IMG/VR virus record: IMGVR_UViG_3300030118_000809
Coordinates: 1-32,435 of that record
Origin: a virus
Length of the DNA stretch: 32,435 nt
Strand: one strand, 5' to 3'
Of the stretch, positions 1 through 32,435 are shown one piece after another (position 1 is the first letter of the stretch; each line of letters starts with the position of its first letter). A program made the position numbers and the translations under genes. The notes under the pieces were generated by a model. That model was given only the letters and a program-made list of their open reading frames with translations, was not told the origin of the DNA and searched no databases.

Positions 1-98
1 ATTACCTTCGCCAACTGCATCATTTCTGATAAAGTACTGAGCAATACCAGATGCTGGATTTAGAATGTCTGCAAATAAAGTTGGATTAACAACCATAG
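1..98. repeat. Terminal overlap of a circular contig, left copy
   Basis: These 98 bases are identical to 32337-32434, and the next base differs (C at 99, A at 32435). The overlap lies inside the capsid gene and joining the two ends restores one uninterrupted reading frame, so this is an assembly overlap of a circular or circularly permuted genome rather than a physical terminal repeat. The closed unit is about 32,336 bp. Confidence 0.95.
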
Positions 99-624
99 CA
101 ACATCCCCATCTGTGTAAGGAATATCGTTTTCACCTAATGTTGCAAGTGCTTCTTCAAACTTCGCAGCAGTTAAAGTGTCATCATCAGATAAATTTAAAG
201 AATCTTCTAAATTAGATAGTTCAGCAAAAATATCTGCATCCACTTGCCTTGCCAATGCTTCACCCATCATTTGTGAGTATTTAGCAACCATATCCACGTT
301 TGATTGTATTTCAGCAACATCCTCAAATAACTTAGCAACATATTTATGTTTATTTATTGTTAATTGAGTTTCTGTAGTTGCAGTTGCATCATAAGATACA
401 TCAGCTCCTGCTGATTTATCACTTGCACTTATTAAACTAATTTCTGGAATATGCAATACATCACCAAAACCAGCCCCACTAAATACCGCAGAAAAATCAT
501 CTACAAGACCTCTCAAAACACTTTTGCGTTCAAAATACTTGTATATTCCCTCTGACCAAATCTCAGGTATAAAGTGTTGGTCTGTCGTGGTTGTTGTTGC
601 ATCACCTTGATACATTTTAGCCAT
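1..624 (-). CDS. Major capsid protein, N-terminal 208 residues (gene continues across the contig join)
   Basis: This is the head of the major capsid gene. Translation starts at the ATG at 624 (MAKMYQGDATTTTT), seven to eight bases after an AGGGGT ribosome site, and stays open to position 1. It continues at 32336 to a stop at 32064, giving 298 residues in all. The run IPEIWSEGIYKYFERKSVL near residue 19 and the following acidic and beta-rich segments fit HK97-fold capsid proteins of tailed phages. The length is usual for capsids without a delta domain, matching the separate scaffold gene 14 bases upstream. Its place after TerL, portal, minor head protein and scaffold is the standard head-gene order. 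The family call rests on motif recall and synteny, not on a search. Confidence 0.88.
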   Translation of the reverse strand, partial: MAKMYQGDATTTTTDQHFIPEIWSEGIYKYFERKSVLRGLVDDFSAVFSGAGFGDVLHIPEISLISASDKSAGADVSYDATATTETQLTINKHKYVAKLFEDVAEIQSNVDMVAKYSQMMGEALARQVDADIFAELSNLEDSLNLSDDDTLTAAKFEEALATLGENDIPYTDGDVAMVVNPTLFADILNPASGIAQYFIRNDAVGEGN

Positions 625-638
625 TATTGACCCCTATA

Positions 639-1208
639 TTAACGCCTTCTGTAAGCATCTAAAATAGAACCCCAATTAGATCGTCTTTCCTCATTAGACA
701 TGTCAACCCAGCTTTTATTATCTGGGTTTGCACTTCTAGCAGGAGTTCCATCTGTAGGAACTACATCAGGCTTTGATTGATTATTTAATTTGCTATGAAG
801 AAGTTTTAGCTTATCTAGTGGTAAATCACCAAACGCCTCTTTATCTTCTTCACTCATATCAGCAAGAAGTTCTTCACGATATACTTCAAGTTGCTTCATC
901 GCAGCTTCAATGACTGGTTCTTGCTCTTTGAGTTTTGACCCTCTTTGTTCTGCAAGTTCTTGCCATTTATTCTGCTCTGCCATCTGTGCTTCTTTATCTG
1001 CTTCTAATTGCTTTTGAAGTTTAGCCAAAGAATCTTCTGCTTGTTGTGCCCTACTTCTGTACTTTTTGCTTTCTGCAATCAAGTTTCCAACCTCTGGGCT
1101 AGATTCGGTTTCTTGTATCTGGCTATCAGTTGCCACCTCTTTTGCATTATCTTGCATTGGGTTTGGTACTTCTTTTTGTACTGTAATCCCCGATTTTACT
1201 TCAGACAT
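639..1208 (-). CDS. Capsid assembly scaffolding protein
   Basis: A highly charged, helix-rich 189-residue protein directly upstream of the capsid gene. Residues about 45-115 form a long coiled coil rich in K, E, Q and A, including AEDSLAKLQKQLEADKEAQ. An acidic patch follows (LLADMSEEDKEAFGDLPLDK). The C-terminus is a basic amphipathic tail, SNWGSILDAYRRR, of the kind that contacts the capsid shell in phage scaffolds. An upstream in-frame ATG at 1220 exists, but the GGAGG ribosome site sits at the right distance from the ATG at 1208 (MSEVKSG), so I chose 1208. Scaffolds guide prohead assembly and leave or are degraded before DNA packaging. The function is inferred from composition and synteny. 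Confidence 0.82.
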   Translation of the reverse strand: MSEVKSGITVQKEVPNPMQDNAKEVATDSQIQETESSPEVGNLIAESKKYRSRAQQAEDSLAKLQKQLEADKEAQMAEQNKWQELAEQRGSKLKEQEPVIEAAMKQLEVYREELLADMSEEDKEAFGDLPLDKLKLLHSKLNNQSKPDVVPTDGTPARSANPDNKSWVDMSNEERRSNWGSILDAYRRR

Positions 1209-1241
1209 TCTGTCCTCCATTTTTGTTATTAAAAATCATTA

Positions 1242-1415
1242 TTATTTACCAAATTTTTTCATTGCAATAATATGTGATTGAGTAAATGTTTTACCCCTCT
1301 TCATAGATGTTACCATACTTCTTAAATGCTTTTGTGTATGATGCCTTGCGTGTTTTTTCATTGCTCCTATTTGTCTTTTATTTAAACCATCTACAACTAC
1401 ACCTTTTATCTTCAT
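1242..1415 (-). CDS. Small basic protein, unknown function
   Basis: A 57-residue lysine- and histidine-rich protein (MKIKGVVVDGLNKRQ, then KKHARHHTQKH). An in-frame ATG ten codons upstream is possible, but an AGGAG site lies just before the ATG at 1415. That ATG also shares one base with the preceding stop (TAATG), which points to coupled translation. I recognise the pattern as one seen in marine phage head-gene clusters but know no function for it. Its position between neck and scaffold genes suggests a virion-associated or assembly role. The basic charge would suit DNA or RNA contact; this is inference only. Confidence 0.7.
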   Translation of the reverse strand: MKIKGVVVDGLNKRQIGAMKKHARHHTQKHLRSMVTSMKRGKTFTQSHIIAMKKFGK

Positions 1416-1702
1416 TATTTTCTCCTCGTTTTGCTTGGACTCCATTTAACTTTATTAGCCCACCAAGCTGCTGACATTTTACCTTTTGCTATGTTTTTTG
1501 CATGTCTAGCTTTAAACGCTTTTCTTTGAGCTACACTTTGATTTGTCTTAACACCTTGTTGCCCAAATCTGATTGTTTTGATCTTATTGCCTTCTTTAGC
1601 TACGACAATATGAGATTTGGTTTTATGATTTGGAGTTCTTTTTGGTTTGTTAAATCCAGTAACTCCAGCTCTTTTTAGTCTTGGGTCTTTTTTTCTAGCC
1701 AT
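1415..1702 (-). CDS. Conserved basic protein, DUF6321-like
   Basis: A 95-residue, very basic protein (about one third K and R) beginning MARKKDPRLKRAGV. It carries the blocks KSHIVVAKEGNKIKTIRFG and KARHAKNIAKGKMSAAWWA followed by NKVKWSPS. I recognise these as a strongly conserved small family in marine viruses that I associate with DUF6321; the family name is from memory. No biochemical role is known to me. The fixed KSHIVVAKEG core suggests a folded domain rather than a disordered tail. It shares the A of TAATG with the upstream neck gene and is followed by another basic protein with the same kind of overlap, so the three are probably translated as a coupled set during head assembly. Confidence 0.75.
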   Translation of the reverse strand: MARKKDPRLKRAGVTGFNKPKRTPNHKTKSHIVVAKEGNKIKTIRFGQQGVKTNQSVAQRKAFKARHAKNIAKGKMSAAWWANKVKWSPSKTRRK

Positions 1703-2187
1703 TATAAAAAATCTAATTTTATTTCTATATCTTTAGCCACGTATTTTGATATATTATTTTCAAACTTTTTACTAAAATATTCAGCAATAAAATTTTTATT
1801 CTTTTGGTTTAATCCGTATATGTTTCTTTTAGGTCTGTTGCCTCTTCTTTTAGAATGCCCTACAACTTTTAAACCATCTGCATATAAAATATCTACGCTT
1901 GTTTTAGTTGCGTTTTGTGCTTTTATGGAATCAAGCATAGTTCCTGTCAATCTTAAATTTGGTGGTGAAACTTGCCTATCTGTTCCAGTTCCTTTTAATT
2001 CTCTAGGCAAATTTACTTTTCCAGTTTTCTTAGCAATGGCATAATTAGTTTTGTATTTAGCAAATTTCTTTCCATTGCCATCCTGACTTATGCCATTATC
2101 AGCATCTAAAACTATTCTTGTGGCAATCTTACCACCTAAAATAAGCCAGTCTTTAGGATTTGTTTTTATTACATTCTTTAACTTCAT
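1702..2187 (-). CDS. Probable neck / tail-completion protein (virion morphogenesis type)
   Basis: A 161-residue basic protein. The central block (SPPNLRLTGTMLDSIKAQNA) and the C-terminal RPKRNIYGLNQKNKNFIAEY resemble the phage virion morphogenesis / HK97 gp10-like group. In that group an LxxTGxMxxSI element is followed by a beta region and a terminal helix. Those proteins complete the head-tail joint or tail end. It overlaps the end of the Mu F-like minor head gene by four bases, a usual neighbour pair. A different head-tail joining role is possible, since the similarity is short and I could not run a profile search. Confidence 0.55.
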   Translation of the reverse strand: MKLKNVIKTNPKDWLILGGKIATRIVLDADNGISQDGNGKKFAKYKTNYAIAKKTGKVNLPRELKGTGTDRQVSPPNLRLTGTMLDSIKAQNATKTSVDILYADGLKVVGHSKRRGNRPKRNIYGLNQKNKNFIAEYFSKKFENNISKYVAKDIEIKLDFL

Positions 2188-2888
2188 GCTACCATCCAGC
2201 TGTGTCTACAATTAAAACCGCCTCTAATTCCAAATGGCGTACCACTGCTGCCCACTTGAGATTCGCTAAAACCTTTATTTAAATTGTTTTTTGAATCAGA
2301 TAAAGTATTTTTGCACTCAGGTCTAGTAACACTATCATTTGGACCAACATAGATCCATTTTACGTTTTCACCTTTAAATACATTGTACCTGCTAAAATCG
2401 CTAAATTGCCTTAATCCAGTATTGACAGCTACATTTAATTGATGGTCTGCTAAATTAATTCCACTCATAGCATCAATAGTATCTCTAATATTAGCACCAC
2501 CATAAATGTTTACAAACATAGATTTTTTCATTTCATCACCCCAAACCCTAGCTTTTCCTAGAAGTTCTTGTGTGTCTAAATCTTTTAATGTTTGTATTGC
2601 TTCCACTGTTTCTGTTTTTAAAGGTGATACCCCTCTGCGTTTAGCCTCTTTAACTGCGTCTGCTAATAAAACGTCATATTCATCCATAAGATTATTGACT
2701 TGATTCCCATATCCTTTATCAACCAACTCCTGTAAAAAATTTAAACGTTTAGTAGTTAGCAATAGTTCAGTTTCAGTCATGTCATTCATTTTATAGGCTA
2801 ATCGTTCTAAATCGTTACGCAAACTATCTTCAATTTTTTTTACTTCATTCATGAAAGTTCCTACCGCTTTATCTATATCATCACGCAT
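2184..2888 (-). CDS. Minor head protein, Mu gpF / SPP1 gp7-like
   Basis: A 234-residue protein with a long helical N-terminus (residues 1-130, heavily charged). The compact C-terminal domain has the hallmarks of the Mu F family: WIYVGPNDSVTRPECK near residue 178, then GTPFGIRGGFNCRHSW at the end. Family members sit inside or at the portal vertex and help head assembly or DNA ejection. The spaced cysteines and final CRH resemble a metal-binding or structural motif common in the family. It follows the portal gene with an eight-base overlap, which is the standard order. Confidence 0.8.
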   Translation of the reverse strand: MRDDIDKAVGTFMNEVKKIEDSLRNDLERLAYKMNDMTETELLLTTKRLNFLQELVDKGYGNQVNNLMDEYDVLLADAVKEAKRRGVSPLKTETVEAIQTLKDLDTQELLGKARVWGDEMKKSMFVNIYGGANIRDTIDAMSGINLADHQLNVAVNTGLRQFSDFSRYNVFKGENVKWIYVGPNDSVTRPECKNTLSDSKNNLNKGFSESQVGSSGTPFGIRGGFNCRHSWMVA

Positions 2889-4245
2889 TTAATATTCTTT
2901 CAACTTGACTTATAGGCTCTTGAGCTTCACGCTGTTGCTGTACTTCTTGATTTCTTTCCTCTTCAACTTCTCCAAGTTTGTCTTGCAATTCTTGATCGTT
3001 CATGTCTGGATTAAAATGTAAAAGCAAATCACGCTTTGTCATTACGCCATTATCTAATTTCCATTGCAGCATTTTTAATTCTTGATCAACTGATAATGGG
3101 TAAGATATTTCACCATAATCTACATAATAATCATCAGGCAGAGTCATTACATTGTAAACCTCTAAAATACGTTTATCAATTTCATATCTGGTTTGCTCCC
3201 ATTCTTTAAAGTAAGGTATATCACTTTCACGAGATTCTAAATTTTCTATCTCTAATATTTTTAACGCTTCACCGCTTGGAGTATTGCCAGTTGAATCACC
3301 CCACCTGATGCGTAAATGATTGTTCTCTGCAGTTTGATTGGCAAACAATTTAACACTTTCAATCATTTCATTTAAGCCCCCACTAGGAGACACATATTGA
3401 AATGTTCCACCTTCTGGTAAAATTATAGCAGAATCAATACCAGATTTAATAACTGATTGCCCTTCATCAATTCCAGTAAATACTGGCTGCCCTAATCTGT
3501 TTCTAACGCTCAATGCTATTTCTGTCATAGCTATTCCTATTTGTATAGCTGACCTAACAACATCATAACTGGTAGATGGGTAAACTACTCTGCTTATAGG
3601 GTTTAATCCAAAAGGGTTTATCATATCTTCATTGCCAGCTACCGCATACCTTTTGCCTTTTTGGTCAAATCTAAAATGCATACCAGCCATGCCTTCTCGA
3701 TCCTCAGACCAGAACACATATTGCCTATCTTTATTGTTTCCTTTATCTATTTCATAACTATAACCATAAGGATGAGACTCACCATTTAGATAATATTCTT
3801 TTACATTTGGCAAAATTTCATATTCTAATCTTTCCTTAACTGTGTTGTATTTTGTTTTAAAATGACAACAACCTAAAAGCCAAGCCAACTCACTAAATTG
3901 TTTAGTCTGGCTATCTAACATGTAAGCAATGTTGTTATAATCGTCATTTATCTCACCATTAAAAAATCTTTTTGGTGGATGTTTATAAAGCATCATTCTA
4001 GCTCTTGCAAATCTAGGAACTACTTTACTAGGGTAAGTTGGTATTTGTTGCAAAGACTCACTAGAAAAATACTGCTCAATATGTTTGTCCATATTCACAT
4101 TATAATAAAAATCTAATGCGGTCATTTTCTCTGCTTCTTGTTGTTCTTTAAAGCCTTGTTCAGCTTTTGCTACAGTCTTTAATATTATTTGTTCAGATAA
4201 ATCAGGTATTACTACTTGATTTACTGTCTTGCCAAAATTGTACAT
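2881..4245 (-). CDS. Portal protein, SPP1 gp6-like
   Basis: A 454-residue protein starting one base after the large terminase stop. Its opening (DFYYNVNMDKHIEQYF) is followed by VVPRFARARMMLYKHPPKR. The central beta/helical region includes a long helix (EMIESVKLFANQTAENNHLR). The ending is glutamine- and glutamate-rich (EEERNQEVQQQREAQE), and this arrangement resembles the SPP1 gp6 portal family. Portals form the dodecameric ring at one capsid vertex through which the terminase pumps DNA. Length and position support the call; the acidic glutamine-rich tail would lie in the crown inside the head. Confidence 0.82.
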   Translation of the reverse strand: MYNFGKTVNQVVIPDLSEQIILKTVAKAEQGFKEQQEAEKMTALDFYYNVNMDKHIEQYFSSESLQQIPTYPSKVVPRFARARMMLYKHPPKRFFNGEINDDYNNIAYMLDSQTKQFSELAWLLGCCHFKTKYNTVKERLEYEILPNVKEYYLNGESHPYGYSYEIDKGNNKDRQYVFWSEDREGMAGMHFRFDQKGKRYAVAGNEDMINPFGLNPISRVVYPSTSYDVVRSAIQIGIAMTEIALSVRNRLGQPVFTGIDEGQSVIKSGIDSAIILPEGGTFQYVSPSGGLNEMIESVKLFANQTAENNHLRIRWGDSTGNTPSGEALKILEIENLESRESDIPYFKEWEQTRYEIDKRILEVYNVMTLPDDYYVDYGEISYPLSVDQELKMLQWKLDNGVMTKRDLLLHFNPDMNDQELQDKLGEVEEERNQEVQQQREAQEPISQVERILNA

Positions 4246-4246
4246 G

Positions 4247-5449
4247 CTACCATTCCATTGTTCTTGATGCTCTACTAATTACTGGAAACTTATACGCTAT
4301 CGCATAGCTGCAAGCATCCAGTGAATGAGTTAGCTCCATTTGTGATTTATCAATACCCCCCTTTTTATCACGCTGCACTTGCTCTAAATCTTTTATTAAA
4401 TATTTACACTTTGGATCGATTGTCATTGTTACGTTGCCATCAGCATCTAACAATTTTCTATTTAATGCGTTCAATCTGTCTATATGACTTGGATGTGCTT
4501 TTTTAGATCTAATTAAAAATTTATAATCTCTTAAAATATGATGGTCTGATCTGTTAGAAGTTGTACTTCTTGCACTTCCTGCTGGGTCTGGATATACTTC
4601 TATGTTAGGCTCAATAGCTTTCATTTTTCTTGCCATCTGTTCTGTGTTGCTATTCTTCAACCTTATCTCATCATAGTAATGAATCGTGCCATCAGTATAT
4701 TGACACGCTAAAACTGCTGACATGTAATCAACATTAAAATCACAGCCCCACCATTTATAACTGCTTAACTCGTTTGTTTGTTTTACATGAATATTTCTAT
4801 CAAAGTTCCATGCAGCTCTGTTACCTGTAGTTTCAAACGATGCCTCAAATTCTTGTCTAAACCTTACCGCATCCATAGTTTTTTTGGCTTTAGCTATTTC
4901 TTCTGCTGGTACAAAACCACCATCTATTGTTTTAAACTGCCAACTTTTCCAATCTGGATCACTTTGACCCTTGCTATATAAATCATACATTACATCATAA
5001 CCATTAGGAGTCCCAATAAATAATGCAGTTCCTTCTGTTGTTGTTAGCATAGGGTAAATTATTTCTTGCCATACATGCGGTTTAATATAAGCCATTTCAT
5101 CCATCACGCACTTAGTAAGTTCAACACCACGCAGATTGTGTTCGTTGTCAGCACCTTTAACTGCAAGCTCTGCTCCATTATCAAATATAACAGACATTTC
5201 AGATTCATTAAGTTTAGCTCCATTGAAACCAGAAAACATTTGACGTAGAATTGGAAACACTATCATCTTGCCCTGCCTGTAAGTAGGTGTTATAAACCAT
5301 CTCCTTTCGTTTGGCATGAATTGATCTTTCATTAAATACATAAGAGACAGTATAGTTTTGCCCCACCTGCGACCACATACCAGTACTTTGAATCTGCTTG
5401 GGTCTTTTAAAATATCTTTTCTTATTTGATTTAGTTGCCAAGTTATCAT
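4247..5449 (-). CDS. terL: Terminase large subunit
   Basis: The 400-residue DNA-packaging motor. The ATPase half has Walker A CGRRWGKT at residues 25-32, Walker B KCVMDE ending in the D117-E118 pair, and coupling motif FIGTPNG at 144-150. The RNase H-like nuclease half has the expected acidic residues at D237 (CDFN), D288 (YPDPAG) and D378 (HSLDACSY). Length is typical for the Terminase_6 type. The ATG overlaps the stop of the small basic gene upstream (ATGA). The enzyme cuts concatemeric DNA and packages it through the portal encoded next. The sequence alone does not show whether packaging is headful or site-specific. Confidence 0.95.
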   Translation of the reverse strand: MITWQLNQIRKDILKDPSRFKVLVCGRRWGKTILSLMYLMKDQFMPNERRWFITPTYRQGKMIVFPILRQMFSGFNGAKLNESEMSVIFDNGAELAVKGADNEHNLRGVELTKCVMDEMAYIKPHVWQEIIYPMLTTTEGTALFIGTPNGYDVMYDLYSKGQSDPDWKSWQFKTIDGGFVPAEEIAKAKKTMDAVRFRQEFEASFETTGNRAAWNFDRNIHVKQTNELSSYKWWGCDFNVDYMSAVLACQYTDGTIHYYDEIRLKNSNTEQMARKMKAIEPNIEVYPDPAGSARSTTSNRSDHHILRDYKFLIRSKKAHPSHIDRLNALNRKLLDADGNVTMTIDPKCKYLIKDLEQVQRDKKGGIDKSQMELTHSLDACSYAIAYKFPVISRASRTMEW

Positions 5450-5646
5450 CCAAATATACGCTTCATTAAAGACTTAGGAACTTTTTTACCAGCTTTATAA
5501 AGTCTTTGCATTCTTGCTATGTCTTTAGCTCTTTGACTTCTTTCGCTGCCTTTTGTTCCTGTTAAATATTTTTTAGGTACAGTTTTTTGAGTTTTATCTT
5601 TTGCAACTCTTCTATTCATCTTCTTTTTTGTTCTTCTTCTTCTCAT
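5446..5646 (-). CDS. Small basic protein upstream of terminase
   Basis: A 66-residue lysine/arginine-rich protein (MRRRRTKKKMNRRVAKDKTQ). The segment TVPKKYLTGTKGSERSQR leads into a helical end (LYKAGKKVPKSLMKRIFG). I recognise a PKKYLxGxKGxxR pattern shared by small marine-virus proteins but cannot attach a function. Its gene overlaps both neighbours by four bases, so it is almost surely translated along with TerL. The charge suggests nucleic-acid binding; a packaging accessory role is speculation from position. Confidence 0.7.
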   Translation of the reverse strand: MRRRRTKKKMNRRVAKDKTQKTVPKKYLTGTKGSERSQRAKDIARMQRLYKAGKKVPKSLMKRIFG

Positions 5647-5903
5647 TTTTTTCTACGCTTTTTACGTTCTTTTCTGACTAATACTGGGTCATGCTTGATT
5701 GCTTTTTGACCTTTTACAATCTTGATAAAACTATTAACCCTAGCACTTGCCCAACTTGATGGGGTCATTCCTTTTCTAGTGCCAGAACTAACTGCAGCCC
5801 CTAAGCCTCTGCGATAAACTTGAGTTAATGATGATTTACTTATTCCATTCTTTTTTGCTAAAGCTCCTAACCTCTTAGAAACTGCTGGTGATATTCTTGC
5901 CAT
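5643..5903 (-). CDS. Conserved basic protein, DUF5824-like
   Basis: An 86-residue protein with the block VYRRGLGAAVSSGTRKGMTP followed by SSWASARVNSF. This block is typical of a small family of unknown function in marine phages and large viruses that I associate with DUF5824. The N-terminal half looks like two short helices (SKRLGALAKKNGISKSSL), and the last 20 residues are a disordered basic tail. An AGGAG site precedes the ATG. It lies between the DUF5681 protein and the terminase gene, so packaging or head assembly is a fair guess but unproven. Confidence 0.72.
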   Translation of the reverse strand: MARISPAVSKRLGALAKKNGISKSSLTQVYRRGLGAAVSSGTRKGMTPSSWASARVNSFIKIVKGQKAIKHDPVLVRKERKKRRKK

Positions 5904-5907
5904 TTGT

Positions 5908-6231
5908 TTACTCCTGAATTACCATTACTTGTATTGGTTCGTTTTTAGTAGTTCTTTCCTGTCGTTCTAATGCCTTGCCTTCCATTCGCTCTACTATGAA
6001 TTGTATTGCTCTTAAATCCCCACGCTCTGCTAATTGAAATAACTTGCCTAGTATTATTTCTCTGCGTTCTCTGCCATTTACTTCTTGAAAACTAAATTCT
6101 TTTATTAGATCGCTGTAAGCATTTCTTCTGCCATTTGGATTGCCTGATTGTCCTTTTTTCCATCTATTGCCTAGCGTGTTGCCTTTAGCAAATTTGCCAT
6201 CTTTGCGTTTGTTCTGCGTTTGTTTAGTCAT
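5908..6231 (-). CDS. DUF5681-domain protein, candidate small terminase-like DNA binder
   Basis: A 107-residue protein. The N-terminal signature KGQSGNPNGRRNAYSDL at about residues 27-43 is the mark of the DUF5681 family. A helical segment (RREIILGKLFQLAERGDLRA) and a further helix (IQFIVERMEGKALERQ) follow. Such proteins often lie just upstream of TerL in phages lacking an obvious TerS, and their helical bundle could bind DNA. Calling it the small terminase is inference from position. Its ATG lies inside the end of the preceding small gene. Confidence 0.65.
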   Translation of the reverse strand: MTKQTQNKRKDGKFAKGNTLGNRWKKGQSGNPNGRRNAYSDLIKEFSFQEVNGRERREIILGKLFQLAERGDLRAIQFIVERMEGKALERQERTTKNEPIQVMVIQE

Positions 6232-6403
6232 CTAATTGAACTAATCCCATTGCTACAGGCTTGTTTAACATATCCATTAAATCTTTAACAACTTCTGTTT
6301 CTGATTCGTACACATCAAATTCTATTCGCCACGCTCCAGCAATTTTTAAGTTTTTAATGCCTACTAATTCAGCATTAAGGGATGCTTTATTTTCTTTTGC
6401 CAA
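6224..6403 (-). CDS. Small protein of 59 residues, TTG start, unknown function
   Basis: An open frame beginning at TTG and reading MAKENKASLNAELVGIKN, then WRIEFDVYESETEVVKDLMD and NKPVAMGLVQLDD. The mix of acidic and hydrophobic residues looks like a real small alpha/beta domain, and no ATG is available before the frame closes upstream. It overlaps the end of the basic peptide gene upstream and the first bases of the DUF5681 gene downstream, consistent with the compact operon. The start is the uncertain part: the ribosome site is poor, so translation may depend on coupling. Confidence 0.55.
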   Translation of the reverse strand: MAKENKASLNAELVGIKNLKIAGAWRIEFDVYESETEVVKDLMDMLNKPVAMGLVQLDD

Positions 6404-6482
6404 ACTTTTTCTTTTTTGACTTCATCAATTTTGACTTTTTCTTTTTTGACTTTGATTTGTGTTTGCCTGAATGATATGGCAT
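6387..6482 (-). CDS. Very basic 31-residue peptide
   Basis: MPYHSGKHKSKSKKKKSKL and twelve more residues, more than half lysine. An in-frame ATG four codons upstream exists, but the GAGG at about 6489 is placed to serve the ATG at 6482. It is the first gene after the terminator hairpin and so opens the packaging/head operon. Short lysine-rich peptides recur in marine phage structural regions; a nucleic-acid neutralising role is possible but unknown. Low complexity means the reading frame is supported mainly by position and ribosome site. Confidence 0.5.
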   Translation of the reverse strand: MPYHSGKHKSKSKKKKSKLMKSKKKKFGKRK

Positions 6483-6502
6483 AATTAACCTCATTTTTTT
6501 AT

Positions 6503-6508
6503 ATTATA
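6503..6508 (-). promoter_or_regulatory. Possible -10 box of a late promoter
   Basis: A perfect TATAAT on the minus strand, just downstream of the terminator hairpin and about 20 bases before the ATG at 6482. It is well placed to restart transcription for packaging and head genes. No matching TTGACA lies 17 bases upstream (TAAAAA instead). The surroundings are almost pure A/T, so a chance match is quite possible. Confidence 0.3.
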
Positions 6509-6510
6509 AA

Positions 6511-6540
6511 TTAAAAATGCTTTTATTTTTATTAAAAGCG
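6511..6540 (-). terminator. Rho-independent-type terminator after the early operon
   Basis: The arms GCTTTTA and TAAAAGC (6519-6525 and 6533-6539) form a seven-pair stem with a seven-base loop. On the minus strand the stem is followed by a run of five T. The stem is weak in G+C but sits in a gap between two gene groups, so it probably marks the boundary between early/modification genes and packaging genes. As the dyad is symmetric it could stop transcription in either direction. Confidence 0.55.
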
Positions 6541-6546
6541 TTTATT

Positions 6547-6825
6547 TTATGTATTAATTTTTTTAAAAAATGGTTTTGGTTTTATCATTGCAAGGACTTT
6601 TGAAGTAATATTCACAGAGTCTTTTTTTGGTAAATATAAAACTTGTATTAATTTTGGTTGTCTTTTACTAAGCTCTTTAAATCTTAATTCTATATCTTTT
6701 ATTAACTCTTTTAAAGTGTTTCCTGTCGCACTTTTATAATCAAACCCATCTTTTGTTTCATACATTATTTCTGCATGATATAAAAAATTGTGATTAACTT
6801 TGTCCAAAGGTATTTGTTTGTTCAT
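6547..6825 (-). CDS. Hypothetical protein, 92 residues
   Basis: A mixed alpha/beta protein (MNKQIPLDKVNHNFLYHAEI). It has a predicted helix around residues 37-53 (LKELIKDIELRFKELSKRQ) and a strand-rich second half (KLIQVLYLPKKDSVNI). It ends in a basic tail with KPKPFFKK. No family is recognised. It is the last gene before the terminator hairpin, downstream of the base-modification cassette, so co-expression with that cassette is likely, but a role in it cannot be claimed. Confidence 0.65.
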   Translation of the reverse strand: MNKQIPLDKVNHNFLYHAEIMYETKDGFDYKSATGNTLKELIKDIELRFKELSKRQPKLIQVLYLPKKDSVNITSKVLAMIKPKPFFKKINT

Positions 6826-6958
6826 ATATTTTACTGTTTATTCTTGCTATTGAATCTATTAATTCCATTATCGCCAATTCTTCTTTACCTATATCATCTA
6901 TTAATTGATTAAACTCTTCAAAACTAACTATTGTTACAATATGTTCTAAGTTTTCCAT
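6794..6958 (-). CDS. Hypothetical acidic small protein, 54 residues
   Basis: A short acidic protein (MENLEHIVTIVSFEEFNQLI), mostly helical with an aspartate/glutamate-rich face. It overlaps the preceding zinc-ribbon gene by 13 bases and the following gene by 32 bases, in different frames. No motif is recognised. The frame is supported by amino-acid composition and by filling an otherwise empty stretch of the operon. Confidence 0.5.
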   Translation of the reverse strand: MENLEHIVTIVSFEEFNQLIDDIGKEELAIMELIDSIARINSKIYEQTNTFGQS

Positions 6959-7092
6959 GTTGGATATTTTTCTGAGCAGTCATTACAAACCCAAAATTTT
7001 TGTTGTTCTTTTGATCTTTTGTTTAATAAGATAACAAATTTATTGCAAACATCACATTCAAATTTATTATTACTATTTATTTCTATACCCAT
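6946..7092 (-). CDS. Mini zinc-ribbon protein, 48 residues
   Basis: A tiny protein with two CxxC knuckles: C13-x2-C16 (CDVC) and C36-x2-C39 (CNDC), separated by about 20 residues. This is a classic zinc-ribbon spacing. Apart from the ribbon there is almost nothing else, so it would be a stand-alone zinc-binding module. It follows the base-kinase gene by 24 bases and overlaps the next gene by 13. It might bind DNA or RNA, or be an adaptor for a neighbouring enzyme; neither is shown. Confidence 0.55.
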   Translation of the reverse strand: MGIEINSNNKFECDVCNKFVILLNKRSKEQQKFWVCNDCSEKYPTWKT

Positions 7093-7116
7093 TATCAAAA
7101 TTAAAAACTTTAAACC

Positions 7117-7704
7117 TTAAAAAAAAGATTCTTGAGCTGGGCTAACCAATTTATTTGTTTTTTTATTTATAATATAATCAATGGCTATTTTCATTTCTTG
7201 TTCATTGTTATTACTTAACAAAGAATGCTCCCATTTATTTTTTATATTATTTACTGTGGTTCTTTTAGCATTTAACCATTTTTCAGTTTGATTGTCTCCC
7301 CTTTCAACATGTCTGTTCTTTTTTATTTCTTCATCTGCTTTTAAAATAATTAATCTAAAGTTTATTGGCAGCTCACACATAAATTGTATTAAACTTGGTT
7401 TAAAAAGTCTATCACCTTCTAACAAAACATGTTTATTGTCTTTTTTGTTCTTTATGTAATCAATAAATACTGGCTGAACCGCCATGCTTAACCGATCTGT
7501 GCCATCAAATAAATTATTTTCATACAATCCAGCAACAACATAATCATTGCTTTGATGACCCTTTAACAACTTTTTGTGTTCAAAGTTTTTATTTATTTTA
7601 AAATCTTTTATTATTTTTCTCATAATTGTTGATTTTCCAGAGCAAGGCTCACCGCCAATTAACGTTAAATCAAAATAGTTTTTTGTTTGCCTAAAATAAT
7701 TCAT
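7117..7704 (-). CDS. P-loop kinase of the hypermodified-base (5-hydroxymethyl-dU DNA kinase) type
   Basis: A 195-residue P-loop protein. Walker A is GEPCSGKST at residues 18-26. GTDRLSMAVQP lies at 68-78 and a Walker B-like HVLLEGDRLF at 92-101. The lid region has arginines (RHVERGDNQTEKW, then KRTT). The GTDxLSM and EGDRLF pair fits my memory of the base kinases of thymine-hypermodified phages. Those enzymes phosphorylate 5-hydroxymethyluracil within DNA to give a leaving group. The helical domain sometimes fused to such kinases is absent here. The gene overlaps the transferase gene by 14 bases and closes the modification cassette. The exact substrate is inferred from the neighbours; a generic nucleotide or polynucleotide kinase is the alternative. 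Confidence 0.75.
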   Translation of the reverse strand: MNYFRQTKNYFDLTLIGGEPCSGKSTIMRKIIKDFKINKNFEHKKLLKGHQSNDYVVAGLYENNLFDGTDRLSMAVQPVFIDYIKNKKDNKHVLLEGDRLFKPSLIQFMCELPINFRLIILKADEEIKKNRHVERGDNQTEKWLNAKRTTVNNIKNKWEHSLLSNNNEQEMKIAIDYIINKKTNKLVSPAQESFF

Positions 7705-8590
7705 AGTTATTTAACTCCTTTAACACTTTTTTAGGAAAATATTCTTTTCTGTAATCCCAAAGAGGACTCCAATTTACACCCTCTTTCACGTTACATTGCA
7801 TTTTATAAATCTCTTTTCTTTGTCTTTCAACATAATATCCCACATATCTTTTATTATTTTTTTTATATTTTTTATAAGCACATAAACTTGTTTCTATTGC
7901 CCAAACATTAGTGTCATGAGGTCTTTTGTTTTTTATTTTCTCATAAAGCAGCCAAAATTGTTCTGTCAAATAATCGTAGTGCTTTTGATTTAATTTTTCT
8001 TTTCTGTTATAACTTATTAAATCGTCCCTTCCCAAAGCATAACACAACCCATTTCTTGATGATTTTGCATTTTTTAAGTCCAATCCATTAGGTTCTATGG
8101 GGTAACCAGTTAAGTGATGTATAATATCTAAATAAATAAACATAGTAAACCTACCCATTTGATAAACTTTCATAAACTCGTTAAAACAATTTTTATAAGT
8201 TTGATGTTTATCACTAGTTTTTAAAGTTTGAAATTTAATAACCTGTTTTTCTCCAACTATATTTTTATAAGATTTTACAATTTGTACAAACAAATTTCTA
8301 CTTCTTATCCAAGCTCTGTCCGTAGTAAATATTAATTTTTGTTTGTTAGCAAACCACCATCTTTCCATTCTATTAAAATCTATTAATTCATAATCTGGAA
8401 ATTCATTAAATATGTAATAAGCTGTTGCACCGCAGTAACAAGTTGAGTACAAAAACCCCAACCAATATCTTTGTTCCAGTGTAATGTCAAATCTATTCGC
8501 AATGTAAAGCAGGCAGCTGTTTGCTGGGTCTGTATCCCCATTGCTCATCATCTGGATATGATAGTTTATGTAATCTTCTTTTCTGTTCAT
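7691..8590 (-). CDS. Amino acid:DNA transferase-like protein (alpha-glutamyl/putrescinyl thymine pyrophosphorylase family)
   Basis: A 299-residue alpha-helical protein. The stretch DPANSCLLYIANRF, then LEQRYWLGFLYSTCYCG and YYIFNEFPDY, followed by RMERWWF and TDRAWIRSRNLF, matches my recall of this transferase family. The C-terminus has WSPLWDYRKEYF. Characterised relatives replace the phosphate of activated hydroxymethyl-thymine in DNA with an amine or amino acid (glycine, putrescine or glutamate, depending on the phage). Here it lies between a glutamine amidotransferase and the base kinase, the expected partners. Its start overlaps the amidotransferase by 98 bases. A later ATG (8551) would shorten the overlap but lacks a better ribosome site, whereas GAGAT precedes 8590. 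The family call is from memory. Confidence 0.68.
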   Translation of the reverse strand: MNRKEDYINYHIQMMSNGDTDPANSCLLYIANRFDITLEQRYWLGFLYSTCYCGATAYYIFNEFPDYELIDFNRMERWWFANKQKLIFTTDRAWIRSRNLFVQIVKSYKNIVGEKQVIKFQTLKTSDKHQTYKNCFNEFMKVYQMGRFTMFIYLDIIHHLTGYPIEPNGLDLKNAKSSRNGLCYALGRDDLISYNRKEKLNQKHYDYLTEQFWLLYEKIKNKRPHDTNVWAIETSLCAYKKYKKNNKRYVGYYVERQRKEIYKMQCNVKEGVNWSPLWDYRKEYFPKKVLKELNNYELF

Positions 8591-9209
8591 TTAATATCTC
8601 ATAATTGTATATTTTTAATGGTTTTGTTGGTTCAGGATTGTTTAAACCCGATCTAATTAAAATATCCGAAGTGGAGGCAACAAAGTATGTATTTTTAAAT
8701 CTGCTATAATACATAGGTCTTAAATTGTTTCTTAACAAAAAAACTTTGTTTTTATTTATGTATAATCCAGCAAAAGAAATGTTTTTATTGTCCACAAATT
8801 GAATGGCTTTATCTATGTTATGCAAAAAAACTTCTCCATCATTTTCTGTTTTTAATTTTAAATCAAATTGTTTTTCCATCTCTTTCTTTGTTTTCATGCT
8901 AATAACACCATTAAACACCAAAGAATTATTATTTAACAATATTGGCTGATTGTTTTTATGTTTCTTCCAATCACCGCTAGTGCTGTACCTATTATGAAAA
9001 ATATATTCTTTTGTTACGTTTTTTGCAAAATAATCTAAACATTTTTCTATTTTGTGAAATTTCTTTGTTATTATTTTTTCATCAGCAATGTAACTCAAAC
9101 CAAAACTATGCACACCTCTAATAGCAGATTCTTTCATTACCCTTATGGCAAATCTTTTTTCTTCTAAGTTTAATTTTTTTTTAGATAAAGTTGTTGCTAT
9201 ACCGCACAT
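8493..9209 (-). CDS. Stand-alone class II glutamine amidotransferase (Ntn hydrolase)
   Basis: A 238-residue single-domain enzyme that should release ammonia from glutamine. All glutaminase landmarks of the GlmS/PurF type are present. C2 follows the start methionine (MCGIATT) and becomes the N-terminal nucleophile after methionine removal. R31-G is in RGVHSFG, HNRYSTSG has R74, FNG has N100-G101, and D124 is in ENDGE. RNNLRPMYY at 160-168 matches the usual RDxxRPL element. No synthase domain is attached, so ammonia must pass to a partner, most simply the transferase encoded by the overlapping next gene. The start forms TAATG with the dioxygenase stop. Ammonia transfer to a modified base is inference. 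Confidence 0.82.
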   Translation of the reverse strand: MCGIATTLSKKKLNLEEKRFAIRVMKESAIRGVHSFGLSYIADEKIITKKFHKIEKCLDYFAKNVTKEYIFHNRYSTSGDWKKHKNNQPILLNNNSLVFNGVISMKTKKEMEKQFDLKLKTENDGEVFLHNIDKAIQFVDNKNISFAGLYINKNKVFLLRNNLRPMYYSRFKNTYFVASTSDILIRSGLNNPEPTKPLKIYNYEILNEQKRRLHKLSYPDDEQWGYRPSKQLPALHCE

Positions 9210-10117
9210 TATAAAATGCCATCAATATATCTTTGACCAATAGAACGCTCTTGAATCTGAGCTTTTTTTAATTCTTCAGATGGTTTTAAACATTTGTACA
9301 TTTTTTTTCTATAATACATAACAAAAGACAACCTAACCGCATTTTTTGTTTTTTTTATTATTTCAGTATTTCCATGAACTTGATGAACATCAACCAACAA
9401 CAAATCGTTAGAATCAATATTTATTGCTATGCCAAATTTAGGCAAGACCAAATAAACAGGCTCAATATCTCTGCAGTAAGCAACTAAATTTCCAAACCCT
9501 TGCGGATAATCTCCAGCATCCGTATGAAAAGTTGTTCTATAATCTTTGTTTACTGTAATGGTTGAAAAAGCAGTATTGCCAATTCTATAATATGGGTCTG
9601 TTCCTAAAACCATTTTGTATTGTTTTTCATATCTATCTGGGACAATTTCTTTGAATCCATAATTTACTGCTTCAATCAAAGGCATTGCTTTTTCAAATTT
9701 TTCTTTTTGATTCATATTAAATGCTGTTTTTCTGCAGTAATTATCTCTACCGCTTGGATCAAAAAATCCTGTAATGCCACTCAAAGGCAATTTTTGTTCC
9801 CCAGTAATTTTGTCTACTGTAACCATAGTTCTAGACTTTTTACCATCTTTTCGTATCAATGCTTCTCTTGACGCACCACTACTTATCCCCCTGTTTGAAG
9901 TTGGTTTAGCAGCGTATTTCATGTTTTGATATGCTTGTTCTAAAACTTCTTTTTTAATATAATTTTTTCTTAAAAAAAATAAAGGGTTGCCATAATAATC
10001 GTAACAATTTGCATCTTCATCTACTATTGTATCATAATGTTTTTGTGAAGCGTATTCATTTAACAACTTTTTAGTTTCGTTTTCAGTAAGTTTATATTCT
10101 GCTTTTATGTTTTTCAT
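9209..10117 (-). CDS. TET/JBP-family 2-oxoglutarate/Fe(II) DNA base dioxygenase
   Basis: A 302-residue enzyme predicted to hydroxylate the 5-methyl group of thymine or 5-methylcytosine in DNA. The iron ligands are H198 and D200 in TTFHTDAGD and H248 in VHQVHGN, and R262 (VRLSF) would hold 2-oxoglutarate. The order and spacing match the JBP/TET dioxygenase core. The motif GDYPQGFGNLV after HxD is typical of the family. So are the N-terminal SNRGISSGA block (75-83) and GITGFFDPSGRDNYCRKTAF (114-133). No DNA cytosine methyltransferase is encoded in the genome, so thymine is the likelier target. It heads the four-gene cassette of overlapping genes and overlaps the small gene upstream by 26 bases. 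Confidence 0.85.
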   Translation of the reverse strand: MKNIKAEYKLTENETKKLLNEYASQKHYDTIVDEDANCYDYYGNPLFFLRKNYIKKEVLEQAYQNMKYAAKPTSNRGISSGASREALIRKDGKKSRTMVTVDKITGEQKLPLSGITGFFDPSGRDNYCRKTAFNMNQKEKFEKAMPLIEAVNYGFKEIVPDRYEKQYKMVLGTDPYYRIGNTAFSTITVNKDYRTTFHTDAGDYPQGFGNLVAYCRDIEPVYLVLPKFGIAINIDSNDLLLVDVHQVHGNTEIIKKTKNAVRLSFVMYYRKKMYKCLKPSEELKKAQIQERSIGQRYIDGIL

Positions 10118-10316
10118 ATTCTTTTTTTATAATTTTTATTAACAAATCTGTATAATTATCTATTTTATAAACTGATAACAAAAACTCAAGTTTAATTAAA
10201 AATTGTTTTTTTTCATTTTTTGCAAAACTAATTTTCCAACTTTCAATATCAGTTTGCTCTATTTCTCCTGTTTTTTCATCAGGAAAAATATCAAATAATG
10301 TTTCTTGTTCTTGCAT
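10092..10316 (-). CDS. Hypothetical protein, 74 residues
   Basis: An acidic N-terminal half (MQEQETLFDIFPDEKTGEIE) followed by a helical, lysine-rich C-terminus (LIKIIKKEYEKHKSRI). No family is recognised. A GGAG site lies just before the ATG, and the end overlaps the start of the dioxygenase gene, so it belongs to the modification operon. The QxxLFDIF stretch resembles short peptides that bind sliding clamps (QxxLFxF-like). If so it could tether the cassette to the replisome, but the motif is short and this is only a suggestion. Confidence 0.6.
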   Translation of the reverse strand: MQEQETLFDIFPDEKTGEIEQTDIESWKISFAKNEKKQFLIKLEFLLSVYKIDNYTDLLIKIIKKEYEKHKSRI

Positions 10317-10318
10317 GA

Positions 10319-10756
10319 CTAATCTCCAAATAAAGTGTTTTCTGGATTTTTAAATGTAAATTTTTGCATTTTTTTATTTGATTTGGTAAAAGATAAGCCA
10401 TTTTCTTTAAAACCAATTGATTTGTAAAAATTATTTGATTCAATATTGTCATAATCGGTTTTTAATTCAATAGGTTTGCCAATATGTTTAATCAATTTTT
10501 TTCCATAACCTTTTCTTTTATAATTGTCATGAGTTGCTATTTCATAAATTACATTAACCCTATCTCTGTATCTACACAAATAATGACAAAAAGCTATTTT
10601 TTCTATTACAATCCAATTTTCATTTGGTTTATTATTCTCCCAAAATCTTTTCCACTGCAACGATCCATAGCCTTTCCCACCTAATATTACCTTGTTCAAA
10701 CTAAATATTTCTAAAATCCAATCTTTATCTTTTTTAATAGCTTTTCTTATTTTCAT
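10319..10756 (-). CDS. GNAT-family N-acetyltransferase
   Basis: A 145-residue acetyltransferase. The acetyl-CoA phosphate-binding turn is KRKGYGKKL at residues 80-88, after the strand VIYEIATHDNY, and the family's C-terminal NNFYKSIGFKENG lies at 108-120. The substrate is unknown. GNAT enzymes appear among the hypermodification genes of phage M6-type genomes, and this one is two genes upstream of the dioxygenase. A role in acetylating or remodelling an aminated base is therefore possible. Protein acetylation or host-factor inactivation are equally open. It overlaps the preceding gene by 23 bases and has a weak ribosome site, suggesting coupling. Confidence 0.78.
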   Translation of the reverse strand: MKIRKAIKKDKDWILEIFSLNKVILGGKGYGSLQWKRFWENNKPNENWIVIEKIAFCHYLCRYRDRVNVIYEIATHDNYKRKGYGKKLIKHIGKPIELKTDYDNIESNNFYKSIGFKENGLSFTKSNKKMQKFTFKNPENTLFGD

Positions 10757-11147
10757 AATTTTTTATTTTAATATCTAATTCAGTTTCTGTTATTTTCCCA
10801 TCTCTTAAATCCAAACCCCATTCCCACAACTTATTTACTAATCCTGTGGGCTGCTCCTGTTTTTTTCTAACGTCATGCTGATGATTTTGTTTTTCAATTC
10901 TGTTGCTCATCAATACATTATAAATCTCTTTCATCTTTGGCAACCTTCCAGACATCTGACCATTTGGCAAATCACACATAAATACAATATCTTTCCAGGA
11001 TTTTTTTACAGTATCAAAGGAAAATTTCATTAATAATTGACAAAACTCATTAAACATTGACTGATTATTGCCTTTTATTTCAAGCATTTCATATAAATCA
11101 TTTACATAAAATTCAGCTTGTTGTGAACTGCATTTTTTTTCTGACAT
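10734..11147 (-). CDS. Putative helicase-loader-type replication protein
   Basis: A 137-residue helical protein located just after the replisome organizer gene. Its FNEFCQLLMKFSFDTVKKSW and DLPNGQMSGRLPKMKEIYNV resemble the small helicase-loader / G39P style, where a W-containing helix precedes a proline-led helix. Position argues the same, since phage initiator and loader genes are usually adjacent (lambda O-P, SPP1 38-39). An upstream ATG at 11159 is possible, but GGAG sits six bases before the ATG at 11147. The similarity is weak and the call is mostly contextual. Confidence 0.45.
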   Translation of the reverse strand: MSEKKCSSQQAEFYVNDLYEMLEIKGNNQSMFNEFCQLLMKFSFDTVKKSWKDIVFMCDLPNGQMSGRLPKMKEIYNVLMSNRIEKQNHQHDVRKKQEQPTGLVNKLWEWGLDLRDGKITETELDIKIKNYENKKSY

Positions 11148-11748
11148 TTTTATCTCCATTTTTTGACCAATCTCTATTATTTCTTACCCAAGTTGCTAAC
11201 CTTCTACCTATTTCAAAAGTTTTTTCATATTCATATCTAAGTTTTGTTTCATTAGAATTTTTTTCTGTCCAAAAATTTACAAAACCTTTTACTTCGTTTT
11301 CATCATATTTTTTTTCATTAATTACTTTTATTGCTTTTTCTTTAAATATTTCTTTTCTTTTTTCTATGTCTTTTTCTTTTTCTTTGTCCTTAACAGTACT
11401 TAGTACCCCATTTAAATAGTTAGTTAACCCTTTTTCTTTTAATCTTTTTATAACAGATAAATGAGGTTTAGAATTTTCACGCAGAACTCCATATTGATAA
11501 TCAATAAAACTTGGTATAAAATATTGATCATCATTTATATGAACCATTTTATTTTTAATTGGATCGGGAAAATCACTAAAACTTATTTTGCACCCAATAA
11601 AAAACCCAGCTGCTTCCCAATCTCCATCCATTATTCCAGCATGATCACATTTGGTTAATATATATATCCACAATAATTTGTCATTAGGTGATAGTTTTCT
11701 GTACCAACTCTTATCCCATAATTTTGTATCAATAAATCTTTTTGCCAT
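11113..11748 (-). CDS. Replisome organizer / replication initiator with winged-helix N-terminus
   Basis: A 211-residue protein. Residues 1-100 (RFIDTKLWDKSWYRKLSPND, LLWIYILTKCDHAGIMDG) match the winged-helix N-terminal domain of phage replication initiators. A lysine/glutamate linker follows (KDKEKEKDIEKRKEIFKEKA). The C-terminal block (GFVNFWTE, then YEYEKTFEIGRRLATWVRNN) is the one I know from phage replisome organizers and DnaD-like proteins. Such proteins bind the phage origin and recruit host helicase through a loader, and with no phage polymerase present that fits. AAGGAG precedes the ATG. The purine-rich linker DNA could hold the origin, as in lambda O. Confidence 0.72.
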   Translation of the reverse strand: MAKRFIDTKLWDKSWYRKLSPNDKLLWIYILTKCDHAGIMDGDWEAAGFFIGCKISFSDFPDPIKNKMVHINDDQYFIPSFIDYQYGVLRENSKPHLSVIKRLKEKGLTNYLNGVLSTVKDKEKEKDIEKRKEIFKEKAIKVINEKKYDENEVKGFVNFWTEKNSNETKLRYEYEKTFEIGRRLATWVRNNRDWSKNGDKNVRKKMQFTTS

Positions 11749-11750
11749 TG

Positions 11751-12014
11751 CTATGTCTCCTTACAGTTTGGGCATGTTAATCTTTTTTTTCCAATAGTAG
11801 GTATGTGATTTTTTCTAAAGTATTCAACGCTCCTTGCGTACATTTTTCTGTTTTTTTTCCACATTCTATTACATTTCTCACACAAACAGAGTTGGTCATC
11901 AATTTTTATATGAAGTCTTTCGTATTTATGAGGACTCTTTAATTTGTTCATTCTATGTTGAATGTTTTTTTGTTCTGTAACGTCTAAAATATATTCAATC
12001 ATGGTTTTCTTCAT
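11751..12014 (-). CDS. Zinc-ribbon protein, 87 residues
   Basis: A small basic protein. CLCEKC at residues 43-48 and CPNC at 81-84 form a probable zinc ribbon, with a basic helix between them (RMWKKNRKMYARS). The N-terminal half is helical (MIEYILDVTEQKNIQHRMNK). It overlaps the end of the nuclease gene by 20 bases and precedes the initiator gene by two. DNA binding is likely for a ribbon in a replication cluster, but the target is unknown. A later ATG at 12002 is possible. Confidence 0.62.
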   Translation of the reverse strand: MKKTMIEYILDVTEQKNIQHRMNKLKSPHKYERLHIKIDDQLCLCEKCNRMWKKNRKMYARSVEYFRKNHIPTIGKKRLTCPNCKET

Positions 12015-12369
12015 AAGTCCGCACCTTTTTCTGAAGTTCCATTATTTGAGATATTAAATACAAAAAATCTTGCAATGACAACCAAGTGTGCCAAGTTCCT
12101 TTATGTTTAGCAATAAGCAGACCAGTTTTACCTAAAGGTGCATCATTTTCTATTTGTTTAAGCCATTTAGGTATTTGAAGTGTGCTAGTATTCTTGATTT
12201 CAATGTGAAAATCATACAAGGGATTGGTATTATCAATGTCAATAACATCTCCTTTAATACTAAGACCACCACTATTAGGAGTCCTACGAAAGTTTGTGCC
12301 AAGATATTTATTAATAATTTTAACCACTTGCAGTTCACCACGAACCCCCTTTTTTTGACTATTTATCAT
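11995..12369 (-). CDS. PD-(D/E)XK nuclease, Holliday-junction-resolvase-like
   Basis: A 124-residue protein with the Hjc/VRR-like layout. The basic start KKGVRGELQVV contains E12, FRRTPNSGG follows, then GD at 40-41 and the catalytic IEIKN with E57-x-K59. A helix after it (KWLKQIENDA) and a strand (GLLIAKHKGTWHTWLS) complete the fold. Phages use such enzymes to resolve branched DNA before packaging. GAGGAG precedes the start, and the gene abuts the possible ssDNA-binding gene, which fits a recombination/replication role. The last 20 residues look like a coiled helix. Confidence 0.7.
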   Translation of the reverse strand: MINSQKKGVRGELQVVKIINKYLGTNFRRTPNSGGLSIKGDVIDIDNTNPLYDFHIEIKNTSTLQIPKWLKQIENDAPLGKTGLLIAKHKGTWHTWLSLQDFLYLISQIMELQKKVRTYEENHD

Positions 12370-12894
12370 TTAAAAAAGCTCCTCAATTTTGTCTTCAACT
12401 TCTTGCCTTTGTTCTACAGGCAAATCATTATTTAAAGATTCATTACACAATCTTTTATGAAGCTCTAAAACAGATTGGGTGAACAGATCTAATTCATCAA
12501 TGTTTTTAGAAAAATGTGCAGCAATCTTCATGGCTGCGAAAGTTTCAATTTTAATTTCAGTTTTGTTCTTACTGTCTTTCATAATTTTATCTAAAGAACC
12601 TGTTACACCAACTGACATCACTGACCAATCATGACCATAAGGATTATCGCCAGTATAGTTATCTTGAATTTCTAAAATATCCCCCCTGCCATATTTTTTT
12701 AGTTCATCATGCAAATCATAATCAGCAAAAAATGTGTACTCATTTGAATTATACTGACATTGATATAAATACCAGTTGTAAGATTTGCCATCTGGTCTTG
12801 TTGTCTTTCCAGACTTACACTCATCAAAAATTAATTGAATCTTATATTTTTTACCAAGTTCAAAATCAATTTTAGGTTTTCTGTTATTATCCAT
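12370..12894 (-). CDS. Possible single-stranded DNA-binding protein (OB-fold-like)
   Basis: A 174-residue protein. Its first 100 residues are strand-rich with aromatic residues (KKYKIQLIF, SYNWYLYQCQY, YTFFADYDL, GDILEIQDNY), as in OB folds. The second half is helical, and the C-terminus is acidic ending in phenylalanine (VEDKIEELF), reminiscent of SSB tails that bind partner proteins. It is flanked by nuclease and replication genes. I do not recognise a specific family, so the call rests on predicted strand pattern, tail and neighbours. The AGGAG site lies inside the preceding peptide gene, with a TAATG overlap. Confidence 0.45.
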   Translation of the reverse strand: MDNNRKPKIDFELGKKYKIQLIFDECKSGKTTRPDGKSYNWYLYQCQYNSNEYTFFADYDLHDELKKYGRGDILEIQDNYTGDNPYGHDWSVMSVGVTGSLDKIMKDSKNKTEIKIETFAAMKIAAHFSKNIDELDLFTQSVLELHKRLCNESLNNDLPVEQRQEVEDKIEELF

Positions 12895-13004
12895 TAAATA
12901 CTCCTGTATATTAGTTTAAATAAAAATTGTATTGCTACCGCAGTGAATGCTGCACAAATGTATAAGAACATCCACATTTCTAAGTTTTCAAAAAAGTCTT
13001 TCAT
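12894..13004 (-). CDS. Single-pass membrane peptide, 36 residues
   Basis: A short frame beginning MKDFFENLEMWMFLYICAAF, with one hydrophobic segment from about W11 to L31 and a basic end (KLIYRSI). It has a strong AGGAG seven bases before its ATG, and its stop forms TAATG with the next gene's start. Both features argue for real translation. It would insert in the inner membrane. Early position suggests host takeover or superinfection exclusion rather than lysis, but nothing in the sequence decides this. Confidence 0.6.
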   Translation of the reverse strand: MKDFFENLEMWMFLYICAAFTAVAIQFLFKLIYRSI

Positions 13005-13023
13005 AATTTACTCCTAAAGTTTA

Positions 13024-13081
13024 GGCACAGGGAAAGCGGAGAACAACATGACGTATTGGATGTGTTGTAAAACCCTGTGCC
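13024..13081 (-). other. Nested stem-loop in a gene-free gap of the early operon
   Basis: GGCACAGGG (13024-13032) pairs exactly with CCCTGTGCC (13073-13081), and inside it ACAACA (13043-13048) pairs with TGTTGT (13063-13068). On the minus strand the 5' arm is followed by TTTT and then the inner hairpin. The 3' arm is followed by TAAAC rather than a T run, so this is not a plain terminator. It sits between the winged-helix gene and the membrane peptide gene. It may be a structured RNA element or a regulator binding site. Confidence 0.55.
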
Positions 13082-13088
13082 CATTTTA

Positions 13089-13403
13089 TTATCTTATATC
13101 CCCTTTTTTAAGTTTGGGGGCTTGATCTAGCCACCTTCTAAACTTAATAGGCTCATCACTAAACATGCTTATTTGATCTTTGTTACCTGTTGCACCAATC
13201 ATTTTATATTCAGCGTATCTAATTTTTTGACCATCAGAGTTTGTGTGAGACTTTTCTGTCGTTTCGATCTTCATGCCATCAGATTTTAATTCATGAATCA
13301 CAGCAGCCAGTCTAGTATGATTAAATAGTTCATAAGCATCCCTTTGAGTAATGGTATTGCCAAACTCTAAATGCTCTTTAATCTTTTGTTTTTTTGTTCT
13401 CAT
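13089..13403 (-). CDS. Winged-helix DNA-binding protein
   Basis: A 104-residue protein. ITQRDAYELFNHTRLAAVIH then ELKSDGMKIETTEK forms a helix-turn-helix followed by a wing (NSDGQKIRYAEYKMIG). This pattern is common in small phage winged-helix proteins near replication genes. The C-terminus (FRRWLDQAPKLKKGDIR) is basic. GAGG precedes the ATG. It could regulate early transcription or take part in replication. The nested inverted repeat 8 bases downstream of its stop is a possible binding site, which is speculation from proximity. Confidence 0.65.
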   Translation of the reverse strand: MRTKKQKIKEHLEFGNTITQRDAYELFNHTRLAAVIHELKSDGMKIETTEKSHTNSDGQKIRYAEYKMIGATGNKDQISMFSDEPIKFRRWLDQAPKLKKGDIR

Positions 13404-13545
13404 TTATTACCTCTTGCATTTTGTTAACGTCTTTTTTAATAGCATTTATTAATTTAATATTTTCATTTAGTATGTCTACTGTCTTAGCAAAACTTTCATT
13501 TAGTCTAATGTTAATATGCACTAAATCATCTAATATTTTATTCAT
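13378..13545 (-). CDS. Small coiled-coil protein, 55 residues
   Basis: MNKILDDLVHINIRLNESFA continues through LNENIKLINAIKKDVNKMQE, a near-continuous amphipathic helix with hydrophobic residues every three to four positions. GGGAG precedes the ATG, and the start overlaps the upstream stop as ATGA. The end overlaps the winged-helix gene by 26 bases. No family is recognised; helical oligomerisation is the only visible property. Confidence 0.55.
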   Translation of the reverse strand: MNKILDDLVHINIRLNESFAKTVDILNENIKLINAIKKDVNKMQEVINENKKTKD

Positions 13546-13760
13546 AAATAATCTCCCAAGTCATTTTGTTCAATAGAATCCATTTCTAATAATTGAGCAT
13601 CTATCCTTGCTTTCATAATGTCTAATTCATTTAAAATAGCGTTTAAATCGCTGTTTTTATCAAACATTAAGTGGTTTTCTAGGCTGCGAATAAAACTGCT
13701 TAATTTAGAACAGTATTGCTGTAATTTGTATAATTGATAAGTATTAGTTAATGCTATCAT
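13542..13760 (-). CDS. Small helical protein, 72 residues
   Basis: MIALTNTYQLYKLQQYCSKL is followed by further helices and an acidic end (EMDSIEQNDLGDYL). An ATG ten codons upstream (13790) would extend it into the HNH gene, but GAGGAG sits correctly before 13760, so I chose that start. The spacing of leucine and isoleucine suggests a helical bundle or coiled coil. Function is unknown. It overlaps the HNH gene by 17 bases and the next gene by four. Confidence 0.58.
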   Translation of the reverse strand: MIALTNTYQLYKLQQYCSKLSSFIRSLENHLMFDKNSDLNAILNELDIMKARIDAQLLEMDSIEQNDLGDYL

Positions 13761-14163
13761 GATGAGTCTCCTCTGCGTGACACAAAACACACAATGGAGT
13801 GCATTTTGCTATTTCTTTTAATATTGTCTTAATAGAATAATCATTATAAACCATATTTGAAACATTGTCCACTTTTGTTGATGGATCTAAATGGTGAAAC
13901 TCAATAGCTTGTGGTATCCTATCATAACCGCAATTTTCACAACACAATCCAAGTTTAATTTCTTTATACCAGTGAATTTTAGCATCTCTTTTAGGTCTAG
14001 CGTTTTTCCAATACCAACATTTTTTGCAAACTCTTCTACGATAGTGTTTACGCTCTCCATTCTTAAGTGTTCTCCAACTAGCGGTTTCCATCTCTTCGTG
14101 TAGTTTGTACTTACCGCAAGTCTTACATTTTTTCTTAATGGGTCTTACTTCTTGTACTAACAT
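13744..14163 (-). CDS. HNH endonuclease with N-terminal zinc finger
   Basis: A 139-residue protein. C13-x2-C16 and C46-x2-C49 form an N-terminal zinc knuckle. The HNH nuclease core follows, with C75-x2-C78 in CCENCGY, the catalytic IEFHHLDP (H90/H91) and CTPLCVLCHAEETHH carrying C125-x2-C128-H129. HNH enzymes in phages act as homing endonucleases or as nicking partners in replication or packaging. Here it lies in the early operon far from terL, so a homing or DNA-processing role is more likely than packaging. Its ATG overlaps the upstream stop (TAATG). Confidence 0.82.
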   Translation of the reverse strand: MLVQEVRPIKKKCKTCGKYKLHEEMETASWRTLKNGERKHYRRRVCKKCWYWKNARPKRDAKIHWYKEIKLGLCCENCGYDRIPQAIEFHHLDPSTKVDNVSNMVYNDYSIKTILKEIAKCTPLCVLCHAEETHHDSIN

Positions 14164-14369
14164 TATTCACGCTCCAATTCATTGTTTTCAGGATTAAAAT
14201 ATCTCAAAGTAGTGCCTCCCCAACTATCAGCTAATATTCTATATCTTCCATCAGTCATTTTTTTTACTTTAAAATCTTTTAAACTTTGTTCAAAAAACCT
14301 CATAGTATCTTTACTAAAAAAGTAAGGTGCTGTTTTTTTAGTACGCTCTTTTATTTCATATATCGTCAT
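14163..14369 (-). CDS. Conserved small phage protein (YEIKERT / YFFSKDTMRFF family)
   Basis: A 68-residue protein with the pattern TAPYFFSKDTMRFFEQSLKD then DGRYRILAD and RYFNPENNELE. I recognise this as a widespread small phage and prophage family without a known role. It probably folds as a small alpha/beta domain. A GGGGG stretch belonging to the previous gene's last codons serves as its ribosome site. Early expression is likely from its position. Confidence 0.68.
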   Translation of the reverse strand: MTIYEIKERTKKTAPYFFSKDTMRFFEQSLKDFKVKKMTDGRYRILADSWGGTTLRYFNPENNELERE

Positions 14370-14370
14370 C

Positions 14371-14562
14371 TTACTTACCCCCTTTCATAGATACTCTATA
14401 TAAATGAGAGCATTTTTTACATCTTTTATCTTCTGGAGTTTTTGAAAAATCATCTTTTGGAATAGATAAAACTGTACCTGTTCCACAAACACTATCATTA
14501 GTTCCATAAAAATTAGATGATGATGTGTTAGGATTATCAATTTGTAAATGTCTTTTTTTCAT
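14371..14562 (-). CDS. Small CxxC protein, 63 residues
   Basis: MKKRHLQIDNPNTSSSNFYG, then a single cysteine at residue 26 and a C48-x2-C51 knuckle (RCKKC), ending KGGK. The three cysteines could form a small metal site with a histidine (H53). No family is recognised. Its last codons (GGG GGT AAG TAA) double as the ribosome site of the next gene, in the same way as the gene upstream of it. Confidence 0.55.
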   Translation of the reverse strand: MKKRHLQIDNPNTSSSNFYGTNDSVCGTGTVLSIPKDDFSKTPEDKRCKKCSHLYRVSMKGGK

Positions 14563-14563
14563 C

Positions 14564-14905
14564 CTACTTACCCCCTAATTTATTTAACATTATCATAGCC
14601 TCATCAGCACAAAACTGCTGCACATTTCTTGCCCACCTAATATAAGTTGCTTTTATGTTGCCACATCTTTGACAACCATAAACTTCTTTTTGTTTTGGTT
14701 GATCTGTTTTGGGTGATTCAACATTAGCATATGTACTATCAGTATGTTGAGCCATTAGGGTTTTCATGTTGTCATTAGATACTTGCACCAACATCTGCTT
14801 AATAGTATTTTCTACAGCTCTATTAATGCCATCATAAGATTCTGGACTAATCCTAAAACCTTCATTGCGTACAAGTTTTCTGATTTCGCTTTTTTTTAGT
14901 AACAT
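14564..14905 (-). CDS. First early gene; possible histone-fold plus CxxC protein
   Basis: A 113-residue protein. The segment KKSEIRKLVRNEGFRISPES then YDGINRAVENTIKQMLVQVS and NDNMKTLMAQHTD resembles the histone fold. A short helix leads to a loop (FRIS), a helix of about 27 residues (21-47), and a KTL loop like the RKTV of archaeal histones. The third helix would be short. The C-terminus has C78-x2-C81 and C99. AAGGAG precedes the ATG at 14905; an upstream ATG at 14977 is less likely. A nucleoid or DNA-architectural role would fit an early gene, but a structure prediction is needed to confirm the fold. Confidence 0.55.
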   Translation of the reverse strand: MLLKKSEIRKLVRNEGFRISPESYDGINRAVENTIKQMLVQVSNDNMKTLMAQHTDSTYANVESPKTDQPKQKEVYGCQRCGNIKATYIRWARNVQQFCADEAMIMLNKLGGK

Positions 14906-15137
14906 TTTTTCTCCTTGTTTTATGTTATTTTGTTTTATCATCAAATTAAATTTGGCAATAATATTTTGCAAAAGCAAACTCTTTCTGAAGTTTTTTTATA
15001 GAGTATTTAAAGGGTTTGAAAAGAGGGGTGGAGACTGACGATAATAAAACAAGAAGGTGTCACAGGAATGTGACAAAAGCCACCCCTCAGATAATATGAA
15101 CAAGTTGAAATTAAAAATAAATAGTTTATTTAAAAAG
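14906..15137 (-). promoter_or_regulatory. Main non-coding gap, probable early control region
   Basis: The longest gene-free stretch, between the end of the tail operon and the first early gene. It holds the nested stem-loop at 15023-15088, a small dyad TTTGC-AAAA-GCAAA at 14965-14978, and a strongly A/T-rich stretch before the ribosome site. I see several weak promoter-like pairs (for example TTGCAA with TTTAAT at 15 bases) but none convincing. The layout suits early promoter(s), an operator and perhaps a terminator for tail transcripts. Confidence 0.5.
15023..15088 (-). terminator. Nested stem-loop, candidate terminator or structured RNA
   Basis: GAGGGGTGG (15023-15031) pairs over nine bases with CCACCCCTC (15080-15088), enclosing the smaller palindrome TGTCAC-AGGAAT-GTGACA (15058-15075). 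On the minus strand the outer stem ends in TTTT, so it could end the tail transcript. The large loop with its own hairpin is unusual for a simple terminator. The inner 18-base palindrome also looks like a protein operator. Confidence 0.5.
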
Positions 15138-16238
15138 TTAAAATTCTTCTACTATTTTCATTTTTACATTATATAGTTTGTTTGAGACTTGTTGCATATT
15201 TAATTCGTTAGTATCAAATCTTGCATACATGTATTCTCCTTCAACATCATCTCCAGTAGCGTCTTTGTCTATGCAAAAAATAAAAGGTAGCATATTGCCT
15301 AATGTTTGATTCCACACATCCATCACAAAAGGTCTTTGAGTTAAGTTGTTATTGTCTCCAGCGTTTACATCTGAATGAGTTGTGTATTTATCTGGAATTA
15401 AATCAGCTCTATTTATAAAACTAAATGATAAATCATAAACTTGTCTGCCCATAAACTCATGCATTTCGTTTGAAGTGCCTAATATGAATGGTGGATATTG
15501 AGCAGTTCCAGCACTTGATGGAACAATAAATTTACCGATATTAGTTGCCAATCCATACTTTTGCCCACCTATTGATTGATTTACTTTTACACCATCGTAT
15601 AATATAGATCTGGTTAAAGAAACGTCTGGAGCGTGAGGCATGTCATAAAACGTACCTAATAATATACACCCAAATTCAACATCTGTTGAACCATTAAAAC
15701 TTGTTGCACCTTCGATTTGAATTCCAGAATATCTAAAATTTTCAGTATTGGGAAATGTAAAAATTGTTGAGCCATCTTCACTTGGGGTTATTAAACAAGA
15801 TTTATCATCACTAGCTTGTGCAATAGTATCTGCATTTAATATTTCTGTACAAATATTGCTTGCCCAAGAATAATCACTGCCAGTATCTATAGCAGAAAAA
15901 TCTATATCATTAATTCTATCAGAGTTTGCAGAATGTGCTATTCTAATTCTAGCATTTGAAGTACTAAAATTATGATTTAATATTGCACAAAAATTTCTTC
16001 TCACTGGTCTGTTTGTAGCAAAATCAAAATTAAACAAAATATGTTTACTGGTATTACTACTTGTATCAAAAGTAACTCTATTTAATGGTTTGCCATCACT
16101 TATTTCACTTATAGTTCCACTTTGAAAGTCTAATAAATTAGTACCAGTTATTATTGAAGACGTGTTGCTGCCTTTTGCTAAATGTGAACTTACTGAATCA
16201 CAAAAAAATCTTGGGGTGTTAATATCCATTGTTGCCAT
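15138..16238 (-). CDS. Tail tip / minor tail protein
   Basis: A 366-residue, strand-rich protein (MATMDINTPRFFCDSVSSHL). It has repeated short beta motifs and few charged helices, typical of tail-tip proteins. Blocks such as VYDLSFSFINRADLIPD and RPFVMDVWNQTLGNMLPFIF suggest a folded beta domain near the C-terminus. It is the last gene of the tail operon and overlaps the preceding baseplate gene by one base (TAATG). No family is recognised. Position after the tape measure and hub gene supports a distal tail role; a receptor-contact function is possible. Confidence 0.6.
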   Translation of the reverse strand: MATMDINTPRFFCDSVSSHLAKGSNTSSIITGTNLLDFQSGTISEISDGKPLNRVTFDTSSNTSKHILFNFDFATNRPVRRNFCAILNHNFSTSNARIRIAHSANSDRINDIDFSAIDTGSDYSWASNICTEILNADTIAQASDDKSCLITPSEDGSTIFTFPNTENFRYSGIQIEGATSFNGSTDVEFGCILLGTFYDMPHAPDVSLTRSILYDGVKVNQSIGGQKYGLATNIGKFIVPSSAGTAQYPPFILGTSNEMHEFMGRQVYDLSFSFINRADLIPDKYTTHSDVNAGDNNNLTQRPFVMDVWNQTLGNMLPFIFCIDKDATGDDVEGEYMYARFDTNELNMQQVSNKLYNVKMKIVEEF

Positions 16239-18634
16239 TATCCTACCTCTAAAGTTTTAATTTTTATTTTACCTCTTTGTCTTTGCAGTTCTGTTATCAT
16301 ATAATATTGTGAACCGCTTTGATTCCAGTCGTGCCCAAAAGGTTTTACTGGCATCTCACCATCAACCGCAGAAAATTGTATTATATCTCCAGTTTCTAAA
16401 CCATAACCGATTGCTGGATTTACTAAATCAAAAGAAATAATTTTTCTAACCCTGCCCGAAAGATATAAATAATAATTTGTAAAACCATCGTTTGGGTTTT
16501 GACCAGATGCACCAACGTCAGATGCTCCTATTGCACCAATGTTCATATCTAATTTAACGTGCTTTTTGTTTTCTTTTGATTGAATATTATAAGCAGATCT
16601 AAAATTGTTCGTGCTATCTGAGCTGCTTAAAGATTCTATATATCTGCTATTATTAGCTGGATGTCTTTTAAACTCTACATCATATTGAGTTATTAGGTTT
16701 TTCCAATTAGTATTTTTGATAGATATATTATCAATATCGCTTTTCTTTAATGTTTTAGATACATCGCTAGACGCATAACTATTTTTTACATAATAATATG
16801 CACCACTGCCATCTGCTCTATATTTAAACCAAAACCCCATTTCATATTGTAATTGATCTAAAATTTCTAGTAATGGTCTTGGCTCAAGTTGCCAAAAAGC
16901 AATAGTCCAATTAGACCTTGCACTATTAATGTTTAATGAATTAGAGCTTGGGTTGCTTGTACCCCAATTATATAAATTACTATCTGAAGCATCAAAACCA
17001 GCAAACCTAAAAAGCATATCCCTATGTGCTTCAACGCCAGTTGTAGCAGTCCCACTACCACCAGTGTAAGACTTGTTTAGACCATCTGCACCAGTGTATA
17101 ACATTTTTATTTTATTTAGTTTTTCAATATTAGCAGATTGATTAGTGCTATCAAAAATTAATTTAGATCTTACGACATATTGTATATCACTAATATAGCA
17201 TATTCCTTGTGCTCCAGCTTTTAAATTTGAATCGCCTACTTGCCAATCATAACTACATCTAATTGTTAAGTTTTCTGGAGCAAAATTTGTGCTATCTTGA
17301 GCTACTAAATCTTGAGAAGTAAATGTGCCTAAACTTCCAGAACTTGCAGAACCTGCTCCAGTAGTCCCAAAGGATTGAGAAAAAATTTGTCCAGCAGTAG
17401 TTGCTCCAGAAGTAATGCTTGTAATAACATCTCCAGAATCATCTGTCATTCCTATATTGCTACCATGAAAATCATTAGCTTTGACTGTAAGCAGCCTAGT
17501 TATGTTTGTACCTAAAGCAGTTATGGTTGCGAAACCTCTTAATTTTACTTTTAAAAAAGTTATTTTACCATCTATGCTTGGAAAATTAAATTGACCAATA
17601 TTTGATTCTGAGTGTGTTGTATTGCTTGGTAAACTAATCCCATCTGATGCAATAGCTGGTGGATGATTAGCAACTGTAGTTGAACTTAAACCAGTAGAAC
17701 TAGCACCACTAGAAGTATCAAAAGCATTAAAACCGCTATTTCCTACTGTAAAAGTATTGCTATCTCCTACGTCAGTTGGTTTAAATCTAAAAGCTCTAAA
17801 CATATTTAAAGGTGCTTTTATTGCGTTACCACCTTGATACGTTATAGTATCTTGAGCAAATGTTGAACCGCTAGAATTTAATAGCGGTATAAAAGAATCT
17901 ATATTAGGTTCATAAAAATGCGGTGTAACACTTGATGCTTCATTTGCGGTATTGCCTGTATCGCTTTCAGATGCTAAACAAGTGAAAGTTTCTGAGTCGT
18001 AAGTATGAACTGGGATAGGATATAAATTGGTATCTTGCCCACTTACCCTTGCATGACACAATCTTTCATTATCTTGAAAACTTACGTTTGCAGAATATGA
18101 ACCATAAGCAACTGGAAAATAAGTTGGTATGCCTAATTGATTGTTTGTTGTTACAGTTCTTTGATTTGGTATTTCTATAAAATCCCATGGGCGTTGCTCT
18201 ACGATGGACAAAGTAATTTTTTCGTTATCATGAGATATGTCTACAAACCTGCCATGAAATATCTGCAAACAATCAGCAATAGCAGTAGCACTGTTTAACT
18301 GAGAAAATATTTTTACTGTTCTATTTATATAAGACCTAGTGCCATACAATAATTCTTCTGAAAAACTAGAACCTCTGTACTCAAAATTTACAATATTTAA
18401 ACTAATTTGAGATGTACTTGCTTTAGATCTAAATACGTTTACACTTGTTCTAATTGTTGGTTCATTGGTTATGACACCATGATAAAATACATTTTCAACA
18501 ATGGTGTTTGACAGTGCTATTGGAGTAAAATCGTTTGCACTTTCATCATCATAAAATAATTGAACAATCCAATTTTCAACTATGTTTCCTAATTTAGATG
18601 ATTTTTCATAATTAGCTGGTAATGTTAAGCTCAT
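16238..18634 (-). CDS. Tail tip / baseplate hub protein
   Basis: A 798-residue protein, strand-rich throughout. The N-terminal part (VENWIVQLFYDDESANDFTP onward) and the block RPWDFIEIPNQR near residue 150 come before a PTYFPVAYGSYS segment. Middle regions are serine/threonine-rich, and the C-terminus (KTLKKSDIDNISIKNTNWKN, then LVNPAIGYGLETGDIIQFSA) resembles hub-type domains that follow the tape measure. Its order after the tape-measure gene, with a four-base ATGA overlap, matches tail-tip attachment proteins of siphoviruses. Exact homology is not recognised. Confidence 0.65.
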   Translation of the reverse strand: MSLTLPANYEKSSKLGNIVENWIVQLFYDDESANDFTPIALSNTIVENVFYHGVITNEPTIRTSVNVFRSKASTSQISLNIVNFEYRGSSFSEELLYGTRSYINRTVKIFSQLNSATAIADCLQIFHGRFVDISHDNEKITLSIVEQRPWDFIEIPNQRTVTTNNQLGIPTYFPVAYGSYSANVSFQDNERLCHARVSGQDTNLYPIPVHTYDSETFTCLASESDTGNTANEASSVTPHFYEPNIDSFIPLLNSSGSTFAQDTITYQGGNAIKAPLNMFRAFRFKPTDVGDSNTFTVGNSGFNAFDTSSGASSTGLSSTTVANHPPAIASDGISLPSNTTHSESNIGQFNFPSIDGKITFLKVKLRGFATITALGTNITRLLTVKANDFHGSNIGMTDDSGDVITSITSGATTAGQIFSQSFGTTGAGSASSGSLGTFTSQDLVAQDSTNFAPENLTIRCSYDWQVGDSNLKAGAQGICYISDIQYVVRSKLIFDSTNQSANIEKLNKIKMLYTGADGLNKSYTGGSGTATTGVEAHRDMLFRFAGFDASDSNLYNWGTSNPSSNSLNINSARSNWTIAFWQLEPRPLLEILDQLQYEMGFWFKYRADGSGAYYYVKNSYASSDVSKTLKKSDIDNISIKNTNWKNLITQYDVEFKRHPANNSRYIESLSSSDSTNNFRSAYNIQSKENKKHVKLDMNIGAIGASDVGASGQNPNDGFTNYYLYLSGRVRKIISFDLVNPAIGYGLETGDIIQFSAVDGEMPVKPFGHDWNQSGSQYYMITELQRQRGKIKIKTLEVG

Positions 18635-20676
18635 GCTAATTCCATTTGTCTAGCCCTGTCTAACGCTGGTATTATTGAATCTATTACAGTCTCATCAACT
18701 AATGGTGCAGATACATTTACAGTAACACTCCCCATTTGACTTACTAAATTATCTTGTTGTGCTTGATTTAAAATTAATTCACCTGCGGTCAGCATTGCTG
18801 GAACACTATCACCTTTAGATGGATCACCTTGAACTATACCACCAGTAGCAAATTTTTGAGCCTCTATACTTGCCACATTAGCAAGTCCTGCAGCAAATAC
18901 TGCAGCAGCACTAATAAAATTAAAAGGTGGGGCAGATGCTGCTAATGCTTTATTGTAACCTGCAAAAGCATCAATTAATGCTTGAGTTTGTGCCAATCTT
19001 TTAGAAATTAATGCACTACCTTTTGATGCTTGATTTAACTTTCCTAAAGAACCTATTAAAGAGCCAACACTTTCTTGCTTTGAAGCTCTTATTTTTCTTT
19101 CAAAATTTTGTATTTGTTCTGCCCTGAATTGTTGTATTTCTACATCACTAACATTGGCATCTTGCATTTGCTTTATCATTTCTTCTACAGCATTTGCGTG
19201 TTGTTGCCTTTTCATTTGTTCGATTGTAATAAACTCAATCTTTTCTTTAATTTTTTCACCTTCTTGACCAGCAGCTTCAGCTTTTTTGCCTTCATCTTCA
19301 ACTACATTTTTAGATAATTCTTTTTGTTTTTCACTGTGTACTTTTGAATCTGCAATAATTTTTTCATACATTTTTGAAAAATCGTTTGCAATTTCTTCAG
19401 TTCTAAACTTAAAAGATTTGTTTAACGCCTCTTGCAACTCTTTGTTAAAAGCACTATCATCTTTAAAAGGATTTAATTTATCTAAAAGAACCTTTCCAAG
19501 TAAATCAGCTTGCAACATTATTACGTCAAATGCCTCTTTAAAAGCATCTGCTAATGTTTTTAATATTAATGGAATATTGTCCTTTATGGATTTTGCTAAA
19601 TTATCAAAACCTATTTCATTTAATTTTTGAAACTCAGTATTTATTGCTTCAATTCTAGGTTCTAGTTTTTGGTTTATGGCATCTCCGATTGTTATCATTA
19701 CGTTGCCAAAATTTCTTCTTAATCTACCTAATTGATTGTTTATTCCTTTTTGCATTTTTTCAAATGCTTTTTCAGTAGCTCCAGAAGATTTGTCAAAAGC
19801 TACCATAGCATCTCTTAAACCAACTGTATCATTTTTAAGAGTTTTTATGGCTAATTGACCTGTTGCCTCTGGTATAAATTTTGCAATAGCATCTGCATCA
19901 ACTTTTTCAAATTGCTCTATTGTTTTTAGTAAATCAACAGTACCATCGTCAAACCTAACGACCTCAATACCAGCATTTTGCATTGCTTTTTTAGCACTTT
20001 GGCTTGGGGATTCTAACCCCCTTATTGCACCTTTTAGTGCTGTAACTGATTCTGAGGTGCTTATACCACCAGCAGTCAAAACAGCTAATGCAGCACCAAC
20101 ATCTTCAATGCTTAAATTAAAAGACTTTGCAAAAGGTAAGACCAAACCAATACTGCCACCAAGCTCAGTTATTGTTGTTTTACCTTCTTTTACTGTAGTG
20201 AATAACACATCACTTATTCTTTGAGCATCCGCAGAACTTCCCCCAAATGAATTTATAGCAGTTGTTAATAGATCGGCTGCATGTGCAGCAGAAGTAACAC
20301 CACCAACAGCTAACCTCACAGACTGATCTAAAACTTCAGCACTATCAGCTGCATTCTTAAATCCAGCAGAAATAATATCATATTGTGCTTTTGAAAGAGA
20401 ATCAAGAGCTAATCCAGATGCACTAGCTGCGTTTTTTAAAGATTGTTCTATCCTGTTTAAACTTGAGTCTACATTTTTATCTAAAAGAGTAGATATTTCT
20501 AATAAATTTTGTTGAAAATCTCCTGCTAACTTAGCAGATAACCCAGCAAATCCAGCACTAACAACTGCAGCTTTAGCACCTAAATTGGCTAAACTACCTG
20601 AAACTTTTCCTAAAGTTCCTAATGCTTTTCTAGCACCTTTTGTGCCAATTCTTAATATTACATTTTTATTTGCCAT
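18631..20676 (-). CDS. Tail tape measure protein
   Basis: A 681-residue protein, mainly helical. The N-terminal third is the TP901-type tape-measure core: SLSKAQYDIISAGFKNAADS, then TAINSFGGSSADAQRISDVL and LGGSIGLVLPFAKSFNLSIE, with GGISTSESVTALKGAIRGLE. A coiled-coil middle follows (about residues 330-540). Hydrophobic alanine-rich helices come near 580-620, and the conserved end motif ATGGIVQGDPSKGDSVPAML. At about 1.5 angstrom per residue it predicts a tail near 100 nm, which makes this a siphovirus. It overlaps the end of the frameshifted chaperone frame by 11 bases. Confidence 0.92.
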   Translation of the reverse strand: MANKNVILRIGTKGARKALGTLGKVSGSLANLGAKAAVVSAGFAGLSAKLAGDFQQNLLEISTLLDKNVDSSLNRIEQSLKNAASASGLALDSLSKAQYDIISAGFKNAADSAEVLDQSVRLAVGGVTSAAHAADLLTTAINSFGGSSADAQRISDVLFTTVKEGKTTITELGGSIGLVLPFAKSFNLSIEDVGAALAVLTAGGISTSESVTALKGAIRGLESPSQSAKKAMQNAGIEVVRFDDGTVDLLKTIEQFEKVDADAIAKFIPEATGQLAIKTLKNDTVGLRDAMVAFDKSSGATEKAFEKMQKGINNQLGRLRRNFGNVMITIGDAINQKLEPRIEAINTEFQKLNEIGFDNLAKSIKDNIPLILKTLADAFKEAFDVIMLQADLLGKVLLDKLNPFKDDSAFNKELQEALNKSFKFRTEEIANDFSKMYEKIIADSKVHSEKQKELSKNVVEDEGKKAEAAGQEGEKIKEKIEFITIEQMKRQQHANAVEEMIKQMQDANVSDVEIQQFRAEQIQNFERKIRASKQESVGSLIGSLGKLNQASKGSALISKRLAQTQALIDAFAGYNKALAASAPPFNFISAAAVFAAGLANVASIEAQKFATGGIVQGDPSKGDSVPAMLTAGELILNQAQQDNLVSQMGSVTVNVSAPLVDETVIDSIIPALDRARQMELA

Positions 20677-21064
20677 TTTCTGAAGCCTTATAACTTTTTA
20701 TTAATTGCATTTCATTTTCGATTTGCATAAAACAATCAGAAGTAAACACGTCTAAATCGTTTAAATTGTTACATAAAGGAACATTATAACTTTTTACAAT
20801 ATGATAATCTTCAATCATTTGCCAACACCAATCTGAAATAACAATAGATGGATCACAAAAAAAAGGTAATTGAAAATACAAACTTTTACCAATGCCAAAT
20901 TTTTCAATATTTTTTTCGGATAAAATTCTGTAAATCTCTTCATAAATATCCTTTTCATTTTCATACGTTATGCGTTTATAAAGTGTTGGCGATTGAGCTT
21001 GGTATGGGAGGAGTAGTCCAGTTCTTGGGATTCCGAAAGAGGAAAACCATAGTGCAGTTCTCAA
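20666..21064 (-). CDS. Tail assembly chaperone, downstream (T-like) frame expressed by -1 frameshift
   Basis: Read from the TTG at 21064, this frame gives 132 residues (RTALWFSSFGIPRTGLLLPY, then LYKRITYENEKDIYEEIYRI). I think it is mostly made as a fusion with the frame upstream, as in gpG-gpGT systems. The two lie between tail tube and tape measure, the frames are offset by -1, and the TTG has no ribosome site. The frame opens only 24 bases before the upstream stop, at a slippery C-CCT-TTA. The fused product would be about 223 residues. Such chaperones coat the tape measure during tail assembly. Confidence 0.72.
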   Translation of the reverse strand: MRTALWFSSFGIPRTGLLLPYQAQSPTLYKRITYENEKDIYEEIYRILSEKNIEKFGIGKSLYFQLPFFCDPSIVISDWCWQMIEDYHIVKSYNVPLCNNLNDLDVFTSDCFMQIENEMQLIKSYKASENGK

Positions 21065-21336
21065 CCGCCAATATCTAAAGGGGTTTCAATCCCCATGTAC
21101 GCATTAATGATAGTCATCAACACTTCATCCTCTTCTATCGCAGTTAATTTGCCTAATTTTTCGTTGGCTTTTTCCTCATTACCAAAAGCAAGTATTGCAA
21201 ATTCATCTGCCAAATCATGCATTTTTTCCATATCTTCGGTAGCATATATTTGTTTTACTTTTTTATACAAATCTCTGCGTTGTTTTCTGTTTATATCACT
21301 ACATTCATATTGACCATGTTTAGTATCAACTATCAT
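21061..21336 (-). CDS. Tail assembly chaperone, upstream (G-like) frame
   Basis: A 91-residue, acidic helical protein (MIVDTKHGQYECSDINRKQR). It has lysine-rich and acidic helices (YKKVKQIYATEDMEKMHDLA, then KLTAIEEDEVLMTII). It sits in the standard slot between major tail protein and tape measure and has an AGGAG site before the ATG. Ribosomes that slip back one base at codons CCT-TTA near its end would continue into the next frame. G-type chaperones bind the tape measure and recruit tail-tube subunits. Confidence 0.75.
   Translation of the reverse strand: MIVDTKHGQYECSDINRKQRRDLYKKVKQIYATEDMEKMHDLADEFAILAFGNEEKANEKLGKLTAIEEDEVLMTIINAYMGIETPLDIGG
21076..21082 (-). other. Candidate -1 ribosomal frameshift site
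   Basis: In the frame of the upstream chaperone the sequence is C CCT TTA, which obeys the X-XXY-YYZ slippery rule (C, then CC-T, then TT-A). Slipping re-pairs the tRNAs on CCC and TTT. The downstream frame is closed by TGA just before this point and the upstream frame ends with TGA five codons after it. The heptamer is therefore the only good slip site in the short window where a -1 shift would work. Confidence 0.6.
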
Positions 21337-21358
21337 TTTATTACTCCTCTATTTTAGT

Positions 21359-22438
21359 TTACATTGCTGTTAATGCAGTATTTTCAAACACTTGAAGTTT
21401 AAACGCTTCATTAGATCCGTTTTGGACACATTCAAACTCTAGCGTATGAAAAACTCCACTTTCACTTAAGTCCTGACCTGGATCACCAGTGTATTGAATC
21501 TCTGCTGTTATTTCCATTTCTCCTGCAGCATCTGGTTCGCTATCTCCGCAAATTAAATTGAGAGTCATAGTATCACCATCTAAAAAGTCCTGTATAACAT
21601 TAGTGCCAGCACTATAATCAAATAAATCATCATATTTAATTGTAATGCTCCCAGTTATAACATACTCTGGAAAAGCGTACAATTCAGCATTACCATTGGT
21701 ATCTGCCCCAACTCTATTAACTCCATTAGAAATGTTAAATGAAAATGCTTTCATAATAAAGTTTTGATTTGCGTTACCTTCAACATCTAAAGTTCTAGTA
21801 TCAAAATCTAACAAATTAAAATATTGAGTTTGAGCATCAACAAAAGCTCCATCAAATGTCTGTTCTAACGCAGTTGAGCTTGCAACTGGATTGCTAAAAC
21901 CACTAAAGTAATTTCCACTAATAGAAATCAAACCATTGTTAGCTCCTACATCACCTGTTATTGTTAAATCAGAACAAACCACACCGCAAACTTTTATACC
22001 TTCACCTGCAGCTGGATAATAAGCCAAATTAACACTGTGAGGGACACCGCTTGATATTGAGCCACCTATAGAACTAGGGTTGCTTGAGCCATCTATCTCC
22101 ATTTCATGCAAAGTTGATCCAGAAGTGCCACTTTCCTGACCTACTAACATTGCATGCTGAACCAGTGTTCTAGGTGTAGCTATCATATCAAAAGGCATTG
22201 TTACAGTTCCACCTCTTAAGTTAGTTATTGTGTCTGCAGCGTTTTTTACCAAACCTCTTCCACTTAACAATCTTGATTCTCTTAATATATTAAATGTGGG
22301 TTTTTCAACTTGCACTGCAGGTTGTGTTATGTATGCTGTGCTATCTGCACCGCTTGAATCTAATCCTACCCCGAAAGATGTTTCTGCTTTTAAGCCATAT
22401 TTTACATTACTTACAGGGAGTACACGAGTATCTGCCAT
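21359..22438 (-). CDS. Major tail (tube) protein
   Basis: A 359-residue, strand-rich protein starting MADTRVLPVSNVKYGLKAET. The order of short strands with glycine/serine loops fits siphovirus tail-tube proteins. So does the FNILRESRLLSGRGLVK block and the later GSITIKYDDLFDYSAGTN and MTLNLICGDSEPD segments. They polymerise as stacked hexamers around the tape measure. It lies just before the chaperone pair. SD GGAGAG precedes the start, which overlaps the upstream stop by one base. The second half (residues about 230-340) looks like an added beta domain. Confidence 0.78.
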   Translation of the reverse strand: MADTRVLPVSNVKYGLKAETSFGVGLDSSGADSTAYITQPAVQVEKPTFNILRESRLLSGRGLVKNAADTITNLRGGTVTMPFDMIATPRTLVQHAMLVGQESGTSGSTLHEMEIDGSSNPSSIGGSISSGVPHSVNLAYYPAAGEGIKVCGVVCSDLTITGDVGANNGLISISGNYFSGFSNPVASSTALEQTFDGAFVDAQTQYFNLLDFDTRTLDVEGNANQNFIMKAFSFNISNGVNRVGADTNGNAELYAFPEYVITGSITIKYDDLFDYSAGTNVIQDFLDGDTMTLNLICGDSEPDAAGEMEITAEIQYTGDPGQDLSESGVFHTLEFECVQNGSNEAFKLQVFENTALTAM

Positions 22439-22629
22439 TATTTACTCTCCTTTTTCTTTTGTTTTTGTTTTACTAGCTCAACGAATCCCATTGAAAGAAG
22501 TTCGTTTGCAGCATCTTCGGGTATTTCTACTGATTCACCTGCCCGAAGTTTATCAAGTGAACCTGCATCACAGATAACTCCATTGGGATTTACTCTGTGA
22601 AATTTATTTAATCTTGCTTTTACTTTCAT
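22438..22629 (-). CDS. Small basic protein in the tail operon, 63 residues
   Basis: A short protein with a compact centre (VNPNGVICDAGSLDKLRAGE, then VEIPEDAANELLSMGFVELV) and a lysine/glutamine-rich tail. An ATG eight codons upstream is possible, but GAGG is placed for 22629, which also overlaps the previous stop as TAATG. I recognise no family. The ESVEIPEDAANELLSMGFVE stretch resembles small peptides placed near tail-completion genes, so a structural role is likely but unspecified. Confidence 0.6.
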   Translation of the reverse strand: MKVKARLNKFHRVNPNGVICDAGSLDKLRAGESVEIPEDAANELLSMGFVELVKQKQKKKESK

Positions 22630-23051
22630 TATAATACCTCTATGTTTTGACAATTAAATATTGCTACTCCTTTTAATAATGAAGAATCTTCTTCATCACG
22701 CTCATACTCTATACCTGAGATATTAGCATCAAAAAATTTACTACCATTATTAGAAATTGTATTATTGTTTATAAGTCTTTTTAAACGCTCCATAATATTG
22801 CTTACTTGCTTTACGCTTTCTTTATTATAATTTCCCCCAAATTTTAATTGATAATTTATTTCAATATTATATTGTCTTTGAGTTCCGTAAGATAGCCTAG
22901 CTACTAAATCATCTGATTGAGGTGTTAATAAAAAAGAAGAATTTCCCCTGTGCTCATCATAATAAACAGGCAAACTAAATTCATCATTTATTAGAGTTGC
23001 TAAAGGTTCTAAAATGTTTGTAAATAATATATTAGTAAAATTAATTGCCAT
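22629..23051 (-). CDS. Probable tail terminator / neck protein
   Basis: A 140-residue mixed alpha/beta protein. LFTNILEPLATLINDEF then LPVYYDEHRGNSSFLLTP, RQYNIEINYQLKFGGN and a helix (VKQVSNIMERLKRLINNN), with a final strand pair, match the layout of gpU-like tail terminators. It lies between the adaptor and the tail-tube genes, the normal slot. Terminators cap the tube and let it join the neck. The call is from predicted topology and order, not a recognised sequence motif. Confidence 0.58.
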   Translation of the reverse strand: MAINFTNILFTNILEPLATLINDEFSLPVYYDEHRGNSSFLLTPQSDDLVARLSYGTQRQYNIEINYQLKFGGNYNKESVKQVSNIMERLKRLINNNTISNNGSKFFDANISGIEYERDEEDSSLLKGVAIFNCQNIEVL

Positions 23052-24037
23052 TATTTTCTAGTCATCTGTACTCTTTTTATAGGTGTAAACATTTGATCTG
23101 TTACGCCACTTACCTCAAGTTCAAATTCATCATCTGAATTATAGACACCGCCACTAAATCTAACATACATAGAATGCCCAACTAATTGCCAATAACAATC
23201 AATTATTTCATCGTTTGCCATTCTTTCAAGTTTTAAACCATTTTCATTTCCAATAAAAGAGCTAAATTTTACTGAAGTATTTGCAACTCCTTCTTGTATT
23301 GTGCCACCATTAGTAATTATTATTTTTATTACATCCCAAGAATAAGATGGAGTTCCTTTAACATCTACTATTCCACCAGTTGAATTAGCATTTTGGTTTA
23401 CAGTTCTTAATATTCCACGCTTTTTATATTCACTTTCACTAGAATATAAATGAACTTGACCAGTTCTAAGCATATCTAAAAAACCAGTTCCTTGGTCGTT
23501 AATTGCTTGATTTTTTATTTGATCTGCTTTTTCTACGTCATAAGGTCTTATTAAAGATTCTACTGCCATTATTGCAGCAGATCTAACAATAATTTCAGGA
23601 AAGTCTGAACCGCTTGCATCTTGAGTCCCTACCCCTTTATTAGGATATATAGGAAATGGTAAAAAACTTCTAATAAAATCACTAGACCTTTTTACAGCAT
23701 CTGCTTTTAAAGTAGCCCAATCACTGCTTGCTTCAAACAAAGAACTATTTAATGCAGAAACTGAACTAGATGCTAAAAAAAACTGAAATGAATCTGTACT
23801 GCTAGAGTAGTTATATTCATTGTCTGCGTTAGGAGTGTCTGTAACAGCAGTCATTTCTACCCCATCTTTATATAATTGATCTACAAAACCGCTATTATTT
23901 AATTGATATAAATTGCTAGTATCAGTTGTTGTAAAGTTATTAGGCAAAACTCTTTTTCCATCATATTGAGCTAAATATGGCTCAACAAATAATAAATCAG
24001 TTGTCGTGTTACAATATGTATTTTCGTATGTACTCAT
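23051..24037 (-). CDS. Head-tail adaptor-like structural protein
   Basis: A 328-residue protein in three parts: a strand-rich N-terminal region (1-100), a helical core at about 104-196, and a beta C-terminal domain. The core (DWATLKADAVKRSSDFIRSF, then PEIIVRSAAIMAVESLIRPY and FLDMLRTGQVHL) resembles the helical adaptor/DUF1320 family, where helices flank a proline-containing loop. Position just before the terminator and tube genes fits a head-tail connector. The extra N- and C-terminal domains make it longer than the classic adaptors, so it may also be a fused neck-decoration protein. Confidence 0.6.
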   Translation of the reverse strand: MSTYENTYCNTTTDLLFVEPYLAQYDGKRVLPNNFTTTDTSNLYQLNNSGFVDQLYKDGVEMTAVTDTPNADNEYNYSSSTDSFQFFLASSSVSALNSSLFEASSDWATLKADAVKRSSDFIRSFLPFPIYPNKGVGTQDASGSDFPEIIVRSAAIMAVESLIRPYDVEKADQIKNQAINDQGTGFLDMLRTGQVHLYSSESEYKKRGILRTVNQNANSTGGIVDVKGTPSYSWDVIKIIITNGGTIQEGVANTSVKFSSFIGNENGLKLERMANDEIIDCYWQLVGHSMYVRFSGGVYNSDDEFELEVSGVTDQMFTPIKRVQMTRK

Positions 24038-25110
24038 GATTTATACCTTTTCCTTTTAAAAGTTAAATAATCCGCAGCCTCATACGGATTAAAAAATGTT
24101 GTAATTAATCTATTGTCATCATCATCATATTTAGGGTCTATGATTGTAACTGGAGCGTTAAAAATGTTTTTATCATCTAATCCAAGTTTATTTGCATATT
24201 CATCCATATTTTTAAATGACGCTACTTGTATTGCATGACTAATTAATCCACTAGCTGGGTCTTTTAAAACTTGATAACCTGATACATGAGTATGCCCTGC
24301 TGTTAAAATATGATCACGCCATCCAGTTTGCACTGCCCTACTAATTGCATGAGCAGTATTCCACATTGAGTTGCCCTTAAATTGATGCCGAGCATTTACC
24401 CTAACGCATTTGCCATTTGGGAATCTAAGATTCATTCTTGCACCATGTTGTTTGTAAACTGCTTTTTTATCTCTCATAATAAACTCTAATGGATCACCAT
24501 CACCACTCCAAACATCGTGATTGCCTGCTATTAAATACAACCAATCCACACTATTTAAAAAATGCTCAGATATTAACCATGATTCTTTAGCGGTTGTTGA
24601 TTGCTGCCCATGTAAATAAGTTAATCTTCCTACCCAATTATTTTGTACATCTCCTAAATTTCCTGCAAACAATCCATCTGTTTTACGAATTAAATCGCAT
24701 AAAGAATAAATCTCCGCTAAATTTGTTCCATCATCATCAACATGAGGGTCTCCAAAATGACATATTCCAATAATCCCTTTTTTGTTTATCTGAATATTTA
24801 TTAATTGCCTTTGTTTGTAAGCATCGTATTTTTGCACATATCTTTTTTTGCGATATTCAATTATATCATCAATGTTCATTTCTTCAATGGGTAAATCTTG
24901 AACACTAAAATCATCACCTTGTATTACTACTGGATTCAACGTTTTTTTCCCGCAATCATTACAATAATACCTCTGCCTTTTTCGATTGTTTTTCCAATAT
25001 TGCCAACCATCTTTTCTTATGTTCTCACTATTACAAAATGGGCATGCAACAAGGTTTCCATCTGGGTCTTTAGTGGGTTTTTTTGTAGTTCCATTAGGTT
25101 GTTTTGGCAT
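24034..25110 (-). CDS. Metallophosphoesterase with N-terminal zinc ribbon
   Basis: A 358-residue fusion. Residues 23-53 form a transposase-type zinc ribbon (CPFCNSENIRKDG, YYCNDCGKKT). A calcineurin-like phosphoesterase follows, with its full set of metal ligands: FGDPH (D121, H123), NLGDV (D154), AGNHD (N197, H198), RH (H242) and AGHTH (H273, H275). Such enzymes cleave phosphomono- or diesters with Mn or Fe. Substrate is unknown; nucleotide or DNA end processing is an open guess. It sits between endolysin and adaptor with SD GGGAG, and overlaps the adaptor by ATGA. This is an odd place for an enzyme, and it could even be virion-associated. Confidence 0.85.
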   Translation of the reverse strand: MPKQPNGTTKKPTKDPDGNLVACPFCNSENIRKDGWQYWKNNRKRQRYYCNDCGKKTLNPVVIQGDDFSVQDLPIEEMNIDDIIEYRKKRYVQKYDAYKQRQLINIQINKKGIIGICHFGDPHVDDDGTNLAEIYSLCDLIRKTDGLFAGNLGDVQNNWVGRLTYLHGQQSTTAKESWLISEHFLNSVDWLYLIAGNHDVWSGDGDPLEFIMRDKKAVYKQHGARMNLRFPNGKCVRVNARHQFKGNSMWNTAHAISRAVQTGWRDHILTAGHTHVSGYQVLKDPASGLISHAIQVASFKNMDEYANKLGLDDKNIFNAPVTIIDPKYDDDDNRLITTFFNPYEAADYLTFKRKRYKS

Positions 25111-25126
25111 TTAAAATCTCCCATAA

Positions 25127-25561
25127 TTATTCATCCATTAGCTCATAATGTAAAAGGTCATCAAAACCATTATCAGCGGTAGTTCTTACTTCTTTTCCCA
25201 TCATTACATTTTTATCAAGGCTAGGCGATGACCAATCACCGCCCCAACGAATATTAACACCCATCATTGCTGCAACTCCAAGAACAAACCCACCTAAATA
25301 ATGCCAATCATCTCTATTATTCCAATCTATTTTGCGAGTTTTAAAGTTGTATGGTGCAATATCCACTGCTAAACCTTGAACATGTTTGCCAAACTTGGTC
25401 TTAGATTTGCCAATCCTTACCAGTTCATCTTGCCTTTCCTGAGAACGTAACCCTTCTACGACTGTAATATCGTAATACTTCACCACTTTTTGTAGAACTG
25501 CTACAAGTCTAGGGTCTACTCCTTCAAGCCTTTTTAAACTTCTTCGACCAAGTTTAGGCAT
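25127..25561 (-). CDS. Endolysin, L-alanyl-D-glutamate/D,D-peptidase (M15/VanY-like)
   Basis: A 144-residue peptidase cutting peptidoglycan cross-links at lysis. The M15 zinc ligands are visible: H60 and D67 in KHVQGLAVDIAP, and H138 in FDDLLHYEL, with D135 as the likely catalytic acid. The fold start (PRLVAVLQKVVKYYDITVVE, then GLRSQERQDELVRIGKS) is typical of phage peptidases. No signal peptide is present, so a holin must let it out. Membrane-anchored holin/spanin candidates lie directly upstream. Length matches the T5 endolysin-type group. Confidence 0.88.
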   Translation of the reverse strand: MPKLGRRSLKRLEGVDPRLVAVLQKVVKYYDITVVEGLRSQERQDELVRIGKSKTKFGKHVQGLAVDIAPYNFKTRKIDWNNRDDWHYLGGFVLGVAAMMGVNIRWGGDWSSPSLDKNVMMGKEVRTTADNGFDDLLHYELMDE

Positions 25562-25563
25562 AA

Positions 25564-25791
25564 CTATTTCCCCTTAAATAAACCTTCTACAATATCTGCA
25601 ACTAGGTCTACACATTTTTCAAAAAATATTTGTTCTTTATCTTCTGCAACAAATGGGATGTCTATTTTAGCGTTTATCTTACTTGCCAATTCTTCTTGAA
25701 ATTCATCAGATTGAACCCACTCTACAGCTTTTTGTTTAAACTGATCTGCTTGAGATTCAGCTACTGATAACATTATTTTTTTAAAGTTCAT
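25564..25791 (-). CDS. Hypothetical protein between holin-like gene and endolysin, 75 residues
   Basis: A helical, acidic protein (MNFKKIMLSVAESQADQFKQ, then EEKCV-type helices near the end). It has no membrane segment, which argues against a holin. I recognise no family. It is flanked by the holin-like gene and the endolysin, with AGGAG before the ATG, so it belongs to the lysis cassette. A helper or regulatory role there is inference from position. Confidence 0.6.
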   Translation of the reverse strand: MNFKKIMLSVAESQADQFKQKAVEWVQSDEFQEELASKINAKIDIPFVAEDKEQIFFEKCVDLVADIVEGLFKGK

Positions 25792-25802
25792 TGTTTTCTC
25801 CT

Positions 25803-26120
25803 TTAGTGTTTACCATTTAACCTTGAAATTATGCCTTCAATGCGGCTAATTTGATTATCAACTGAATTGATTTCTTTATTAAGGTCATCAAATTTTCTTG
25901 AAATTCTATCATCTGTTTTATCCATTCTTGACAACAATTTGAGCAATATGCCTTCCATGTTTTCAATAGTTTCACTTTGTCCCTTGTTCTCTATTTTTAG
26001 ATCTTGCAAAGCGTCTGCCTGCTCCGACCCTCTTTTGTTCATAGAGAAGACCATATACACTAGCAAAGCACCTACTATGCCGATCATGCCAGCCTCTGTG
26101 TAAACCGCCAGAAAATCCAT
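25803..26120 (-). CDS. Holin-like membrane protein (BhlA/UviB type)
   Basis: A 105-residue protein with one N-terminal hydrophobic segment (residues about 10-26, AGMIGIVGALLVYMVFS). A charged helix and coiled coil run to the end (LQDLKIENKGQSETIENMEG). The shape, a short N-terminus, single membrane span and long charged tail, matches BhlA/UviB holins. Holins make membrane lesions that release the endolysin encoded two genes later. It could instead be the inner-membrane spanin, since the coiled-coil tail also fits that. Confidence 0.6.
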   Translation of the reverse strand: MDFLAVYTEAGMIGIVGALLVYMVFSMNKRGSEQADALQDLKIENKGQSETIENMEGILLKLLSRMDKTDDRISRKFDDLNKEINSVDNQISRIEGIISRLNGKH

Positions 26121-26123
26121 TGT

Positions 26124-26447
26124 TTAATTCTTCTTTCTTTTTTTCCATGAAAAAGGATTTATGTTAAGATTTTTTTCAAAAAAACTAATACGCTCTTCCA
26201 TTGCTTCACGCTCTTTTTGTTCTTCTATCATGTTCTTATCTACCAATTCTAATATTTGACTATCAGCAAGTTCCATTCTTCGCTCAAGCTCTGCAATTCT
26301 ATTTTCAATTTGTAAGTACGAATAAACAAGTCCAGCCACCAGTATAAGTACCTGCCCAGCCCATTTAAGATTAATGCTAACGACAGTATTGTCCCCCACG
26401 ACAGATGCCCTATAAGACCTTGCTGTTTTAGGTTTGCCATTACTCAT
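26124..26447 (-). CDS. Membrane-anchored coiled-coil protein, possible inner-membrane spanin
   Basis: A 107-residue protein. Its membrane segment lies at residues 28-45 (KWAGQVLILVAGLVYSYL). A long coiled coil of acidic and basic repeats follows (ENRIAELERRMELADSQILE), then a lysine-rich end. An N-terminal anchor followed by a coiled coil in the periplasm is the i-spanin layout. The four-base overlap with the candidate lipoprotein gene supports pairing with it, although here the lipoprotein gene comes first. It might alternatively be a holin regulator. Confidence 0.55.
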   Translation of the reverse strand: MSNGKPKTARSYRASVVGDNTVVSINLKWAGQVLILVAGLVYSYLQIENRIAELERRMELADSQILELVDKNMIEEQKEREAMEERISFFEKNLNINPFSWKKRKKN

Positions 26448-26560
26448 ACCTCATGACCAGCCACACTCCAACCAGAATCACAAGCTAGAAACATAAAAAA
26501 CATAAAAAACAATGAAACAAATATTATTATTTTCATTAAATCTGTGTAATCTTTTTTCAT
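26444..26560 (-). CDS. Tiny lipoprotein, candidate outer-membrane spanin
   Basis: MKKDYTDLMKIIIFVSLFFM continues to a lipobox (FMFLAC, C27), leaving only about 12 residues (CDSGWSVAGHEV) after it. The length and lipobox match small Rz1-like o-spanins, and the gene lies next to a membrane coiled-coil protein in the lysis cassette. The start shares ATGA with the upstream stop and the end shares ATGA with the next gene. The mature part is shorter than typical Rz1 and lacks proline richness, so this is a suggestion. Confidence 0.5.
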   Translation of the reverse strand: MKKDYTDLMKIIIFVSLFFMFFMFLACDSGWSVAGHEV

Positions 26561-26829
26561 TTTATTTCAGCAGCTATTCCATTTATTAAAGTGTGTTTAC
26601 CAACTTTTAATTTTTGTATATCATCTTGAGATTTACTTAAAAAAGATGATTGGGCAGTAATCCAAGAATTAGTCCTTTTAATTACTACCCCATCACTTAC
26701 CACAATATAAGACTTATTCTGTGCATCAAAAGAAATAGTTTCATCACTAAATTTGTATGTTACATTTTCTTTTGTTCTTGGTTTAAAAATGTAAACCTTG
26801 TTTCCTTTTGCACACTTACGAACAAGCAT
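26557..26829 (-). CDS. Hypothetical protein, 90 residues
   Basis: A strand-rich protein (MLVRKCAKGNKVYIFKPRTK, then NKSYIVVSDGVVIKRTNSWI). Its basic/hydrophobic pattern ends in GKHTLINGIAAEIK. No family is recognised. It follows the DUF6447-like gene with a one-base TAATG overlap and precedes the small lipoprotein gene. A structural or lysis-linked role is possible because of position; nothing in the sequence decides. Confidence 0.6.
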   Translation of the reverse strand: MLVRKCAKGNKVYIFKPRTKENVTYKFSDETISFDAQNKSYIVVSDGVVIKRTNSWITAQSSFLSKSQDDIQKLKVGKHTLINGIAAEIK

Positions 26830-27053
26830 TATTCTTCTTCAGACTCCTCTTCTAAAGATTTTTTTAAACGAGTAATAAACGCTTCTTTCCCAACATTAAG
26901 TTGATCTAAGTTAAAGGCAGTTCCAGATATTTTATTTTCTAAATCTGCAATATGGTTTACCATTGCTTTTTGCTCATCTGTTAAGTCATCCAACAAATAT
27001 TCTTTGTCGAATAGGTTCAACTTTTGAGGCTCTTTTTTTTCTTTTTTAGCCAC
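26829..27053 (-). CDS. DUF6447-like small protein, GTG start
   Basis: A 74-residue acidic protein whose core FDKEYLLDDLTDEQKAMVNH is followed by an amphipathic helix pair (ADLENKISGTAFNLDQLNVG). I associate this layout with the small marine-phage family DUF6447, from memory. The start codon is GTG, after an AGGAG site. It carries an acidic tail (EEESEEE). Position behind the tail-fibre gene points to a structural or lysis-adjacent role; function is unknown. Confidence 0.65.
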   Translation of the reverse strand: MAKKEKKEPQKLNLFDKEYLLDDLTDEQKAMVNHIADLENKISGTAFNLDQLNVGKEAFITRLKKSLEEESEEE

Positions 27054-27076
27054 GATTGACTCCTATTTGTTATTGA

Positions 27077-27400
27077 TTAAAGTGCTTTAAGGTCTTTTTC
27101 TAATTCTTCCCAATCAGCTTGTTCAGCTTGTGCTTCAGATGCTCTATCTTTACAAGATTGAATTTCACTAGCTACTTGCTCTAAGCTATAAGATTGAACT
27201 CTATCATCTAGTGCTTTTCCGCTACTAGCATCCCATTGCTTTCTTACTAATTGTAATTCATCATGTGATTGCTCTGCTTGTGCTTCCCTAACAACATTTC
27301 CATCGTCATCTTTGACTTCAGAAACTGCTGGATAGTCAACTACTTTGACTTTTTTTACAGACCAATTTTTAGCAGATTTTTGTGCTTTATAGTCTTTCAT
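27077..27400 (-). CDS. Tail-fibre-associated helical protein, 107 residues
   Basis: An acidic, helical protein (MKDYKAQKSAKNWSVKKVKV, then RVQSYSLEQVASEIQSCKDR). It overlaps the tail-fibre gene stop by one base (TAATG), so it is translated straight after it. It may be an assembly factor for the fibre, like many small genes placed right after fibres, but no family is recognised. The EAQAEQSHDELQLVRKQWDA segment suggests coiled-coil packing. Confidence 0.6.
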   Translation of the reverse strand: MKDYKAQKSAKNWSVKKVKVVDYPAVSEVKDDDGNVVREAQAEQSHDELQLVRKQWDASSGKALDDRVQSYSLEQVASEIQSCKDRASEAQAEQADWEELEKDLKAL

Positions 27401-30400
27401 TATTTATCCTTAAGTTGTTTTTTAAGATTATTTACTTGCGTACTTAGTTCCTGTACCGCATTTACTAATGCCCAAATCATTGGTTCTTGATTAGCGGATA
27501 ACCATTCGCCATCATCTTTAATCATTTCAGGCAAAACTTTTTGTGCTTCTTGTGCTATAATTCCTTGTCGTTTTTTATCAGAATTATATTTATATGGATT
27601 GTTTTTTTTGAAGTTATATGATACAATTCTTAAATTGTTTATTGCATCTAAACCTACATTCCAATCCTCAACATTTTCTTTTAATCTGCCATCAGATGTT
27701 GTACTCCAAGCAGATCCATTATCGCCCATAAAAACATCTGCACAACTTGAGTTACCAATAATTGCACTATTATTTTGGACTCCAGTAGCACCTTTACCAA
27801 TAACAATTTGATTTTGAGCATCAGCAGTAGATACATCTGAAGAACTGCCAATTAGTATATTTTCATCTCCAGTAGTAAGAGTTTCTCCAGCTCTGTACCC
27901 TGAAAGGTTGTTATGTTCTCCATTACTTACATTTCTGCCTACTTGAGAACCAATAGCAGTATTATATGAGTTTGCAGCCTTGTTTTGACTTTTTAACGCT
28001 TCATAACCAACAGCTACAACTTGACCTGCAAAAGATTCAAAACTTAAAGCTTGATAACCTATGGCTACAACTTCTCCACCGCTAACATTAGCATCAAGTG
28101 AAAGAGCCCCAATACTAGTTGCTCCACTCGCAGTGGTCATTAATTTTCCCGATTGAGAACCAATTGCAACATTATTAGCACCGCTTGTCAAATTGTGTAA
28201 TGTAGTATAACCTAATGCAGTATTCTGACTACCACTTGCACTACCGCCACTAGCACCCGAACCCGAAATATCTCCTACGAAAGTATTGTAACTGCCAGTA
28301 TGATTACCACCAGCAAAATTCCCAAGATAGGTATTACTGCTACCGCCAGTTGTATCTTCTCCAGCCTCATACCCTAGAAATGTGTTGTTGCTTCCGCTTG
28401 AAAGTGTACGACCAGCTTCAAAACCAATGGCTATATTTTGTGAACCAGTTGTCAATGCAGTAAGTGAATTATATCCTATTGCAACTGCACCAGTTATATC
28501 ATTTGCACCAGTAGAATTAAGAGCGTTTTTACCTATAGCAATAACCCTTTTTAAATCTCCACTTCCACCAGTTCCAGCATATCCACCAATAATTACATTT
28601 TCTATTGAATTTGAACCAGCTATACTATACCCTGAAGCAGCTCCAATAATGACATTTGTACTTTGAGTTGTAAGAGAAAAAGCAGAATCTGCACCTAATG
28701 CAACATTTGTACCACCTGTTGTAATTCCTTTTAACGATTCATAACCTATAGCGGTGTTACTGCTAAAAGAATTACCCGATACACCTTTCATGCTATTATA
28801 GCCTAGAGCAGTATTATAAGTACCAGATCCATTATGTCTGCCCGAATCGTAACCAATGAATGTATTAATACCAGCAGTTTGGTCAGTACCAGCTTGATAA
28901 CCTATTAAAACTGAACCATTAGAATTACTAGTATTTATGGCATCTCCAGCAAAAGTGCCAATAATAACTGCTGAATTCATAGCAGTTGCTGATGAACCAG
29001 CATTTCTGCCAATTAATATATTTGTGCCACCCGAGGTAATTGAATTACCTGCATTATAACCCAAGACAGAATTAGAATCACCTTCAGTTAAATCTGATAA
29101 CGTATAATGCCCAACTGCAATATTTGTAATAGCACCATTCATTGATGCATCCATACTATAATGACCAATCGCTATATTGTAACTAGATGCTACATTTGCC
29201 CACGTTCCACCTAAAGCAGACTGACCTATAGCAATATTAGTTGTTGAACTTAATGAATCAGTTCCAGCATTTGCATCCATTAACGCATATCTACCTATGG
29301 CATAGTTTAGACCACCAGTTGGAGCTTGGTACATTGCCTGTTGCCCTATTGCTATATCTCCACTTCTATTACCGCCATACATAGCTTCTTGACCTAATGA
29401 AACATTCCCTGTTCCAGTGGTATTGCTTTGTAATGAATTAGCACCAGCTGCAACGTTCGAGCTACCAGTTGTAATATTTTTTAAACTTTGATACCCTACA
29501 GATGTATTAGTAGAATGTGATTGACCACTCGCACCATACTGAGATTGATAACCTAGTGCAGTATTATCATCTCCAGTAACATTTTTTTCTAAAGCACTTT
29601 GACCTACTGCAACATTAGAATCACTTTCAGTTCCATAATACATTGCTTGGTGTCCTAAAGCAGTATTGCTACCACCAGTTGTCGTAGAATACAATGCTTC
29701 TTTACCAACTGCAACACTAGCACTTGCAGTTGTTATTGAATATAAACTTTTATAACCTACAGATGTATTATTTGAATGCGATTGACCACTAGCACCTTGC
29801 ATAGATTCTACGCCAATAGCAGTATTATAATTACCCGAACCATTATGATATAAAGCAGAACCCCCTACTGCAACATTTGTGCCACCAGTAGACAGACTAT
29901 ACATGGTATAATTTCCAAGGGCTACATTGTTAGAAGTAGAATTTCCACTAGATGCTCTTAATGCTTCATATCCTACTGCAACATTATTGCTCCCAGTAGA
30001 ATTATGTCTTAATGATTGATAACCTAGTGCGGTATTTCTATCTCCAGTTGAGGTATTTAGCAATGATTCGTGCCCAAAAGATGAGTTTCCTTGCGATCCA
30101 CTTGCTAAAGCATTACCAGCAGAAGAACCAAATACAGAATTTTGAGTGCCACTATCATTATTAGATAGACTAATTCGAGAATTGGAATCAAGAACAAATC
30201 TTGTTGTAGCACTAGGTTGAAATTTTATACTACCACCACTTTTAATAAAAAAGTCATTAGCATCAGAATGGTTAATTTCATTACCATCAAATAATAAATT
30301 ATATGTACCATCAAAAATGTGGAGCTTATTGCTAGGCGAGTCTGTACCAATACCAACCCGACCACTATCGTCAATAGCCATTCTTGTATTATCGCCACCA

Positions 30401-31383
30401 GTTTTAAATAATATTTTTTTACCAGTTTCCCACAACCTTAAAACTGCATCTTCTGAATATTCTAACCCAACTTCAAACCCATCACTTGTACCAGTACCAG
30501 TTGTTGAATTAGTAAATTGCATTATTGAGTCATTGCTATCTGTAGCATTTACAAGAATGCCTACTGCATTAGATGATATGTCTACGTTTAATTTAGCTAA
30601 TGGAGAAGATGTACCAATACCAACATTACCAGCATTAGAAACCATTAACCCCATAGATGAGTCTGTAAGATTATATATATAATATCCTAATGTACCTGAA
30701 CCTATTTGCCAATCTTCGCTAGTGCTATGTGCACCAGTAAATTTTATAAATGTTCCATCTCCAGTATTTGTATTATGTAATTGTAGTAATTGACCATTGG
30801 ATACATTTGAATTAATGTGCAATGGGTGGCTAGGCGAGGATGTGCCAATACCAATTTTTCCATCGTCAGTAAGTCTAAAATATTCTGTATCAGATGCACC
30901 ACCATGAATAGCAAAGTAATCTCCATTAGCTATTCTTAATTTTAAATAATTATTGCTTACATCTTGTATGTAACTAGCACCATTAAACGACAATAAACCA
31001 GTAATCTTTGCATTACCTACAACATGAAGAGGGTCTGAAGGGGATGTTGTGTTTATACCAACACGACCTGTACTCAATACATTTAATACGCTTGTTCCTT
31101 GTGGTCTAAATGATAATATATTAGACACCGCAACAATGCTATGAGTAGTTGAACCACTATCTGGTTGTAATCCAATACTTACTTGACTGCTTTGCCCAAT
31201 TAATTTTAATGCTTGTGATGCAGTACCAGTAGCATTTACTTGCAATGTTCCTTCAACAATTTCATCAAATGCGAAACTACCAGCACCCTCAACCTTAAAA
31301 TCTCCAGTAACTACTAAATCGCCATCTACAGTGCCACCACTAGCTAGACCAGTGGCTATTGAATCAACCATTCCTTTTAACAT
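27400..31383 (-). CDS. Long tail fibre with S74 intramolecular chaperone (1327 residues)
   Basis: The largest gene, a likely host-recognition fibre. The N-terminal third carries four copies of a VGIGTxSPxxxLH-type motif at about residues 107-119, 176-188, 252-264 and 341-354. Residues about 418-1165 are a beta-helical array of ANTAxGYxSL-type repeats like those of trimeric adhesins. The final 100 residues are a peptidase S74 chaperone domain. TSDGRLKEN holds the Ser1230/Lys1235 pair for self-cleavage before S1230, followed by RQGIIAQEAQKVLPEM and a coiled-coil end. The domain should trimerise the fibre and then cut itself off. The start at 31383 overlaps the previous gene by seven bases. Confidence 0.9.
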   Translation of the reverse strand: MLKGMVDSIATGLASGGTVDGDLVVTGDFKVEGAGSFAFDEIVEGTLQVNATGTASQALKLIGQSSQVSIGLQPDSGSTTHSIVAVSNILSFRPQGTSVLNVLSTGRVGINTTSPSDPLHVVGNAKITGLLSFNGASYIQDVSNNYLKLRIANGDYFAIHGGASDTEYFRLTDDGKIGIGTSSPSHPLHINSNVSNGQLLQLHNTNTGDGTFIKFTGAHSTSEDWQIGSGTLGYYIYNLTDSSMGLMVSNAGNVGIGTSSPLAKLNVDISSNAVGILVNATDSNDSIMQFTNSTTGTGTSDGFEVGLEYSEDAVLRLWETGKKILFKTGGDNTRMAIDDSGRVGIGTDSPSNKLHIFDGTYNLLFDGNEINHSDANDFFIKSGGSIKFQPSATTRFVLDSNSRISLSNNDSGTQNSVFGSSAGNALASGSQGNSSFGHESLLNTSTGDRNTALGYQSLRHNSTGSNNVAVGYEALRASSGNSTSNNVALGNYTMYSLSTGGTNVAVGGSALYHNGSGNYNTAIGVESMQGASGQSHSNNTSVGYKSLYSITTASASVAVGKEALYSTTTGGSNTALGHQAMYYGTESDSNVAVGQSALEKNVTGDDNTALGYQSQYGASGQSHSTNTSVGYQSLKNITTGSSNVAAGANSLQSNTTGTGNVSLGQEAMYGGNRSGDIAIGQQAMYQAPTGGLNYAIGRYALMDANAGTDSLSSTTNIAIGQSALGGTWANVASSYNIAIGHYSMDASMNGAITNIAVGHYTLSDLTEGDSNSVLGYNAGNSITSGGTNILIGRNAGSSATAMNSAVIIGTFAGDAINTSNSNGSVLIGYQAGTDQTAGINTFIGYDSGRHNGSGTYNTALGYNSMKGVSGNSFSSNTAIGYESLKGITTGGTNVALGADSAFSLTTQSTNVIIGAASGYSIAGSNSIENVIIGGYAGTGGSGDLKRVIAIGKNALNSTGANDITGAVAIGYNSLTALTTGSQNIAIGFEAGRTLSSGSNNTFLGYEAGEDTTGGSSNTYLGNFAGGNHTGSYNTFVGDISGSGASGGSASGSQNTALGYTTLHNLTSGANNVAIGSQSGKLMTTASGATSIGALSLDANVSGGEVVAIGYQALSFESFAGQVVAVGYEALKSQNKAANSYNTAIGSQVGRNVSNGEHNNLSGYRAGETLTTGDENILIGSSSDVSTADAQNQIVIGKGATGVQNNSAIIGNSSCADVFMGDNGSAWSTTSDGRLKENVEDWNVGLDAINNLRIVSYNFKKNNPYKYNSDKKRQGIIAQEAQKVLPEMIKDDGEWLSANQEPMIWALVNAVQELSTQVNNLKKQLKDK
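27870..30130 (-). repeat. Coding repeat array of the tail fibre
   Basis: More than 25 diverged units of roughly 20-25 codons reading like NTALGYQSLxxxSTGSNNVA. Longer copies share a SGQSHSxNTSVGY core at about 29500-29520 and 29760-29780, some 260 bases apart, with looser relatives near 28760 and 29940. The array should form a trimeric beta-roll shaft. Similar units make recombination and assembly collapse possible here. Confidence 0.8.
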
Positions 31384-31721
31384 TCTACTATCCTAACCGC
31401 TCCAGTAGTTGTTGATGTTGAGTTATAATTAAAATAGATCGTGTTTCCAAGTGAACGTGGCACTGTTATAAAAGTCAATGTATTCTTTGGAATTAGTAAA
31501 TCATTAGATGCGTTTACATTAGTTTCACTTGTTGTAAAATTAAAATAAATTTCTACCGCACTATAAACACCAATGTTTCCAGTGTTGGAACTTATTGATT
31601 TGTGAGTGGTATTATTAACATCTGCACTAGAACCAGCAGTACCAGCAGATGATACTGACCACCCACCACCAACTGTAGTATTTAATGCTTCTTGAACTGA
31701 ATAAGTGTGTAAATCTGCCAT
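31377..31721 (-). CDS. Hypothetical virion-type protein, 114 residues
   Basis: A serine/threonine/asparagine-rich, strand-rich protein (MADLHTYSVQEALNTTVGGG, then EIYFNFTTSETNVNASNDLL). The fold looks like a beta sandwich, common in capsid decoration, head-fibre or tail-fibre base proteins. A GAGG site precedes the ATG. It stands directly before the tail-fibre gene and after the small capsid-adjacent gene, so it could connect or decorate either structure. No family is recognised. Confidence 0.62.
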   Translation of the reverse strand: MADLHTYSVQEALNTTVGGGWSVSSAGTAGSSADVNNTTHKSISSNTGNIGVYSAVEIYFNFTTSETNVNASNDLLIPKNTLTFITVPRSLGNTIYFNYNSTSTTTGAVRIVEC

Positions 31722-31808
31722 TTTTTCTTCCTCTCTAAGCTATGACTAGCGTGAATGAGTTATAATTACTATTAAAAATTAAAAATAGAAGTAAAGTTTT
31801 TAAAAGCG

Positions 31809-32000
31809 TTACTTCTTATTTTTCTTCTTTTTCTTCGCTATTCGTTTTTTGGGCTTGGCATATAGTTCATCACTGTCTTCACTCATCACTCTAACATAAC
31901 CTTGATTAGTATATAAATCTATTAGTTCAGGATGCTTTGCAGCTTGATCTTCTTCTACCCTTTCAACTCTGCCATTTTTAAAATTTTTCCAATATTGCAT
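31809..32000 (-). CDS. Small protein following the capsid gene, 63 residues
   Basis: MQYWKNFKNGRVERVEEDQA then NQGYVRVMSEDSDEL and a polylysine tail (KPKKRIAKKKKKNKK). I have seen a similar small protein downstream of capsid genes in marine phages; I know no role. An AAGGA site precedes the ATG. The basic tail could touch DNA or the capsid lumen. A hairpin at 32019-32044 separates it from the capsid stop. Confidence 0.62.
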   Translation of the reverse strand: MQYWKNFKNGRVERVEEDQAAKHPELIDLYTNQGYVRVMSEDSDELYAKPKKRIAKKKKKNKK

Positions 32001-32018
32001 TTGATGTTCCTTTTTAAT

Positions 32019-32044
32019 ATGGGGCAGAGCGAATCATGCCCCAT
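32019..32044 (-). other. GC-rich hairpin after the capsid gene
   Basis: ATGGGGCA (32019-32026) pairs with TGCCCCAT (32037-32044) around a ten-base loop. The minus-strand side is followed by ATTAAAAAGG, not a T run, so it is more like a partial attenuator or an mRNA-end stabiliser that keeps capsid message abundant than a full terminator. It lies in the short gap between the capsid stop and the next ribosome site. Confidence 0.5.
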
Positions 32045-32063
32045 TTATTAATCCAAGACTATA

Positions 32064-32435
32064 TTAGTCTTTGTTTCTGATTTTAATACCACGCTTGTTA
32101 TCAGTGTCATCAATTCTCTTTACGCCATACAATAAGTCTGCAACGACTTTAGTACCTAACGCATCAATTGAATATTCTGACTGTACACGAACCTCTTGTT
32201 GTACTGCAATAGCACAAGCAGTGCGGTGAAAAATAGCACCAGAGATTGTATTTGCATTGCCACCAGTTCCAAAAGAATTAGACATATAAACATCCATTCC
32301 ATATAAAGAACCTACCATGCCAGAACGCAATCCACGATTACCTTCGCCAACTGCATCATTTCTGATAAAGTACTGAGCAATACCAGATGCTGGATTTAGA
32401 ATGTCTGCAAATAAAGTTGGATTAACAACCATAGA
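32064..32435 (-). CDS. Major capsid protein, C-terminal part (same gene as 1-624)
   Basis: This is the tail of the capsid gene that begins at 624. The first 32 codons repeat the codons at the other end of the window, and the remaining 90 residues (from RGLRSGMVGSLYGMDVYMSN) finish the protein at a TAA. The segment contains the beta-rich P-domain and A-domain stretch typical of HK97-like capsids, ending KRGIKIRNKD. The methionine of MVVNP is internal, not a start. The terminal base at 32435 would change an alanine codon (GCT) to serine (TCT) relative to the left copy. That could be a population variant or an assembly edge error. Confidence 0.88.
   Translation of the reverse strand, partial: SMVVNPTLFADILNPASGIAQYFIRNDAVGEGNRGLRSGMVGSLYGMDVYMSNSFGTGGNANTISGAIFHRTACAIAVQQEVRVQSEYSIDALGTKVVADLLYGVKRIDDTDNKRGIKIRNKD
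32337..32434. repeat. Terminal overlap of a circular contig, right copy
   Basis: Right-hand copy of the 98-base overlap described at 1-98. Only the final base of the window (32435) departs from the left copy. Confidence 0.95.

Follow-up and report, generated by a model that had tools for sequence, protein, structure and literature searches.

The window, by which we mean the whole stretch of 32,435 nucleotides analyzed here (IMG/VR record IMGVR_UViG_3300030118_000809), is the complete circular genome of a small, marine-type phage, with an end repeat of 98 bp. It contains a cassette of about 3.6 kb and five to six genes in all (Table 1). Four of these encode, in order of transcription, a TET/JBP dioxygenase, a glutamine amidotransferase (GAT), a homolog of the amino acid:DNA transferases (ADDT), and a P-loop kinase; the ORF coordinates, all on the minus strand, agree with the place and order given in a preliminary description of this DNA, and all four family names proposed there were matched in Pfam. 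That description took the four genes to be the complete unit. The genes stand, but the unit is larger and also includes a GNAT acetyltransferase gene just upstream, which had been overlooked, and a 74-aa ORF (ORF74). Overlaps amount to 26 nt between ORF74 and TET, 1 nt between TET and GAT, 98 nt between GAT and ADDT, and 14 nt between ADDT and the kinase. The genes are under purifying selection (dN/dS of 0.07–0.10 relative to locus L006), and the gene block is found again in dozens of contigs; together these observations show that it is not a chance assembly. The system is widespread in IMG/VR.

Table 1. Genes of the cassette in the window, in order of transcription
Feature	Position	Strand	Length	Basis of assignment
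GNAT acetyltransferase	10319..10756	-	145 aa	Acetyltransf_7; profile match to PaMx11 gp48
ORF74, ParB-C-terminal-like, directly before TET	10092..10316	-	74 aa	HMM match
TET/JBP-family 2OG/Fe(II) dioxygenase	9209..10117	-	302 aa	Pfam Tet_JBP; TET2 profile match; invariant residues
Stand-alone class II (Ntn) glutamine amidotransferase (GAT)	8493..9209	-	238 aa	GATase_6; PurF profile; fold; residues
ADDT homolog, all-helical	7691..8590	-	299 aa	Pfam ADDT; PDB profiles; fold
P-loop kinase	7117..7704	-	195 aa	Ploopntkinase3; conserved motifs

The dioxygenase falls inside the TET/JBP family, matching Tet_JBP (PF12851) with an E-value of 2e-22 (79.6 bits, cut-off 34.9), and its family profile also picks out the PDB entry for human TET2 (E = 8e-4). 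The HxD...H...R motif previously read from this protein is borne out by 113 relatives, in which the Fe(II) residues H198, D200, and H248 and the 2OG arginine R262 are invariant. We propose that the enzyme hydroxylates thymine in DNA. On our reading of the alignment, residues D203 and R270, which are nearly invariant here, align with N1387 and H1904 of TET2, respectively, but the alignment is weak and the resulting case for thymine over 5-methylcytosine (5mC) suggestive at most, so we gave it no weight. The HMM for ORF74 aligns with the C-terminal end of ParB_N proteins of greater length, for example those of locus L139 and Pelagibacter phage HTVC112P (gp17). ParB-like proteins of this kind stand before TET in relatives. 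ORF74 is a possible partner of the dioxygenase.

The GAT scores just above the Pfam cut-off of 27 for GATase_6 (E = 4e-6, 27.2 bits), its family profile matches the PurF glutaminase domain (E = 1.5e-10), and its AlphaFold model (pLDDT 88.9) matches the GlmS/PurF glutaminase (Foldseek E = 5e-10). The catalytic residues had been described as intact, and indeed the glutamine-site set C2, R74, N100, G101, and D124 does not vary among 21 divergent members. The class II amidotransferases known so far usually form a fusion or a complex with their synthetase. The GAT stands alone, its constant neighbor is ADDT, and no GAT-ADDT gene fusion was found in any of the fetched loci. It is proposed to donate nitrogen from glutamine.

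The helical protein likewise belongs to the transferase family suggested for it. It matches Pfam ADDT (PF18724) with an E-value of 6e-18 (65.8 bits, cut-off 26.2) and CBA120 orf248 with an E-value of 4e-43, while its family profile matches PDB entries 25qc (E = 3e-6) and 8z2m, a glycinyltransferase (E = 7e-4). The best matches to its model (pLDDT 94) are 8z2n/8z2m (probability 1.00, TM 0.57–0.62, Foldseek E = 0.007), making the top fold match gp46 of phage PaMx11, a 5-phosphomethyl-dU glycinyltransferase. The PDB matches for TET, ADDT, and GAT came from deeper family alignments; when the query was one sequence or an alignment of little depth, none of the three gave a PDB match. Based on family and model, ADDT may displace phosphate from 5-phosphomethyl-dU, and its closeness to gp46 fits the order of hydroxylation, phosphorylation, and amination envisaged in the preliminary description.

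The kinase is assigned to Ploopntkinase3, also the family of the TET-adjacent kinase in actinophages, by a match marginally above the Pfam cut-off of 27 (E = 2.7e-6, 27.5 bits). A Walker A motif, GGEPCSGKST, and conserved GTDxL, EGDR, R135, and Q139 recur in 83 relatives, and PaMx11 gp49 is matched weakly (E = 0.01). We rejected the PHROG label "terminase small subunit," as that match covers the P-loop part only, and propose a 5-hydroxymethyluracil DNA kinase. The GNAT matches Acetyltransf_7 (E = 9e-10) and, by profile, the acetyltransferase PaMx11 gp48 (E = 9e-10); it is a candidate for N-acetylation of the newly made amine.

The set recurs, sometimes reordered, in 87 distinct ADDT loci, 72 of which encode a GAT. 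Observed gene orders include TET-GAT-GNAT-ADDT-KIN, GNAT-TET-GAT-ADDT-KIN, TET-GNAT-GAT-ADDT-KIN, and P-loop-GAT-ADDT-TET. GNAT is confined to loci with a GAT (43/72, versus 0/15 without), and in 37 of the 43 it has GAT on one side and ADDT on the other. It was undetected by profile in the other 29 GAT loci, some of which stop at a contig edge, so acetylation may not be universal; L139 carries a diverged GNAT-like gene. Four loci (L091, L131, L154, and L160) lack a GAT and instead encode, between ADDT and the kinase, a homolog of the flavin-dependent lyase (PDB 8z2o/8z79, E = 8.5e-8; PaMx11 gp47, E = 7e-18), a gene absent from the window cassette. GAT and lyase are mutually exclusive (72 versus 4 of the 87 loci, both in none) and differ in position, the GAT preceding ADDT and the lyase following it. 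On the ADDT tree, labels for GAT, lyase, or neither are clustered, requiring 3 changes compared with a mean of 10.4 after shuffling. A TET-associated glycosyltransferase (TAGT), also absent from the window cassette with its ADDT and kinase, occurs within 3 kb in 39/47 TET loci without ADDT but in only 1/104 with it, which sets ADDT and kinase apart as a second branch that departs from a shared hydroxylated base.

The family assignments are solid by sequence and structure; the reaction steps we infer from the families, the chemical order, and the gene swaps. Taken together, they make it probable that the cassette is a post-replicative thymine-hypermodification system acting by hydroxylation, phosphorylation, glutamine-fed amination, and acetylation. 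TET/JBP would convert the 5-methyl group of thymine in DNA to give 5-hydroxymethyl-uracil, and the kinase would make 5-phosphomethyl-uracil. The ADDT homolog would then let a nitrogen nucleophile replace the phosphate, with glutamine nitrogen delivered via the GAT to form 5-aminomethyl-deoxyuridine, and the GNAT would place an acetyl group on the amine. An aminomethyl-uracil product, raised as a possibility in the preliminary description, is independently suggested by the GAT-less sister cassettes with the PaMx11 lyase homolog. With an acetyltransferase in the set, the pathway more likely ends in N-acetyl-aminomethyl-uracil. Protection of the phage DNA against host nucleases is the probable role of the modified base.

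The preliminary description found neither a hydroxymethylase nor a C5-methyltransferase, and both absences are upheld in the complete window genome. There is likewise no match to thymidylate synthase/hydroxymethylase (PF00303) in 44 related IMG/VR records. A hydroxymethylase considered for L062, which has GAT-ADDT-KIN and no TET match, is unsupported, with no PF00303 on its 99.6-kb contig; this locus also has a gene without a Pfam match between ADDT and GNAT. Cytosine is a rather improbable alternative as the modified base, with TET oxidizing host-made 5mC to 5hmC before phosphorylation and amination. Such a route would accord with the first characterized phage TETs, whose substrate is 5mC (Burke et al. 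2021, as cited in PMC11404850 and PMC12730594), and with a C5-methyltransferase (PF00145) in 4 of the 44 related records, but that enzyme is sporadic there (missing from 40/44) and absent from all 11 cultured phages with related TETs, and the structurally solved ADDT relative acts on phosphomethyl-deoxyuridine.

Starting from thymine, nitrogen may be delivered in more than one way. We put at about even the chance that the glutaminase feeds ammonia directly to the transferase on the phosphorylated DNA base, converting thymine to (N-acetyl-)5-aminomethyl-uracil wholly after replication and with no modified nucleotide pool. It is possible, though unlikely, that ADDT instead adds a whole amino acid such as glutamine and that the GAT-like Ntn hydrolase cleaves or deamidates the adduct, in which case the pathway might still end in 5-aminomethyl-uracil, or else in a glutamyl-type adduct. 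Amino acids are indeed what the ADDT-type relatives with PDB entries transfer (glycinyltransferase 8z2m). Among the structural matches of the GAT model is also EgtC, whose Ntn hydrolase activity is directed at gamma-glutamyl amides, and in the sister cassettes the lyase homolog suggests that a group is first added and then trimmed; however, the full amidotransferase residue set is invariant, and the nearest sequence matches of the GAT are the ammonia-supplying glutaminases PurF and GlmS. Far less probable still is that GAT and GNAT merely share an early operon and do other work, for example in nucleotide or cell-wall metabolism. Stand-alone class II GATases do occur in other phages, such as PaP3-like ones, but here the GAT accompanies ADDT in divergent loci and several gene orders, GNAT is restricted to GAT loci, and ADDT clades track GAT presence.

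Known phage thymine hypermodification starts from hydroxymethyluracil made at the nucleotide level, with amino acids as the nitrogen source, and we know of no characterized enzyme that uses ammonia from glutamine for such an amination of a base within polymeric DNA. If direct glutamine-fed amination is correct, thymine would be modified wholly on finished DNA, by a previously uncharacterized route to a base modification that conceals the phage DNA from the defenses of bacteria, and phages would exchange the module that delivers nitrogen but retain the hydroxylation, activation, and transfer steps. This reading would also predict phage TET enzymes that oxidize thymine. Such enzymes would be of interest as equivalents, in viruses of bacteria, of the base J enzymes of trypanosomes, and as a means to place aminomethyl handles on thymine in DNA. 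In the preliminary description, no phage with exactly the four-gene set was known to have been characterized. The GAT version was not found in any cultured phage, but the TET-ADDT-kinase core is present in cultured actinophages, so what looks new is confined to the version with GAT and GNAT; mention of a GATase neighbor is possible in Iyer 2013, Lee 2021, Burke 2021, and Wen 2024.

The ViI/CBA120-type kutterviruses, which carry 5-(2-aminoethoxy)methyl-uracil, share the ADDT homolog with the window, and the part of CBA120 that was retrieved showed no partner GAT. They are thought to start from 5hmdU built in during replication (PMC6449724), whereas in the window TET would act on DNA. The TET of Nonlabens phage P12024L is 42% identical to that of the window, and this phage also lacks a C5-methyltransferase; unlike the window, with its ADDT and kinase, it has a TAGT next to TET, so its hydroxylated base is probably glycosylated rather than aminated. 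In Gordonia phage AnarQue and Rhodococcus phage Tonitrus, genes for ParB-like, TET, ADDT, and Ploopntkinase3 proteins are adjacent and close to terminase, as in the window type, while Mycobacterium phage Stinger (genus Coopervirus) has TET and kinase only. The actinophage clusters resemble the window in having no C5-methyltransferase but differ in having no GAT or GNAT and in their distant TET and ADDT; their fifth gene encodes a Rossmann-like protein, and a flavin-lyase identity was not established for AnarQue gp5 or Tonitrus gp8. Pseudomonas phage PaMx11 encodes the glycinyltransferase gp46, the flavin-dependent lyase gp47, the acetyltransferase gp48, and a TS-type protein, gp51, which we take to make hydroxymethyluracil at the nucleotide level, in contrast to the hydroxylation on DNA by TET proposed for the window. 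Wen et al. 2024 NAR (cited in PMC11946847) name its products, N-alpha-GlyT and 5-NmdU, in their title. The two phages have in common a homologous transferase, a related acetyltransferase, and the predicted product class, 5-aminomethyl-dU; PaMx11 obtains its amine by glycine addition followed by flavin lyase cleavage, whereas the window has a glutaminase in place of the lyase.

The preliminary description had placed four genes on the minus strand, reading from 10117 down to 7117; all four ORFs are present there, and Pfam assigns each to the expected family. The 74-aa ORF and the GNAT acetyltransferase are joined to this cassette by overlaps or a 2-base gap. The ORF lacks a ParB_N domain and matches the C-terminal part of the ParB-like proteins encoded ahead of TET in relatives. 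Relative to the closest relative (L006), dN/dS is 0.07-0.12 for the five cassette enzymes, which are therefore functioning genes. GAT and ADDT share 98 nt of coding sequence (window 8493-8590) in the clade to which the window belongs; the GAT tail encoded there, EQWGYRPSKQLPALHCE, is identical in locus L017 and absent from the majority of other GATs.

Cassette genes of the window and the ORFs adjoining them
Feature	Position	Strand	Assignment or location
TET dioxygenase	9209-10117	minus	Pfam Tet_JBP, E 2e-22
GAT (class II glutaminase)	8493-9209	minus	Pfam GATase_6, E 4e-6, just above cut-off
ADDT (amino acid:DNA transferase)	7691-8590	minus	Pfam ADDT, E 6e-18
Kinase	7117-7704	minus	Pfam Ploopntkinase3, E 2.7e-6, just above cut-off
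74-aa ORF	10092-10316		directly upstream of four-gene block
GNAT acetyltransferase	10319-10756		directly upstream of four-gene block; acetyltransferase match E 9e-10; family related to PaMx11 gp48 acetyltransferase, E 9e-10

In GAT, C2, R74, N100, G101, and D124 are invariant among 21 divergent members; the family profile matches the PurF glutaminase domain (E 1.5e-10), and the AlphaFold model (pLDDT 88.9) matches the GlmS and PurF glutaminases as well as the Ntn hydrolase EgtC. The sole convincing structural match of the ADDT model (pLDDT 94) is gp46 of Pseudomonas phage PaMx11, a 5-phosphomethyl-dU glycinyltransferase (8z2n/8z2m; probability 1.00, TM 0.57-0.62, Foldseek E 0.007). Profile searches agree (25qc, E 3e-6; 8z2m, 7e-4), and the family also matches CBA120 orf248 (E 4e-43). 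TET has invariant catalytic residues and a weak, correctly registered match to human TET2, while the kinase conserves Walker A and further motifs. The kinase region (E 5e-15) is contained in PHROG phrog_800, labelled terminase small subunit; as the kinase directly precedes terminase genes in several cassette loci, this label may stem from fusion or mis-annotation.

The window, an entire IMG/VR record, carries an exact 98-bp end repeat (bases 1-98 = 32337-32434). Once its ends are joined, a 298-aa ORF (624 down to 32067, minus strand) is recovered that by eye resembles the capsid-like ORF of locus L007. The 32,336-bp phage genome is therefore complete and circularly permuted, although its record lists neither end repeat nor completeness. 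Terminase, tape-measure, and tail-fibre genes are present, and the terminase shares no more than 42% identity with the phage-collection terminases listed.

An ADDT scan of IMG/VR yielded 155 relatives; the 80 best loci were retrieved, and a TET scan added more. Counts are based on 87 loci with different ADDT sequences. GAT is found in 72 of these, a flavin-enzyme homologue instead in four, neither in 11, and both together in none. Each of the 53 loci whose flanks are long enough has a TET gene nearby. GNAT occurs in 43/72 GAT loci versus 0/15 other ADDT loci. Gene order varies: TET-GAT-GNAT-ADDT-KIN (36 loci), TET-GAT-ADDT-KIN (15), GAT-ADDT-TET (nine, including L071, with a P-loop gene and a ParB-like gene upstream), GNAT-TET-GAT-ADDT-KIN (five, the window's type), and TET-GNAT-GAT-ADDT-KIN (one). 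These shuffled orders of the same genes argue for one shared function. On the ADDT tree, the GAT, flavin-enzyme, and neither labels cluster (3 changes versus 10.4 in shuffles). One 99.6-kb contig (L062) has a GAT-ADDT-GNAT-kinase set without a TET hit; between its ADDT and GNAT lies a 306-aa gene (10082-10999) with no Pfam match, which may encode a divergent oxygenase.

A gene swap gives the strongest indication of the product. PaMx11 encodes the glycinyltransferase gp46, the flavin-dependent lyase gp47, the neighbouring acetyltransferase gp48, and gp51, annotated as a thymidylate synthase; the title of Wen et al. (2024) names the products of this PaMx11 route. Four sister cassettes within the window's family lack GAT and have a gp47 homologue between ADDT and kinase. 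In the simplest reading both versions would end in 5-aminomethyl-dU: the flavin-lyase version would add glycine and then cleave it, the GAT version would use nitrogen from glutamine, and GNAT would acetylate the amine. The modified base probably has a protective role. The complete genome encodes neither a PF00303 thymidylate synthase/hydroxymethylase nor a PF00145 C5-methyltransferase, bearing out the absences noted previously. Because no hydroxymethylase is encoded, TET acting on DNA would supply the hydroxyl needed by the kinase. The families, catalytic residues, conservation, gene swap and missing alternative enzymes are direct observations, from which thymine as substrate, the step order, delivery of ammonia, acetylation of the product and protection are inferred.

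Thymine is favoured as the TET substrate, since a C5-methyltransferase occurs in only 4/44 IMG/VR relatives and is absent from the window and from all 11 cultured phages whose TETs are related, and the ADDT relative of solved structure has a deoxyuridine derivative as its substrate. 5mC supplied by a host methyltransferase could instead be the substrate.

Other TET neighbourhoods differ. A TET-associated glycosyltransferase lies beside TET in 39 of 47 TET loci without ADDT, and also in Nonlabens phage P12024L (L002 6001-8266), which encodes no C5-methyltransferase. This pairing predicts glycosylated hydroxymethyluracil, a base-J-like modification, of which none has been reported in phages (PMC6449724). 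An Actinomycetota MAG contig (L169 6282-10499) reads ParB, TET, ADDT, a 353-aa gene, kinase, terminase; the 353-aa product has no Pfam match, resembles by eye a PLP-dependent enzyme of the ACC-deaminase type, and may represent a third type of tailoring enzyme alongside ADDT.

Among cultured phages, the arrangement nearest to a glutaminase-bearing cassette is that of Arthrobacter phage Kharcho (L173 1-7406), where a class II GATase and a carboxylate-amine ligase lie about 4-5 kb upstream of ParB-TET-kinase (the GATase at about 4 kb), with no ADDT hit within the fetched region. TET-initiated systems such as TET-ADDT-kinase were reportedly predicted by Iyer et al. in 2013, and Lee et al. in 2021 reportedly showed thymidine hypermodification that draws on amino acids and involves flavin lyases and acetyltransferases. 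Neither the phage collection nor the literature searched, which did not extend to those two papers, yielded a TET-ADDT-kinase cassette that includes a stand-alone glutaminase. The cultured actinophages Gordonia AnarQue and Rhodococcus Tonitrus have TET-ADDT-kinase clusters like the window's core, and ADDT and the cassette kinase are already Pfam families; the core idea is therefore known.

What the first reader, a model, noticed from the sequence alone, without database searches (positions are those of the whole stretch)
9209..10117. Phage dioxygenase that probably acts on thymine rather than 5-methylcytosine
The enzyme keeps all TET/JBP ligands (H198, D200, H248, R262), yet no cytosine C5-methyltransferase is visible in this complete genome. 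Characterised phage TETs in metagenomes act on methylcytosine made by a phage methyltransferase. A neighbouring kinase of hydroxymethyl-uracil type instead points to JBP-like thymine hydroxylation. That would be a post-replicative route to hydroxymethyluracil in a phage.
Basis: partly seen in the sequence, partly recalled or inferred. Interest (0 to 1): 0.75.

Follow-up and report, generated by a model that had tools for sequence, protein, structure and literature searches.

The report
Phage dioxygenase that likely hydroxylates thymine
This small phage carries a TET/JBP dioxygenase inside a six-gene operon that most likely turns thymine in its own DNA into an aminated, perhaps acetylated, base; the idea is already in the literature for other phages, but the enzyme's substrate has not been tested and cultured relatives make it testable.

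Summary
Window 9209-10117(-) is a TET/JBP dioxygenase (Pfam E 2e-22; AlphaFold model matches TET2 at Z 21) with H198, D200, H248 and R262, each invariant in 70 aligned sequences. The genome closes on itself and contains no detectable C5-, N4- or N6-DNA methyltransferase and no thymidylate-synthase-type hydroxymethylase.

The kinase is weak evidence: its nearest isolate homologue sits in a C5-methyltransferase + TET operon. Stronger is a contrast between TET clades. In the Melnitz-type clade 50/50 contigs carry a C5-methyltransferase, right beside the TET where checked; in the window's clade only 9/91 do (4 with a clear one), and all 8 complete isolate genomes outside the Melnitz clade lack one. 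The operon also encodes the amino acid:DNA transferase (ADDT) of thymidine-hypermodifying phages, a class-II glutamine amidotransferase and a GNAT acetyltransferase, so hydroxymethylation is probably only step one.

Best reading: in situ T to 5hmU, phosphorylation, replacement by an amine, sometimes acetylation. TET-led thymidine hypermodification has been proposed before (phage Tonitrus, PMC11955845), so this is a variant of a known predicted kind.

The parts
9209..10117 (-). TET/JBP-family Fe(II)/2-oxoglutarate dioxygenase, 302 aa; predicted pyrimidine C5-methyl hydroxylase acting on thymine in DNA
   Evidence: PF12851 E 2.1e-22; model pLDDT 92.9, Z 21 to TET2; H198/D200/H248/R262 invariant in 70 sequences; dN/dS about 0.09 against L002
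10092..10316 (-). 74-aa protein: the small domain encoded just upstream of nearly all TETs of this clade, elsewhere often fused to a ParB_N domain; probable TET partner (inferred)
   Evidence: clusters 3 and 4 at position -1 in 88 of 100 loci; the two clusters related by hhalign, prob 94, E 1.8e-7; ParB_N in fused homologues
10319..10756 (-). GNAT acetyltransferase; predicted to cap the amine (inferred)
   Evidence: PF13508 E 8.9e-10; GNAT-cluster genes occur in 25/33 ADDT loci with the amidotransferase and 0/14 without
8493..9209 (-). class-II (Ntn) glutamine amidotransferase domain with Cys2 after the initiator Met; predicted source of nascent ammonia
   Evidence: PF13522 E 4.4e-6, PHROG amidotransferase E 1.5e-11; C2, R74, T77, N100, G101, D124 conserved in 35/35
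7691..8590 (-). ADDT, amino acid:DNA transferase; predicted to replace the activated hydroxyl with an amine nucleophile
   Evidence: PF18724 E 6e-18; tblastn to Ackermannviridae proteins, CBA120 orf248 itself PF18724 at E 1.9e-57
7117..7704 (-). P-loop kinase (PF18751 type); predicted to phosphorylate the 5-hydroxymethyl group in DNA
   Evidence: PF18751 E 2.7e-6; Walker A G18/G23/K24 conserved in 51/51; found in 46/47 ADDT loci against 2/40 loci without ADDT

Best explanation
The gene encodes a TET/JBP dioxygenase that hydroxylates the methyl group of thymine within phage DNA after replication, giving 5-hydroxymethyluracil without a dUMP hydroxymethylase. The kinase then phosphorylates the hydroxymethyl group, and ADDT replaces the phosphate with an amine nucleophile: an amino acid, or ammonia supplied by the class-II amidotransferase. 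GNAT may acetylate the new amine. The result would be a hypermodified T, for example of the 5-aminomethyl-dU type, that shields DNA from host nucleases. Shown here: the gene families, conserved catalytic residues, operon linkage, co-occurrence statistics, absence of methyltransferases and hydroxymethylase, purifying selection. Inferred: the base (T), the order of steps, the nucleophile and the role in defence.
For: TET fold and residues. Complete genome without a detectable C5-, N4- or N6-MTase or TS-type hydroxymethylase, so thymine is the one 5-methylpyrimidine the phage DNA is certain to have. Clade contrast: C5-MTase in 50/50 Melnitz-type TET contigs, with a gap of 18-59 bp to the TET in the 16 checked, against 9/91 window-type contigs, Fisher p 3e-29; 0/8 complete isolates outside the Melnitz clade: P12024L, HTVC112P, DLP6, Cr30, C48C1, S-CBWM1, Serendipitous, Altadena. 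The two clades separate on the tree. ADDT, shared with T-modifying Ackermannviridae, occurs in 47 of 87 loci, pairs with the kinase (46/47 against 2/40, p 4e-21), excludes the glycosyltransferase TAGT (1/47 against 34/40, p 7e-17), and was not found in 50 Melnitz-type contigs. The nine further ADDT contigs found with the window's ADDT all also have a TET. At the position aligned with TET2 His1904, a base contact (own knowledge), the window clade has Arg in 70/70 and the Melnitz clade Asp in 21/24.
Against: No biochemistry. The residue aligned with TET2 Asn1387 / NgTET1 Asp234 (D203) is Asp in both clades, so the pocket is not simply thymine-like. L032, L047, L049 and L051 do carry a C5-MTase, and five more contigs carry a small MTase-like gene. 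The kinase is shared with a C5-MTase operon. A host enzyme could supply 5mC. Contigs within a clade are related, so the counts are not independent events; many contigs are fragments.
Confidence: 0.68

Rival explanations
1. The TET oxidises 5-methylcytosine that the host's own C5-methyltransferase puts on phage DNA; kinase, ADDT and amidotransferase then modify 5hmC.
For: Phage TETs characterised so far act on 5mC (Burke 2021, own knowledge; summarised in PMC12730594). A homologous kinase occurs next to a C5-MTase and a TET in Melnitz. D203 is shared with the 5mC clade. L049 has TET-ADDT-kinase and a C5-MTase.
Against: The Melnitz-type clade carries its own MTase in 50/50 contigs; the window clade lacks one in 82/91 contigs and in its two complete isolate genomes. 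A host MTase gives sparse, strain-dependent sites, a poor basis for a conserved pathway of five or six genes (inference). ADDT was not found with the Melnitz-type clade.
Confidence: 0.18
2. The substrate is mixed or another methylated base: the enzyme oxidises T and 5mC alike, or N6-methyladenine, as its nearest solved relatives have been reported to do (NgTET1, CcTET; own knowledge).
For: CcTET (also solved with 6mA DNA) and NgTET1 are among the closest solved structures. P12024L has an N6/N4 MTase two genes downstream of its TET.
Against: Only 1 of 48 records of the window and sister clades has PF01555, and the window has none. The kinase/ADDT chemistry as known needs a primary hydroxymethyl group on the base.
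Confidence: 0.1
3. The dioxygenase does not act on phage DNA at all (for example it oxidises host 5mC, or RNA), and the linkage to ADDT and kinase is incidental.
For: No DNA modification has been measured for any of these phages here.
Against: Linkage with ADDT/kinase or TAGT holds across most of 87 loci, with alternative downstream branches, as expected of a DNA-modification operon; the nearest folds are DNA-acting TETs.
Confidence: 0.04

Closest known systems
Predicted TET-led thymidine hypermodification operon of Rhodococcus phage Tonitrus (PMC11955845)
   Same: ParB-like gene, TET-like J-binding protein, aGPT-PPlase2-type transferase and 5-hmU kinase in a row, proposed to modify thymidine
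   Different: The window keeps only the small C-terminal domain of the ParB-like partner, its transferase scores as ADDT (PF18724), and it adds a class-II amidotransferase and a GNAT. The Tonitrus sequence itself was not compared here
Thymidine hypermodification of phages M6, ViI and phi W-14 (5hmdU, 5-hmdU DNA kinase, amine transfer; PMC6449724, PMC7653180)
   Same: ADDT family and the kinase-then-amine logic
   Different: There 5hmdU is thought to be incorporated from the nucleotide pool and then modified; here there is no PF00303 gene and a TET instead. The kinase is of a different Pfam family
Phage TET + C5-methyltransferase + glycosyltransferase cytosine hypermodification (Burke 2021, as cited in PMC12730594); Melnitz phages here
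   Same: TET/JBP dioxygenase initiating post-replicative hypermodification; related kinase in Melnitz
   Different: The window and most of its clade lack the C5-MTase; separate clade on the tree
Kinetoplastid JBP1/JBP2 (base J)
   Same: TET/JBP family and, as proposed, in situ hydroxylation of T
   Different: Amination instead of glucosylation in the window's branch; the sister branch (P12024L, TET + TAGT) would be the closer analogue. No JBP sequence was compared here

Membership tests
TET/JBP dioxygenases | Tet_JBP domain over the family cut-off | tested here: met
   PF12851 79.6 bits against cut-off 34.9
TET/JBP dioxygenases | HxD...H iron ligands and the 2OG-binding Arg | tested here: met
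   H198, D200, H248, R262 invariant in 70 sequences; R262 aligns with the conserved Arg of TET2
TET/JBP dioxygenases | TET fold | tested here: met
   Z 21.4 to TET2 and 19.7 to NgTET1, model pLDDT 92.9
TET + C5-methyltransferase (5mC) phage system | Phage-encoded C5-methyltransferase with the TET | tested here: not met
   PF00145 absent from the closed genome and from 82/91 clade contigs
Thymidine hypermodification (M6/ViI type) | ADDT or aGPT-PPlase transferase | tested here: met
   PF18724 65.8 bits against cut-off 26.2
Thymidine hypermodification (M6/ViI type) | 5-hmdU DNA kinase | tested here: inconclusive
   A P-loop kinase of PF18751 is present, no PF18747 match; activity cannot be tested here
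Thymidine hypermodification (M6/ViI type) | Phage dUMP hydroxymethylase (thymidylate-synthase fold) | tested here: not met
   PF00303 absent from the window; the TET would take its place, so it works like this system but is not a member of it
Thymidine hypermodification (any) | Modified thymidine in virion DNA | not testable with these tools
   Needs LC-MS of virion DNA
JBP (thymine hydroxylase) proper | Hydroxylation of thymine in DNA | not testable with these tools
   Needs an enzyme assay; no JBP sequence was available for comparison

The most novel reading that the evidence does not exclude
The window's TET clade consists of dedicated phage thymine hydroxylases, the phage counterpart of JBP. 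It makes 5hmU in situ and feeds two mutually exclusive branches: glycosylation (TAGT, a base-J-like end product) or amination (kinase, ADDT), where amidotransferase-derived ammonia gives 5-aminomethyl-dU that GNAT acetylates.
Probability: 0.3. Interest if true: 0.75.

Novelty: new variant of a known kind. Interest (0 to 1): 0.55.

Why it matters
In the papers held here I found no tested example of a phage enzyme that hydroxylates thymine inside DNA: the phage TETs described act on 5mC, and phage 5hmU is described as entering DNA from the nucleotide pool. If this clade uses thymine, phages have a post-replicative, potentially site-selective route to 5hmU and its amine derivatives, the JBP strategy has a viral counterpart, and the enzymes would be tools for 5hmU chemistry. 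Cultured relatives (Nonlabens phage P12024L, Pelagibacter phage HTVC112P) allow a direct test.

Tried and rejected
The kinase as proof of hydroxymethyl-uracil chemistry: rejected, because its isolate homologues are in Melnitz C5-MTase operons. Sequence search of solved structures for base-pocket mapping: A1 and A3 gave nothing; A2 gave only weak TET2 hits (E 0.05), usable for two short blocks; JBP could not be compared because no JBP sequence was at hand. Iyer 2013, Lee 2021 and Burke 2021 are not in the paper library, so what they say is from memory or from citing papers. HTVC023P-type pelagiphage hypermodification (PMC9599517) uses a thymidylate synthase, a different route. Carboxymethylcytosine with glutamine-dependent ligases (PMC12783734) was considered for the amidotransferase, but no C5-transferase is detectable here. 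Frameshift or pseudogene: rejected (open frame, dN/dS about 0.09). An incomplete genome hiding a methyltransferase: rejected by the end repeat and the capsid ORF across the junction. An N6/N4 methyltransferase as partner: 1/48 records. A scan of bacterial genome contigs gave eight distant hits in MAGs, not pursued.

Full report
WHAT IS THERE. The window is a complete phage genome: 98 bases repeat at its ends and the capsid gene reads through the junction. ORF 9209-10117(-) is a TET/JBP dioxygenase (PF12851, E 2.1e-22). Its AlphaFold2 model has mean pLDDT 92.9 and superposes on TET2 at Z 21.4, NgTET1 at 19.7 and CcTET at 19.0. H198, D200, H248 and R262 are invariant in 70 aligned sequences.

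THE OPERON. In transcription order: GNAT acetyltransferase 10319-10756, a 74-aa protein 10092-10316, TET 9209-10117, class-II glutamine amidotransferase 8493-9209, ADDT (amino acid:DNA transferase, PF18724, E 6e-18) 7691-8590, P-loop kinase (PF18751) 7117-7704. L002 has the same order at 81-89% protein identity, with dN/dS of about 0.07-0.12 for the five genes compared. The amidotransferase keeps Cys2, Arg74, Thr77, Asn100-Gly101 and Asp124 in 35/35 copies, and the kinase its Walker lysine in 51/51.

NO SOURCE OF 5mC IN THE GENOME. PF00145 (C5), PF01555 (N4/N6) and PF00303 (thymidylate synthase / hydroxymethylase) are absent from the window, and no methyltransferase family appears in Pfam scans of its ORFs.

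THE CLADE CONTRAST. I compared two TET clades. Relatives of the Melnitz phage TET: 50 of 50 contigs carry a C5-methyltransferase, with gaps of 18-59 bp to the TET in the 16 checked. Relatives of the window TET: 9 of 91 contigs, of which four have a clear C5-methyltransferase (L032, L047, L049, L051) and five a small C5-MTase-like protein of about 215 aa; Fisher p 3e-29. Eight complete isolate genomes outside the Melnitz clade have none: P12024L and HTVC112P of the window clade, DLP6, Cr30, C48C1 and S-CBWM1 next to it, and two actinophages. Cr30 does have a thymidylate-synthase-family gene, so its route may differ. On a quick tree the window clade (support 96) and the Melnitz clade (99) separate. 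Caveat: contigs within a clade are related and often partial, so the p-value overstates the independence of the data.

DOWNSTREAM GENES. Among 87 loci with at least four downstream genes in view, ADDT pairs with the kinase (46/47 against 2/40 without ADDT, p 4e-21) and excludes the TET-associated glycosyltransferase (1/47 against 34/40, p 7e-17). GNAT-cluster genes appear among ADDT loci only with the amidotransferase (25/33 against 0/14, p 9e-7). A DAO-like FAD oxidoreductase appears only where the amidotransferase is missing (0/33 against 3/14, p 0.02). So one TET type feeds two alternative branches, glycosylation or amination. ADDT was not found in any of 50 Melnitz-type contigs, although the same search rang in 25 of 50 records of the other set; the nine further ADDT contigs found with the window's ADDT all have a TET.

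WHY THYMINE. ADDT is shared with the thymidine-hypermodifying Ackermannviridae (346 phage records hit; CBA120 orf248 is PF18724 at E 1.9e-57, two kilobases from a PF18747 5-hmdU kinase). PMC6449724 and PMC7653180 describe 5hmdU, its kinase and amine transfer in M6, ViI and phi W-14. With no detectable methyltransferase and no hydroxymethylase, thymine is the one 5-methylpyrimidine the phage DNA certainly has. This is inference, not proof.

POCKET. Aligned to TET2, D203 sits at Asn1387 and R270 at His1904, both base contacts (own knowledge). R270 is invariant in the window clade (70/70); the Melnitz-type TETs have Asp in 21/24 and Gly in 3/24. D203 is Asp in both clades. This is a suggestive, testable difference resting on a weak alignment (E 0.05).

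MECHANISM PROPOSED. T to 5hmU (TET); phosphorylation (kinase); displacement by an amine (ADDT), with an amino acid or with ammonia from the amidotransferase; optional acetylation (GNAT). That the FAD oxidoreductase and the amidotransferase replace each other would fit two ways to the same primary amine, a speculation that leans on the flavin-dependent step reported for M6-type phages (own knowledge, Lee 2021).

WHAT IS KNOWN. PMC11955845 already labels a ParB-TET-aGPT-PPlase2-kinase run in phage Tonitrus a thymidine hypermodification system. The finding is therefore a variant of a known, predicted kind, here with stronger comparative support; no biochemical test of it was found in the papers held.

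Noticed in passing
window 10092-10316 (-); position -1 in most loci: A domain of about 70 aa precedes 88 of 100 TETs in the set, alone or fused to a ParB_N domain (HTVC112P, L041, L065); the two sequence clusters are related (hhalign prob 94). Possibly a TET targeting partner.
   Followed up: partly
L004 16207-18674 (Nonlabens phage P12024L): A cultured phage with TET, TET-associated glycosyltransferase and an N6/N4 methyltransferase but no C5-methyltransferase: a possible base-J-like pathway.
   Followed up: partly
L005 7599-9195 (Pelagibacter phage HTVC112P) and L003 1478-3072: The TET is followed by an FkbM-type methyltransferase instead of ADDT or TAGT, suggesting O-methylation of the hydroxymethyl group.
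   Followed up: no
window 8493-8590 (-), L002 6395-6492: The amidotransferase and ADDT genes overlap by 98 bp in different frames, and the overlap is kept in L002.
   Followed up: no
L010 4010-8090 (Methylophilales phage Melnitz-3): C5-methyltransferase, TET, an unknown 427-aa protein without Pfam match, and a PF18751-like kinase: possibly an operon that phosphorylates 5hmC.
   Followed up: partly
L103 1501-2145, L039 1954-2595, L017 5767-6438: Small C5-methyltransferase-like proteins of about 215 aa (SPPCPTHS and ENV motifs) in some phages of the TET clade; function unclear.
   Followed up: no
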